NCBI GenBank assembly: GCA_902587325.1
Contig: CACIKV010000001.1
Span: 117,300 to 181,299, forward strand
Direction: 5' to 3'
Source: an uncultured Bacteroidota bacterium
Lineage (GTDB): Bacteria > Bacteroidota > Bacteroidia > Flavobacteriales > Flavobacteriaceae
DNA length: 64,000 bases
Below the pieces are notes generated by a model. The model ran no database searches. It was not told the DNA's origin and saw only the letters and a list, made by a program, of their open reading frames with translations. Of the stretch, positions 1 to 64,000 are shown piece after piece; position 1 is the stretch's first letter, and each line of letters starts with the position of its first letter. A program made the translations under genes and the position numbers.

Positions 1-1
1 T

Positions 2-745
2 ATTCAAACTGATGCTGCAGTTAATAGTGGAAATAGCGGTGGAGCTCTTGTTAATATTAATGGTGATTTAATTGGAATTAATACTGCTATTCAAAGTAAT
101 AATGCAGGCTTTATTGGTTATTCATTCGCAGTACCAAGTAATATTGCAAGAAAGATATATGAAGATATTTTAGAATTTGGAGACGTTCAAAGAGGTCTTC
201 TTGGCGTTACTGGTCAAAGTCTTAATACTGAATTATCAAATGAATTAAATCTAGACATAACTGAAGGTTTCTACGTAAATAGCACAGATAAATCAATGGG
301 AGCATATATGGCTGGAATAAAAGAGGGTGATGTTATAACGAAAATTGATAATGTTGATATCAAAAAGTTTTCAGATTTAACTGGATACTTAAACTCAAAA
401 AGACCTGGAGATATTCTTAAAGTAGTAATTAAACGTAATTCTAGTTTTAAAACATTAAGCGTAAATCTCAAAAGAAGTACTTATGTCCAGTTTTATGGAA
501 TGCAATTAAAAGATGCAACTGACGCAAAACTCGAAGAAAATAAGATTGAAAATGGAGTTGTAGTGGTGGTTAACAGAAATGGTACCTTATACAGAATGGG
601 AATAAGGGCTGGTTATATTTTAACTGAAATTAATGAACAGAAAATAACTTCAACATCTGAATTGAGCTCATATGAGAATGAAAATATATATCAGATTACA
701 TTTATTGATTTAAATGGTGAAAAAGAAAGGTTAATATTTGATTGA
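2..745 (+). CDS. Trypsin-like serine protease with PDZ domains, DegP/HtrA family (C-terminal part; 5' end outside window)
   Basis: Frame 2 is open from the window edge: IQTDAAVNSGNSGGALVNINGDLIGINTAI (GNSGG catalytic Ser motif of HtrA), followed by two PDZ-like segments (AGIKEGDVITKIDN, GIRAGYILTEINEQ). The ORF-track start at 296 is internal. Confidence 0.93.
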   Translation: MQTDAAVNSGNSGGALVNINGDLIGINTAIQSNNAGFIGYSFAVPSNIARKIYEDILEFGDVQRGLLGVTGQSLNTELSNELNLDITEGFYVNSTDKSMGAYMAGIKEGDVITKIDNVDIKKFSDLTGYLNSKRPGDILKVVIKRNSSFKTLSVNLKRSTYVQFYGMQLKDATDAKLEENKIENGVVVVVNRNGTLYRMGIRAGYILTEINEQKITSTSELSSYENENIYQITFIDLNGEKERLIFD

Positions 746-749
746 TTAA

Positions 750-1430
750 ATGAAAAAAATTGATATTATAAGTGCAACTCCTGATCTACTTAAAAGCCCT
801 TTTTCAGGCTCCATAATGAAAAGAGCTTTGGACAATGGATTAGTTGATATTAATTTTCATGATTTAAAGGATTATTCAATTTCAAATAATAAACAAATTG
901 ATGATTATCAATTTGGTGGTGGAGCAGGGATGGTTCTAATGATTGAGCCTATCAACAATTGTGTAAACTTTTTAAAAAAACAAAATAAATATTCAGAAAT
1001 TATTTATATGACACCTGATGCTCCAGTCTTAAACCAAAAAATATGTAATAAATTATCTGTAAGCGGAAATCTTATAATTATTTGCGGTCATTACAAAGGA
1101 ATTGATCAGAGGGTGAGAGATAATATTATAACTATGGAAATTTCAATTGGGGATTATGTTTTATCAGGTGGTGAACTTCCTGCTGCTGTTCTGTGTGATT
1201 CAATCGTCAGATTAATCCCTGGTGTATTAAATGATGGAACTTCAGCATTGACAGACTCTTTTCAAGACAACTTACTAGCTCCACCGGTATATACAAGACC
1301 ATCGACATTCCAGAATTTAAAGGTTCCAGATGTATTAATTTCTGGAAATAAAAATAAGATAGAAGCATGGAGAGAGGAAAAATCAATTGAAAAAACTGAA
1401 AGAATTAGACCAGATTTACTTAAAAAATAA
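750..1430 (+). CDS. trmD: tRNA (guanine-N1)-methyltransferase
   Basis: TrmD motifs YQFGGGAGMVLMIEP, IICGHYKGIDQRV, EISIGDYVLSGGELPAAVL; followed by rplS as usual. Confidence 0.97.
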   Translation: MKKIDIISATPDLLKSPFSGSIMKRALDNGLVDINFHDLKDYSISNNKQIDDYQFGGGAGMVLMIEPINNCVNFLKKQNKYSEIIYMTPDAPVLNQKICNKLSVSGNLIIICGHYKGIDQRVRDNIITMEISIGDYVLSGGELPAAVLCDSIVRLIPGVLNDGTSALTDSFQDNLLAPPVYTRPSTFQNLKVPDVLISGNKNKIEAWREEKSIEKTERIRPDLLKK

Positions 1431-1454
1431 TTTTTTTAAAAAACAAAAAATATG

Positions 1455-1462
1455 TAAGTTTG
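1455..1462 (+). promoter_or_regulatory. Bacteroidota-type -7 element TAAGTTTG upstream of rplS
   Basis: Matches TAnnTTTG about 55 nt upstream of the rplS ATG; no clear -33 TTG. Confidence 0.45.
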
Positions 1463-1516
1463 CCACCCATTGATTAACCTCTGATTAGATGTATGTTAAT
1501 CTTAAATTTTAAATAA

Positions 1517-1867
1517 ATGGAACCTTTACTCAAATACGTACAAGATGAATTCATTAGTAAAAATGAATTTCCATCATTTAAATCAGGTGATACGATAACA
1601 GTTTATTATGAAATAAAAGAAGGTCAGAAGACTAGAACACAGTTTTTTAAAGGAGTTGTTATTCAAATCAAAGGAACAGGAAAAACTAAAACTTTCACCG
1701 TGAGAAAAATGTCTGGTACCGTTGGTATTGAAAGAATTTTCCCAATTAATCTTCCTTCTATCAAAAAAATTGAGCTCAATAAAAAAGGTAAGGTAAGGAG
1801 ATCTAGAATTTATTATTTCAAAGATTTGAGAGGTAAAAAAGCTAGAATTAAAGAAGAAAAAAAATAA
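1517..1867 (+). CDS. rplS: 50S ribosomal protein L19
   Basis: [33 protein letters not shown]...[24 protein letters not shown] is typical L19. Confidence 0.98.
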
Positions 1868-1871
1868 TTTA

Positions 1872-3098
1872 ATGTCCAAGATCAAAGTAAGCAATCCTAT
1901 TGTAGAGCTTGATGGTGATGAAATGACAAGAATATTATGGGATTTCATTAAGCAAAAACTGATATTACCATATATAGATCTGGATATAAAATATTTTGAT
2001 TTAGGCCTCAAAAACAGAGATTTTACAGACGATAAGGTTACTGTTGATGCTGCAGAGGCGATTAAAAAATACAATGTTGGTATCAAATGTGCAACAATTA
2101 CACCTGATGAGCAAAGAGTAAAAGAATACACTTTAAAAAAAATGTGGAGATCTCCCAATGGTACAATACGAAATATTATTGGCGGAACAGTATTTCGGGA
2201 ACCTATAATAATGAAGAATATTCCAAAATATGTTCAAGGTTGGATAAAGCCTATTTGTATTGGTAGACATGCATTTGGTGATCAGTATCGTGCCACTGAT
2301 TTTGTCACACATGGAAAAGGAAAACTCACAATGACTTTTAAACCTGAAAATGGAGATGAATCTAAAACATGGGAGATATATAATTTCAATGAAGATGGTA
2401 TTGCGATGGGAATGTACAATATCGATTCTTCAATTTATGGTTTTGCTAGATCATGTATGAATAGAGCGATTTCCAAAAAATGGCCTTTATACCTATCCAC
2501 AAAAAATACAATATTAAAAGCATATGATGGAAGATTTAAAGACATCTTTCATGAAGTATACGAAAACGAATTTAAAGATGAGTTTAAAAAACTAGGTATA
2601 ACCTATGAGCACAGATTAATCGATGATATGGTAGCTGCAGCAATGAAATGGGAAGGAGGATTTGTATGGGCTTGCAAGAATTATGATGGAGATGTACAGT
2701 CTGATACAGTTGCTCAAGGTTTTGGGTCATTAGGTTTGATGACTTCTACTCTTTTGACACCTGACGGTAAAACTTTAGAAGCAGAAGCTGCTCATGGTAC
2801 TGTTACTAGACATTTTAGACTTCACCAGCGAGGTAAAGAAACATCGACTAACCCAATAGCATCAATTTTTGCTTGGACAAGAGGATTGATTCACAGGGCT
2901 GAATTAGATTCAAACAATGAGCTATTAATTTTCTCTAATCTTTTAGAAAAAGTATGTATTGAAACTGTAGAGTCTGGTAAGATGACAAAAGATTTAGCCT
3001 TACTAATTCACGGAACTAATCTAAAAAGACAACATTACCTAAACACTCAAGAATTTTTAGATTCAATCAAAGAGAATTTAGATACTAAGATGGCTTAG
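1872..3098 (+). CDS. icd: NADP-dependent isocitrate dehydrogenase (eukaryotic-like dimeric type)
   Basis: [66 protein letters not shown]. Confidence 0.95.
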
Positions 3099-3130
3099 AT
3101 AATATATGTTTTTATTTCTCACTTTCTCAG

Positions 3131-5518
3131 TTGGCATTATTTTTAGATTTTATTAAAGTGTTTCGTTCTTTTTTTACTGCAACTTTATTATTACTATTTA
3201 CTTATTCTAAATCACAAACTAATTTTACTTTAAGTGGTTATATTCTTGATGAATCTAGTAAAGAAGTTATTATTGGTTCAAATATCATAATTCCATCTCT
3301 TAAAACCGGTACTATTTCTAATTCATATGGTTTTTATTCCATAACAGTTCCAAAAGGGAATTATGATGTAATCTTTAACGTTCTTGGCTATAAAGAAGTT
3401 GTCAAAAAAATTATAATTGATAGAAATATTTCTTTTGATATTTTACTAAGCGAGCAAATTGAGGAATTAAGTGAAGTAATTATTACAGAAAATATTGAAA
3501 ATATTGAAATTGATTTACCTGTTTTAAGTTTAAATAGACTATCGGGTCAAACAATTAAACAGACACCTGTAGTTTTTGGTGAATCTGATTTACTTAAAAC
3601 TATACAGTTGCTACCGGGTGTCAGTAATGCTGGAGAAGGGGCTTCTGGATTTAATGTAAGAGGAGGTGCAGCAGACCAAAATTTAATTTTGTTTGACGAG
3701 GCAATTATTTATAATTCCTCTCACCTTTTTGGACTATTTTCAGTTTTTAACTCTGATGCAATAAAAGAAGTTAAACTTTTTAAGGGCGGAATTCCCTCGT
3801 CATATGGTGGTAGGGTCTCATCGGTCCTAGATGTTTACCAAAAAGATGGAAATAAAAATGAGTTAAAATTTAATGGTGGAATAGGTGCAATTTCAAGTAG
3901 ATTTTTAGTGGAAGGGCCAATTCAAACTGAAAAGAGCTCTTTTTTAATTGCATCTCGAGGAACCTATGCACATCTTTTTTTAAAGCTAACCGATATCGAA
4001 AATTCTGCATACTTTTTTGACATCAATACCAAATCTAATTTTACAATTAATAAAAAAAATAAGCTTTATTTTTCAGGATATTTTGGGAGAGATTTTTTTA
4101 AACTTGATAATACTTTCCTTTTACTTTATGGAAATACAACATTTAATTTAAGGTGGAACCATCTAATTAATGATAAAACTTTTAGTAATACATCAATAAT
4201 ATATAGCGATTATTATTACGGTTTACAATTAGATTTTGCTGGTTTTGACTGGAACTCAGGAATTAAAAATTTGAACCTTAAATTTGATCTTAAAAATTAT
4301 TATTCAAGTAATATTCAATTCAATTATGGGCTGAATGTAATATACTACGATTTCAATCCAGGTGAGATAATGCCACTAACTAAAGAATCTGGTATCAATT
4401 CATCTACTTTAAATAAAAAATTTGCTTTTGAAAATGCAGCCTATTTTGATGTGATTCACAAGATAAGTAATAAAATTTCAATGCGATATGGTTTTAGACT
4501 CAATCAATTTATCAGATTAAAACAATCAGGACTAAAAACTTATTTGGATAATAAGCCTGTAGTATTTGATCCAGTCTTGAAAATATACAATGGCGCTGAT
4601 CCCTTAGCAAATAATTATTCTTCAGAAAATAATATATTTAAATCATTTAACAACATAGAACCGAGATTTAATTTATCGTATAATAGGGTTGATGATAGTT
4701 TTAAATTTAGTTACAACAGATTAAATCAGTACATACACTTAATTTCAAATACAAACTCGCCTCAGCCATTGGATATTTGGACACCATCAGGTCCATATAT
4801 TGATCCTCAAAAACTTGATCAATTTGCAATTGGATATTATAAAAAATTTAAACTGCTCAAACTTGAATCCGAAATATTTTATAAGATGATAAAAAATAGA
4901 TTAGATTACATTGATGGAGCGGATTTAGTTGCAAATAATGATATCGAAAGAGTATTATTAAAAGGGCAAGCAAGAGCTTACGGTTTGGAATTATTGCTTA
5001 AAAAAAATACAGGAAGAAATCAATTTTGGATTTCCTATACTCTTTCAAAATCTGAACAAAAAACACCTGGAATAAGTTATGATGAATCCGGAATAAATAA
5101 TGGAAAATGGTACCTAACACCATATGATAAAACTCATGATATAAGTATTAATTCAAAATTTAAAATAAACGAAAAGCTAACTTTAAATAGTAATTTTATT
5201 TTCCAAACTGGTCAACCAACAAATTATCCTAATGCCCAATATCAATATATGAATCTCAGTATTCCAAATTATGGGTCAAGAAATTCTAATAGATTACCTA
5301 ATTATCACAGACTAGACCTAAGTTTAAGTTTAGTTCCTAAAAAAAATATCAATAAAAAAGTGAATAGTGAATGGGTTTTTGGTATATATAATCTCTACAA
5401 TAGAGACAATGCATCTTCAATACTGTTTAGAAAAAATGATCAAACATTAAAGAACGAAGCAGTTCAAATTTCAATATTTGGTATTGTACCTTCAGTAACA
5501 TATAATTTTAACTTTTAA
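3131..5518 (+). CDS. TonB-dependent receptor with N-terminal carboxypeptidase-regulatory-like domain
   Basis: Signal peptide, CarbopepD_reg-like FTLSGYILDESSKEVIIGSNIIIP, plug GASGFNVRGGAADQNLILFDEAIIYN. The start codon (TTG) is uncertain; a downstream GTG is possible. Confidence 0.92.
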   Translation: MALFLDFIKVFRSFFTATLLLLFTYSKSQTNFTLSGYILDESSKEVIIGSNIIIPSLKTGTISNSYGFYSITVPKGNYDVIFNVLGYKEVVKKIIIDRNISFDILLSEQIEELSEVIITENIENIEIDLPVLSLNRLSGQTIKQTPVVFGESDLLKTIQLLPGVSNAGEGASGFNVRGGAADQNLILFDEAIIYNSSHLFGLFSVFNSDAIKEVKLFKGGIPSSYGGRVSSVLDVYQKDGNKNELKFNGGIGAISSRFLVEGPIQTEKSSFLIASRGTYAHLFLKLTDIENSAYFFDINTKSNFTINKKNKLYFSGYFGRDFFKLDNTFLLLYGNTTFNLRWNHLINDKTFSNTSIIYSDYYYGLQLDFAGFDWNSGIKNLNLKFDLKNYYSSNIQFNYGLNVIYYDFNPGEIMPLTKESGINSSTLNKKFAFENAAYFDVIHKISNKISMRYGFRLNQFIRLKQSGLKTYLDNKPVVFDPVLKIYNGADPLANNYSSENNIFKSFNNIEPRFNLSYNRVDDSFKFSYNRLNQYIHLISNTNSPQPLDIWTPSGPYIDPQKLDQFAIGYYKKFKLLKLESEIFYKMIKNRLDYIDGADLVANNDIERVLLKGQARAYGLELLLKKNTGRNQFWISYTLSKSEQKTPGISYDESGINNGKWYLTPYDKTHDISINSKFKINEKLTLNSNFIFQTGQPTNYPNAQYQYMNLSIPNYGSRNSNRLPNYHRLDLSLSLVPKKNINKKVNSEWVFGIYNLYNRDNASSILFRKNDQTLKNEAVQISIFGIVPSVTYNFNF

Positions 5519-6327
5519 TGAGAAGAAACTTAGCTTTTATACTATTCGTTTTTATTTTTTCTGGGTGTGAAAAGGTGATTGATTTAGATTTAGAATTCAC
5601 CGAAAAGAGAATTGTTGTTGATGCAAAAATAAATAAACATGTAAATAGTAAAAATGGTTTTGCCCGAGTTACTATAAGTAAGACAACAAGTTATTTTGAT
5701 GACGAAATTACATTCATTGAAAATGCTGAAGTGATTATAAAAGAAATTGAATCTGGTGTTGAATATGAACTAAATTTTTCAAAAGAAAATCAATACTATA
5801 TCGAAATTGAAAATATATCAAAAAGCTCAGATTATGAATTAAATATATATCACGAAAATAATCATTATCAAAGTAAAAATATTTTGCGAAGATCTCCTCC
5901 AATTGGTAATGTAAAACAGGGGCAAAGAAAATCTCTTAATAATGATGAAATTGAGATTGTTACCTCTTTCAAGGATATTGAAAATGACGACAACTATTAT
6001 TTGTTCGAATTTGGTAAAGGTAATTTACAACCTGCTGATGATATTTATATTGAAGGTAATAATTTTACATTTTCATATTTTATAAATAAAAATAAAATTC
6101 AAAATAATGAATTAGAAATAAAAATGGAAGGTATTGATTTTCAATATTTTAAATTTATTATTCAAGTTATAATTCAAACAAACACACAAAATGGACCATT
6201 CGCTGCGCCACCTACATCAATTAAAGGAAACATTTATTGTGTAAATAATGATAGTCTAAATCCATTTGGTTATTTTAACGTTAGTGAATTCGATACTTTT
6301 ATACTAAAGGATATAAATGTTAACTAG
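5518..6327 (+). CDS. DUF4249-family lipoprotein, partner of the upstream TonB receptor
   Basis: Lipobox-like LFVFIFSGCEKVIDLDLE; position directly after the TonB receptor with overlapping stop/start. Confidence 0.8.
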   Translation: MRRNLAFILFVFIFSGCEKVIDLDLEFTEKRIVVDAKINKHVNSKNGFARVTISKTTSYFDDEITFIENAEVIIKEIESGVEYELNFSKENQYYIEIENISKSSDYELNIYHENNHYQSKNILRRSPPIGNVKQGQRKSLNNDEIEIVTSFKDIENDDNYYLFEFGKGNLQPADDIYIEGNNFTFSYFINKNKIQNNELEIKMEGIDFQYFKFIIQVIIQTNTQNGPFAAPPTSIKGNIYCVNNDSLNPFGYFNVSEFDTFILKDINVN

Positions 6328-6366
6328 TTTTAGCTTTTATTTATTTATTTTGTTATTAACAATATC

Positions 6367-7179
6367 ATGAGTTTTAATAAAATAACAGAACAATCATCTA
6401 ATCATAATGATTTAGAAAAAAAATCAGTTGCTGATATTATTGAATTAATTAATAGTGAAGATAAGTTTGTTGCCTATGCAGTTGAAGAAAAGCTGGATGA
6501 CATCAAAAGACTTATTGAATGTATAGAAAATCAAATGAAAAAAGGGGGTCGACTTTTTTATTTAGGTGCAGGTACAAGTGGTAGGTTGGGTATTTTAGAT
6601 GCATCTGAATGCCCACCAACTTTTGGTGTCTCTGAAAATCTTGTTAACGGAATTATTGCTGGTGGTGATAAAGCTATCAGAAAATCTCAAGAGTTTGCAG
6701 AAGACAGCCTAACACAAGGATGGTATGATTTAAAAAAGTTTAATATAAATAAAAATGACTCTGTAATAGGAATCGCCGCATCTGGAACAACACCATATGT
6801 AGTATCTACTATTAAAAAGTGTAAATCAGAGGGAATTCTAACTGGATGTTTGACTTGCAACCCAAACTCACCTCTTTCTAAAGTATGTGAAATACCTGTA
6901 GAAATTGTAGTTGGACCTGAATTCATTACAGGAAGTACTAGAATGAAATCTGGAACCGCACAAAAAATAGTTTTAAATATGATATCTACAACACTTATGA
7001 TAAGATTAGGAAAAGTTTTAGATAATAAGATGGTAGATATGCAATTATCAAACAATAAACTCGTTGATAGAGCTCAGAAAATGCTAATAAATAAGCTAAA
7101 AATATCAAAAAAAGAAGCAAAAAAATTACTTGAGGTTAATAAAAGTGTAAGATCTTCTCTAAAAAACTTTAAGAAATAA
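6367..7179 (+). CDS. murQ: N-acetylmuramic acid 6-phosphate etherase
   Basis: GGRLFYLGAGTSGRLGILDASECPPTFGV, GIAASGTTPYV, GPEFITGSTRMKSGTAQK. Confidence 0.97.
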   Translation: MSFNKITEQSSNHNDLEKKSVADIIELINSEDKFVAYAVEEKLDDIKRLIECIENQMKKGGRLFYLGAGTSGRLGILDASECPPTFGVSENLVNGIIAGGDKAIRKSQEFAEDSLTQGWYDLKKFNINKNDSVIGIAASGTTPYVVSTIKKCKSEGILTGCLTCNPNSPLSKVCEIPVEIVVGPEFITGSTRMKSGTAQKIVLNMISTTLMIRLGKVLDNKMVDMQLSNNKLVDRAQKMLINKLKISKKEAKKLLEVNKSVRSSLKNFKK

Positions 7180-10111
7180 ACTTCTTCTTCAAAGTATCAA
7201 ACATAATAGGTGTAGCTACAAATACCGATGAGTATGTACCAACCATAACACCAATAATTAAAGCAAACATAAACCCTCTAATTGATTCTCCACCAAACAG
7301 AAAAATTGAAACAAGAACAACCAATGTAGTAAACGATGTATTTAAGGTTCTACTTAGGGTGCTGTTTAAAGCGGTGTTTACAATCTTATTTGCTTCCCAA
7401 GATCTATTTATATTTCTATATTCTCTAATTCTATCAAAAACAACAACTGTATCATTTAATGAATAACCAATAACTGTTAATATAGCAGCAATAAATGCTT
7501 GATTTATTTCCATATCAAATGGCATGAAAGTATAAGTTATAGAGAATATACCAAGAACAACCATAACATCATGAAAAACCGCAGATACTGCACCTAATGA
7601 AAACTGCCAATTCTTGAACCTAAATAATATATAAAGAAAAACTATAATTAAAGACCCAAAAACAGCGAGGAATGAATTCTTTTTTATATCATCAGCAATC
7701 GTCGGTCCAACACCAAATGATGACATAATACCAACTTGTTTATCCTCGCTTCCATTAATAAAATCATCAATATTGGTTTCGCCAATATATTCAGAAAGAT
7801 TAGAAAATAAAATTTGATGGATTTCATCATCTACTGAAGTTGATGTTTCATCAACCTTATAATTAGATGTAATTTTTAACTGATTTTCAGCCCCAAATGT
7901 TTTTATTTCAGCATTACCTAGAGTTGCAACCAATTTACTCTGAATTTCTTGTTGTGGAACAGGTTCTGCAAATCTTACAACATATGATCTTCCGCCAACA
8001 AAATCAACACCTTGATTTAAACCATTTGTGAATAATGAAAAAAGAGCAATAAAAATCAATGTTCCTGAAATAACATATGAAATTTTTCTTTTAGATAAGA
8101 ATGTAATCGATAAATTCCTGAATAAATTTTTAGTAAGTGAAGAAGAGAAAAATAATTCTTTATTTAGTGAGATATGTCTTTCTACTAACATTCTAGTAAT
8201 AAAAATTGCAGTAAACAAAGATGTTATAATTCCAATTAAAAGTGTAGTTGCAAAACCTTTAATTGGACCAGAACCGAAAATAAATAAAATTAATGCAGTT
8301 AGACCTGTAGTAATATTAGCATCTAAAATAGAGGATAGTGCATTACTAAAACCATCAGATACAGCCTGTTTTAATCCCTTTTCTCTGTACAATTCTTCTC
8401 TAACTCTTTCAAAAATTAAGACATTCGCATCAACGGACATTCCAATAGTTAGTACAATACCCGCAATACCAGGAAGAGTTAAAACTGCTCCCAAACCTGA
8501 AAGAAAACCAAATATTAAAACTATATTCAGAACTAAAGCAACATCAGCATATAAACCAGCTCTACCATAATAAAAAATCATCCAAGCAAGAACTAATAAT
8601 AGAGCTATTAAAAATGAATTAACGCCCTTATTAATAGACTCTTTTCCAAGAGATGGTCCCACAATTTCTGACTGAATTATTTCAGCGGAAGCTGGTAATT
8701 TACCAGCTCTAAGTACATTAGCTAAATCTATAGCCTCATTCAACGTAAAATTTCCTGATATTTCAGATCTTCCACCAGAGATTGGGCCACTAGTAACGCC
8801 TGGAGCAGAATAAACTATTTCATCCAACACAATGGCAATATTGTTCGAGTTTTTATATGCTTGGTCTGTTAAATCCTCCCAAACTTTAGCGCCCTTGCCA
8901 TTCATTTGCATTGTGACTGCAGCATTTCCAAATTGATCATAAGATTGAGCAGCATCGATAACAACACTTCCACTTAACGGCGGGAGATCATTTCTATTTG
9001 ATTTAAGTATGTAAAGATCAATAATATTTGTTTCAGGATCTGGAATACCCCACAAGAATTTTGTATATCTTTTTGATGAGGGTAAAAGTTGTCTAACCCT
9101 GGGGTCATTTAAATATGAGTCAATTAAAGCTTTGTCTTTAAAATTAAACTGAGCTAAAACAGGACCGCCTTGAAATCCAGTACCTACAATCAAATCTAAA
9201 AGAGGATTTTTTTGAAGATTTAATGAGTCAGATTTAACTTCAACATCTGCAAGTAAATCATCAATTTCAGAAGATTGATTGTTAATTTTATTATCATCAG
9301 TTTCTTTTTCTTGAGAATCAATGATTACCTTGTTTGCTTGAGAGAGAAAATTAAAAAAATCTTGATTTTTTTCAGTAGTCCAAAACTCTAACTGAGCTGT
9401 GCTTTGTAAAAGTTTTTTAACCCTATCAACATCCTTTGCTCCGGGTAATTCAACAAGTATACGACCTGAATTACCAAGTCGTTGAATATTTGGTTGAGTT
9501 ACACCAAATTTATCAATTCTTTTTCTCAAAACTTCAAATGCAGAAGTAATGGATTCATCAATTTTTCTTCTAATGATTGGCTTTACTTCATTGTCACTCA
9601 TCTCAAAGTTGATTTCATCACTCAGGGTTCTATTAGCAAAAATATCAGGTGAAGCTAATTTACTCGAATCAAGATCCTCAAATGCTAAGAAAAATAACTC
9701 GACATAAGTATCATTAGAGTTTTTTTGCATTTCATCAGCTTTATCAATAGCCATGTTGAATGATGCATCATTAGTATTTTCAGCTAAACCTTTTAAAATA
9801 TCTTTGACTGATATTTGTAGAATAACATTAATTCCACCTTTTAAATCCAAACCCTTATTTAATTCTTTAGCTTTTGCCCCTTTATAAGTAGTGAAACCAA
9901 AAATAGAAATATCTGAAACAGAATCAAGATATGATCTTTGAGCCTGATCTCTTTTAATTGTGAAATCAATATCTTCAGGATCAATTTTTGATATTGCATA
10001 ATTTTCAGAATCTTTTTCAACTTTACTAACAACATATGTATACGAGATTTGAAGAATACTTATCAACGTAAAAATAATTGCTATAAATTTTACAAGACCA
10101 TTTTTATGCAT
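7169..10111 (-). CDS. secDF: Fused protein translocase subunits SecDF
   Basis: SecD segment (LDLKGGINVILQI; GIVLTIGMSVDANVLIFERVREE) fused to SecF segment (GVDFVGGRSYVVRF; AAILTVIGYSLNDTVVVFDRIREY). Confidence 0.97.
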   Translation of the reverse strand: MHKNGLVKFIAIIFTLISILQISYTYVVSKVEKDSENYAISKIDPEDIDFTIKRDQAQRSYLDSVSDISIFGFTTYKGAKAKELNKGLDLKGGINVILQISVKDILKGLAENTNDASFNMAIDKADEMQKNSNDTYVELFFLAFEDLDSSKLASPDIFANRTLSDEINFEMSDNEVKPIIRRKIDESITSAFEVLRKRIDKFGVTQPNIQRLGNSGRILVELPGAKDVDRVKKLLQSTAQLEFWTTEKNQDFFNFLSQANKVIIDSQEKETDDNKINNQSSEIDDLLADVEVKSDSLNLQKNPLLDLIVGTGFQGGPVLAQFNFKDKALIDSYLNDPRVRQLLPSSKRYTKFLWGIPDPETNIIDLYILKSNRNDLPPLSGSVVIDAAQSYDQFGNAAVTMQMNGKGAKVWEDLTDQAYKNSNNIAIVLDEIVYSAPGVTSGPISGGRSEISGNFTLNEAIDLANVLRAGKLPASAEIIQSEIVGPSLGKESINKGVNSFLIALLLVLAWMIFYYGRAGLYADVALVLNIVLIFGFLSGLGAVLTLPGIAGIVLTIGMSVDANVLIFERVREELYREKGLKQAVSDGFSNALSSILDANITTGLTALILFIFGSGPIKGFATTLLIGIITSLFTAIFITRMLVERHISLNKELFFSSSLTKNLFRNLSITFLSKRKISYVISGTLIFIALFSLFTNGLNQGVDFVGGRSYVVRFAEPVPQQEIQSKLVATLGNAEIKTFGAENQLKITSNYKVDETSTSVDDEIHQILFSNLSEYIGETNIDDFINGSEDKQVGIMSSFGVGPTIADDIKKNSFLAVFGSLIIVFLYILFRFKNWQFSLGAVSAVFHDVMVVLGIFSITYTFMPFDMEINQAFIAAILTVIGYSLNDTVVVFDRIREYRNINRSWEANKIVNTALNSTLSRTLNTSFTTLVVLVSIFLFGGESIRGFMFALIIGVMVGTYSSVFVATPIMFDTLKKKFIS

Positions 10112-10130
10112 AATTGATTTTTTTGGCTAG

Positions 10131-10160
10131 CAAATATATGATTTAGAACATCACAAACAA
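10131..10160 (-). promoter_or_regulatory. Predicted secDF promoter: TTG-N19-TATATTTG (minus strand)
   Basis: Plus-strand CAAATATA at 10131-10138 and CAA at 10158-10160 give the Bacteroidota -33/-7 consensus with 19-nt spacing, about 20 nt upstream of the secDF ATG. Confidence 0.65.
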
Positions 10161-10181
10161 AATAATGATTAGTTATATATA

Positions 10182-11114
10182 TCAGATATGATCGCTGAGA
10201 GACTCATTCATTGATTTGACTGCATCTACACTGTTGGATAAAAGTAATTTTTCCTCGTTATTTAAATTAAGTGAAATAATTTCTTCAATACCATTTTTAC
10301 CTATCACGCAGGGCACACCAATACAGATATCTGAAAAACCATATTCTCCATCTAAATAGACTGAACTAGGAATTATTCTTTTATGATCATTTATGACTGA
10401 ATCAACGACATATGCAACTGAAGAACCAGGCGCATACCATGCTGAGGTTCCTAACAGCTTAGTTAATGTAGCTCCTCCAACCATGGTTGATTTTACTATT
10501 TCTTCAATATTCTTTTCACTAATGAAATCAGTTAAGGGTAGTCCATTATATTTAGCAAATCTTTTTAAAGGTATCATCGTAGTATCACCGTGACCTCCTA
10601 TTACCATGCCCTGAATATCATTTGCTGGCTTATTGATTGCTAATGATATATAAGTTTTAAACCTTGAACTGTCAAGAGCACCACCCATACCAATAATTCT
10701 TTTTTTATTTAAACCAGAGGATTTTAATGTAAGATAAGTCATTGTATCCATTGGATTTGAAACAACTATTATCACAGGATTTTCACTGTGAATTAAAATA
10801 TTTTTTGTTACATCTTTCACTATTTTTGCATTAATACCAACTAATTCCTCGCGTGACATCCCTGGCTTTCTAGGCATTCCTGACGTAATAACAACAACGT
10901 CAGAATTTGAAGTTTTTGAATAATCTGAGGTTACACCAACTACTCTAGTATTAAAACCTTTAGTATTTGAAGTTTGCATAATGTCTAGAGCCTTACCCTC
11001 TGCGAAACCTTCTTTAATATCTAACAAAACAACCTCACTTACAATTGATTTGGAGGCAATAACATCAGCAGCAGTTGCTCCTACATTTCCTGCACCTACA
11101 ATAGTTACTTTCAT
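10182..11114 (-). CDS. mdh: Malate dehydrogenase
   Basis: MKVTIVGAGNVGATAADVIA, GMPRKPGMSREELVGINAKIV, VVSNPMDTMTYL, GGHGDTTMIP. Confidence 0.97.
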   Translation of the reverse strand: MKVTIVGAGNVGATAADVIASKSIVSEVVLLDIKEGFAEGKALDIMQTSNTKGFNTRVVGVTSDYSKTSNSDVVVITSGMPRKPGMSREELVGINAKIVKDVTKNILIHSENPVIIVVSNPMDTMTYLTLKSSGLNKKRIIGMGGALDSSRFKTYISLAINKPANDIQGMVIGGHGDTTMIPLKRFAKYNGLPLTDFISEKNIEEIVKSTMVGGATLTKLLGTSAWYAPGSSVAYVVDSVINDHKRIIPSSVYLDGEYGFSDICIGVPCVIGKNGIEEIISLNLNNEEKLLLSNSVDAVKSMNESLSDHI

Positions 11115-11127
11115 ATTATTATATTAT

Positions 11128-13077
<1,950 letters not shown>

Positions 13078-13092
13078 TTAGCTGTTTATTTA

Positions 13093-13100
13093 CAAATATA
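13093..13100 (-). promoter_or_regulatory. -7 element TATATTTG upstream of gyrB
   Basis: CAAATATA on plus strand, about 31 nt upstream of the gyrB ATG. Confidence 0.45.
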
Positions 13101-13175
13101 CTTTAAAAGGCTAAAAAAAGAGGTGTTTAACAGAGATGAATACACTTAAGTTATTAACAATCTTATTATAATTAT

Positions 13176-14837
13176 TTAATAAGAATCTTTGTGTATATTT
13201 AGTATCGATCTTCCTGATGGATCATTAAGATTTTTAAAAGACTTATCCCATTCTAGCGCAATGGGAGTACTACAAGCAACAGATGGAACTGACGGAACAG
13301 TTTCTGCAGACGCCTGAGACGGAAAATGAGATTCAAAAATCGATCTATAAAAATATTCTTCTTTATTTTGAGGAGTTTGAAAAGGGAACCTATTTGAGGC
13401 ATTCTTAAACATATTGTCAGAAACTTCATTTTCGACTAATTCTTTTAAACTATCAATCCAACTATAGCCAACTCCATCGCTGAATTGTTCTTTTTGCCTC
13501 CAAGCTACTTCATCAGGAAGATAGTCTTCAAAAGATTTTCTAACAACCCATTTTTCCATTCTTTCATTTGTAATCATCTTATCAGCAGGGTTAATTTTCA
13601 TTGCAATATCAATAAATTCTTTGTCTAAGAATGGAACTCGACCTTCTATACCCCAAGCGGCTAAAGATTTATTTGCTCTTAAACAATCATATTGATATAG
13701 CTTTTCAAGCTTTCTTACAGTCTCTTTATGAAATTCCTTGGGATTTGGTGCTTTGTGAAAATAGAGATATCCTCCAAAAAGCTCATCAGCTCCTTCCCCA
13801 GATAAAACCATTTTAATTCCCATAGATTTAATCATTCTTGCCATTAAATACATTGGAGTGGATGCTCTGACGGTTGTAACATCATATGTTTCAATATGAT
13901 ATATTACATCTTTTATAGCATCCAAACCTTCTTGGACTGTAAATATTACTTCATGATGAATAGATCCAATATGTTCAGAAACTAATTTAGCAGCTTTTAA
14001 ATCTGGGGAACCCTTTAGACCCACAGAAAATGAATGTAACTGAGGATACCAAGCTTCAGACTTATCGTTATTTTCAATTCTTTTTTTAGAAAACTTTTTT
14101 GCTAATGCTGACGTAATTGAAGAATCTAATCCACCAGATAAAAGAACTCCATAGGGAACATCACTCATTAGTTGACGTCGAACAGCTTGTTCTAAACCTA
14201 TTTTTAAATCATTCAAATTAGTTTTGTTTTCTTTTATATTTTCAAAATCTGTCCAGTCCCTATTATACCACTTTTTATATTTGAAATCTTTACTAGACAT
14301 GTATTGTCCGGGTGGGAAAACTTCAATTTTTTCACATGTGCCTTCTAATGCTTTTAACTCAGATGCTACATAAAAAATTTTATTTTTATCCCACCCAATA
14401 TAAAGTGGTATTATACCCATGTGATCTCTGGCAATGAAAAACTCATTTTCTTTCTTATCATAAATAACAAAACCAAAAATACCATTCATTTTATCAATGA
14501 ATTTTTCTCTGTATTTTTCAAATAATGAAATTATTACCTCACAATCAGAATTTGTTTGATATTCAAAATTTTTTGTAAGATTTCTTAAATCTTTATGATT
14601 ATAAATTTCTCCATTAGCAGCTAAAACATACCTTTCATCTTTACTAAATAAAGGCTGTTTTCCTGACTTAGGATCAACTATTGCTAATCTTTCGTGAGCA
14701 AGAACAACATTTTCATGGCAGTAAATACCACTCCAATCAGGCCCTCTGTGTCTTAATTTTTTAGACATTTCAAGCACTCTATTTCTTAGTACTGAAGAAT
14801 CTTCTTTTTTATTTAGAGCACAAACTATTCCGCACAT
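13176..14837 (-). CDS. asnB: Asparagine synthase B (glutamine-hydrolysing)
   Basis: MCGIVCALNK with Cys nucleophile directly after Met; LRHRGPDWSGIY; VLLSGGLDSSITSALA; SGEGADELFGGYLYFH. The ORF-track start at 14852 is an upstream TTG and is rejected because Cys must be residue 2. Confidence 0.96.
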   Translation of the reverse strand: MCGIVCALNKKEDSSVLRNRVLEMSKKLRHRGPDWSGIYCHENVVLAHERLAIVDPKSGKQPLFSKDERYVLAANGEIYNHKDLRNLTKNFEYQTNSDCEVIISLFEKYREKFIDKMNGIFGFVIYDKKENEFFIARDHMGIIPLYIGWDKNKIFYVASELKALEGTCEKIEVFPPGQYMSSKDFKYKKWYNRDWTDFENIKENKTNLNDLKIGLEQAVRRQLMSDVPYGVLLSGGLDSSITSALAKKFSKKRIENNDKSEAWYPQLHSFSVGLKGSPDLKAAKLVSEHIGSIHHEVIFTVQEGLDAIKDVIYHIETYDVTTVRASTPMYLMARMIKSMGIKMVLSGEGADELFGGYLYFHKAPNPKEFHKETVRKLEKLYQYDCLRANKSLAAWGIEGRVPFLDKEFIDIAMKINPADKMITNERMEKWVVRKSFEDYLPDEVAWRQKEQFSDGVGYSWIDSLKELVENEVSDNMFKNASNRFPFQTPQNKEEYFYRSIFESHFPSQASAETVPSVPSVACSTPIALEWDKSFKNLNDPSGRSILNIHKDSY

Positions 14838-14967
14838 AAATTTTTTTGGCAAATATGATCAAATATTTCCATATAAATATAGTTTGAAGCTACTTATAAC
14901 AATATTTTTTGTAAATATTAAAAAAAAACTATTATAACAAATGAATTAATAACTTTATAATATTATT

Positions 14968-15648
14968 ATGGCAGAGAAAATAATTTATTTTAATAAAGTT
15001 GGTATTAAACTTAATGACAACAAAGCTCTAAAGAACATTAATCTTGATATTATTACGAAGGATTTTATTTACTTAATTGGTAAAACCGGCAGTGGTAAAA
15101 GTAGTATTTTGAGGACTATTTACGCTGATTTTCCTCTTATACAGGGTGAAGCTGAGGTTTTAGGATATGATTTAATAAAAATTAAAAAAAAAGAAATTCC
15201 AAATCTCAGAAGAAAAATTGGCATTATTTTTCAAGATTTTAAATTATTACCTGACAGAACTGTGTTTAAAAATCTTGAATTTGTATTAAAAGCAACAGAA
15301 TGGAAAAAAAAAGAAAAAATTGAAGAAAGAATTGATAGTGTGCTTGAACAGGTCAAAATGAATGATTATAAAAATAGATTACCAAATGAACTATCCGGAG
15401 GAGAAAAACAACGAGTTAGTATAGCAAGAGCATTATTAAATAAGCCTAAATTGGTTTTAGCTGATGAACCGACAGGAAATTTAGATCCTGCCACTAGTTT
15501 AGAAATAATGAATATTTTAAATTCAATTAATAATCAAGGAACTTCAATAATAATGGCAACTCATGATTACCAACTGATTTCAAAAAACCCAAAAAAAACT
15601 ATCAGAATTGAAGACGAAAGGATATTTGAATTAATAAAAAAAACATAA
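14968..15648 (+). CDS. ftsE: Cell-division ABC transporter ATP-binding protein FtsE
   Basis: Walker [10 protein letters not shown], signature [33 protein letters not shown], FtsE-like length and [14 protein letters not shown]. Confidence 0.88.
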
Positions 15649-15660
15649 TATTTGTATTAA

Positions 15661-16461
15661 ATGTTTAACCTGGATAATTTACTTAATAACCCAAAGTCTT
15701 TTTTTTTAATTGCTGGACCATGCGCTATTGAAAAAGAAGAAATGGCATTTAAGATATGTAATGAAATAAATAATATTTCTAAAAACTTTGAAATAAACTT
15801 TGTATTTAAGGGTAGTTTTAAAAAGGCAAATAGAACCAGAATTGGTAGTTTTACAGGAATTGGTGATCAAAATGCTTTAGAAATTCTAAAAAAAGTTGGA
15901 GAAGAGTTTTCAATCCCAACAACTACTGATATTCATGAAATTAAACATGCTAAACTTGCATCTAGTTATGTTGATATATTACAAATACCTGCTTTTTTAG
16001 CAAGACAAACTGATTTAATAGTTGCAGCTGCAAAAACAGGTAAAATAATTAACATTAAAAAAGGTCAATTTATGAGTCCAGAATCAATGTTTTTTGCTGT
16101 TCAAAAAGTAAAAGAATCTGGAAATTCCAATGTACTTGTTACTGAAAGAGGAAGCACGTTTGGTTACCAAGATTTAGTTGTTGATTTTAGATCCATCCCA
16201 AAAATGAAAGAATATGCACCTGTAGTTCTCGATATTACTCACTCTTTACAACAACCCAATCAATCTAGTGGAATTACAGGTGGGAAACCTGAATTAATAG
16301 AAACTTTAGCTAAAGCTGGTATTGCTTCAGGTGTAGATGGTATATTTATAGAAACTCATTATAATCCTGATGAAGCTAAAAGTGATGGAAAAAACATGCT
16401 TCCTCTGGATCAATTGAAATATCTAATTGAGAAACTAGTTAGGTTAAGATCTTCAATTTAA
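15661..16461 (+). CDS. kdsA: 3-deoxy-8-phosphooctulonate synthase
   Basis: FFLIAGPCAIE, FKGSFKKANRTRIGSFTGIG, ILQIPAFLARQTDL, VLDITHSLQQPN. Confidence 0.97.
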   Translation: MFNLDNLLNNPKSFFLIAGPCAIEKEEMAFKICNEINNISKNFEINFVFKGSFKKANRTRIGSFTGIGDQNALEILKKVGEEFSIPTTTDIHEIKHAKLASSYVDILQIPAFLARQTDLIVAAAKTGKIINIKKGQFMSPESMFFAVQKVKESGNSNVLVTERGSTFGYQDLVVDFRSIPKMKEYAPVVLDITHSLQQPNQSSGITGGKPELIETLAKAGIASGVDGIFIETHYNPDEAKSDGKNMLPLDQLKYLIEKLVRLRSSI

Positions 16462-16471
16462 TTGTATTTAT

Positions 16472-16479
16472 TACTTTTG
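16472..16479 (+). promoter_or_regulatory. -7 element TACTTTTG upstream of tmRNA
   Basis: TAnnTTTG match about 26 nt upstream of the mature tmRNA 5' end. Confidence 0.45.
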
Positions 16480-16505
16480 CTTACATTTTAGTTCATTGAA
16501 ATTTT

Positions 16506-16893
16506 GGGGTCGACTGGATTTGACAGCGATTTAGTAATATTAGTAAGCAAATCGAGCGATTAGTTAAAGCTCGTTAATATCAACTAAAACTTTTAAATGG
16601 CGAAAATAAATACGCTCTTGCTGCTTAAGACTGAATTATAGTAGGTCTAGCCATGTTCTACAAGGTAGAAAAGCGAGATGTCTCGAAATTTTTTTTGTTA
16701 ACAATTATTTCATTGAGACACAGTTATGTTAACATAGGATAACTATTGCTTCGATAGTTATCTGAACTTTTGAAGATAAGTAGTGTTTGTGTAGTTTTCA
16801 GCAAGAATACTATCGAAAATTAAATGAAAACTAAATTTGTAGAAATCTAAAATTTCAGTCGTTTGGACGAGGGTTCGATTCCCTCCGACTCCA
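16506..16893 (+). ncRNA. ssrA: Transfer-messenger RNA (tmRNA)
   Basis: 5' GGGGTCGACTGGATTTGACAGCG and 3' GGGTTCGATTCCCTCCGACTCCA. Acceptor stem GGGGTCG pairs with CGACTCC (one G-U). Tag ORF ggc gaa aat aaa tac gct ctt gct gct taa (16599-16628) encodes GENKYALAA. Full CCA not encoded (CC-ACA follows). Confidence 0.97.
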
Positions 16894-16910
16894 CAAATTT
16901 TTAAATAATT

Positions 16911-17774
16911 ATGAAATATTTAGTTTTTAAAATATTGTTATCGTTTATTATAATTTCATGTAGTAATTCACAGTTAGAATCATCAAAAACAAAAACAATT
17001 AGCTCATCAGAGATATTTATAAATCAAAAAATTAATGGTTCAGAAGTGTCAAGGTCAGTTCTAATTCAAGCTCCTCTAGAAATTGATACTTCAAAAGACT
17101 ACCCGGTTGTTTTTGCATTTCATGGAAATGGAGGAAGTAATAGAAATTGGATTAATATTTTAAAAAAGTTTACCGATAATGGAGAATTTATAGGAATTTA
17201 TCCTCAAGGATATTTGAAGTCATGGAATTTAGGTTCTGAAAAATCAACTGCTGATGATGTTGAGTTTACTAATTTAATAGTAGATGAAATAAAAAATTAC
17301 TTAAACCTTAATTTCAATAAAATGTATGCAATTGGTAGTTCAAATGGATCTGGAATGGTTAATAAATTAGCCATTGAAACTAATCATTTTAATGCTATAG
17401 CTCCAATTGTAAGTCAATTAATGCAAAGTATGCCAATAAAACCCTCAACTCAACCAATTTCTATTTTTCAAGTTAATGGAGGTAAAGATAACGTAGTTCC
17501 TATTAATGGAGGACCAGGTCCTGGAACTCATGTTTTTTTAGACGCATTAGACAGTGCAAAATTATGGGCTTCAACCTTTGATTGTTCTAGTTTTGAATTA
17601 AAATTTGTGGGGGACAGTTTTGAAGAGTATGGAGTTAATAGATTATATGATTTTAAAAATTGTGATGCTGGAAAAGAAGTTAGATATTTAAGGCTTGAAA
17701 ACATAGGACATGGAGTCACACGATCATATTCAATATTGTTCGATGAAGTATGGAAATTCTTTAAAAAATTTTAA
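16911..17774 (+). CDS. Alpha/beta-hydrolase esterase, PHB-depolymerase/feruloyl-esterase (LpqC)-like lipoprotein
   Basis: Lipobox LLSFIIISCSN; YPVVFAFHGNGGSNRNW; nucleophile-elbow-like AIGSSNGSGMVNKLA; terminal GHG. Confidence 0.75.
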   Translation: MKYLVFKILLSFIIISCSNSQLESSKTKTISSSEIFINQKINGSEVSRSVLIQAPLEIDTSKDYPVVFAFHGNGGSNRNWINILKKFTDNGEFIGIYPQGYLKSWNLGSEKSTADDVEFTNLIVDEIKNYLNLNFNKMYAIGSSNGSGMVNKLAIETNHFNAIAPIVSQLMQSMPIKPSTQPISIFQVNGGKDNVVPINGGPGPGTHVFLDALDSAKLWASTFDCSSFELKFVGDSFEEYGVNRLYDFKNCDAGKEVRYLRLENIGHGVTRSYSILFDEVWKFFKKF

Positions 17775-17776
17775 AT

Positions 17777-19012
17777 ATGGAAAAAAACGAATGGCTTTTA
17801 TTGTTAATTTTTCTTGTAAGTTTAAACTATATTTTTTCAACTATTCTTGAATATATTAATGATAATAATTGGAAAGATTACATTCCTAAATCTTTAAAAG
17901 ATTTCTATGATAAAGACAAATACAAAAAAGCTAAAGAATATAAAAAAGCTAATGGAAAATTATCTTTCTTTTCATCTACAATAAATTTTTCAATTACTAT
18001 TTTTTTATTAACACTTGGATTATATGGAAAAGTAAGTGACTATTTCATGATTAATTTTGATAATATTTTTATTCAATCATCATTATTTTTCTTAACATTT
18101 TATTTATTTAATTTAATTATCTCTATTCCTTTTCAATATTATTCAACATTTTATATTGAAACAAAATTTGGATTTAATAAAACAACTATCAATACATTTA
18201 TTTTGGATAAATTAAAGGGAGTTTTTCTCGCTTTATTAATTGGTGGAGCTTTACTTTATGCAACTCTAATAGTTTACAGTAAAATAAGTCATGGATTTTG
18301 GATTTATCTTTGGCTTGGATTGTCTTTTTTTACTTTGTTTATGAATATGTTTTACACTTCATTAATTGTTCCATTGTTCAATAAGCTTGTTCCAATTAGT
18401 GAAGGTAGTTTAAAAGAAAAAATTGAAACATATTCTAAAAAAATTGGTTATTCATTGAACAATATATTTATAATTGATGGTTCAAAAAGATCGACTAAAG
18501 CCAATGCTTATTTTTCAGGAATTGGTCCAAAAAAAACAATTGCACTATTTGATACTTTAGTTGAAAAACATAGTGAGGAAGAATTAGTTGCTGTACTAGC
18601 TCACGAAGTGGGTCATTTCAAGAAAAAACATGTTTATCAAGGATTAATTTTATCAATAATCCAAATTGGACTAATAACATTTCTTTTTGAGTTATGTCTT
18701 AATAATTCAGAATTAATCGATTCTTTGGGTGGAAAAATTAGTAGTTTTCATCTAGGGCTAGTTGTTTTTTCAATGCTTTACAGTCCTATTGGATTAATTA
18801 CAGGAATTTTTATGAATATTTTGAGTAGAAAAAATGAATATGAAGCTGATAAATTTGCGAAAGAAACTTACAATGGAGATGCTCTTGTGCTAGCCTTAAA
18901 AAAACTTTCAGTCAACAGTTTATCTAATTTGTATCCACATCCATTTTACGTCTTTGTTCATTATTCACACCCTCCATTGATTAAAAGACTAGATGCACTT
19001 AGCTCTAGCTGA
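17777..19012 (+). CDS. M48-family zinc metallopeptidase, Ste24/CAAX prenyl protease 1-like
   Basis: HEVGHFKKKH zinc motif, multiple TM segments, NEYEADKFA, HPPLIKRLDAL. Confidence 0.93.
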   Translation: MEKNEWLLLLIFLVSLNYIFSTILEYINDNNWKDYIPKSLKDFYDKDKYKKAKEYKKANGKLSFFSSTINFSITIFLLTLGLYGKVSDYFMINFDNIFIQSSLFFLTFYLFNLIISIPFQYYSTFYIETKFGFNKTTINTFILDKLKGVFLALLIGGALLYATLIVYSKISHGFWIYLWLGLSFFTLFMNMFYTSLIVPLFNKLVPISEGSLKEKIETYSKKIGYSLNNIFIIDGSKRSTKANAYFSGIGPKKTIALFDTLVEKHSEEELVAVLAHEVGHFKKKHVYQGLILSIIQIGLITFLFELCLNNSELIDSLGGKISSFHLGLVVFSMLYSPIGLITGIFMNILSRKNEYEADKFAKETYNGDALVLALKKLSVNSLSNLYPHPFYVFVHYSHPPLIKRLDALSSS

Positions 19013-20342
19013 TATTATTTATACTCCAACCCTTTTCATATTCTCTTGACCACATTTTTTTTGCTTTTCTATCATTAATTCTTCCATTTTTAGGGTTTAT
19101 TTTAAAATCCTTGTTTATTCTGTAAGAAATGTTTGCATAATGAACCATACTTTGACTAATTGCTGCATCTTCAATAGGAGAATTTAATTTTTCACCATGA
19201 CTTATTGAATTAAAAAAATTATCAAAATGAAGATGTGTCATACTTCTTTCTATTTTGATAAATTTTTGATCTTCCCTACTATTATAGATTAATCTGTTAG
19301 AAAGATCAAAAACTTTGTAACCATTCCTATCAACTAAAACAGTTCCCTTTGATCCAAATATCTTTGTTCCCCTACCTCCTTCAATATCTTTTTTAAATGC
19401 ATTCCTGCTCTGACCATCCCATGTTATAACTTTATTTTCAGGAAACTTAAACTTAGCTTCCATGGTGTCATACATGGTCCATCCATCATCGATGTAATGA
19501 TATTTTCCTGCATATACATCAACTTTTGTTGGATATTTTACACCTAAAGCCCATCTTGCTACATCCAACTCATGAGTTGCGTTATTTCCAGCTTCACCTG
19601 TTCCATACAACCAGCCATACCAACGCCAATTATAATCCCAAGTATCAAAAGTATATTCTCTCCTTTTTGCTGGACCTTGAAAAAGATTCCAATCCAAACC
19701 TTTTGGAATAGAATATTTTTTTTGATTTGGAACTCTTGGTCTGTTATTATGATAATATGCCACAGCCATGTAAGATTGTCCTATCAAACCATCTTTAATT
19801 TTATTAACTAAGTCAATTGTATGTGGTGATGATCTTTGTTGATTTCCCATTTGAATTTTTTTGTTGAAATATTTTTGATAATCAACTAATATTTCATTTT
19901 CATACATGTTGTGACTACATGGTTTTTCTAAATATACATGCTTATCATGTTCCATTGCTTTACAAGCTCCGTAAGCATGCCAATGATCTGGTGTGGCCAT
20001 TATTATTGCATCAACTTCTTTATCCTCAAAAATTTTATGTATATCTTTTTCAACCTTAGCTTCTTTTCCAGTACTATTAAAAAAAGATTTCTGGGTTTTT
20101 TGAACTTGTTTATCCATCACATCACAGAAATATAAAATTTCTACATTCTTCCTTTTAATGCAAGCATTTAAAAGTCCTGGTATTCTTCTGCCTAGACCCT
20201 GAAAAGCGATACTTATTCTTTCGTTAGAGCCTAATATTTTTCTATAGGATTTTGCAGAAAAAGAATTAACTGAACCAAAAGAGCTAAAACCTAGTGCAGA
20301 TAAGGCAGATTTTTTTATAAAGTTTCTTCTACTTTTTTTCAT
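19005..20342 (-). CDS. Gfo/Idh/MocA-family oxidoreductase with Tat-like signal
   Basis: MKKSRRNFIKKSALSALGFSSFG twin-arginine signal; DAIIMATPDHWHAYGACKAMEHDKHVYLEKPCSHNMYE. Confidence 0.93.
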   Translation of the reverse strand: MKKSRRNFIKKSALSALGFSSFGSVNSFSAKSYRKILGSNERISIAFQGLGRRIPGLLNACIKRKNVEILYFCDVMDKQVQKTQKSFFNSTGKEAKVEKDIHKIFEDKEVDAIIMATPDHWHAYGACKAMEHDKHVYLEKPCSHNMYENEILVDYQKYFNKKIQMGNQQRSSPHTIDLVNKIKDGLIGQSYMAVAYYHNNRPRVPNQKKYSIPKGLDWNLFQGPAKRREYTFDTWDYNWRWYGWLYGTGEAGNNATHELDVARWALGVKYPTKVDVYAGKYHYIDDGWTMYDTMEAKFKFPENKVITWDGQSRNAFKKDIEGGRGTKIFGSKGTVLVDRNGYKVFDLSNRLIYNSREDQKFIKIERSMTHLHFDNFFNSISHGEKLNSPIEDAAISQSMVHYANISYRINKDFKINPKNGRINDRKAKKMWSREYEKGWSINNIS

Positions 20343-21760
20343 TTTATGTTTCTTATTTTAATATTTTTAAAGCTGACTTCATCACCATGATCTTGAAGCA
20401 GAATATGTCCTTCATTTAGTTGTCCAAATTGTTTATATTTTGAGTATTTTGAATACTCAACTAATGATTTGAAAACTTGAGAAAATCTATTGTATTCGAG
20501 AACCTTAATATTGTCCAACCAATGTTCGACTTTTCCATCATTTGATATAATTCTTGCTCTGTGCCAAGTCTCTGGATAAACAGGTCTCTTTGATCGATTT
20601 TCCATTAAATTTTCAGCCTTAATTAAATCATATAATGAAGCAACAGTTCTATTGCTTTTTATATAATTTTTTACCAAAACTTTATTTTTTCCATCGTATT
20701 CATAAACATAAATTTCTTTATTTGCATCAGAATGATTAAAATCATCTAAAATCTGAAACTCTAAACCAATTGATGATCCAGATGCCTGATATCTTTCAGT
20801 ATCAACATAATATTTAATTCCACTATTTGCACCCTTAGAAATTTTAAAATCTAACTCTAATTCAAAGTCTGAATATTTATCTATTGTTATAATATCTCCT
20901 CCATTTTTTGATTCACCTCCATCAGATCTTAATACTTTTAATATTCCATCATTGATTTTCCAGCCATGTTTCGGAAAAGATTTTCCACGAGCACTTTTCC
21001 ATCCGCTTGAACTTTTTCCATCAAATAAGAACTTCCAGCCCTCATTAATTTCATCATCTGATAAAAAATTATCTAAATTATTTATAACTCTAACATGAGA
21101 TTGATTTCTTCTTACATTTTTTTCAAGGTCTTTGGTTAAAATTTTTATATTTTTCCAACTAACTTTTTTTCCAACATTTTCAACTTTATTTATGCTGTGG
21201 ATCTGTAAAGCAATAAAACCTGTATTAGAGGAATTATCAATAAGATATGAGCATTGTATTCCATTAACCCAAGTTTTGATAATATTTCCTATGGCTTCAA
21301 TACGGAATTTGTTCCACTCATTATTTTTAAAGGACATTCTACTTTTTTCACTAAATGATAGTGGATATAAAAACAACCCCCTCCTAGATTGATCATAAAT
21401 ACCACCAGACCATCTCCTATATTCATCAGTGTCTAGCTCACACTGATAACCATAAACTTTATTCCGCTCATTAGCATCATCATTGATTAAACTTCTGAAC
21501 TGAACACCAGAATTAAGACCTTTATCAACAAAGACCTCAAACTCTAAAATGAAATCAGAATAAAATTCTTTTGTTGCAAGATATGTGCTTGGTGAATTTA
21601 AAATTGATGTTGCCGATATTACTCCATCACTAATTTTAAATTGTGCATTCCCTTGTTTTATTTCCCAGTTTTTTAAATCTTCTTTTATTAAACTAACCCA
21701 TTGGGCTTGTGAGTTGGTAAAACCAAAAAGCAGAAAAAAAATTACAAATATTTTATTCAC
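20339..21760 (-). CDS. Secreted double-DUF1080 (3-keto-disaccharide hydrolase family) protein
   Basis: Signal peptide; two repeats of the fold: LKNWEIKQGNAQFKISDGVISA...LEFEVFVDKGLNSGVQFRS and WKFLFDGKSSSGWKS...LELDFKISKGANSGIKYYVD. Confidence 0.88.
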   Translation of the reverse strand: MNKIFVIFFLLFGFTNSQAQWVSLIKEDLKNWEIKQGNAQFKISDGVISATSILNSPSTYLATKEFYSDFILEFEVFVDKGLNSGVQFRSLINDDANERNKVYGYQCELDTDEYRRWSGGIYDQSRRGLFLYPLSFSEKSRMSFKNNEWNKFRIEAIGNIIKTWVNGIQCSYLIDNSSNTGFIALQIHSINKVENVGKKVSWKNIKILTKDLEKNVRRNQSHVRVINNLDNFLSDDEINEGWKFLFDGKSSSGWKSARGKSFPKHGWKINDGILKVLRSDGGESKNGGDIITIDKYSDFELELDFKISKGANSGIKYYVDTERYQASGSSIGLEFQILDDFNHSDANKEIYVYEYDGKNKVLVKNYIKSNRTVASLYDLIKAENLMENRSKRPVYPETWHRARIISNDGKVEHWLDNIKVLEYNRFSQVFKSLVEYSKYSKYKQFGQLNEGHILLQDHGDEVSFKNIKIRNIK

Positions 21761-21894
21761 AAGATTTAAGGTAAATTCAAATATTAAATAATATAAAAAA
21801 AAACAACGATATATAATTAGGACATTAAGTAAATAATTAGATAAAAAAGTTACTATTTTAGCTTTATTATTTAATAATAGTTATAGTCTAAAGA

Positions 21895-22770
21895 ATGAAT
21901 GAAATTAAAATAAGTTCGGAAAACAAATACAATATTGATGATGATTTAATCCTATTTAAATTTTCCAATTTTGATAGTGATAGTAAATCCGTTTTCTTTG
22001 AAACACAAACAAACTTTATTCAATTTCATTTTTGTCTAAAAGGTGAATGCAATTTTATTTACAATAAAGGAAGTTATTGTCTCCCACTCAAAAATGAAGT
22101 ATCTATTTTGTTGTATAATCCTATTAATCCTCTTCCTGTTGATGTAAGAATTGAATCTGAATCAAGACTTGTTTGTTTACTAATAAGTATTGAAAAACTA
22201 CATGGATTATTTTCTAAAGATTCAGAAACAATACCTTTTTTAAGTGAAAGTAACATCAATAAAAAGTTTTACAAGGATAAACCTCTTCATCCGTCAATGT
22301 TAGCTATATTAAATCAGTTAATTAATGAAAAAATTGGAGATAATGTAAAATCACTCTACTTAAAAGGTAAAATTTTTGAGCTATTAAGTGTATACTTCAA
22401 CGCATCAGCAAATCCAGATATTGATTTGTGTCCTTTTTTGTCAGATGATAATAATGTAAAAAAAATAAAAAATGCCAAAGAAATAATTATTGAAAGAATG
22501 ACTAATCCGCCATCACTAATTGATCTCTCAAAAGAAGTTGAGATTTCAGTTAAAAATTTAAAAGAGGGATTTAAACAAGTATATGGAAATACAGTATATG
22601 GATATCTTATCGAACATAAAATGAGTGTAGCTAGTCAAATGTTAACTTCAAAAAATTATAATGTAAATGAGGTTGCGATGCATCTTGGTTATAGCACTTC
22701 TAGTCATTTCATAAGTGCATTTAAAAATAAGTTTGGAACAACACCAAAGAAATTTTTAAGCTCAAATTAA
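21895..22770 (+). CDS. AraC-family transcriptional regulator
   Basis: C-terminal double HTH: SLIDLSKEVEISVKNLKEGFKQVYGNTVYGYLIEHKMSVASQMLTSKNYNVNEVAMHLGYSTSSHFISAFKNKFGTTPKKF. Confidence 0.92.
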   Translation: MNEIKISSENKYNIDDDLILFKFSNFDSDSKSVFFETQTNFIQFHFCLKGECNFIYNKGSYCLPLKNEVSILLYNPINPLPVDVRIESESRLVCLLISIEKLHGLFSKDSETIPFLSESNINKKFYKDKPLHPSMLAILNQLINEKIGDNVKSLYLKGKIFELLSVYFNASANPDIDLCPFLSDDNNVKKIKNAKEIIIERMTNPPSLIDLSKEVEISVKNLKEGFKQVYGNTVYGYLIEHKMSVASQMLTSKNYNVNEVAMHLGYSTSSHFISAFKNKFGTTPKKFLSSN

Positions 22771-22790
22771 TTAATCATATATTATTTTTT

Positions 22791-23615
22791 TTGAAAAAAA
22801 CTATATTTTCATTCATTCAAATTTGCTTAAGTATATTTTTTATTTATTTAACATTTTCAAATATTAATATTAAGTCGTTAAAAATTATTATTGAAAATTC
22901 AAATTTATTATTATTAGCACTGAGTCCTATTTTATATTTTATTTCTCAAATAATTTCATCAGAAAGATTAAGAAATCTTTTGAATGTTAATGGCTTTAAT
23001 TTATCTTTTTTGGAGAACGGGAAATTATACGTTATAGGCATGTTTTATAATTTTTTTATTCCTGGTGGAATTGGTGGTGATATGTATAAAACATATTTAT
23101 TTAAGAAAATTTACAATTGGGAAATAAACAAAACTATCAGGATTATCATTCAGGACAGGCTAATTGGCTTAGGTGTCCTTGTTATACTACTTATTTTTTT
23201 AGAAAATGGACTAATATTAAACTTTAATTTTCTTATAAAAATTTTGGTAACTATTGTAATTTATTTTTTTGGTCTAATCCTCGTAAAACTTATTTTTAAT
23301 AACAACAAAGGGTACCTTAAAACTTTCTTATTCTCAATAATTGTTCATTTTTTTCAATTCTTGTCTATATCATTCATATTATTTTCATTGGGATTAAACT
23401 CAAATATCATTGGAATTCTTTTTGTATTTGTATTGTCATCCATTCTTTCAGTTTTTTCATTTGGTGGAATTGGTATAAGAGAGTATGTTTTTTTCTCAGC
23501 TGCGTCCACACTAAATATCTCTGTTGAACTTTCAACTAGTATAGGATTACTATTTACCTTATCTGCAGCTATTTCTTCACTCCCAGGTTTCTACTACAGT
23601 ATAAAAAAGGCTTAA
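22791..23615 (+). CDS. Flippase-like / lysylphosphatidylglycerol synthase TM region (UPF0104) membrane protein
   Basis: Multiple TM helices; FFIPGGIGGDMYKTYLF and FGGIGIREYVFF motifs typical of the family. Confidence 0.82.
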   Translation: MKKTIFSFIQICLSIFFIYLTFSNINIKSLKIIIENSNLLLLALSPILYFISQIISSERLRNLLNVNGFNLSFLENGKLYVIGMFYNFFIPGGIGGDMYKTYLFKKIYNWEINKTIRIIIQDRLIGLGVLVILLIFLENGLILNFNFLIKILVTIVIYFFGLILVKLIFNNNKGYLKTFLFSIIVHFFQFLSISFILFSLGLNSNIIGILFVFVLSSILSVFSFGGIGIREYVFFSAASTLNISVELSTSIGLLFTLSAAISSLPGFYYSIKKA

Positions 23616-25024
23616 TTTTTTGATAAATCTCTAATAAAAAAAGATGATGCTGGTAATCCCTCAAGGTTAAAAAGAGTTGAATCAAAATAATTTTTCCATC
23701 CATATCTTATCATTGACGGCTCATTAACCTCACTTGATTCAACAATTACTCTCCCATTCCACGTTATAGATGCTTTTGCTTGATGAAAAATACCATCAAT
23801 ACCTGAAATTTCAAAATCTTTTAGTGGCCCGTTAAACTCATAAAAACCATTTTTTGCATAATCAAAAGTAAGTTCAACTTTAGACCCATTGACTTGATAT
23901 GATTTAATTATTGGCCCAGAGGGAACGATGCTATTTATACTGTAAGTATTGTTAAGAGCCCAATATGCAAGTCTTTTCCCAACTTTAATTTTTTCGGACG
24001 GATGAATAGAATTTAAATCCCCAATATCACTTGTTACAGCCATTCCAGAATTTCTTATAAGATCCATGGCATTTAATTGGGCTTCTCTTAACAACGCAGA
24101 ACTTTTTTTATCCTTTCCCTCATACTTAAATGGAGCTATTTGAGCATAAAAAAAATAAAAATCTCCCTGATCCCAATTGGTTCTCCAACTTTCGACCATT
24201 ATTTTCATTAATTCAGCATAGAAACTTGATCTATTTCTGTTATTTTCTCCTTGGTACCAAATAGCACCTTTAATTGTATATGGAATTAAAGGGTTAATCA
24301 TTCCATTAAATAGAAAGGATGGTTCATGATTTTTTAATTTATTTCTACTATGATTTTTAATTAAATCTCTGCTAAAATTAGAATCTAAAAACTCCTTATC
24401 TGTCCATGCTTCAGCAGGTGTTCCACCCCAAGAAGTATGGATAATTCCAACTGGAACATTTAACACTTCACTGACATAAGATGCAAAAATATATGCTACT
24501 GCACTGAAATCTCTAACTGATTCAGGACTTGAAATTTCCCAAAAACCATCAAAATTTTCTAAAGGGACTTCACTTGCTTTTTTTGGTACAGTAATTAATC
24601 TAACTAAGTTATTTTTTGATTTTGCGATAATTTCTTGAGATCCAAATACAGGTTCATTTTGAAATCCACTTAATGGCATTTCCATGTTAGATTGACCCGA
24701 ACCAAACCAAACTTCTCCTAATAGAATATTTTTAATAGTCTTAATGTCATTTTTTGTTTTAATTGATAAAGTTTGAGGACCTTTCTTGAAATTAGTTTTA
24801 ACTTTTATTTTCCAATACCCATTAATATCGGATTTGATTTTGTAAGTTTTATCTTCCCAACTTGAATTTATTTTAACTAATTGATTTGATCCTGATTTTC
24901 CCCAAATATTAACATCAGAATTTCTTTGTAAAACCATATTGTCAGAGAAAAGAGAGTTTAATTTAATCTGAGAATTAACAAAAAAAGAATTTACTAAAAG
25001 AAAAAAGTAAATTAGTTTCTTCAT
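23612..25024 (-). CDS. Sialate O-acetylesterase-like (SASA domain) esterase
   Basis: LFSDNMVLQRNSDVNIWG, GEVWFGSGQSNMEMPLSG, VGIIHTSWGGTPAEAWTD, GAIWYQGENNRNRS. Confidence 0.92.
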   Translation of the reverse strand: MKKLIYFFLLVNSFFVNSQIKLNSLFSDNMVLQRNSDVNIWGKSGSNQLVKINSSWEDKTYKIKSDINGYWKIKVKTNFKKGPQTLSIKTKNDIKTIKNILLGEVWFGSGQSNMEMPLSGFQNEPVFGSQEIIAKSKNNLVRLITVPKKASEVPLENFDGFWEISSPESVRDFSAVAYIFASYVSEVLNVPVGIIHTSWGGTPAEAWTDKEFLDSNFSRDLIKNHSRNKLKNHEPSFLFNGMINPLIPYTIKGAIWYQGENNRNRSSFYAELMKIMVESWRTNWDQGDFYFFYAQIAPFKYEGKDKKSSALLREAQLNAMDLIRNSGMAVTSDIGDLNSIHPSEKIKVGKRLAYWALNNTYSINSIVPSGPIIKSYQVNGSKVELTFDYAKNGFYEFNGPLKDFEISGIDGIFHQAKASITWNGRVIVESSEVNEPSMIRYGWKNYFDSTLFNLEGLPASSFFIRDLSKN

Positions 25025-26628
25025 TAATATAAGAATTGCTTGTCAAGCTCCTCTGAATCTTTATATTTAACTCTCAAATCAGCTAATTTGACCTTAAGAT
25101 CTTTAACTATTTCTGAATACGCAGGATCATTATATACATTTGTCATTTCATTTGGATCATTTAATCTATCGTATAACTCCCATTCTTCAACATCAAAATA
25201 AAATTTTACAAGCTTAAATTCTTTATTTACAATTCCATAGTGCCTTTTAGCCATATGCACTGAAGGATACTCATAATAATGGTAATAAACAGCATCTCTT
25301 TTCCACGTGTCAGTTTTACCTGTTAATAGTGGAATTAAGCTTTCTCCTTGCATATCATCTGGAGCATCAATCATAGCAGCCTCTAAAAAAGTTTGAGCAA
25401 AATCAAGATTTTGAACCATCTCCTCGTTTGTAGTCCCTGGCATAATTTTATTAGGCCATTTAATTAAAAGTGGAGTTTTGAAAGATTCATTATATATAAA
25501 TCTTTTATCAAACCACCCATGCTCACCTAAATAAAATCCTTGATCAGATGTATAAACAACTAAAGTGTTTTCATCCAAGCCAGTATCTTCTAAATAGTCT
25601 AAAACTCTTCCAACATTATCATCAATTGATGAAATTGTAGCTAGATAATCTTGCATATATCTCTGGTATTTCCATCTCATTTTTTCTTTGTCATTCATTT
25701 TAGGCCAATTTGTTCTAAAATCTTCATTAATTTTATCAATGACCTCTTCATATTTAGGTTTTTGTTCATCATTAACTCTTTTTGTATATGGGCCATGAAA
25801 ATCATTTGGATTTTCTCTAATTTGTGTGCCGTCTCCTCTTATATAAACAATTTCAGGCTCAACTTTTCCCATTTCCTTAACAGTCTCAGGTCTTACCTTG
25901 CTATCGTGTGAGTATCTCATGTGAGTTAAAATATTCATTTCAGCAGACTTTGCTGCAGTTCCCCTCCCAGAGTAGTCATCAAAAAGCGTCTCTGGCTCAG
26001 GAAATTCTTTTTCATAAAATTCAGCAAACTTCTCTGTACTAGGCCACCAGGGTCTGTGAGGAGCTTTATGCAAATACATCATCATAAAAGGTTTTTCTTT
26101 GTCTCTTTTTTTCTCAAACCAATCAAGCGTAACATCAGTAATAACATCAGTAACATAACCATTAATTAAAGTGTCTCCATCTTTTCCGATAAAAAGGGGA
26201 TTTATATAATTTCCTTGACCAGGTAGAATTAAAAAATCATCAACACCTTTAGGATTGTTTCCAAAATGTAACTTTCCAAACATTGCTGTTTGGTATCCTG
26301 CTTTTTGAAATAATTGGGGAAAAGTAACTTGTGTTGTATCAAATTTAGCATGGTTATCAATCTTTCCATTTAAGTGACTATGTTTTCCAGTTAAAATTAC
26401 AGCTCTAGAGGGTGCACAAATTGAATTTGTTACACATGCATTTGTAAATAAAATACCTTCATCGGCAATACGGTCGATATTAGGTGTTTGAATAAGTTTA
26501 TCGTCGTATGCACTAATAGCTTGATAAGCATGGTCGTCCGACATTATGAATAAAATGTTTGGTCTTTTATCATTATCTGAACAACTAAACATTAATAAGA
26601 GAATAAAAAATAGAAGAAATTTTTTCAT
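25024..26628 (-). CDS. Sulfatase (formylglycine-dependent, Cys-type) lipoprotein
   Basis: Lipobox LLLMFSCSDN; RPNILFIMSDDHAYQ; CAPSRAVILTGK (C-x-P-S-R maturation motif); YTSDQGFYLGEHGWFDKR. Confidence 0.95.
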   Translation of the reverse strand: MKKFLLFFILLLMFSCSDNDKRPNILFIMSDDHAYQAISAYDDKLIQTPNIDRIADEGILFTNACVTNSICAPSRAVILTGKHSHLNGKIDNHAKFDTTQVTFPQLFQKAGYQTAMFGKLHFGNNPKGVDDFLILPGQGNYINPLFIGKDGDTLINGYVTDVITDVTLDWFEKKRDKEKPFMMMYLHKAPHRPWWPSTEKFAEFYEKEFPEPETLFDDYSGRGTAAKSAEMNILTHMRYSHDSKVRPETVKEMGKVEPEIVYIRGDGTQIRENPNDFHGPYTKRVNDEQKPKYEEVIDKINEDFRTNWPKMNDKEKMRWKYQRYMQDYLATISSIDDNVGRVLDYLEDTGLDENTLVVYTSDQGFYLGEHGWFDKRFIYNESFKTPLLIKWPNKIMPGTTNEEMVQNLDFAQTFLEAAMIDAPDDMQGESLIPLLTGKTDTWKRDAVYYHYYEYPSVHMAKRHYGIVNKEFKLVKFYFDVEEWELYDRLNDPNEMTNVYNDPAYSEIVKDLKVKLADLRVKYKDSEELDKQFLY

Positions 26629-26736
26629 TTGGATTGTGTTTATTAATAAATATATTTCTTTAATAATAAAAAATCAACGAATTGAATATAAATAACAGCA
26701 ATAAGTTAACTTTAAACATTATAAAAAATTGATTTT

Positions 26737-27765
26737 ATGAAAATTTTGGTGACCGGAGGATTAGGATTTATTGGCTCTCATACTAGTGTTGAATTAATAA
26801 ACAAAGGCTATGATGTAACTATTATTGATAACCTTGTAAATTCTAATATTAGTGTTTTAAAAAATATTGAAAAAATTACTGGAATTAGACCTGAATTTCA
26901 TAAAATTGATTTGAGAAATAAAAATGAACTAAAAAAAAAATTTAGATCTAATATTTTTAATGGAGTTATTCATTTTGCAGCATTAAAATCTGTTTCTGAA
27001 AGTGTAAAAAACCCGGAGTTATATCTAACAAATAATGTTGAAGCAACAAAAAATCTACTTGATTTTATTGCATCAAAAAACAGAAAAACTAATTTAATTT
27101 TTAGTTCAAGTTGTACCGTATATGGTCAAGCTAAAAAATTACCAATTAATGAATCAAGTCCAGTTGTTAAACAGGAGTCTCCATACGGTGAATCAAAAAA
27201 AATTTGTGAGGAAATAATTAGAAATGAAATAGTCATAAATAAAAATATTAATGGAATCAGTCTTAGATACTTTAATCCAATTGGCGCACACGAGTCATCA
27301 TTAATCGGAGAACATCCTAAGGGTATACCTGAAAATTTAGTTCCATATATAACTCAATTTGCAATTGGTAAAAGAAAAGAATTAATAATTTTTGGAAATG
27401 ATTATCCAACCATTGACGGAACATGTATAAGAGACTACATTCATATTAAAGATTTAGCAAATGCACATGTTAGTGCTTTAGAATTTCTCTCAAAAATGAA
27501 AAAGGAAAATTTTTATGATTTTTTTAATGTTGGTACTGGCAGAGGAACAACTGTATTAGAACTTATAAAAATATTTGAGGATACAAATAATATAAAATTA
27601 AAATATAAAATTGGAAATAGAAGAGCAGGTGATATAATAGCAGCATATGCAGACATCAAAAAAATAAATACTACCATTGGATGGTATGCAAAAAACACTA
27701 TATCTAATGCTTTAAAAACAGCTTGGAATTGGGAAAAACAACAAAGTAAATTAAATGATAATTAA
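26737..27765 (+). CDS. galE: UDP-glucose 4-epimerase
   Basis: MKILVTGGLGFIGSHTSVELI; SSSCTVYGQ; YGESKKICEEI; SLRYFNPIGAHESSLIGE. Confidence 0.96.
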   Translation: MKILVTGGLGFIGSHTSVELINKGYDVTIIDNLVNSNISVLKNIEKITGIRPEFHKIDLRNKNELKKKFRSNIFNGVIHFAALKSVSESVKNPELYLTNNVEATKNLLDFIASKNRKTNLIFSSSCTVYGQAKKLPINESSPVVKQESPYGESKKICEEIIRNEIVINKNINGISLRYFNPIGAHESSLIGEHPKGIPENLVPYITQFAIGKRKELIIFGNDYPTIDGTCIRDYIHIKDLANAHVSALEFLSKMKKENFYDFFNVGTGRGTTVLELIKIFEDTNNIKLKYKIGNRRAGDIIAAYADIKKINTTIGWYAKNTISNALKTAWNWEKQQSKLNDN

Positions 27766-28864
27766 GGTTAAATCTCCAGGAAGAATAAATTTAATTGGTG
27801 AACATACTGATTATAACGGAGGATATGTTCTGCCAGGAACGATCAATAAGGCAATTAACTTTGAAATTTTTAAAGTTAAAAAAGTTTATTGTGAGGTTAA
27901 ATCTGCAAAAATTAATAAATTATTAATTTTTGAAATAAACAATATAAAAAAAAGTGAAACTCATTGGCACAATTATATTTTAGGTACTATTGATTACTTT
28001 TTAAGTAAAAAAAATAAAATTACACCTTTCAAATGCTCTATCAAATCAAATCTTCCAATTGGTTCTGGGATAAGCTCCTCATCTGCTTTAATATCTGGAT
28101 TTGCAAAAGCAATAATTGAACTATTTGAATTAAAATACAGTAAATCAGATATTGTTAAAATAGTTAGTTACGTAGAGAGAAATTTTATCGGTTTGAGGGG
28201 CGGAATTATGGATCAATTTACAATAAATTATGGTTTAAAAGATAATCTTATTTTACTAAATTGTGATAATTCAAGTTACAATTATATTCAATTTAAAAGT
28301 AAATCTTTTTGTATTTTACTTCTGAATACAAATGTTAAGCATAGTTTAATTAATTCAGCTTATAACGATAGAGTTAATGAGTGTCTAGATGCTGAAAAAA
28401 TATTAAATACTTATTTTAATTGTAATAAAAAATTGGCAAATTTCACTCTTGATGAATTAGATTTAGTCAAAGATAAATTAAACCTAATTAGCTTTAAAAG
28501 AGCAAGATTTGTAATAAGTGAAAATACCAGAACTTTGAATGGTGCAGAGCTGTTAAAAAAATCAAATTATCATGAATTTGGAAAGTTAATGTATGATTCT
28601 CACAATGGTTTGAAAAATCTTTATGAAGTAAGCTGTGTTGAACTTGATTTCATTGTAGATTATACAAAAAAGTTAAATTATGTGGCAGGTTCAAGAATGA
28701 TGGGTGGAGGATTTGGTGGTTGTACCATAAATTTAATTGAAAAAAAAATTATAGATAAATTTATTGATGATATTTCCAAAAGCTATTTAACTACTTTTCA
28801 TAAGAATCTTACACCCATTAAAGTTAATATTGCCAATGGATTGACCTTTAAAAAAATTAAGTAG
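27755..28864 (+). CDS. galK: Galactokinase
   Basis: [57 protein letters not shown]. Confidence 0.96.
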
Positions 28865-30410
28865 CAACATTTACAGCTCTAGTCTCCCTAATAACGGTAA
28901 CTTTAACCTGACCAGGGTATGTCATTTCATTTTGAATTTTCTGTGATATTTCAAATGAAAGTTTTTTTGACATTTGATCATCAATTTTCTCACTTTCTAC
29001 CATTACCCTAAGTTCTCTTCCAGCTTGAATTGCAAAAGCTTTATTTACTCCATCAAAACTATATGCAACATTTTCTAAATCTTTTAATCTTTGGATATAA
29101 CTTTCCATTACCTGTCTCCTAGCACCAGGTCTTGCCCCAGAGATTGAATCACAAACTTGAACAACTGGAGATAAAAGATTGCTCATTTCAATCTCATCAT
29201 GGTGCGCTCCAATTGCATTACAAACATCTCCTTTTTCACCAAATTTTTCAGCCCACTGCATGCCAAGTAATGCATGTGGAGTTTCAGATTCCTCCTCAGG
29301 AACTTTACCAATATCGTGTAGTAATCCAGCTCTTTTAGCTAGCTTAGTATTTAAACCTAATTCAGATGCCATTATACTACACAACTTTGCTACTTCTTTA
29401 GAATGTTGTAATAGGTTTTGACCATATGAGGATCTAAATTTCATTCTGCCAACTGCTTTAATTAATTTAGGATGCAATCCATGAATTCCTAAATCAATTA
29501 CAGTTCTTTTACCGATTTCAACAATTTCATTTTCTATTTCCTTAGATGTTTTTTTTACTACATCTTCAATTCTAGCAGGGTGAATTCTACCGTCTGTAAC
29601 TAATTTTTTTAATGATAAACGTGCAACCTCTCTTCGTACTGAATCAAAACAAGAAAGTAATATAGCTTCAGGTGTATCATCAACTACTACTTCAACACCA
29701 GTAGCACTTTCTAGAGCTTTAATATTTCTTCCCTCACGACCAATTATTCTACCTTTAATATCGTCGGATTCAATATTGAAAACAGAAACACAATTATCAA
29801 TCGCTTCCTCGGTCCCTAATCTTTGAATTGAAGTTATTACAATTTTTTTAGCTTCTTGTTTAGCAGATAACTTAGCTTCATCTATTATATTTTGAGATAT
29901 TTCTAAAGCTTGGGATCTAACTTCATCTTTTAGCACTTTAAGTAACTCATCTCTTGCTTGATTCGCAGAATAACCAGCAATTTTTTCAATCTCTTTGATC
30001 TGGTTTTTTTGGATTTTATCAATCTCTAGTTTCTTTTTATCAATGGAATCATTTTTTTTATTGAAAGTTTTAATTTTATCTTCTAAATCTAATTTAAGTT
30101 TTTCAATTTTTTTTGATTTTAAGTCTACTTCACTTTCTTTTAATTTTAAATTTTGTTTTTTTTCTTTGTTTTCTGCTTCTTTTGATAAAATATACTTTTC
30201 ATGCTGAGATTTTAAATCTAAGAATTTTTCTTTCGCTTGTAAAATTTTATTATTTTTTATATTTTCAGCTTCAATCTGCGCATCAATTAATATTTTATCA
30301 GCAGAAGAAATCCTATCCTGAAGGTATCTTTTATTAAAAATTTTGGTAATAAAAAAACCGGTAATTCCACCAAGAAAAAAGCCTATTGATATATAAACTA
30401 AATATTCCAT
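28857..30410 (-). CDS. rny: Ribonuclease Y
   Basis: N-terminal TM plus coiled coil; KH domain [36 protein letters not shown] domain [15 protein letters not shown]. Confidence 0.97.
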
Positions 30411-30427
30411 AATTATTTTAAAAAAAA

Positions 30428-30577
30428 CCTACATACAGATTGATTGCATAAACTCTATTTATACAAGTTTAGAGCTAACTAAATATTCGAAAATCCTAAA
30501 AAAGGCACGCTCTAGCATTTAGACTCACTCTTTTTAATTTATTAGTGTTGAGTTTACCAAATTAAATCTGATGTAGG
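30428..30577 (-). ncRNA. ssrS: Probable 6S RNA (6S-Flavo-like) between zapA and rny
   Basis: Untranslated interval between zapA and rny. Nested complementarity: closing stem 30428-30441 (CCTACATACAGATT) with 30565-30577 (AATCTGATGTAGG, one bulge), second stem 30449-30455 (TAAACTC) with 30550-30556 (GAGTTTA), apical stem 30470-30475 (TAGAGC) with 30509-30514 (GCTCTA), leaving a large central bubble. Strand inferred from the flanking operon. Confidence 0.72.
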
Positions 30578-30602
30578 TAGTATTAATTTATTTAAATGAA
30601 CG

Positions 30603-30887
30603 TTAAGAATCTAAACATTGGGATAATAAATTATTAATATTAATTAACTCATGGTTAATTTCATTAATATTATCATCTTCATTTTTAGAAAAATTTTTAG
30701 ATTGACTTATTATCTGTAGCGCACACATTGCTAGACTATCTTGCTTATCTTTAACAGCATATTTCTTTTCATATTCAACAATCATATTATTAATTTGCTT
30801 TGATGCTTTTCTTAATAATTCCTCTTGACTAGGATTTACATTTAAAGGATAAATTCTATTTGCAATATTTAATTTAATTTTTTGCAT
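30603..30887 (-). CDS. zapA: Cell division protein ZapA
   Basis: KLNIANRIYPLNVNPSQEELLRKASKQINNMIVEYEKKYAVKDKQDSLAMCALQI. Confidence 0.9.
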   Translation of the reverse strand: MQKIKLNIANRIYPLNVNPSQEELLRKASKQINNMIVEYEKKYAVKDKQDSLAMCALQIISQSKNFSKNEDDNINEINHELININNLLSQCLDS

Positions 30888-31174
30888 TAAGAAGTTAATT
30901 TAATAATACAATCATCAATTTCATTAATCATTTTTTTAATTTTTCTTTTTGTTTTGTTCTTATCATTACTACCTAAAATAGCTTTTCCCATTTCTAATGC
31001 ATTATATTTTTCTTTCAATTTAATTATAACATTATCCTTATCTTTCAATATTTGTTTTACACTTAGAAGTTCATTAGAAAGCTCTGTATTTGAAGATTTT
31101 ACACTGTTAAATTTTTTTATGAGTAATTGCGTATTGTTTTTTAATTCTTCAATTATGAGCAAACTTTCTTTCAA
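30887..31174 (-). CDS. Small coiled-coil protein encoded directly upstream of zapA
   Basis: 95 aa, heptad-rich; stop/start overlap (TAATG) with zapA. Confidence 0.8.
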   Translation of the reverse strand: MKESLLIIEELKNNTQLLIKKFNSVKSSNTELSNELLSVKQILKDKDNVIIKLKEKYNALEMGKAILGSNDKNKTKRKIKKMINEIDDCIIKLTS

Positions 31175-31235
31175 AATTTTCAGCTATTATTTAAATTTAA
31201 AGTTAATTAATTTTTTGTAAGCTTTAGAAACATTA

Positions 31236-32879
31236 ATGTTGAAAAAATTATTTTATTACATATTAGTTTTAATTTTTCATTTTAACTATTCTCAAAATAA
31301 ATTTAATTCTCCAATAGATTATGGTATTTTACTAAGCGGGAATTTTGGAGAAATTAGATCAAGTGGCTTTCATACTGGAATTGATATTAAGACAAAGGGT
31401 AAAGAGGGAGAAATAATACGATCTATCGATGATGGATATATTTCTAGAATACAAGTTTCGACTACTGGATATGGAAAAGTCATATACATAAATCATTATA
31501 ACGGCTTAAAATCTGTTTATGGACACCTTGAAAACTTTAGTAAAAATATTGAAAATGAAGTTAAATACTATCAATACAAAAACAAAAGCTACATAATAAA
31601 TTTATACTTTAAAGAGAATGAGATTAACGTAAAAAAGGGTGAGGTAATTGGTTTTTCAGGAAATACAGGAACTTCATTTGGACCCCATCTTCACTTCGAA
31701 ATTAGAACACTAAACGATATTCCTTTAAACCCTTTAGGATATAAATATAATATTGCTGACACTATAAGACCGGTAGCTAGAAGACTATATGTTTATAAAA
31801 AAAATCATGGTTCATTATATAAAAAAAGACTACAAATTAAGAGACATAATGATAGTGTTTATAAAGCGGAATTAAAGTCAAATGATACAATTTTTTTTGG
31901 TATTGAAACAACAGATAATCAAAGCTATACATATAATATAAATGGTACGTATAGAATATTACTTCAAGAAGAGGAAAAAGATTTAATAGAATTTAAATTT
32001 GACTCTCTAACCTTCAATGAAAAAAAAATGTTTTTAAAACACTTAGACTTTGAAGAATTGATAAGAAATAATGCAAAAATAATATTATTGAATGACGAAA
32101 TTGATAGCAATTATAAATTTGTTAAAGAAAATAAATCTGGAAAGTTTTATATTAAAAATTCTGAAATAAGAAATTTTACAATAAAACTTTCAGACTTCAA
32201 TAACAACAATACCTATGTTAAAATCAAAGTTTTTGGGGATAGCATAAAAAAATTTCAAGGTTCTAAAAATATACAGTACGAAAAGGAAATTAAATCCAAT
32301 CTGAGTTATAACCTGACATATAACAACGCAAATGTAAAATTTATGAAAAACACTTTTTATAAAGATGTAACTATTCATTTTGATTTCAATAACGATACTT
32401 TATTCATCACAAACCCTTATATTCCTGTAAACAAATCATTTTTAATTAATTTCCCTGTAAAGAATAAATTCACAAAAGGTGCTTATTTAGCAAGAGCTGA
32501 TAAAAATGATAATATTTATTATTCAAGCTCAAAAATCATAAACAATTACATTGTTTCAAATTCTAAATCTTTAGGAAAATATTTTATAAGTATAGACACA
32601 GTCTCACCAAAAATTAAAAAAATTGGAAAAGATAATTCATTAAGTAAAAAACAAAAGTTAAGATATTATATACATGATAATGAAACTGGAATTAAAAAAT
32701 ATCAAGCCTTCATTAATGATCAATGGGCACTTTTTGAATATGAGCCAAAAAAAAATTACATCCAGTATACGCCAGATAATTTTGTCAAACTTGAAAAAGT
32801 AAACAATTTACTAATTATATTAGAAGATATGGTTGGTAATAAAAAAGAGTTTTCAGAAATTTTTTATTACAAAAATTAA
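31236..32879 (+). CDS. M23-family metallopeptidase (LytM/peptidoglycan endopeptidase)
   Basis: GEIRSSGFHTGIDIKTKGKEGEIIRSIDDGYISRI; VIYINHYNGLKSVYGHL; FGPHLHFEIR. Confidence 0.93.
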   Translation: MLKKLFYYILVLIFHFNYSQNKFNSPIDYGILLSGNFGEIRSSGFHTGIDIKTKGKEGEIIRSIDDGYISRIQVSTTGYGKVIYINHYNGLKSVYGHLENFSKNIENEVKYYQYKNKSYIINLYFKENEINVKKGEVIGFSGNTGTSFGPHLHFEIRTLNDIPLNPLGYKYNIADTIRPVARRLYVYKKNHGSLYKKRLQIKRHNDSVYKAELKSNDTIFFGIETTDNQSYTYNINGTYRILLQEEEKDLIEFKFDSLTFNEKKMFLKHLDFEELIRNNAKIILLNDEIDSNYKFVKENKSGKFYIKNSEIRNFTIKLSDFNNNNTYVKIKVFGDSIKKFQGSKNIQYEKEIKSNLSYNLTYNNANVKFMKNTFYKDVTIHFDFNNDTLFITNPYIPVNKSFLINFPVKNKFTKGAYLARADKNDNIYYSSSKIINNYIVSNSKSLGKYFISIDTVSPKIKKIGKDNSLSKKQKLRYYIHDNETGIKKYQAFINDQWALFEYEPKKNYIQYTPDNFVKLEKVNNLLIILEDMVGNKKEFSEIFYYKN

Positions 32880-34015
32880 TTTTCGTCAATAAATTTATTC
32901 AAAAAATTTACAACCTTATCAACCTCATCTTTTTTATTTAATTTTGAAAATGAAAAGCGTAGCGAAATATTTTTCATTGCATCAGAATCAAGAATTTCTG
33001 AGAGAACATGAGATGGCTTATCACTTCCTGACTGACAGGCACTTCCTGCTGAGCAAGCTATTCCCTCCATATCTAACTTAAAGTTTAGTATGGGTTTTTT
33101 TTTAATATTAATTGGTAATAATATATTTAAAATTGTATGGCTAGATTTATTTATAGAACCATTTATTTTAAAATCAACACTTTTTCTTAATTCTCTTATA
33201 AAATATTTTTTTAACTCTTGAATTTTTTCTGTTTCAGTATCAAGTTTTTTATAAGCCTCAACAAATGCTACGTTTAAACCAGCTATGTTGTGAACACTTT
33301 CCGTTCCTCCTCTGCACCCCCTTTCTTGAGCTCCTCCTTCAATTAGAGAATTAAATTTTAATTTTTCTTTGACAAATGCAAATCCAATACCTTTAGGACC
33401 ATGAAATTTATGAGCTGAGCAGGTTATAAAATCAATATTAATTTTACTTAAATCAATTTTATAATGTCCTATGGTTTGAACTGTATCACTGTGGAATAAT
33501 GCATTAAACTTTTTACATATATTTCCAACTTCACTCAAATCTATAATTGAACCGATTTCATTGTTAATATGCATAAGGCTAACAAGTGTTTTTTTATTAG
33601 AATTGGAAAGTAAATTTTCCAGTTCAATTAAGTCAGGAAATCCCTGATTATTAACATTAATATATACCAGCTCAACATTGTATTTTATTTTACATGACTC
33701 AGAGGCAACTAATACTGCTTTATGTTCAATTTTTGTTGTAATAATTCTATCAATTTTGTGAGTCTCGACTGCACCCTTAATGATCATGTTATTTGATTCA
33801 GTACCACCAGAGGTAAAAATTATTTCTGAAGATTTTACATTTAGTTCATCTGCAATACTTTTTCTAACACCTTCTATTAAAGATCTTGATTCTCTTCCAA
33901 AAGAATGAATAGATGAGGGATTTCCAAAGTTATTTTTCATAACTTGAGATACGATGTCAGCCACATCTTCTGAGATTGGGGTTGTAGCTGCATTGTCAAA
34001 ATATACTTTGGACAT
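32876..34015 (-). CDS. Cysteine desulfurase (NifS/IscS family)
   Basis: MSKVYFDNAATTPISEDV; TSGGTESNNMIIKGAV; SAHKFHGPKGIGFAFV; CSAGSACQSG. The ORF-track start at 34027 is a TTG lying inside a -7 promoter element; the ATG at 34015 is preferred. Confidence 0.93.
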   Translation of the reverse strand: MSKVYFDNAATTPISEDVADIVSQVMKNNFGNPSSIHSFGRESRSLIEGVRKSIADELNVKSSEIIFTSGGTESNNMIIKGAVETHKIDRIITTKIEHKAVLVASESCKIKYNVELVYINVNNQGFPDLIELENLLSNSNKKTLVSLMHINNEIGSIIDLSEVGNICKKFNALFHSDTVQTIGHYKIDLSKINIDFITCSAHKFHGPKGIGFAFVKEKLKFNSLIEGGAQERGCRGGTESVHNIAGLNVAFVEAYKKLDTETEKIQELKKYFIRELRKSVDFKINGSINKSSHTILNILLPINIKKKPILNFKLDMEGIACSAGSACQSGSDKPSHVLSEILDSDAMKNISLRFSFSKLNKKDEVDKVVNFLNKFIDEN

Positions 34016-34024
34016 AAATTTTTT

Positions 34025-34032
34025 CAAATATA
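34025..34032 (-). promoter_or_regulatory. -7 element TATATTTG upstream of the cysteine desulfurase gene
   Basis: Plus-strand CAAATATA, ending about 10 nt upstream of the ATG. Confidence 0.5.
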
Positions 34033-34065
34033 TGCCAAATTTAAAATTAAACTAAATGTTATTGA

Positions 34066-34857
34066 ATGAAAATAATAACAAGTAAAAACAATGAAAAATA
34101 TAAGTTTTTAGTCAAGATCTCAAAAAAATCTAACATTAGAAAAAAAACTGAAAACTTTATAGTTGAAGGTAAAAAGGAAGTTGATTTATGCATTAATTCA
34201 AATTATGTTATTAAATCAATATTTGCTACAGAAAAAAAAATATTAACTCATAGTTTTCATGATACTATATGCAACGATCAATTTATAATCAGTCAAGACT
34301 TAATGAAAACAATAACTTATCGTTCATCATCAAAAATTGTTGCAATTGTCAAAAGAAAAAAATTTGATATTAATAAAATAAAATTTTCAGATGATGAATT
34401 AATTTTAGTTTTAGATAAGCCTGAAAAACCAGGAAATATAGGAGCAATACTTAGGACTTACAATGCTTTAGGATTTAAAAATATTATAATTTCAGATACA
34501 AAAACTGAAATATATAATCCCAATATTATTAGATCTAGTTTGGGTGCAATTTTCTACTTAAATGTTTTTCAGTTGGATACAAAAAAAACAATAACATTTT
34601 TAAAAGAAAATAATTTTAATATTTATGGTAGTTTAATTAAATCAAAAACTTTAGTAAATGATATAGATTTTAGAAACAAATGTGCTGTTTTAATGGGTAC
34701 CGAGTCATCACAAATAAATGATATTTTTTTAAAAAATTCTGACTCAACTTTTAAAATACCAATGATTGGGGATGTTGATTCTTTGAATTTATCTGTTTCT
34801 ACTGCAATTATTTTATATCAAGCAATGATTCAGAAAAAATCTATTAATTTTATGTAA
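34066..34857 (+). CDS. SpoU/TrmH-family RNA 2'-O-methyltransferase
   Basis: ENFIVEGKKEVDLCI; LVLDKPEKPGNIGAILRTYNALGFKNIIISD; AVLMGTESSQI; IPMIGDVDSLNLSVSTAIILYQ. Confidence 0.94.
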   Translation: MKIITSKNNEKYKFLVKISKKSNIRKKTENFIVEGKKEVDLCINSNYVIKSIFATEKKILTHSFHDTICNDQFIISQDLMKTITYRSSSKIVAIVKRKKFDINKIKFSDDELILVLDKPEKPGNIGAILRTYNALGFKNIIISDTKTEIYNPNIIRSSLGAIFYLNVFQLDTKKTITFLKENNFNIYGSLIKSKTLVNDIDFRNKCAVLMGTESSQINDIFLKNSDSTFKIPMIGDVDSLNLSVSTAIILYQAMIQKKSINFM

Positions 34858-34859
34858 AT

Positions 34860-37052
34860 ATGGATATTTCATCTGATAAATTAGTTAATAGAAAGATAGC
34901 TAGAGAATATAAAAAATTATTAAAAGTAAGTTATCAAACCCTGAGCGATGATGATAAAAATTTGATAAGAAAAGCTCTTGACTTGGCCATTGATGCTCAC
35001 AAAGATCAATTTAGAAAGTCTGGTGAACCTTATATTTTTCATCCTATATCTGTTGCTAAAATTGTTGCTGAAAAAATTGGTTTAGATGCGAATAGTATTG
35101 CTGCAGCTCTTCTTCATGATGTTGTTGAAGATTCTCGGTATGATATAATTAAAGTAGGTTCTTTATTTGGACAAAAAATTGCAAAAATAGTTGAAGGTTT
35201 AACTAAAATTTCAAGACTAAAAAAAGATAAAATTTTATCAATACAATCAGAAAATTTTAGAAAAATGCTCCTGACCCTAAATGATGATGTTAGAGTTATA
35301 TTAATTAAAATTGCTGACAGATTACATAATATGAGAACTATGGAGAGTATGAGTCCTGAAAAGCAAATTAAAATTTCGTCTGAAACTCTTTACATCTACG
35401 CTCCAATTGCTCACAGAATAGGATTATATGAAATAAAATCTGAATTAGAAGATCTAAGTTTAAAATATACTGATAATGAAACTTATAATAGCATTAAAAA
35501 TAGTTTGGAAAAGTCGAAAGATGATCAAAACCTATATATACGAAATTTTGCTCGAAAAATATCAGACAAACTAAAGTCAGAGTCAATATTTTTCAAAATT
35601 AATGGAAGATCAAAATCAATTTTCTCCATACGTGAGAAAATGATTAAAAAGAATATAGCAATTGAAGAAGTATACGATCGCTTTGCCATAAGGATAATTT
35701 ATAATAGTAATAACAATAATGAAAAGTTAATTGCTTGGAAAATTTATTCAATTGTTACAGATGTTTACAGACCTAATCCTACTAGATTAAGAGATTGGAT
35801 TTCTAATCCAAAAACTAATGGATATGAAGCTTTACACATTACAGTAGTTGGGCCAAATAAAAGGTGGATTGAAGTTCAAATAAGGTCCGAAAGGATGCAT
35901 GAAATTGCTGAAAGAGGATACGCCGCTCATTTTAAATATAAACAAGGAAATAAACAAGAGAGCGGTTTGGAACAATGGCTAAACAAACTTAAAGATGTTC
36001 TAGAAAATAATGATTCAAATGCAGTTGATTTTGTTGAAGATTTTAAATTAAATCTATATTCAAATGAAATTTTTGTTTTTACGCCAGAAGGTGATTTAAA
36101 ATCACTTCCTAAAGGTGCTTCAGCACTTGATTTTGCATTTGCAGTTCATACTGATTTAGGACTAAAAACAAGAGGCGTCAAGGTTAATGGAAAAATAGTT
36201 CCATTAAATTTTAAACTAAAAAGTGGTGATCAAGTTCAAGTTATAAAAAGTATAAATTCAAAACCCAGTGCTAGCTGGCTTGATTATGTTGAAACATCAA
36301 GAGCAAAGTCTAAAATAAGATCGGCACTTAATGAGAATAAAAAGATGATTGCAGAGGACGGTAAAGAAATTCTGAGAAGAAAACTTAAACACTTAAAAAT
36401 TTCATTTGAAGAAGATATAATTCATAAACTTCAAAATTTTCTTAACCTACAATCATCGCTTGATCTTTTTTACGGTATTGGAGTTGGTAGTATTGATAAT
36501 TCTGAACTTAAAAATTTTGCTAAAACAGAAGGAAGTAGTTTCATAAAGTTTTTTAGAAGAAAACCAAAAAAAAATTTATTAACTAATAGAGAAAAGCGTC
36601 TGAAAAACAATCAATTAGTTTTCGGAAATGGAAGCGAAAAACTTGATTATAAGTTTACAAGTTGTTGTAATCCTCTGCCTGGTGATAATGTTTTTGGATT
36701 TTTAACAATAAGTGATGGAATAAAAGTCCACAAATCTAGTTGTAAAAATGCTCTAAGACTTCAATCAAAATTTGCATATAGAATTCTAAAAGCTGAATGG
36801 GTTGATTCTTCTCATTATGAATTTTCATCTACAATTCAAATTATTGGAATTGATAATCTTGGATTGGTAAATAGAATTACAACAATAATTTCAGAAAACT
36901 TAAATATTAACATGGAAAAGATGTCGTTCGACACTGAGGGAGATACTTTTAAAGGTTTAATAACTTTAAAAGTAAAAAATAAGAATATTGTTGATAAGTT
37001 AATAACAAGACTTAAAAAAATTAAAGGAGTTGATAAAGTTCTTAGATTTTAA
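34860..37052 (+). CDS. Bifunctional (p)ppGpp synthetase/hydrolase, RelA/SpoT (Rsh) family
   Basis: HD domain AAALLHDVVEDS; synthetase RLRDWISNPKTNGYEALHITV; TGS VFTPEGDLKSLPKGASALDFAFAVHTDLG; C-terminal ACT. Confidence 0.97.
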   Translation: MDISSDKLVNRKIAREYKKLLKVSYQTLSDDDKNLIRKALDLAIDAHKDQFRKSGEPYIFHPISVAKIVAEKIGLDANSIAAALLHDVVEDSRYDIIKVGSLFGQKIAKIVEGLTKISRLKKDKILSIQSENFRKMLLTLNDDVRVILIKIADRLHNMRTMESMSPEKQIKISSETLYIYAPIAHRIGLYEIKSELEDLSLKYTDNETYNSIKNSLEKSKDDQNLYIRNFARKISDKLKSESIFFKINGRSKSIFSIREKMIKKNIAIEEVYDRFAIRIIYNSNNNNEKLIAWKIYSIVTDVYRPNPTRLRDWISNPKTNGYEALHITVVGPNKRWIEVQIRSERMHEIAERGYAAHFKYKQGNKQESGLEQWLNKLKDVLENNDSNAVDFVEDFKLNLYSNEIFVFTPEGDLKSLPKGASALDFAFAVHTDLGLKTRGVKVNGKIVPLNFKLKSGDQVQVIKSINSKPSASWLDYVETSRAKSKIRSALNENKKMIAEDGKEILRRKLKHLKISFEEDIIHKLQNFLNLQSSLDLFYGIGVGSIDNSELKNFAKTEGSSFIKFFRRKPKKNLLTNREKRLKNNQLVFGNGSEKLDYKFTSCCNPLPGDNVFGFLTISDGIKVHKSSCKNALRLQSKFAYRILKAEWVDSSHYEFSSTIQIIGIDNLGLVNRITTIISENLNINMEKMSFDTEGDTFKGLITLKVKNKNIVDKLITRLKKIKGVDKVLRF

Positions 37053-37061
37053 TAATTAATT

Positions 37062-37526
37062 TTGAAAAATCAAATGAAAAACAACAAATCCGAAAATCAA
37101 TTATTAGTTAGAGAAGTTTTTTCTAAATTTTTAGATTCAAAATCTCATAGAAAAACACCTGAAAGATTTGCAATATTAAATGAAATATATGATTTAGATG
37201 AACATTTTGATATTGAATTTTTGTTCAGTATAATGAAAAAAAAGAACTATCGTGTAAGTAGAGCAACTTTGTACAATACTATTGAACTTTTGCTTGAATG
37301 TCATCTGGTCAGAAAACATCAGTTTGGAAGTAATATTGCTCATTATGAAAAATCTTATTTTGATAGACAACATGATCATTTAATTTTGACTGACACAGGT
37401 GAGGTTATTGAGTTTTGTGATCCTAGATTACATAATATTAAAAAAAGTATTGAAGAAATTTTTAATGTTAGTATTGAAAAACACTCCTTATACTTTTATG
37501 GAAAAAAAATAAAAAATGAAAATTGA
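37062..37526 (+). CDS. Fur-family transcriptional repressor
   Basis: RKTPERFAILNEIYDLDEHFDIEFLFSIMKKKNYRVSRATLYNTIELLLECHLVRKHQFG. Confidence 0.93.
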   Translation: MKNQMKNNKSENQLLVREVFSKFLDSKSHRKTPERFAILNEIYDLDEHFDIEFLFSIMKKKNYRVSRATLYNTIELLLECHLVRKHQFGSNIAHYEKSYFDRQHDHLILTDTGEVIEFCDPRLHNIKKSIEEIFNVSIEKHSLYFYGKKIKNEN

Positions 37527-38787
37527 TCTTATTTTAGGTCTTCAATGGGGCGATGAGGGTAAAGGAAAGATAGTTGATGTTCTAACATCGGGTTATGATA
37601 TTATTGCTAGATTTCAAGGTGGGCCAAATGCAGGTCATACTCTTGAGTTTGATGGAATAAAACATGTTTTACACACTATTCCATCAGGTATTTTTCATGA
37701 TGGAAAATTAAATATTATTGGAAATGGTGTTGTTATCGACCCGGTTATATTTGAAAAAGAAATTGAAAAATTAAAAGCTCTAAACGTAGACCTTAAAAAA
37801 AAATTATTAATATCAAGAAAAGCTCATTTAATATTACCAACTCACCGATTAATTGATAAGGCTTCTGAACTTTCAAAAGGAAAAAAGAAAATTGGCTCTA
37901 CTCTAAAGGGGATAGGCCCAACATACATGGACAAAACTGGAAGAAATGGGTTGAGAGTTGGAGACTTAGAAATGGAAGGATGGAACGAAAAATTTGAAAA
38001 TTTAATAAATAAACATCTTAATATTATAACTAATTTTAATGTAGATATTGATTTTGATATTGAAAGTTTAAAAAAAGAGTTTTTAAACTCAGTTGACTTT
38101 ATGAATAATCTTGAATTTATTGATAGTGAAGAATATTTTCATGATTCAATAAAAAAAGACCACAAGATTTTAGCAGAAGGTGCTCAAGGTTCTTTATTGG
38201 ATATAGATTTTGGTACATACCCTTATGTTACTTCATCAAATACAACATCTGCAGGTGCATGTACTGGTTTAGGTGTTCCTCCGAATAAAATTGGTAGTGT
38301 ATTTGGTATTTTCAAAGCTTACACAACAAGAGTAGGTAGCGGTCCTTTCCCCACAGAACTTTTTGATAAAGTTGGAGACAGAATTGCCAAAGTAGGAAAT
38401 GAATTTGGAGCAACAACTGGCAGAGCAAGAAGATGTGGATGGCTTGACATAGTATCATTAAAGCATTCCATTAACGTAAACGGTGTTACAGATCTGATAA
38501 TGATGAAAGGAGATGTTCTTTCAGGATTAAAAAAAATTAAGATTTGTGTTGGATATAAGTATAAAGGCAGTATAATAAAACATCTACCCTTTTCTCTCAG
38601 CGATTCAAGCTTAGAACCAATTTATGAAGAATTAGATGGTTGGGAAGAAGACATTTTTGAAATCACAAATTATGAAACACTTCCTACAAACTTTAAAAAT
38701 TATATTGATTATCTTGAAACTAAACTTAATGTAAAGATTAAAATTGTCTCAGTTGGCCCAGATAGAAAACAAACAATTTTTAGGTAA
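37516..38787 (+). CDS. purA: Adenylosuccinate synthetase
   Basis: LGLQWGDEGKGKIVDVL; FQGGPNAGHTLEFDG; GSTLKGIGPTYMDKTGRNGLRVGDL; ATTGRARRCGWLDIV. Confidence 0.97.
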   Translation: MKIDLILGLQWGDEGKGKIVDVLTSGYDIIARFQGGPNAGHTLEFDGIKHVLHTIPSGIFHDGKLNIIGNGVVIDPVIFEKEIEKLKALNVDLKKKLLISRKAHLILPTHRLIDKASELSKGKKKIGSTLKGIGPTYMDKTGRNGLRVGDLEMEGWNEKFENLINKHLNIITNFNVDIDFDIESLKKEFLNSVDFMNNLEFIDSEEYFHDSIKKDHKILAEGAQGSLLDIDFGTYPYVTSSNTTSAGACTGLGVPPNKIGSVFGIFKAYTTRVGSGPFPTELFDKVGDRIAKVGNEFGATTGRARRCGWLDIVSLKHSINVNGVTDLIMMKGDVLSGLKKIKICVGYKYKGSIIKHLPFSLSDSSLEPIYEELDGWEEDIFEITNYETLPTNFKNYIDYLETKLNVKIKIVSVGPDRKQTIFR

Positions 38788-40357
38788 TAAATTTTACTTT
38801 TTAAAACTATTTTTTTTAATAATCTCATTGTTAAATTATTCTCAAGAAATAAAACAAATTGAGATTATATATGCAGGATCATTTGATAGAGATGAAAATA
38901 TTTATCCTGATGGAAATATTTTAGAAAAAGATAAAAATCGAAAAGTTCATCTAAAACATGAGGATATGAATATATTCTCTAACAAATCTATTTTTTTTAA
39001 AAAAAACAACTCTGTAATTTCTGTTGGAGATGTTTTCATTAACCAAGGGGATACTTTAAAACTATATTGTGATTCATTAAATTATAATGGAAAAATAAAA
39101 AAAATATATGCGCATGGAAATGTTAAACTTATAAATAATGAGATGAAACTTGAATCTAAAAATCTAGAGTTAGATAGGTTGAAAAATGAAGCTTTTTTTT
39201 ATGATGGAGGAAAAATTATTGATAGTTTATCAGAGATAACTAGTAAAAATGGTAAGTATTTTATTGATTTTAAAAAATATGTTTTTAAAAATAATGTAGT
39301 TGTTAAAGACCAAGATAGAGTAATTAAATCCGAGATGATGGATTATTTTCTAGATAATGAAAAAACTTTTTTTTATAAGAGAACCTCGATTTATGGTGAT
39401 GAATATACTGTTAGATGTAACTCTGGATATTATGAACCAAGAACTAAAACTGGAGTTTTTGAGAATGATGCTAGAATTGATTTTGATAACAGGGAAATTT
39501 ATGGTGATAGTATTTTTTTTAATGAAGAAAAAGAATATTCAAGTATTACAAATAATGTAAAAATAATTGATTCAATAGAAAATTTAGTTTTAAAAGGAGA
39601 ATTTGCAGAATTTTTTAAAAAAAATGATTCAGCAATTATTACAAAAAACCCTATTGCAATAAATATTTTAAAAAATGACTCCTTACTTATAAAGGCTGAT
39701 ACATTAATATCTGTTGGAGAAGAAAAAACAAGAAAAATGAGAGGTATTAATAATGTTAGGTTTGTTCAAGGAAAATTGAGTGGTAAATCTGACTACATTC
39801 AAGTTGACAAGAAATTAGGATTAACAACTATGTTAAGAAAAAAAATTTCAGAAAGGAATCTGCAAATTTTAACAGAGTCTGAAATCAATTTAAAAAATCC
39901 AGTTATTTGGGACAATTACACTCAAATGACTGGTGATAAGATAATATTTACTGAAAATTTAGACACTAATGAGCTTGACTCTATAAAAATAACGAATAAT
40001 GTATTTATAATAGAAAAAGATACTATCGGAAATAGTCAATTTAATCAAATCAAAGGTCTTAAACTAAGGGGTGTTTTTAATAAAAATAAAATTGATCGAG
40101 TTAAGATTGATCAAAATTCTGAATTAATTTACTATATGTATGATGAGGAATTTAATTTAATAGGTATTGATAAAGCTGTTGCAAGCTCAATTATTATTTA
40201 TTTTAAAAATCAAGGCATGGATGAAATTACTTTTATAACTAATCCTGAAGGAATCTTATTCCCTAAAGAATTTCTAAACAAGAATGAAACTTTTTTAAAT
40301 GGATTTATTAACAGAGAAAAAGAAAAAATTAAAAAAAATGATATTCTAGTTGATTAA
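38744..40357 (+). CDS. OstA-like (LptA/OstA-domain) outer-membrane biogenesis protein
   Basis: Repeating OstA-type segments (GDVFINQGDTLKLYCDSLNYNGKIKKIYAHGNVKLI; GDSIFFNEEKEYSSITNNVKII). The start overlaps purA; exact start uncertain. Confidence 0.82.
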   Translation: MSQLAQIENKQFLGNKFYFLKLFFLIISLLNYSQEIKQIEIIYAGSFDRDENIYPDGNILEKDKNRKVHLKHEDMNIFSNKSIFFKKNNSVISVGDVFINQGDTLKLYCDSLNYNGKIKKIYAHGNVKLINNEMKLESKNLELDRLKNEAFFYDGGKIIDSLSEITSKNGKYFIDFKKYVFKNNVVVKDQDRVIKSEMMDYFLDNEKTFFYKRTSIYGDEYTVRCNSGYYEPRTKTGVFENDARIDFDNREIYGDSIFFNEEKEYSSITNNVKIIDSIENLVLKGEFAEFFKKNDSAIITKNPIAINILKNDSLLIKADTLISVGEEKTRKMRGINNVRFVQGKLSGKSDYIQVDKKLGLTTMLRKKISERNLQILTESEINLKNPVIWDNYTQMTGDKIIFTENLDTNELDSIKITNNVFIIEKDTIGNSQFNQIKGLKLRGVFNKNKIDRVKIDQNSELIYYMYDEEFNLIGIDKAVASSIIIYFKNQGMDEITFITNPEGILFPKEFLNKNETFLNGFINREKEKIKKNDILVD

Positions 40358-41522
40358 AAAATTTTTAAAATATCAAGGTCAAACAACAGAAAACCCTTTA
40401 GGTTTAGAAGTTATAAAAGCTAGGGGATCTTATATATATACAAAAGACAAAAAGTATTTAGATTTTGTTGCAGGAGTATCTGTTAACAATCTTGGTCATT
40501 CAAATCCAATTATAAATAATGCTATTATAAATCAACTGAAAGATTACTCTCATGTTATGGTATATGGTGAATTTATTCTTAAACCAAGTATTAAATTATG
40601 TGAATTAATTGCAAAAATATTGCCATCAAAATTAAATTCAACTTATTTGACTAACTCAGGAACTGAAGCTATTGAAGCTTCATTAAAGCTTGCAAAAAGA
40701 TCAACTGGGAGACAAAAAATTATTTCCATGATTAATTCTTATCACGGAAGTACTCATGGAAGTTTAAGTGTTTCTGGTTTTGAAAAAAGAAAAAGAAGAT
40801 ACAGACCTCTTCTTCCCAATATTTTCCATATAAATTTCAATTCGCTATCAGATTTAGAATTAATTGATAATAGTACCTCATGTGTTATTGTTGAACCAAT
40901 CCAAGGTGGAGCTGGATTTCTACAGGCTAATATGAAATTCCTAAAAGATCTTAGAAAAAAATGTGATGATATGGGAGCTATTTTAATTTTTGATGAGTTA
41001 CAGTCAGGCCTTGGAAGAACAGGTAAAATGTTTGCTTTTGAACACTATGGTATTATTCCCGATATTTTAGTTATTGGAAAAGCTCTTGGCGGGGGGTTCC
41101 CAATTGGAGCTCTTATTTGCAATAAAAGCTTAATGGATAAATTTAAATTTAATCCAATTCTTGGACACATAACAACTTTTGGTGGTCATCCCGTAATTTC
41201 AAAAGCTGGTATTGAAACGATTAAATACGTACTTAAAAACAATCTACAATCAAAAGCACTTGAAAAAGAAAAATTATTTAAATCTATTCTTAAACATGAA
41301 TTAATTAGTGAAATAAGAGGAAAAGGATTAATGATAGCAATGATAATGAAAAGTGAGAAAATTGCTAATTATTTAGTAAAAGAATGCCTGAAAAAAGGAT
41401 TAATTGTATTCTTTCTGCTTTACGAAAAAAAGGCTATTAGAATAACACCACCTTTGACTATCTCTAATAAGGAGATTAAAATTGGTTGCAAATTAATTAT
41501 TGAATTATTAAACAACTATTAA
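40350..41522 (+). CDS. Class-III aminotransferase (acetylornithine/aspartate aminotransferase family)
   Basis: LTNSGTEAIEASLKLAKRSTGRQKII; VIVEPIQGGAGF; LIFDELQSGLGRTGKMFAFEHYGIIPDILVIGKALGGGFPIGAL. Confidence 0.93.
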   Translation: MIKKFLKYQGQTTENPLGLEVIKARGSYIYTKDKKYLDFVAGVSVNNLGHSNPIINNAIINQLKDYSHVMVYGEFILKPSIKLCELIAKILPSKLNSTYLTNSGTEAIEASLKLAKRSTGRQKIISMINSYHGSTHGSLSVSGFEKRKRRYRPLLPNIFHINFNSLSDLELIDNSTSCVIVEPIQGGAGFLQANMKFLKDLRKKCDDMGAILIFDELQSGLGRTGKMFAFEHYGIIPDILVIGKALGGGFPIGALICNKSLMDKFKFNPILGHITTFGGHPVISKAGIETIKYVLKNNLQSKALEKEKLFKSILKHELISEIRGKGLMIAMIMKSEKIANYLVKECLKKGLIVFFLLYEKKAIRITPPLTISNKEIKIGCKLIIELLNNY

Positions 41523-41599
41523 ATCAAATGTTAATAAATTATTGATAAAGAATAATTTATTCAACATCATATACAGGTTATACTATATATTTTTATTGT

Positions 41600-42607
41600 G
41601 TGTTAGACGGTAATGAAAATATTTTAGATAAAATTTTAAAATTTGAGGATATGATTAACAGCAATAAATCAATATTTTTAGATTTAGATGATATTGAAGA
41701 TATTATTTTATATTATTTAAATGAAGAGAATTTTAAATATGCTGAAAAGGCAATTGAATTTGGCGTTAATTTATATCCTGAAAATTTAAATATTATAATT
41801 TTAAAATCTGAACTATTACTTTTAATAAATAAAAAAAATGAAGCTGAAAATTTAGTTTCAAAGTTTATAAAATTTAATAATAGTAATCTAGATTTAATAT
41901 TTCAAAAAGCTAAAATATTAACATCAAAAAAAAAATATAAAGATTCGATAAAATTGCTTACCAATATAGCTTTCAGCAGTGAGCTAGATTTCTATGTTAA
42001 TGATTTATTATTTAAGAATTATATTAACATTGAAGACTATATAAACGCAATTAAAGTTGGAAAAAAAATAATTTTTATAAACCATGATAATAAATTATTT
42101 TTCGATAAACTCTTAAGCTGTTACAAACTGTCAAAAAAGAAAAATGAAGCTATAAAATTTTTAAATGAATTTTTGGATAAAAATCCGTACTCTGCATATG
42201 CTTGGAATGAATTAGGAAAAGTTTATTTCGAACAAAAAAAATTTAAGGAAAGTAAAACATGTCATGATTTTGCTATTATCAGTGATGAGAGTTTTACCCA
42301 AAGTTATTTAGAACTTGCAAAAATTCATGAGAAAATTGAAGATTTTTCTAAAGCGATATATTATTATAAAATTGTCGATAATAGAAATAAATCTTCAACT
42401 TATTCCCTTTATAGATTATCAAGATGTTATGAGAAAATTTATGATTACGATACTTCTATGAGATACTTAAATAGAATAGTCGAGGAGGACCCTCTATATG
42501 AAAAAGCTTGGATATCAATTGCAAAATATTATTTAAGAAAAGACGATCATGATAAAGCAATTGAAAATCTAAATACGGCCTTAAATATTATTTCAAAAAA
42601 TTATTAA
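41600..42607 (+). CDS. Tetratricopeptide-repeat protein
   Basis: Repeated TPR helices (PYSAYAWNELGKVYFEQKKFKESKTCHDFAI; QSYLELAKIHEKIEDFSKAIYYYKIV; KAWISIAKYYLRKDDHDKAIENLNTAL). Confidence 0.85.
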   Translation: MLDGNENILDKILKFEDMINSNKSIFLDLDDIEDIILYYLNEENFKYAEKAIEFGVNLYPENLNIIILKSELLLLINKKNEAENLVSKFIKFNNSNLDLIFQKAKILTSKKKYKDSIKLLTNIAFSSELDFYVNDLLFKNYINIEDYINAIKVGKKIIFINHDNKLFFDKLLSCYKLSKKKNEAIKFLNEFLDKNPYSAYAWNELGKVYFEQKKFKESKTCHDFAIISDESFTQSYLELAKIHEKIEDFSKAIYYYKIVDNRNKSSTYSLYRLSRCYEKIYDYDTSMRYLNRIVEEDPLYEKAWISIAKYYLRKDDHDKAIENLNTALNIISKNY

Positions 42608-42614
42608 TAACTAG

Positions 42615-43490
42615 TTGAATAAAATTAATTACTTAATCATTTACCTTAAAGGTATGGCTATGGGTATTTCAGACTTAATTCCAGGAATATCTGGAGGAAC
42701 TATAGCATTAATAACTGGAATTTACGATGATTTTATTTCATCTTTAAATAACTTGAAAATTAAAAATATTAGATCCATTTTAAAAAGTGATTTTTTTTTA
42801 AAATTAAAGGAATTTAAGTTTGATTTATTAATATTTATAATGCTTGGAATAATTTCAAGTATTTTAATCTTCAGCAAAATAATTTCTAATTTACTTATCA
42901 ATTATCCTCAAGAAATAAGTTCTTTTTTCTTCGGACTTATTTTAGCAAGTATACCATTTATTATGAAGGATATAAAAATCTTTTCTTTTAATAATCTCCC
43001 CTTTTTTATAGGTTCAATATTAATAACATATTATTTACTAGGATTGAATAATATTAATGGTGAAATATCATTGATATATATATTTATATGTGGATTCTTT
43101 TGTTCATGCGCAATGATACTCCCTGGGATTTCTGGAGCTTACATATTATTGATTTTTTCAACCTATGATTTTATTCTGGAAAAACTTAATCTTTTTCTGA
43201 CAGATTTTAATTTTAATGATTTCATATGGATTGGAGTATTTATCCTAGGCATATTAACTGGAATATTAACATTTTCAAGATTTATAAAGTATTTACTCCA
43301 AAAGCATAAAAATAAAACTATTGTTTTTTTAAGTGGTTTAATAATTGGGTCTCTACCAGAACTAATTCCTTTTGAAATATTAGAATTAAACACTAATTAT
43401 TTAATATCAAATTCAACTGTTTTTATTTGTTTTGGTTTGGGAATTTTTCTGTTAATTGGAATAAATTTTATGTCAAAAAATGAAAAGTAA
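42615..43490 (+). CDS. DUF368 membrane protein (polyprenyl-phosphate translocase-like), copy 1
   Basis: MGISDLIPGISGGTIALITGIYDDFI and ILPGISGAYILLIFSTYDFILE, the two family motifs. Confidence 0.9.
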   Translation: MNKINYLIIYLKGMAMGISDLIPGISGGTIALITGIYDDFISSLNNLKIKNIRSILKSDFFLKLKEFKFDLLIFIMLGIISSILIFSKIISNLLINYPQEISSFFFGLILASIPFIMKDIKIFSFNNLPFFIGSILITYYLLGLNNINGEISLIYIFICGFFCSCAMILPGISGAYILLIFSTYDFILEKLNLFLTDFNFNDFIWIGVFILGILTGILTFSRFIKYLLQKHKNKTIVFLSGLIIGSLPELIPFEILELNTNYLISNSTVFICFGLGIFLLIGINFMSKNEK

Positions 43491-44430
43491 GAGAGATTGG
43501 AATAGTATTAATTCATTAGAAATATTTTTTCATGGATTAATAATGGGTACTATAAATAAACTTCCAGGAATATCAGGTGGGCTATATTCAATTGTGATTG
43601 GTTTTTATGATCATTTAATGAATTCAATCAAAAATATTAATAATAATACTATTAAAAATTTATTTCTTTTTGAGTTAAAAAAACTAAATAGTTCGATTAA
43701 TGGTAAATTTCTTTTTTTCCTTTCAATAGGAATGATAATTAGTTATTTCACAACATCAAAGATTTTAGATTTTTTTTTATTAAACTACGAACTATATGTC
43801 TGGTCTATTTTTTTTGGTCTAATATTAGGAAGTCTTTATGTTTTAATAAAAAGGACTAATAAAACAAACGTAAAAAAACTTTTAATTCTTTTTGTTGGTC
43901 TTTGTTTTGGATTATTATTAAGTTTTTCAGAACCTATGTTGGAAAATAGAGCCTTGGTATTTGTTTTCTTTTGTGGTTTTATTAGTATTTGCGGAATAAC
44001 TATACCAGGCTTATCCGGAAGCTTTATACTAATACTTCTTGGTAATTACGAATTATTATTAGTTGATGCTGTTAATAGTTTTTTTAATCTTGTAGCAAAT
44101 ATTTTTAAAAACGAAAACTACCCTGTTGATAGCGAACTTATCAAAATATTAATAGTATTCTTTCTCGGATCTGCATTAGGATTAATAATTTTGTCAAAAT
44201 TTTTAAGTTTTATTTTAAAAAAATATCCGATTCACTTAAATCATCTTATAATAGGATTTATTGTAGGGACACTTCCAATTGTTTGGCCATGGAATAAAGT
44301 AGAATTAGGTAAGGAATTTCTTACTATGTTCAATAATTTTTATGGTCTAATTTTTATTTTAGCTAGCTTTATTATCATAATATTATTAAATAATAATGCC
44401 AACAAAAAAAATATACGGTCTAATAGGTAA
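43480..44430 (+). CDS. DUF368 membrane protein, copy 2 (diverged tandem paralog)
   Basis: MGTINKLPGISGGLYSIVIGFYDHLM and ITIPGLSGSFILILLGNYELLL; overlaps copy 1 by 11 nt. Confidence 0.88.
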   Translation: MKSKRDWNSINSLEIFFHGLIMGTINKLPGISGGLYSIVIGFYDHLMNSIKNINNNTIKNLFLFELKKLNSSINGKFLFFLSIGMIISYFTTSKILDFFLLNYELYVWSIFFGLILGSLYVLIKRTNKTNVKKLLILFVGLCFGLLLSFSEPMLENRALVFVFFCGFISICGITIPGLSGSFILILLGNYELLLVDAVNSFFNLVANIFKNENYPVDSELIKILIVFFLGSALGLIILSKFLSFILKKYPIHLNHLIIGFIVGTLPIVWPWNKVELGKEFLTMFNNFYGLIFILASFIIIILLNNNANKKNIRSNR

Positions 44431-45118
44431 AAACATTGAATATTCATTTTCTAGAAATTACTTTAATAATAAATTTGAAAAATTTAGGATTAGAGATACT
44501 GAGTATAAAAATTTTGATTTAAGTGACATATCAGAATTTGAAAAAATTGATTTATCAAATATAGTTGGGTTTAATGTAACAATTCCTTATAAAGAAGATA
44601 TAATAACTTTTATAGATAAAGTTTCTGATGATGCACTAAAAATTGGAGCAGTTAATACAATTAAAATTAATAAGAATAAATTAATTGGATTTAATACTGA
44701 TCATATCGGGTTTTCAAAATCATTAAATGGTAAAAAATTTAAAAAAGCTTTAGTTTTTGGGTCAGGTGGCGCTTCAAAGGCTATAAAATATAGTTTAAAT
44801 AATCTAGGAATTCAGTTCAATATTGTTTCAAGAAAAAAAGCACATGGTTTAATTGGTTATGAAAATTTGGATAAAGAAATTATGAATTCTGATTTGATAA
44901 TAAATACTACACCATTGGGGACATTCCCTAATATTGAGAAAAAAATTAATATCCCATATCATTTAATTAATAAAGATCATACCTGCTATGACTTAGTATA
45001 TAATCCAAATAAAAGTTCTTTTCTATCAAAATGTGAAACTCAAGGTGCATCAATTAAAAATGGACTAGAAATGTTAGAACTGCAAGCTGAAGCTAGTTGG
45101 GATATATGGAATAGTTGA
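44396..45118 (+). CDS. aroE: Shikimate dehydrogenase
   Basis: KIYGLIGKNIEYSFSRNYFNNKF; VGFNVTIPYKEDII; GAVNTIKI; FGSGGASKAIKYSL; NTTPLGTFPN. Confidence 0.95.
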   Translation: MPTKKIYGLIGKNIEYSFSRNYFNNKFEKFRIRDTEYKNFDLSDISEFEKIDLSNIVGFNVTIPYKEDIITFIDKVSDDALKIGAVNTIKINKNKLIGFNTDHIGFSKSLNGKKFKKALVFGSGGASKAIKYSLNNLGIQFNIVSRKKAHGLIGYENLDKEIMNSDLIINTTPLGTFPNIEKKINIPYHLINKDHTCYDLVYNPNKSSFLSKCETQGASIKNGLEMLELQAEASWDIWNS

Positions 45119-45155
45119 TAAAAAATATTAACTTAATTGTCATAAACAGTTTCTT

Positions 45156-46556
45156 TTGAAAAGAGGTAAGCAAAATAGTGACTTAAAAAAGAATCATGAA
45201 CTCAAGATAAATTTAATTAAGGAAATTAAAAGCCTATTAGATTCTTCCAGTGATAATGATACAAAATATGGAAATTTCCTTGAGCTAAGAAAAAAATGGA
45301 TAAATATTGGAAAGGTACCAGGTCATCTTGCATTTGGACTAAACAACTCTTATAGTCACCAGGTAAAAGTATTTTACGATTACCTCTATTTAGACAAAGA
45401 ATTTAAGAATAAGGATCAAGCAAATAATAAAAAAATCAAAGAACAACTGATTTTAGATGCATCTAAAATTGAAAAATTTGCTGATAAATTAAAAGCCTAT
45501 AGAGAATTACTATTCCTAATTCGAAAATGGAATTATCAAGTTGGTCCAGTTAAATCTGATGATGAAAAAAAACTTGAATTAAAATTTGATACAATAATTA
45601 AAAATATCAAAAATCAAAAAAAATATTATCTGAATAACAGAGATAAGTTTGACAAGGAAAACCTTGAAAACAAAAAAAAATTAATAAAAAGATTTAGGGA
45701 TTATTTAGAAAATCTACCAAATGAAAAAAACAAATGGATTAAAATGGTAGATGAAATATCAAAAATTAAAGATGAATTTATAAATATTGGTCCAATTAAG
45801 TTATCTGAAAATGATAAAATATGGGGTGAATTTAAAGCTTTAAATAGAAAATTTATTAAAGAAAAGAATTTATACTTTAAAAAATTAAAAAAAAATTACT
45901 CATTTAATATTGAAAAGCAACTTAAAATTATCAATAAATTGAAATCCTACATCAATGAAAATGTTAAAATAAATAAAAAAATTATTACCGAGATAAGAAA
46001 TGATTTTAAAACTGTAAAGGACGTACCTTTTAAAAAAAATAAAGAAAATTGGTTAATTTTTAATGAAATTTATAACAGTTGTATTAATAAGGTTAACTCC
46101 TCAAAGTTTAAAGATTTGGAGATACAAAGAGATATAATAAAAAAACAAAAAGAACTTAAAGAAGAATTACTATTAAATTTTGATGTTGAAAAAATTGATT
46201 CTACATTAGATAAATGGCTAAACCTAGGTAAAACAAAATCAATAAAAGAAACTAATGAACTTATAGCTGGCATTGAAGAAAAGATAAAGTCTATTGGTTT
46301 AAAAAATAGAGATAATATTATTTTAGAAATAAAATCAAAAATACTTGATGAAAATATTATAAATTCTGAAAAAATAAAGTTAAAAAAGAAAATAGAAGAT
46401 TATGAAAAGCAAATTTCACAATTAGAAAATAATTTGAATTTCATTAAAGGAAATTCTGAAAGTGGCATCCTATCTAATGTACATTCAAATATCGAGAATT
46501 ATAAATCTCAAATTAAAAAACTTCAAAAAAATTTAAAATTAATTTCTAAAGGTTAA
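45156..46556 (+). CDS. DUF349-domain coiled-coil protein
   Basis: Repeated KW...IGPVK/GPIK units (LRKKWINIGKVPG; IRKWNYQVGPVK; DEFINIGPIK) typical of DUF349. Confidence 0.85.
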   Translation: MKRGKQNSDLKKNHELKINLIKEIKSLLDSSSDNDTKYGNFLELRKKWINIGKVPGHLAFGLNNSYSHQVKVFYDYLYLDKEFKNKDQANNKKIKEQLILDASKIEKFADKLKAYRELLFLIRKWNYQVGPVKSDDEKKLELKFDTIIKNIKNQKKYYLNNRDKFDKENLENKKKLIKRFRDYLENLPNEKNKWIKMVDEISKIKDEFINIGPIKLSENDKIWGEFKALNRKFIKEKNLYFKKLKKNYSFNIEKQLKIINKLKSYINENVKINKKIITEIRNDFKTVKDVPFKKNKENWLIFNEIYNSCINKVNSSKFKDLEIQRDIIKKQKELKEELLLNFDVEKIDSTLDKWLNLGKTKSIKETNELIAGIEEKIKSIGLKNRDNIILEIKSKILDENIINSEKIKLKKKIEDYEKQISQLENNLNFIKGNSESGILSNVHSNIENYKSQIKKLQKNLKLISKG

Positions 46557-47315
46557 TTTTTTCACTCTTTCCCAATACATATTCATCTCATTTAAGGATA
46601 GATCTGAAATATTTTTATTTTCATTTTTTACCATCTCTTCAAAAGAATTAAATCTATCTATAAATTTATTTGTAGAATTATTTAGGCAAAAATCAGGATC
46701 AATTTTAAGGTGTCTGGAATAATTAATTAATGAGAACAGTATATCTCCAAACTCTTCCTCAATTTGATTTTTGTTTTTATTATTAAGAGCCGTATTAAGT
46801 TCATCAATTTCTTCTTTAATCTTTTCAAAAACTTCATCAACTTTTTCCCAATCAAAACCAACACTAGAGGCTTTATCTTGAACCCTGAATGCTTTTGAAA
46901 TTGGAGGCATAGATTTAGGAACACCTGAAAGTAGTCCTTTTTTATTATTTTTCAACTTAATTTTTTCCCAGTTAATCTTTACTTGTTCCTCACTAATTTC
47001 TTTGACATCTTCATAAACATGAGGATGTCTATCAACAAGTTTTTTGATTAAAAAATCCACTACATCATAAAAATCAAAATATTTATTTTCTGAAGAAATT
47101 TTTGAGTAAAAAACAATATGCAAAAAAAGGTCACCTAATTCTTCTTTTATATTTTCAAAATCTTTTTTTTCAATTGCTTCAATTAATTCAAATGTTTCTT
47201 CAATAGTTAACCTTTTTAATGAATCTAAAGTTTGCTTTCTATCCCAGGGACATTTTTCCCTCAACTCATTAATAATTTCCAATAGATTTGAAACTTTATT
47301 GTCAATATTTTTCAT
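46539..47315 (-). CDS. mazG: Nucleoside triphosphate pyrophosphohydrolase
   Basis: LREKCPWDRKQTLDSLKRLTIEETFELIEAIEKKDFENIKEELGDLFLHIVFYSKI; second EEFGDILFSLINYSR. Confidence 0.96.
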   Translation of the reverse strand: MKNIDNKVSNLLEIINELREKCPWDRKQTLDSLKRLTIEETFELIEAIEKKDFENIKEELGDLFLHIVFYSKISSENKYFDFYDVVDFLIKKLVDRHPHVYEDVKEISEEQVKINWEKIKLKNNKKGLLSGVPKSMPPISKAFRVQDKASSVGFDWEKVDEVFEKIKEEIDELNTALNNKNKNQIEEEFGDILFSLINYSRHLKIDPDFCLNNSTNKFIDRFNSFEEMVKNENKNISDLSLNEMNMYWERVKKLTFRN

Positions 47316-47878
47316 TATTTATTAAATAACATTTTATAATTTGGATTTATATTTCCTTTTGAAATTTTTGATAATTTTTTTTCAATTATTTTTCTTTTTA
47401 ATGGTGAAATTTTATCAGTGAATAATATTCCTTGGATGTGATCGTATTCATGCTGGATTACTCTTGAGAGTATTCCATTAAATTCTTTAATATAAAGATT
47501 AAAATTTTGATCATAGAATTTAATTTTAATTGAGTCAGGTCTTTTTACATCACCTCTGATATCAGGGATGCTTAAGCAACCTTCATTAAATGAAGAAATA
47601 TTCTCAGATTTATCAATAATTGTAGGATTAATAAAAACATGTTTTTTAAAATCTTTATTAATTAAAGTTTCGCTAGGATCTATTAACGGATCAGCGTCAA
47701 TTATGAACAGTCGAATGGATAATCCAATTTGAGGTGCAGCGAGACCAACTCCCTCAGCATTATACATAGTTTGCCACATATTTTCAATCAAATTATTTAA
47801 ATCTGAATAATCTTTATTTATTTCGATACATTTTTTTCTTAATGTAGATTGTCCGTATGCTACAATTGGTAATATCAT
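47315..47878 (-). CDS. def: Peptide deformylase
   Basis: GVGLAAPQIGLSIRLFIID; EGCLSIPDIRGDVKRP; IQHEYDHIQGILFTD. Confidence 0.97.
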   Translation of the reverse strand: MILPIVAYGQSTLRKKCIEINKDYSDLNNLIENMWQTMYNAEGVGLAAPQIGLSIRLFIIDADPLIDPSETLINKDFKKHVFINPTIIDKSENISSFNEGCLSIPDIRGDVKRPDSIKIKFYDQNFNLYIKEFNGILSRVIQHEYDHIQGILFTDKISPLKRKIIEKKLSKISKGNINPNYKMLFNK

Positions 47879-48285
47879 TTTCTTTCTAAATATGATTGTA
47901 ATATCAAAGATGCACTTACTTTATCTAAATTTTCTTTTTTCCTTCTGATTTTTTGTTTAATTGAGTAAGTATTTAAATAATCTCTTGAAATTTTTGAAGT
48001 AAAACGTTCATCAATTCGTTCAATTTGAATTTCAGGAAGATGAGTTTTTATTTTTTGAATGAGTTCTTTGATATTTTCTTCAATATCAAATAATTTATTT
48101 TTAAGATTTAATGGCAATCCAATAACTAATATTGAAATTTTTTCTTTATTATTTAAATCTAATAAATAATTTAATAAATTTTTAGTTTTAATTGTTTCAA
48201 GTGGTGAAGCAATGATTCCTAATGGATCTGAAATTGCTAGTCCAGTCCTTTTTAATCCATAATCAATTCCTAAAATTCTTTTCAC
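47875..48285 (-). CDS. ruvX: YqgF/RuvX-family Holliday-junction resolvase-like / pre-16S rRNA nuclease
   Basis: RILGIDYGLKRTGLAISDPLGIIASPLETI; ILVIGLPLNLK; ERIDERFTSK. Confidence 0.94.
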   Translation of the reverse strand: MKRILGIDYGLKRTGLAISDPLGIIASPLETIKTKNLLNYLLDLNNKEKISILVIGLPLNLKNKLFDIEENIKELIQKIKTHLPEIQIERIDERFTSKISRDYLNTYSIKQKIRRKKENLDKVSASLILQSYLERK

Positions 48286-48341
48286 TATGCTAAATTATAG
48301 ATTAATTATTACGATTTAAAAATAAATTCATAGTTAAAAAT

Positions 48342-48349
48342 TATATTTG
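48342..48349 (+). promoter_or_regulatory. -7 element TATATTTG upstream of dapD
   Basis: TAnnTTTG match ending 14 nt upstream of the ATG; no clear -33. Confidence 0.45.
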
Positions 48350-48363
48350 TAAAAAAGTATAAA

Positions 48364-49170
48364 ATGAGAGATATAATTGAAGCTGCATGGGACAATAGAG
48401 AATTATTAAATAACAATAAAACCAAAGAGGCCGTTAGGAATGTAATTAGCCTTTTAGATAAAGGTGAATTAAGAGTTGCTGAAAAAATTAATAATCACTG
48501 GAAAGTTAATGATTGGGTAAAAAAAGCTGTAATTCTTTTCTTTCCAATCTCTAAAATGGAAAGTATTGAGGTTGGACCTTTTGAATTTCATGATAAAATT
48601 CCGCTTAAAAATAATTATAAAGAAAAAGGAGTTAGAGTTGTACCTCATGCAATTTCAAGATATGGGTCTTTCATTGAAAAAGGTGCTGTTTTAATGCCTT
48701 CTTATGTGAATATAGGTGCTTATGTAGATTCTGGAACTATGGTTGACACATGGGCAACAGTAGGGAGTTGTGCCCAAATTGGAAAAAATGTTCATTTAAG
48801 TGGTGGTGTTGGAATTGGAGGTGTTTTGGAACCAGTTCAAGCTGCTCCGGTTATTATTGAAGATGATGCATTCGTTGGATCGAGATGTATAATTGTAGAA
48901 GGTGTTAAAGTTGAAAATGAAGCAGTTTTAGGTGCAAATGTTGTTTTAACCTCGTCAACAAAAATTATTGATGTTAGTGGTGACAAACCAAAGTTTATTA
49001 GGGGATATATTCCATCAAAATCTGTAGTGATACCTGGAACTGTGCCAAAAGAATTTAATTCAGGTACATTTAATGTTCCTTGTGCTTTGATTATAGGAAA
49101 AAGGAAAGAAAGTACTAATAAAAAAACATCACTCAATGATGCTTTAAGAGAATTCAATGTTTCAGTTTAA
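48364..49170 (+). CDS. dapD: 2,3,4,5-tetrahydropyridine-2,6-dicarboxylate N-succinyltransferase
   Basis: Left-handed beta-helix hexapeptides; YVNIGAYVDSGTMVDTWATVGSCAQIGKNVHLSGGVGIGGVLEPVQAAPVIIEDDAFVGSRC. Confidence 0.97.
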   Translation: MRDIIEAAWDNRELLNNNKTKEAVRNVISLLDKGELRVAEKINNHWKVNDWVKKAVILFFPISKMESIEVGPFEFHDKIPLKNNYKEKGVRVVPHAISRYGSFIEKGAVLMPSYVNIGAYVDSGTMVDTWATVGSCAQIGKNVHLSGGVGIGGVLEPVQAAPVIIEDDAFVGSRCIIVEGVKVENEAVLGANVVLTSSTKIIDVSGDKPKFIRGYIPSKSVVIPGTVPKEFNSGTFNVPCALIIGKRKESTNKKTSLNDALREFNVSV

Positions 49171-49711
49171 ATTTTTAAATGAATTAAATGAATGTTTAAA
49201 AACTATTAACGATGGTGGAATAATTCTTCATCCAACTGATACAGTATATGGAATTGGTGGAAATGCAAATGACAATAATGCAACTAGAAAAATAAATCGA
49301 ATAAAAAAAAGAAGATTAAATCAACCACTTATTCATCTAATGAGTGATATTGAAATGGTTAGCTGTTATGTAGAAAATATTTCTGAAACTGCTATAGAAT
49401 TTTTAACTGATTCTAACCCTACAACTGTAATTTTTTCTAATACAAATGATAAAAATACAAGTCAAAAATCCATTGCAATTAGAATACCATCTGATAATTT
49501 TTGTCAATGCCTAATTAAAGAGTTAAAACATCCATTATCTTCAAGCTCAGCTAACTTACATGGATTTGAAGTTCCAAATTCCTTAGAAAAAATTGATAAT
49601 TTAATTAAGGATAACGTTGATTATATTGTTAGGACCTCCGAAATATTTAATAACAAACCTTCAAAAATTATTAAAATAATTGGTGATAATGAATTTAAAG
49701 TCATTCGTTAA
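49157..49711 (+). CDS. L-threonylcarbamoyladenylate synthase (Sua5/YciO/YrdC family)
   Basis: GGIILHPTDTVYGIGGNANDNNATRKINRIKKR; SIAIRIPSDNF; PLSSSSANLHG. Confidence 0.93.
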   Translation: MFQFKFLNELNECLKTINDGGIILHPTDTVYGIGGNANDNNATRKINRIKKRRLNQPLIHLMSDIEMVSCYVENISETAIEFLTDSNPTTVIFSNTNDKNTSQKSIAIRIPSDNFCQCLIKELKHPLSSSSANLHGFEVPNSLEKIDNLIKDNVDYIVRTSEIFNNKPSKIIKIIGDNEFKVIR

Positions 49712-51121
49712 ATGAACTATAAAAAAATCATAAAATCAGACATTTTAGATACAATCTCAAAAATAGCAGACGAAAACAGATATGAAATTTTTGTAGTTGG
49801 AGGTTATGTAAGAGATAGTATTCTTAAGAAAAAAGTTAAAAAAGATATTGATATTTTGGTACTAGGAAACGGAATTGAATTTGCTAATCTCGTAGCCTTA
49901 AATTTGAAAATCAAGATACAAGTTTTTAAAAATTTTGGAACGGCAATGATTAAAACTAAAGGTTTTCAAATTGAATTTGTAGGGGCAAGAAAAGAAAGTT
50001 ATAGTGAATCTTCGAGAAATCCTAAAATTAAAAAAGGTACTCTTTCTGATGATTTATCAAGAAGAGATTTTACTATAAATGCATTGGCTATTAGACTTAA
50101 TGGAAAAGAAAAAGGAGAATTAATTGATAACCATAATGGATTAAAAGATTTAAATAGTAATATTTTAAAAACACCAAAAGAACCAATTAAAACATTTCAT
50201 GACGATCCTTTGAGAATGTTAAGAGCAATTAGATTTTCTTCACAATTAAATTTTGAAATTGATAAAAATGATTTTGAATGTATCAAAAATGAATCTGAAA
50301 GAATAAAAATAATATCAATGGAAAGAATTAATGATGAATTAAATAAAATATTAATTTCACCGAAACCCTCTATAGGATTAAATTTACTTGACAAAGCTGG
50401 TTTACTTAAAATATTAATTCCAGAAATTAGTTCCCTACATGGAATTGAAGAAGTTGAAGGAAAAAAACATAAGGATAATTTTTATCATACTTTACAAGTT
50501 CTTGACAATATTTCTGAAAACACTAATAATGTTTGGTTAAGATGGGTCGCTCTTCTTCACGATATAGGAAAACCTAAAACAAAAAGATTTAGTAAAAAAA
50601 ATGGATGGTCATTCCATGGACATGAATTTGTTGGATCAAAAATGGTAAATAATATATTCAAGAGGTTAAAACTTCCTTTAAATGAAACTTTAAAATATGT
50701 TAAAAAATTAGTTCTTTTAAGTTCAAGACCAATTGTATTGTCTCTTGATGATACAACAGATTCAGCAGTAAGAAGACTAGTATATGATTCTGGAAATGAC
50801 ATTGATGATTTAATGACATTGTGCGAGGCAGATATTACCACAAAAAATAAATTTTTAAAAGACAAATATTTAAACAATTTTAAAATAGTCAGAGAAAAAA
50901 TCAAAGTTGTTGAGGAAAGAGATAGAGTTAGAAATTTTCAACCACCAATTAATGGTGAAGAAATTATGAATTATTTTAATATTAAACCGTGTAAAGAGAT
51001 TGGTCAAATTAAAAATTTTATAAAAGAATCAATTCTGAATGGTGATATTGAAAATTCATATAAACAGGCATATAATTTGATGATAGAAAAAGGAAGAGAA
51101 TTAGGTCTAAAGAATGATTAA
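49712..51121 (+). CDS. cca: CCA tRNA nucleotidyltransferase with HD domain
   Basis: FVVGGYVRDSILKKKVKKDIDILVLG; RRDFTINALAIRLNG; DDPLRMLRAIRFSSQLNF; HDIGKPKTKRF. Confidence 0.95.
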   Translation: MNYKKIIKSDILDTISKIADENRYEIFVVGGYVRDSILKKKVKKDIDILVLGNGIEFANLVALNLKIKIQVFKNFGTAMIKTKGFQIEFVGARKESYSESSRNPKIKKGTLSDDLSRRDFTINALAIRLNGKEKGELIDNHNGLKDLNSNILKTPKEPIKTFHDDPLRMLRAIRFSSQLNFEIDKNDFECIKNESERIKIISMERINDELNKILISPKPSIGLNLLDKAGLLKILIPEISSLHGIEEVEGKKHKDNFYHTLQVLDNISENTNNVWLRWVALLHDIGKPKTKRFSKKNGWSFHGHEFVGSKMVNNIFKRLKLPLNETLKYVKKLVLLSSRPIVLSLDDTTDSAVRRLVYDSGNDIDDLMTLCEADITTKNKFLKDKYLNNFKIVREKIKVVEERDRVRNFQPPINGEEIMNYFNIKPCKEIGQIKNFIKESILNGDIENSYKQAYNLMIEKGRELGLKND

Positions 51122-51713
51122 AAATTTTAAAACTACTATTATAACTTCATTCATATTGGTATTACTTGTAATTTTTGCAGGTTCAATGGTTAGAATGACG
51201 GGTAGTGGTATGGGATGTCCAGACTGGCCAAAATGTTTTGGATATTTAATTCCTCCAACAACAGAAAAAGATGTTTTTTGGAAATCTAATTTCAACTATA
51301 AAAAAGGAGTTATGATTTTAAGAAATGAAAAATTTTATTCTGCAAAGATTGATTTTTTAAGTTCAAATGAATTTATGTCATCAAATTGGCTAGAATATAC
51401 TAAACATGATTATAACGAATTTAGTGTGATGAATACATGGTTTGAATTTATTAATAGATTTATTGGAGCTATTGCAGGGCTAAGTACTGTAATTATGTTT
51501 CTTTTTTCTTTTAATTTTTTAAAAACTAAACCAGTAGTTACTATCATGTCTTTTATTGTATTACTATCTATGCTTTTTCAAGCATGGCTAGGTAAATTAG
51601 TAGTGGATTCAAATTTGTCACCCTATAAAATTACTGTTCACATGCTTATGGCAATTGTTATTTTGAGTTTAATAATTTTTATTTACAAAAAATCTGATGT
51701 TAAAAAAAATTAA
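51114..51713 (+). CDS. ctaA: Heme A synthase (CtaA/COX15), N-terminal half
   Basis: FAGSMVRMTGSGMGCPDWPKCFGYLIPPT; four-TM half with HMLMAIVIL; ends within an A8 run and is continued in the +1 frame. Confidence 0.88.
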   Translation: MIKNFKTTIITSFILVLLVIFAGSMVRMTGSGMGCPDWPKCFGYLIPPTTEKDVFWKSNFNYKKGVMILRNEKFYSAKIDFLSSNEFMSSNWLEYTKHDYNEFSVMNTWFEFINRFIGAIAGLSTVIMFLFSFNFLKTKPVVTIMSFIVLLSMLFQAWLGKLVVDSNLSPYKITVHMLMAIVILSLIIFIYKKSDVKKN

Positions 51714-52110
51714 TATCAAATACCTACTACTTTTTTCCCTCTTCTTAATGTTAATTCAAATTTTTATTGGAACAGGTGTAAGAGAGTTTATTGATGAACA
51801 AATAAAGTTTTATGGCAGAGAAAATAAAGATCTTTGGTTAAGTAGTCCAAAGTTAAATTTTTATATTCACCGTACTTTTTCAATTTTAGTATTTTCGGTT
51901 AACGCAGTTTTATTTTTTATTACAAAAAATCTAAAAATTGATATGAAATATATTAACATGACAATGGGTCTAATATTTATTGAAATATTAGTTGGTGCAT
52001 CAATGTTTTACTTTTCATTTCCAATTATGACTCAACCATTACACTTAATAATTGCAATATTTATTTTTTCAATTCAGCTTTATTGGTACTTAAAATTAGT
52101 TAGTCCTTAA
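51697..52110 (+). CDS. ctaA: Heme A synthase (CtaA/COX15), C-terminal half
   Basis: QIFIGTGVREFIDEQ, NFYIHRTFSILVF, QPLHLIIAIFIFSIQLYWYL; the two ORFs together give about 336 aa, a normal full-length CtaA. Confidence 0.85.
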   Translation: MLKKINIKYLLLFSLFLMLIQIFIGTGVREFIDEQIKFYGRENKDLWLSSPKLNFYIHRTFSILVFSVNAVLFFITKNLKIDMKYINMTMGLIFIEILVGASMFYFSFPIMTQPLHLIIAIFIFSIQLYWYLKLVSP

Positions 52111-53166
52111 CATCTCATTACTTTCATAATTATTGACTAAGTAATTAAATGATGATTCCATTAGTTGGCCCATATTTGAACAAAATTTAAAATTATTATC
52201 TCTTGTCAAGTGGTAAATTTGTTGACTAAGTTTTTTTACATTTTCATCAGTTGATATGACATCATTTTTCATTGAATTTAATAGGTTAGAAACTCTTTTT
52301 TGAGATCCTAAAATTCGCTTGACTATAATAGCTCTTTCTTCTATTTTATATTGCTTTATTGAGTCTGGTATTAATTTTTCTTTTATTAATTCAACAACAG
52401 GTGAATTTTCTTTAAATAATTGAGGTCTGTAAACATTAAAATCTGACTCATAACTTTGTTGGTCAAAATCAATTGCTCTAAGCTTATACACAACTTGATC
52501 AAAGTCATGTATTGGAATAATTACATAATTGTATGATCTCATATCTCCCAATAATCTGATCATACATCTTTCACTGAATTTCACAAATTCTTTTGCTATT
52601 TGCGATTTTTCATTATCATTACAATCTGCTAATTTATTTTTAAAAAAATCATCACCAGGTATACCTGAAATATGCTCCTCTATTAACGTAATATCATTTA
52701 ATATATAATTCAAATTATAAGGAGATGTAATATGTTCTAACTCTAAGCCATAGACCCTTGATGAATCAGCTTTCTTAATATAGAAATAAGTAAAGTTGTC
52801 ATTTAATTTATTTCTAATTTTAACTCTAAAGGGATTAGAATTTCCAAAAGTGCAATAGTCAATTCCATCAATTGTCAAAAAATCAGTATTCGTATCACTA
52901 CCATCGGAATATAAAACATTATAAATTTTTTTTAAATTATTTTCAAGCTCAAATCTTTCATTTTCATTGTAATAAACTCTTTGCCAAAGTGTATTATTTT
53001 CCTCTTTGTCAAATACATCAACAGAACCAACATATCTTAGTAAATCATTATACTGTACAGGAATATCTTCAACTCTATTATATTTATTTAAATATTGTAG
53101 AAAAAGATTACTTATTTTGTAAGATGGCTTTTTATTTGATATTATAACATCATTCTTGCTTTCCAA
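52096..53166 (-). CDS. Uncharacterised 356-aa protein with diverged protein-kinase/phosphotransferase-like motifs
   Basis: Long clean ORF. Motif set YFYIKKADSSRVYGLELEH (candidate Lys/Glu pair), LLGDMRSYNYVI (G-D-x4-N catalytic-loop-like), LRAIDFDQ (IDFD Mg-binding-like). Confidence 0.8.
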   Translation of the reverse strand: MESKNDVIISNKKPSYKISNLFLQYLNKYNRVEDIPVQYNDLLRYVGSVDVFDKEENNTLWQRVYYNENERFELENNLKKIYNVLYSDGSDTNTDFLTIDGIDYCTFGNSNPFRVKIRNKLNDNFTYFYIKKADSSRVYGLELEHITSPYNLNYILNDITLIEEHISGIPGDDFFKNKLADCNDNEKSQIAKEFVKFSERCMIRLLGDMRSYNYVIIPIHDFDQVVYKLRAIDFDQQSYESDFNVYRPQLFKENSPVVELIKEKLIPDSIKQYKIEERAIIVKRILGSQKRVSNLLNSMKNDVISTDENVKKLSQQIYHLTRDNNFKFCSNMGQLMESSFNYLVNNYESNEMLRTN

Positions 53167-53243
53167 ATGATTTAATTTTTTAGAATTTTTGTAACATATA
53201 ATAAAGTTATATAATTTACTTTTAAATAAACTAAATATAAATT

Positions 53244-55223
53244 TTGTTTAAATTTTCATTAAAATCGGACTATAAACCTGCAGGAGATCAGCCTGATGCA
53301 ATTAATAAATTAATTTGTGGTTTAATTAATAATGAAAAATTTCAATCATTAGAAGGGGTTACTGGATCGGGAAAAACTTTTACAATTGCAAATGTATTAG
53401 CAAATGCTAATCGCCCTACACTTGTTTTAGCCCATAACAAAACACTTGCTGCACAACTATTTTCTGAACTTAAGAATTACTTTCCTGATAACTTAGTTGA
53501 ATATTTTGTTTCTTATTATGATTATTATCAGCCTGAAGCTTTCATCCCTGTAACAAATACTTACATTGAGAAAGATTTATCTATAAATGATGAAATTGAA
53601 AAACTAAGATTAAGTACGACATCAAGTCTTTTAAGTGGACGAAGAGATATTATTGTTGTAGCATCAGTTTCTTGCCTATATGGAATAGGTAACCCAGTTG
53701 AATATAAAAAAAATACAATAAATATTGATATAAAATCATCCATATCTAGAACAGAACTCTTAAAAAATCTTGCAAATTCTCTATACAGTAGGTCACAAAT
53801 TGAACTTGAACCTGGTACGTTTCGAGTGCAAGGAGATACCATAGAAGTTTATTTGAGCTACAGAGATTCAAAAATTAGATTTAGTTTCTTTGGAGATGAA
53901 ATAGAATCAATTGAGGAAATAAATAAAAATATTAAAACTAAAATTGAATCCATTTCGATTTTTCCTGCAAATATGTTTGCTACGCAAAATGATGTTTTAT
54001 TAAAAGCTATTGATAATATAAGACTTGATTTAGGCAAACAGGTTGAATATTTTAAAGAAATTGGTAAACATCTTGAAGCTAAGAGATTAGAAGAAAGGAC
54101 ATTGTTTGACTTAGAAATGATGCAAGAACTTGGATATTGCTCAGGAATTGAAAACTATTCTAGATACATAGATGGTCGTGATCCAGGGACTAGACCATTT
54201 TGTTTAATTGATTATTTTCCAAATGATTTCATTACTATAATTGATGAAAGTCATGTTACAATTCCTCAGATTAGAGCAATGTATGGTGGAGATAGAAGTA
54301 GAAAAGAAAATTTAGTTGAATATGGTTTCAGGCTTCCTGCTGCTATGGATAATAGACCTTTAAAATTTGAAGAATTTGAAGAATTACAAAACCAAACAAT
54401 ATATGTTAGTGCTACTCCTTCAGATTATGAGTTAATTAAGTCTGAAGGAATAATTATTGAACAAATAATTAGACCAACTGGATTATTAGATCCAAAAATA
54501 GAAGTAAGATCAACAAAAAACCAAATTGATGACGTAATTAATGAAGTTCAAGAAAGAATAAGTAGTAAAGAAAGAATTTTAATTACAACACTAACCAAAA
54601 GAATGGCCGAAGAATTAGTGAAATATTTTTTAAAAGTAAATATAAAATCGAGGTATATACACAGTGATATTGACACAATCGAAAGGATTGAAATATTAAA
54701 TGAGTTAAGGTCTGGACAGTTTGATGTTCTAGTTGGAGTTAATTTATTGAGAGAGGGCCTAGATCTTCCTGAGGTTTCCCTAGTTATCATTCTGGACGCC
54801 GATAAAGAAGGTTTTTTAAGAAGCAAAAAATCTTTAGTTCAAACAATTGGTAGAGCTGCAAGAAATATAAATGGTAAAGCCATTATGTATGCTGACAGAA
54901 TTACAAACAGTATGAAAGAAACTATTGACTTAACTAAAAAAAGGAGGGAAAAACAAGATAATTACAACAAAAAAAATAAAATTACACCTAAACAAATAAT
55001 AAAAAATGTTAAAGAAACTTTTGAAAAAGAAAAAGTTGTTGAACAAAAATCAATTATTCAAATTGAAGATAAGTCTAAAATTGATTTAAACATTCCTAAA
55101 GCTGAAAAGGAAAAGATAATAAGGTTAATAAAAAAACAAATGGAGGATGCAGCTAAAGAGCTGAATTTTTTAGAAGCTGCAAGATTAAGAGATTTAATCG
55201 ACATTTATAAAAAAAGCGGATAA
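53244..55223 (+). CDS. uvrB: UvrABC excinuclease subunit B
   Basis: PAGDQPDAINKL; LEGVTGSGKTFTIANV; SYYDYYQPEAFIP; GRAARNINGKAIMYAD; C-terminal UVR motif. TTG start. Confidence 0.98.
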   Translation: MFKFSLKSDYKPAGDQPDAINKLICGLINNEKFQSLEGVTGSGKTFTIANVLANANRPTLVLAHNKTLAAQLFSELKNYFPDNLVEYFVSYYDYYQPEAFIPVTNTYIEKDLSINDEIEKLRLSTTSSLLSGRRDIIVVASVSCLYGIGNPVEYKKNTINIDIKSSISRTELLKNLANSLYSRSQIELEPGTFRVQGDTIEVYLSYRDSKIRFSFFGDEIESIEEINKNIKTKIESISIFPANMFATQNDVLLKAIDNIRLDLGKQVEYFKEIGKHLEAKRLEERTLFDLEMMQELGYCSGIENYSRYIDGRDPGTRPFCLIDYFPNDFITIIDESHVTIPQIRAMYGGDRSRKENLVEYGFRLPAAMDNRPLKFEEFEELQNQTIYVSATPSDYELIKSEGIIIEQIIRPTGLLDPKIEVRSTKNQIDDVINEVQERISSKERILITTLTKRMAEELVKYFLKVNIKSRYIHSDIDTIERIEILNELRSGQFDVLVGVNLLREGLDLPEVSLVIILDADKEGFLRSKKSLVQTIGRAARNINGKAIMYADRITNSMKETIDLTKKRREKQDNYNKKNKITPKQIIKNVKETFEKEKVVEQKSIIQIEDKSKIDLNIPKAEKEKIIRLIKKQMEDAAKELNFLEAARLRDLIDIYKKSG

Positions 55224-55238
55224 TTTATCCGCTTTTTT
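55210..55238. terminator. Bidirectional Rho-independent terminator between convergent uvrB and hsp20
   Basis: aaaaaaGCGGATaatttATCCGCtttttt: GC-containing stem flanked by A-run and T-run, overlapping the uvrB stop codon. Confidence 0.85.
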
Positions 55239-55241
55239 AAT

Positions 55242-55649
55242 TTATTTTACTTGAATTGATTTTATTTTAGTTTGTTTAAATTCTTTAATTTTTGGAAGAA
55301 ATATTTTTAAAATTCCATTTTCATATTTTGAATTGATTTTTTCAATACTAACTTCCTCAGGAATTGTGAAATTTTTTTCAAACTGCGAATAGTTAAACTG
55401 TCTTTTAAAAAAGTTGTTTTCAAGTTTATTATTCTTAGAAGAAAGATTAGATACTTTTAAGTTATTTTCCTCGACTTCCAATAAAAAATCTTTCTTATCA
55501 AATCCAGGGACTGAAAATTCAATTAAAAATTCTTTATCATTATCAACAATATTATAAGGTGGAATATCATTATAAATATTTGAACCAAATAAATTATTAA
55601 TAAAATCTTCAAAAAAGACAGGTTTAGTGTTATGTGTTATTAAATTCAT
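55242..55649 (-). CDS. Small heat-shock protein, Hsp20/alpha-crystallin family
   Basis: PPYNIVDNDKEFLIEFSVPGFDKKDFLLEVEENNLKVS...FTIPEEVSIEKINSKYENGILKIFLPK. Confidence 0.94.
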   Translation of the reverse strand: MNLITHNTKPVFFEDFINNLFGSNIYNDIPPYNIVDNDKEFLIEFSVPGFDKKDFLLEVEENNLKVSNLSSKNNKLENNFFKRQFNYSQFEKNFTIPEEVSIEKINSKYENGILKIFLPKIKEFKQTKIKSIQVK

Positions 55650-55711
55650 AATTATTATTTTTTATTAAACATTTTAAATGTTATGTACTAAAAACAGGCC
55701 AAGGATTAATT

Positions 55712-55728
55712 TATGCCAATATGGCATA
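55712..55728. promoter_or_regulatory. Perfect palindrome TATGCCA-ATA-TGGCATA upstream of hsp20
   Basis: 7-bp arms, 3-nt spacer; between sucC stop and hsp20 start. Confidence 0.5.
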
Positions 55729-55745
55729 ATTTAAAGAAATTTAAA

Positions 55746-55758
55746 TGACATAATGTCA
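55746..55758. promoter_or_regulatory. Perfect-arm palindrome TGACA-TAA-TGTCA upstream of hsp20
   Basis: Same TGNCA-N3-TGNCA design as 55712-55728, centre-to-centre about 32 bp. Confidence 0.45.
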
Positions 55759-55759
55759 A

Positions 55760-56953
55760 TTATAAGAGAACTTCTTTTATTTTTGCAGGGACTTCATTGA
55801 ATTCTACAGCACCATAAATCTTTAATCCCGAATTATCAATTATTTTTTTAGCCTCTATTGAATTTGTTCCTTGAAGTCTAACAATTATAGGTATATTAAT
55901 TTTATCTCCCAGATTTTTATATGCATCAACAATACCATTCGCAACCCTATCACACCTGACTATTCCACCAAAAATATTTACCAATACCGCCTTAACTTTT
56001 GGATCCCTTAAAATCAAATTAAAAGCTACCTCGACTCTTTTTGAATCAGCTGTACCACCAACATCGAGAAAATTAGCAGGTTCTCCACCAGATTGTTTAA
56101 TCAAATCCATAGTTGCCATAGCTAACCCTGCGCCATTTACCATACAACCTATATTTCCGTCTAAATCAACATAATTCAATCCGACTTCCTTTGCTTCTGT
56201 TTCAATAGGGTTTTCTTCACTTAAATCTCTTAAAGCTTCGTGATCTTTATGACGTATTAAGGAATTATCATCTAATACCATTTTTGCATCCACAGCTAAA
56301 ATCTTATTATCTGAAGTTTTTAAAACAGGGTTAATTTCAATTAGGGAAGCATCAGACTCAACAAATGCATTATATAATTTTGAGGTAAAGAAAAGCATAT
56401 TTTTAAATGCTTGACCACTTAAATTTAAATTAAAAGCAATAGTTCTTAATTGATTGGGCATTAAACCTAGGAGGGGATCAATTTCTTCATAAAAAATTAA
56501 ATCCGGTGATTCATCAGCAACTTTTTCTATGTCCATACCACCTTGCCTAGAATACATTATCATGTACTTTGAAGTATTTCTATTAAGAAGTACAGAAAAA
56601 TAATATTCCTCTGGATCAGATTCACCTGAATAATAAACATCCTCAGCAATTAAAATTTTTTGAACAAGTTTTCCTTCTTTTGGAGTTTGTGGAGTTTTCA
56701 ACATCATACCCAAAATATGTGACGAAAAGTCCTTTAATTCATTAATGCTTTTAGCAACTTTGACTCCACCACCCTTACCTCTGCCTCCAGCATGAATTTG
56801 AGCTTTTACAACAAACCATTCAGTTCCTGTTTCCTTATTTAAAGATTTTGCAATATCTTCAACTTCATCAATTTTGTTAGTAACTTTGCCTCGTTGAATT
56901 GGAACATTAAAATTTGACAAGATGGTTTTAGCTTGGTATTCGTGAAGATTCAT
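55760..56953 (-). CDS. sucC: Succinyl-CoA ligase (ADP-forming) subunit beta
   Basis: MNLHEYQAKTILSNFNVPIQRG; VVKAQIHAGGRGKGGGVKVA; GNIGCMVNGAGLAMATMDLIK; NIFGGIVRCDRVANGIV. Confidence 0.97.
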   Translation of the reverse strand: MNLHEYQAKTILSNFNVPIQRGKVTNKIDEVEDIAKSLNKETGTEWFVVKAQIHAGGRGKGGGVKVAKSINELKDFSSHILGMMLKTPQTPKEGKLVQKILIAEDVYYSGESDPEEYYFSVLLNRNTSKYMIMYSRQGGMDIEKVADESPDLIFYEEIDPLLGLMPNQLRTIAFNLNLSGQAFKNMLFFTSKLYNAFVESDASLIEINPVLKTSDNKILAVDAKMVLDDNSLIRHKDHEALRDLSEENPIETEAKEVGLNYVDLDGNIGCMVNGAGLAMATMDLIKQSGGEPANFLDVGGTADSKRVEVAFNLILRDPKVKAVLVNIFGGIVRCDRVANGIVDAYKNLGDKINIPIIVRLQGTNSIEAKKIIDNSGLKIYGAVEFNEVPAKIKEVLL

Positions 56954-57086
56954 AATTGGAACTAAAATTAATAAATCTAATCTGTTTTTCCGTTTTTAAT
57001 CAAATTAGTTTTTTGTTTTATATACAACTAATTCATTTTAATTTATTAAAAAACATTTTTTTAAAGTAAATATTTACATAAACTTT

Positions 57087-57094
57087 TAGTTTTG
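57087..57094 (+). promoter_or_regulatory. -7 element TAGTTTTG immediately upstream of lysA
   Basis: TAnnTTTG match ending 5 nt before the ATG. Confidence 0.5.
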
Positions 57095-57099
57095 CAGAC

Positions 57100-58305
57100 A
57101 TGAAAAATCAAATACTTTTAGATGCTATTCGCAGACACGGGAGCCCTCTTTATGTCTACGATTCAAATAAAATTAAATCACAGTTTAATAGACTTACACA
57201 ATCCTTTAAAGATGTTAAAAAACTCCAAATTAATTATGCTGTAAAAGCTTCTTCTAACATTTCAATCTTAAAGTATTTAATTAATATGGGGGCAGGAATC
57301 GATGCTGTTTCTATCCAAGAGGTAAAGCTAGCTACAAGAGCAGGTGTTGCCCCAGAAAAGATAATTTATACACCAAATGGTGTTTCTTTGGATGAAATTG
57401 AAAAAGTTGCAAAGATTGGTGCAAAAATTAATATTGACAATTTATCAGTATTGGAAGAATTTGGTAATAAACACAAAAACATCCCTGTATGTATCAGAAT
57501 TAACCCACATATCATGGCTGGAGGAAATTCTAAAATATCTGTTGGACATATTGACTCAAAATTTGGTATTAGTATACATCAGGCTCCTCACATTGAAAGA
57601 ATTGTAAAAAATACTGGGCTTTTAATTAATGGAGTTCACATGCACACAGGTAGTGATATTTTAGACATAGATGTTTTTTTAAATGCCTCTGAAATTTTAT
57701 TTAGAATCGCTGAAAAATTTAAAAACTTAGACTTTATAGATTTTGGAAGCGGATTTAAAGTACCATACAAGCCAGGTGATTCAGAGACAAATATTGAAGA
57801 ACTTGGAAAAAAACTAACTAAAAGATTTAATACATTTTGTAAAAATTATGGGAAAGACCTTACATTAATGTTTGAACCTGGAAAGTTCTTAGTTAGTGAG
57901 GCTGGTAAATTCCTATGTAAAGTAAATTCAATTAAACAAACAACCTCTACTGTATTTGCACAAATTGATACTGGATTCAATCATTTAATTAGGCCTATGA
58001 TGTATGGTGCTAATCATTTCATCGAAAATATTTCAAATCCAAATGATATAGAGAGATATTATAGTGTTGTTGGCTATATATGCGAAACGGATACATTTGC
58101 AAATAATAGAAAAATTTCTTCTATTAGTCCAGGTGATATTTTAAGTTTTAGTAATGCCGGTGCATATTGTTTTTCAATGAGTAGTAATTACAACTCAAGG
58201 TATAGGCCAGCTGAGTTATTATTCATAGAAAATGAATTAAAAATTATAAGGAAAAGAGAAGTTTTTGAAGACTTAATTAAAAATCAAATAGAAATTACTC
58301 TATAA
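57100..58305 (+). CDS. lysA: Diaminopimelate decarboxylase
   Basis: HGSPLYVYDSNKI; YAVKASSNISILKYL; GVHMHTGSDI; FGSGFKVPY; DTFANNRKISSISPGDILSFSNAGAYCFSMSSNYNSRYRPAELL. Confidence 0.96.
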   Translation: MKNQILLDAIRRHGSPLYVYDSNKIKSQFNRLTQSFKDVKKLQINYAVKASSNISILKYLINMGAGIDAVSIQEVKLATRAGVAPEKIIYTPNGVSLDEIEKVAKIGAKINIDNLSVLEEFGNKHKNIPVCIRINPHIMAGGNSKISVGHIDSKFGISIHQAPHIERIVKNTGLLINGVHMHTGSDILDIDVFLNASEILFRIAEKFKNLDFIDFGSGFKVPYKPGDSETNIEELGKKLTKRFNTFCKNYGKDLTLMFEPGKFLVSEAGKFLCKVNSIKQTTSTVFAQIDTGFNHLIRPMMYGANHFIENISNPNDIERYYSVVGYICETDTFANNRKISSISPGDILSFSNAGAYCFSMSSNYNSRYRPAELLFIENELKIIRKREVFEDLIKNQIEITL

Positions 58306-59473
58306 CACCCGAAGAAATTAAATTGTCGTCGTTATAAATTGCAATAAATTGACCTTTAGCTATTGACTTCTGTTTCTTGTCAAAGTATATCAAATAATGT
58401 TTACTCATTAATTTTATATCAACTTTTTGTAAAGGCTGCCTGTACCTTATTCTAGCTGTTAAACTTTGATAATTAGAAAAGTCTAATTTATCGACTACAT
58501 TGTGCATTTTTGTTTTTTTTACTCTTAATGAAAATCTATAAAGACCAGGATGATTTTCACCTTCACCAACGTAAATAATATTTTTGTTGGTATCAGTAGC
58601 AAGAACAAATAAAGGTTCTTTCATACCACCTATGGACAATCCTTTTCTCTGTCCAATTGTAAAAAAATGTGCTCCATTATGCAAACCAATAACTTTTCCC
58701 ATATTAGGTTGATACATATAACCATTTGAGTCATCATTATGATGTTCTTCATTATTAAACTTTTTATATAAGTTTAAATTATTTGGAATCAAAACAATAT
58801 TACCCCTCTTTTTCGATAGTTTCTGTTGTAAAAAATCTGGTAATTTTACTTTACCAACAAAACACAAGCCTTGTGAATCTTTTTTATTTGCAGTTATTAT
58901 ACCATTATTTTTTGCAATTCTTCTTACTTCATCTTTTTTTAAATGACCAATAGGAAAAAGTGTTTTACTTAATTGATCTTGATTCAATTGACATAAAAAA
59001 TAAGACTGATCTTTATCCTTATCCTTGCCAGATTTTAGATAATAAACCTTCTTTCCATCTAATTCCTTAGATTCAACTTGAGCATAATGACCCGTTGCGA
59101 TATAATCAGCATTTAACTCTAAAGCAGTTTGAAGAAATATATCAAATTTAATTTCTCTATTACAAAGAATATCTGGGTTTGGAGTTCTACCAACACGATA
59201 CTCAGCAAACATATAGTCAACGATCTTGTCTTTATATTGAATACTTAAATCAATAACCTGAAATGGAATTTTTAATTTTTGAGCGACAATCATTGCATCA
59301 TAACTATCTTCAAGCCAAGGACACTCTGATGAAATAGTTACACTTTCATCATGCCAGTTTTTCATGAAAATAGCTAAAACATCATAACCTTGCTCCTTCA
59401 ATAAATATGCAGCAACACTAGAATCAACTCCACCTGACATTGCAACTACAACTCTTAATGAAGAGGATGACAT
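58295..59473 (-). CDS. mnmA: tRNA-specific 2-thiouridylase
   Basis: VVVAMSGGVDSSVAAYLLKEQGYDV; GRTPNPDILCNREIKFD; ATGHYAQV; KDQSYFLCQL; DSQGLCFVG. Confidence 0.97.
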   Translation of the reverse strand: MSSSSLRVVVAMSGGVDSSVAAYLLKEQGYDVLAIFMKNWHDESVTISSECPWLEDSYDAMIVAQKLKIPFQVIDLSIQYKDKIVDYMFAEYRVGRTPNPDILCNREIKFDIFLQTALELNADYIATGHYAQVESKELDGKKVYYLKSGKDKDKDQSYFLCQLNQDQLSKTLFPIGHLKKDEVRRIAKNNGIITANKKDSQGLCFVGKVKLPDFLQQKLSKKRGNIVLIPNNLNLYKKFNNEEHHNDDSNGYMYQPNMGKVIGLHNGAHFFTIGQRKGLSIGGMKEPLFVLATDTNKNIIYVGEGENHPGLYRFSLRVKKTKMHNVVDKLDFSNYQSLTARIRYRQPLQKVDIKLMSKHYLIYFDKKQKSIAKGQFIAIYNDDNLISSGVIE

Positions 59474-59475
59474 AT

Positions 59476-61287
59476 TTATTTATTTCTTTTTAGTTTTTGT
59501 TTTTTTTCAGCTTCATCCATCATTTCTTTCATTTTTCTTAATCTTCTTTGGAATCGATTTTCTGTTACAGGTTGTTTTTTTCTTTCTTCAATACTTGCTA
59601 ATACTTTTTTCTCATCAATGATAAAATTCTTAATTGTTAGCATGATTAATATTGTAAGAATATTTGAAATCGTGTAATATAATGATAGTCCACTAGCAAA
59701 ATTATTAAAGAAAATTATTATTGAGAATGGAATAATGTACATTATTAATTTCATATTTGGCATTCCAGGCTGTGTAGGTTGCATCTGCTGAGTACCTGAC
59801 ATTTTAGTATAGAAAAACATTGCAAAACCAGCAGTAATTGGAAATAAACTAATATGATCTCCGTATAAAGGAATGTAAAAGGGAAGCTCAAAAATTACAT
59901 CATACATACTTAGATCATCAGCCCATAAAAAAGATTTACCTCTTAATTCAAATGCAACAGGAAAAAAACAAAACAAAGCATAAAATACTGGTAATTGAAT
60001 AAGGGCAGGTAAACATCCTCCTAGAGGATTAGCTCCAGATTGATTGTAAATTTTCATAGTTTCCTGATTTCTTTTCATGGGATCATCCTTATACTTTTCA
60101 GAAACTGCTGTAATTTCAGGTTTTAAAATTCTCATTTTCGCTTGACCTAAATACAATTTATATTGAACAGGAGACATAACTAATCTTAAAAAAATTACCA
60201 TTAAAATTATTGATAAACCAGCTGAAAAAGATGAACTTAAAAAATTGTATAATGGAAACATTATATTTTTATTTATCCAACCAAAAATACCCCAGCCAAA
60301 CCATATAGATTCTGATATGTTATAGTCATATTCTTTAGTTACATAGTAATCATTCGGTCCAATATACCATTTGAATTTTTCATTAATTTCACCATTTGAT
60401 TTTAAGGTTATGGGAATTTTAGATTCAAAACTTTTTAGAAAATGAACATTATTACTGTCTTCTGCTATGTCAAAATTTGTAGTATTTTTATTTGATTCAT
60501 CAATGTTTTTTGATGAAAATTCTATATTATTTTTAATATTTTCAAATATTAAAATGGAATTGAAAAGATGTTGACTGTATGAAATCCATTTTGCTGAATC
60601 TGTATCATCATCATCACTATATGCGCTTAAATCTCTAACCTCCTGGCTATCATCTTGATAATTTAAATAGGTATATCTATTTTCATAAACTTCACTTTTT
60701 GTGTTCTGATATGAATCTAGAGACCAATTTAGTTCTATTTGTGAATTTCTAACTGTTGATTGGCTGTAACCAGTTATGCTAACGTCTAAGTTTAAAAGAA
60801 AACCATCATTTGGCAGAAAATAATTAAATATTATTGATTTACCTAGTTGATCTGAGTGGAAAAATTTAATTTCTTTACCTTCACTACTCTCGTTTATCAA
60901 AAAATTAAAATAAAGTTGGGATGTATTTAAGTTTAAAGAGTTAAATGAAAAGTTTTGATTATTATCATTTATTTTAATTGTTTCTCCATCAAATTTATTA
61001 TAATTTTTAAGAACAGATTCTGAAATTTGAGCACCCTTTGTTGAAAAAACCAACTTTAAATCTTTATTTTCTAAAGTGATAAATTCATTTTCTTGGACTT
61101 TAAAATCATCATTTGTAGTAAAAGCTCTATCTACAATTAAAGGCTCAGAAATTTCACTTTCATCTTGAGTTATATTTTTATCAATATTTTCAACAGGATC
61201 AGGAGTAAAATAAAAAACCCAAAAAGCACAGGCTATCAGCAATAAAAAACCTATTATTTGATATGGGTCAATTTTACTTTCTTCCAT
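59476..61287 (-). CDS. yidC: Membrane protein insertase YidC
   Basis: N-terminal TM, periplasmic domain, RLVMSPVQYKLYLGQAKMRILKPEI...GGCLPALIQLPVFYALF, basic C-terminus. Confidence 0.96.
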   Translation of the reverse strand: MEESKIDPYQIIGFLLLIACAFWVFYFTPDPVENIDKNITQDESEISEPLIVDRAFTTNDDFKVQENEFITLENKDLKLVFSTKGAQISESVLKNYNKFDGETIKINDNNQNFSFNSLNLNTSQLYFNFLINESSEGKEIKFFHSDQLGKSIIFNYFLPNDGFLLNLDVSITGYSQSTVRNSQIELNWSLDSYQNTKSEVYENRYTYLNYQDDSQEVRDLSAYSDDDDTDSAKWISYSQHLFNSILIFENIKNNIEFSSKNIDESNKNTTNFDIAEDSNNVHFLKSFESKIPITLKSNGEINEKFKWYIGPNDYYVTKEYDYNISESIWFGWGIFGWINKNIMFPLYNFLSSSFSAGLSIILMVIFLRLVMSPVQYKLYLGQAKMRILKPEITAVSEKYKDDPMKRNQETMKIYNQSGANPLGGCLPALIQLPVFYALFCFFPVAFELRGKSFLWADDLSMYDVIFELPFYIPLYGDHISLFPITAGFAMFFYTKMSGTQQMQPTQPGMPNMKLIMYIIPFSIIIFFNNFASGLSLYYTISNILTILIMLTIKNFIIDEKKVLASIEERKKQPVTENRFQRRLRKMKEMMDEAEKKQKLKRNK

Positions 61288-62909
61288 TAATTATTTTTAT
61301 TATTGAGAGCAGCTTTTACAAAAGATACAAAGACAGGATGCGGTTCTTCAACTGTACTTTGATATTCAGGATGGAATTGAACGCCAAAAAACCATGGATG
61401 ATTAGAAAGTTCAATAATTTCAACCAAACCAGTATCAGGATTTTTTCCTGAAAAAATCATACCTTTTTCAGAAAGTTGACTAACAAAATCAAAGTTTAAT
61501 TCATACCTATGCCTGTGTCTTTCGCTAATTTCGTTGGTAGAATAAATTTTATATGCTAATGAATTATTTTCTATAACACATCTCCAAGAACCTAATCTCA
61601 TAGTACCACCTTTTTCCTTAATATTTTTTTGACTTTCCATCATAGAAATTACAGGATGTTCACAATTTATATCCATCTCTGTAGAATTTGCTTTATTTAA
61701 TCCTAAAATATTTCTTGAAAATTCAATAACTGCCATCTGCATTCCCAAACATATTCCAAGAAAAGGAATGTTTTTCTCTCTTGCTATTCTAATTGATTCA
61801 ATTTTACCCTCTACACCTCTTTCCCCAAAACCAGGAGCAACTAAAATACCATTTAGATTTTTAAAAATTTCATCAATAGATTTTGGATTAATTTCTTCGG
61901 AGTGAATAGGGATGACATTAACTTTTACATCATTTGCAGCACCAGCATGAATAAAAGACTCTAATATTGATTTGTATGAGTCTTGTAGTTCTACATATTT
62001 ACCTATTAAACCAATACTAATCTCATTTAATGGATTTTTTATTTTTTTTACAAATGCATTCCAGTTATCAAGTTTTGATGATTGGATATTATTCAAATTT
62101 AATTTCTTCAATACAACATCATCTAACTTTTCATTTTGCATTAAAATAGGGACTTCATAAATTGTAGAAGCATCTATAGACTCGATGACTGATTCAATTT
62201 CAACATTACAAAAAAGGGCTATCTTTTTTCTTAACTCATCATTTAAACTATGTTCTGTTCTACACACAATAATATCGGCATTTATTCCTGATTCCATTAA
62301 TTTTTTTACAGAATGTTGGGTTGGTTTTGTTTTTAATTCACCAGCCGCTGATAAATATGGTAAAAGTGTTAGATGAATAACTACACTATTACCCATACCA
62401 ACTTCCCATCTAAATTGTCTTACAGCTTCTATGAAGGGATAAGATTCAATGTCACCAACCGTTCCTCCGAGTTCAGTAATTATAACATCATAATTCTTTA
62501 CATTTTGAATTAATTTAATTCTTCTTTTAATTTCATTTGTAATGTGAGGAATTACTTGTACTGTCTTACCTAAAAAATCACCTTTGCGCTCTTTATTTAT
62601 AACTGTTTGGTAAATCTGACCAGTAGTTGTATTATTTGATTCACTGGTTCTAATATTTAAAAATCTTTCATAATGACCTAAATCTAAATCTGTTTCAGTA
62701 CCGTCCTCTGTTACATAACATTCTCCATGTTCATAAGGATTCAAAGTTCCTGGGTCAATGTTAATGTATGGGTCAAATTTTTGAATTGTAACATTCAAAC
62801 CACGAGATTGTAATAATTTTGCGAGTGAAGCAGAAATAATACCTTTACCCAATGATGAACTTACACCGCCAGTAACAAAAATATATTTAGGAAGACTTTT
62901 CGGTTTCAT
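61287..62909 (-). CDS. pyrG: CTP synthase
   Basis: KYIFVTGGVSSSLGKGIISASLAKLLQSRGL; DPYINIDPGTLNPYEHGECYVTEDGTETDLDLGHYERF; PFLGICLGMQMAVIEF. Confidence 0.98.
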   Translation of the reverse strand: MKPKSLPKYIFVTGGVSSSLGKGIISASLAKLLQSRGLNVTIQKFDPYINIDPGTLNPYEHGECYVTEDGTETDLDLGHYERFLNIRTSESNNTTTGQIYQTVINKERKGDFLGKTVQVIPHITNEIKRRIKLIQNVKNYDVIITELGGTVGDIESYPFIEAVRQFRWEVGMGNSVVIHLTLLPYLSAAGELKTKPTQHSVKKLMESGINADIIVCRTEHSLNDELRKKIALFCNVEIESVIESIDASTIYEVPILMQNEKLDDVVLKKLNLNNIQSSKLDNWNAFVKKIKNPLNEISIGLIGKYVELQDSYKSILESFIHAGAANDVKVNVIPIHSEEINPKSIDEIFKNLNGILVAPGFGERGVEGKIESIRIAREKNIPFLGICLGMQMAVIEFSRNILGLNKANSTEMDINCEHPVISMMESQKNIKEKGGTMRLGSWRCVIENNSLAYKIYSTNEISERHRHRYELNFDFVSQLSEKGMIFSGKNPDTGLVEIIELSNHPWFFGVQFHPEYQSTVEEPHPVFVSFVKAALNNKNN

Positions 62910-62928
62910 TAATAATTTTTCAAAAATA

Positions 62929-62959
62929 CAAAACTATTGTTCATTATTGTTTTCTTCAA
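62929..62959 (-). promoter_or_regulatory. Predicted pyrG promoter: TTG-N20-TAGTTTTG (minus strand)
   Basis: CAAAACTA at 62929-62936 and CAA at 62957-62959 on plus strand; overlaps the 3' end of the upstream gene; about 20 nt from the pyrG ATG. Confidence 0.55.
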
Positions 62960-63998
62960 TTTCCAAAATTTCAAGATCTCTATGTCTCAAAATAAAAAAG
63001 GATCTATTTCTATAAAAATTGTCTTTGAAAGTATAATCAAATTTATTTTGAAAATAAGTTGTTTCACCATATGGTAAAGAATTTTCAAATTTTTTAAATA
63101 CAGCTATTCTTAAGATCAGGTCATAAGTGACGTCTCTTGCTTTAATCGAGATCCTATCCGGCTCATTACCGAATTTCTCAATGAATCTCTCATAAAAATT
63201 ATTATACTCAAAACTTGTTGAGGGTTTTGAATTTGATGGATAAATAAAATTTAAATTACCAAGTTTTTCAAGACTAATATTTGAATTCTCATAGTTTTCA
63301 GAACTAACAGTTGAAAATAATCTGATTTTTCTTTCATAGTTGTTTTGAGAATTTAAAAGTGATGTTACGCTCGATATAACATTTGTTTTCGATGTTTCTA
63401 AAAAAACCCAATTCTGTTTATTAACTCCCATCAAAGAGTCAGTGATCTCAGGATCAACAAAAAGATTTTCTTCATCAATATTAATAACTTCTGCATTAGG
63501 AAATCTCTTTATAAGTTTAGATTTTGAACTTATATTTTCTAAGTCAGAAATAATTATTGCGCACTGATCTTCAATTAGAGCAATCTCACTATCAATAATA
63601 TCAAAAACTCTGGAGGATTTCAATGAATTATTAGTTGTTGTAATTATTACATTTTCTTTAACACTTATTCCATTTTCAACTAGAGGTGATACTATTAATG
63701 AGGTATTATCAGAATTGAATTTGTTGAAGTTTCTACTGATAAAAGGACCTATAATCAAATCAAACTTTTTTAAATCTAAGCTTTTTAATTCATTAATTTT
63801 ATTTAAATCATTCTCTGTATCATAAACACTTACGTTAACATTAATACCTAAATCTTTCAATTCTTCAACAGCATAGCTAAGACCATTGTAAAAATTAATT
63901 GAGATTGTCGTTAAGTTTACTTCACTGAGATTCTTTTCTGTGTCTTCAACTGAATCTAAAACTACAGTATTTAATTTAAATGGGGCAAGAAAAGCTAA
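62934..63998 (-). CDS. Periplasmic-binding-protein-like / probable LysM-associated amino-acid ABC transporter substrate-binding-like protein (5' end outside window)
   Basis: Frame stays open to the window edge (LAFLAPFKLNTVVLDSVEDTEKNLSEVNLTTISINFYNGLSYAVEELKDLGINVNVSVYDTEND), then FDLIIGPFISRNFNKF typical of type-I PBP folds. The ORF-track TTG start at 63860 is internal. Any LysM part would lie outside the window. Confidence 0.7.
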   Translation of the reverse strand, partial: LAFLAPFKLNTVVLDSVEDTEKNLSEVNLTTISINFYNGLSYAVEELKDLGINVNVSVYDTENDLNKINELKSLDLKKFDLIIGPFISRNFNKFNSDNTSLIVSPLVENGISVKENVIITTTNNSLKSSRVFDIIDSEIALIEDQCAIIISDLENISSKSKLIKRFPNAEVINIDEENLFVDPEITDSLMGVNKQNWVFLETSKTNVISSVTSLLNSQNNYERKIRLFSTVSSENYENSNISLEKLGNLNFIYPSNSKPSTSFEYNNFYERFIEKFGNEPDRISIKARDVTYDLILRIAVFKKFENSLPYGETTYFQNKFDYTFKDNFYRNRSFFILRHRDLEILEIEENNNEQ

Positions 63999-64000
63999 TT

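Follow-up and report, generated by a model that had tools for sequence, protein, structure and literature searches.

The window analysed here, a stretch of 64,000 nucleotides, carries on its minus strand a gene for a small protein, zapA and rny. As zapA ends at 30603 and rny begins at 30410, a gap of 192 nt separates them, in which the earlier note had seen nested stems with a large bubble on the minus strand and had proposed an ssrS (6S RNA) gene. Fold and coordinates bear out this architecture, and the extent then given, 30428–30577, matches the limits of the closing stem to 1 nt. The features of the locus are listed below.

30887–31174, minus strand: gene for a small protein before zapA, 95 aa, start codon uncertain (open reading frame and synteny)
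30603–30887, minus strand: zapA, 94 aa, upstream of 6S (Pfam PF05164, 57.3 bits)
30591–30601, minus strand: boxA-like element GTTCATTTAAA, 1 nt past the zapA stop codon, conserved in relatives
30427–30578, minus strand: 6S RNA (6S-Flavo), probable mature extent from the Rfam core and the covarying closing stem, exact ends putative
30450–30553, minus strand: match to RF01685 (6S-Flavo), model positions 1–108, 96.1 bits
30565–30578, minus strand: closing stem, 5′ arm ACCUACAUCAGAUU (fold; helix 1, two-sided changes in 8 of 11 pairs)
30550–30557, minus strand: helix 2, 5′ arm GUAAACUC (99.1% of cells paired, 68 sequences)
30532–30549, minus strand: central bubble, 5′ strand AACACUAAUAAAUUAAAA, unpaired in the consensus
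30471–30531, minus strand: apical part with AGAGU/GCUCU, the CUAAAUG pairing and the terminal hairpin (helices 3–6)
30456–30470, minus strand: central bubble, 3′ strand, within UAAACUUG..., resembling the −7 element TAnnTTTG
30448–30455, minus strand: helix 2, 3′ arm GAGUUUAU (covariation count)
30427–30441, minus strand: closing stem, 3′ arm AAUCUGUAUGUAGGU (fold and covariation)
30420–30427, minus strand: T8 tract after the closing stem (sequence)
28857–30410, minus strand: rny, RNase Y, 517 aa, downstream of 6S (TIGR03319, 614.7 bits)

The small gene, possibly the first of the zapA operon, occupies the same position in most relatives according to our synteny comparison; its 95-aa ORF matched no Pfam or NCBIfam family above cut-off and perhaps encodes a ZapB-like partner. 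Judged by the Rny protein, the nearest named relatives are marine Flavobacteriaceae/MED-G14-type genomes.

An Rfam/Infernal scan of the whole window returned only two matches above gathering scores, 6S-Flavo (RF01685) at 30553–30450 on the minus strand (96.1 bits versus a gathering score of 85, E = 1.8e-15) and tmRNA at 16506–16896 on the plus strand. The earlier note had proposed a search with both the 6S-Flavo and the classic 6S models: the former matches above its gathering score, whereas the latter (RF00013) gave no covariance-model match in the gap up to E = 10. The only further 6S-like family brought up by a sensitive scan of the gap was Bacteroidales-1 (RF01693, the suggested 6S of Bacteroidales), a weak full-length match whose 23.8 bits lie far under the cut-off of 60. 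Hence, although the RNA shares a closing stem, a bubble, an apical stem and a linkage to zapA with proteobacterial 6S/SsrS (PMC7641849), these scans support its being 6S-Flavo specifically and not an SsrS-type match. The 6S-Flavo family, of which the earlier note was aware, was described by Weinberg et al. in 2010 (PMC2864571); the match in sequence and structure extends along the entire model, the host belongs to the same family, Flavobacteriaceae, and we see no essential difference, which makes the RNA an addition to a known family and not a new kind. It is present in a single copy in its own genome, and RF01685 matched at E ≤ 0.001 in 39 of 60 relatives and in 200 of the 201 family genomes searched. 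There are reports of 6S expression in the flavobacterium F. psychrophilum (PMC9723704) and in Bacteroides thetaiotaomicron, in the latter with pRNAs (PMC7366714).

The predicted fold of the RNA reaches −38.2 kcal/mol, versus −25.8 ± 3.6 kcal/mol for dinucleotide shuffles (z = −3.44; none of 200 as good). In this fold, (i) the closing stem pairs 30578–30565 with 30441–30427, with one bulged U; (ii) a large bubble separates it from the stem formed by AGAGU (30531–30527) and GCUCU (30475–30471); and (iii) CUAAAUG (30522–30516) pairs with 30485–30479, followed by the apical hairpin. The three nested stems of the earlier note are thus present as described, while helix 2 (GUAAACUC/GAGUUUAU) and the T8 tract (30427–30420) had escaped it. 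Helix 2, which comprises 8 bp and sits between the closing stem and the bubble, is revealed by comparison only, the single-sequence fold instead favouring a local hairpin within the 3′ bubble strand. The 6S RNAs of other bacteria rearrange in the central bubble region and, by analogy, this hairpin may be a real alternative state.

We aligned 68 divergent sequences from the closing stem through the T tract; RNAalifold proposed 38 pairs, from which one isolated pair was dropped, leaving 37 pairs in six helices. Over these pairs, 96.5% of cells are paired, versus 85.2% in shuffles and 27–45% with slid partners. Compensatory changes among relatives, which the earlier note had put forward as a check, are extensive: two-sided changes affect 28 of the 37 pairs, amount to 309 cells versus 78 in shuffles, and occur with covariation in all six helices. 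In helices 3–6, 93–97% of cells are paired and 17 of 18 pairs show two-sided changes. The consensus displays a closing stem, a large central bubble and an apical stem; the closing stem and helix 2, both well supported by covariation, are omitted from the Rfam pairing of RF01685. A run of at least five T follows the closing stem in 188 of 190 relatives, and stem and T tract together look like an intrinsic terminator. The Infernal match and the compensatory changes in the stems, on which the earlier note had let its minus-strand ssrS depend, were both found, and the element is very probably the 6S RNA (ssrS) of a marine flavobacterium, a member of 6S-Flavo.

In E. coli 6S, the 3′ strand of the bubble takes the role of the non-template strand. 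Of the 181 relatives scorable by pattern, 143 have TAAACTTG or TAAACCTG at the beginning of this strand, and both sequences retain, at the upstream edge of the bubble, the T, A, T and G of the Bacteroidetes −7 promoter element, TAnnTTTG (PMC7366714); the edge is a possible promoter mimic. In TAAACTTG, read at 30456–30471 on the minus strand of the window, the fifth base is a conserved C, not T. CAAC, at the stem/bubble border of the 5′ strand, is invariant in the 68-sequence alignment and makes a candidate pRNA start, the 5′ strand being, by analogy, the likely template side. From general 6S biology, the RNA would mimic a melted promoter and tie up the housekeeping RNA polymerase holoenzyme, which would then copy 6S into a short pRNA and thereby release it.

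The linkage to zapA, which the earlier note cited for proteobacteria, holds in nearly every related locus: a zapA orthologue lies directly upstream of 6S in 38 of 39. Downstream, rny is found in most of the 39 and was not detected in 11 congeners (L010, L012, L014, L015, L017, L020, L024–L027 and L031), which makes zapA–6S the constant pair. The same linkage has been reported in beta- and gamma-proteobacteria (PMC7641849). Four of the 11 loci (L024, L026, L027 and L031) display a diverged leader element (GATC...) and a diverged closing stem.

Alignment of the regions upstream of 6S revealed a strongly conserved GTTCTTTAAAATA right behind the zapA stop codon, at 0–4 nt in most relatives (median 2 nt) and some 20–25 nt ahead of the closing stem. 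At most two mismatches to GTTCTTTAAAATA were found in 148 of 190 leaders, versus 1 of 536 equal-length windows taken from within zapA and the adjacent gene; 143 of the 190 distinct leaders contain the core G[CT]TC[AT]TT[AGT]A (2.0 on average and at most 5 in shuffles), and 69 (shuffle mean 0.2) match the gamma-proteobacterial boxA consensus, GYTCTTTAANA (PMC5725501), exactly, these leaders being related sequences and the counts therefore not independent events. The copy in the window, GTTCATTTAAA, deviates from the consensus at the fifth and eighth bases, as does GTTCATTGAAA in the 16S leader of the same genome, which also contains a NusB gene. A good core is absent in four congeners and in several more distant relatives; among the 11 congeners without detected rny, six keep it and a seventh (L010) is one base off, which speaks against rny alone accounting for the element. 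The idea that the fifth base (T or A) changes together in 16S and 6S leaders was dropped, since agreement in the own genus and in G036 is offset by failure in G033.

Like motifs accompany other stable RNAs. In the 16S leader of the genome, GTTCATTGAAA follows the promoter box TATATTTG; among relatives, 17 of 23 16S leaders carry a boxA-like motif, and in rRNA leaders it lies 85–172 nt before 16S. Most readable 16S–23S spacers, among which that of the genome itself does not figure, also carry one before 23S, commonly GTTCATTGACATATTG. In Flavobacteriales (L040–L079), we observed GTTCWTTGA elements before both 16S and 23S, as in the E. coli rrn operons, where boxA is found in the leader and before 23S (PMC10250234). 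In the window itself, the tmRNA leader contains two features:

16472–16479, plus strand: −7 promoter box TACTTTTG of the tmRNA leader, upstream of GTTCATTGAAA
16491–16501, plus strand: second copy of the element, GTTCATTGAAA, 4 nt before tmRNA (pattern search)

Because it follows the TACTTTTG box, this copy should lie inside the transcribed tmRNA leader; the core is present in 11 of 30 tmRNA leaders of relatives. At rRNA and tmRNA alike, the motif stands downstream of a TAnnTTTG box and thus, by position, inside the RNA. The pattern GTTCATTNAAA has exactly two occurrences in the window, one 4 nt ahead of tmRNA and the other a short way upstream of 6S; in a window so rich in AT this number is not significant, being attained in 31 of 100 shuffles, and what is telling is where the two lie. 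Genome-wide, GTTCATTGAAA is found three times: in the tmRNA leader, in the 16S leader and at one antisense site inside a coding sequence (L344), where no RNA family or tRNA lies and which we took as chance. The core was found in none of 30 SRP RNA leaders (L140–L169) and in only 3 of 28 RNase P leaders (L111–L138). For SRP RNA and the majority of RNase P RNAs, the mature 5′ end follows the TAnnTTTG box directly or almost directly, leaving no leader. The Bacteroidales-1 model gave only three weak matches over 148 genomes of the phylum, so that the leader comparison does not extend to Bacteroidales.

Among 134 loci, exact TAnnTTTG is nearly absent from the 240 nt before 6S. In 120 of the 134, a conserved TAnnTTTG stands some 690 nt upstream of 6S, ahead of the small gene that comes before zapA, and is likely the zapA operon promoter; upstream in the genome itself, only relaxed matches are present, TAACTTTA at 31205 and TAAATTTA at 31199. 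The lack of a nearby TAnnTTTG suggests that the boxA-like element at 6S is also part of the transcribed RNA, which at tmRNA and 16S is clear from position. A non-sigma-A promoter adjoining 6S is possible.

The arrangement of these elements leads us to favour, with reasonable rather than strong confidence, a model in which 6S has no sigma-A promoter of its own and is cut from a boxA-protected zapA operon transcript. Transcription would begin upstream of the small gene before zapA, and ribosomes would halt at the zapA stop codon; the boxA behind it would recruit NusB–S10, so that Rho would not terminate the polymerase on its way across 6S, which is untranslated; transcription would end at the closing stem and T tract, and 6S would be trimmed from the 3′ end of this transcript. 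Compared with rrn boxA/Nus-factor antitermination, the core (GTTCTTTAANA) is alike and the same genomes carry like motifs in their 16S leaders and ahead of 23S, whereas the element described here follows a stop codon and precedes a small regulatory RNA.

Three other explanations deserve consideration. That the stems have no function as 6S and are merely the intrinsic terminator of zapA or a 5′ leader of rny could be suggested by the T8 tract that closes the stem and by the start of rny about 10 nt past it; this is very improbable in view of the RF01685 match, the six covarying helices and the retention of the RNA behind zapA in the 11 same-genus loci in which no downstream rny was detected. 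Another explanation bears on the GTTCWTTAAAATA element, which could belong to a dedicated 6S promoter, used for instance by an alternative sigma factor, 6S then being made on its own. E. coli 6S is indeed transcribed from its own promoters, and the 20–25 nt between the element and the closing stem is a promoter-like spacing. However, the element matches a known RNA motif, the like motif of rRNA and tmRNA lies downstream of the TAnnTTTG box and so inside the RNA, and the core is missing from the genes for SRP RNA (present in 0/30) and from most of those for RNase P (present in 3/28), whose TAnnTTTG box abuts the mature end; we therefore regard a dedicated promoter as unlikely.

We hold it equally doubtful that the motif is a processing or pairing signal common to pre-rRNA, pre-tmRNA and pre-6S and unrelated to antitermination: its position near the sites where mature tmRNA and 6S begin would fit such a role, but in rRNA leaders it lies 85–172 nt away from 16S, and its sequence is that of boxA and, like boxA in E. 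coli (PMC10250234), it occupies the leader as well as a site preceding 23S. Protection of the zapA operon transcript by boxA remains the reading that we prefer, and its generalization, that flavobacteria use the antitermination machinery of rRNA for further stable non-coding RNAs as well, through a boxA after the zapA stop codon for 6S and through the tmRNA leader in part of the family, seems to us somewhat more probable than its opposite.

The new part of the finding is the rRNA-style boxA-like signal before 6S, the RNA itself being an ordinary 6S-Flavo. No description of a boxA-like leader of 6S or tmRNA was found in the literature library searched, which misses most subscription papers; judging by title and abstract, the few papers there that combine boxA with 6S RNA or tmRNA deal with other subjects, and none joins 6S, zapA and Flavobacterium. 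The boxA survey of Baniulyte et al. (2017) did not, by its own statement, consider non-coding RNAs (PMC5725501), and the consulted text of the original 6S-Flavo description (PMC2864571) mentions neither boxA nor operon context.

The identification of 6S closes an annotation gap, and the 6S-Flavo structure gains a covarying closing stem. Discussions of Nus-factor antitermination usually concern rRNA. A motif that stands before 6S family-wide and before tmRNA in part of the family suggests how these bacteria may carry the transcription of untranslated RNAs past Rho. If the model is true, the output of 6S and tmRNA would be coupled to the Nus factors that control ribosome synthesis, a link from ribosome control to 6S that a few point mutations could probe.
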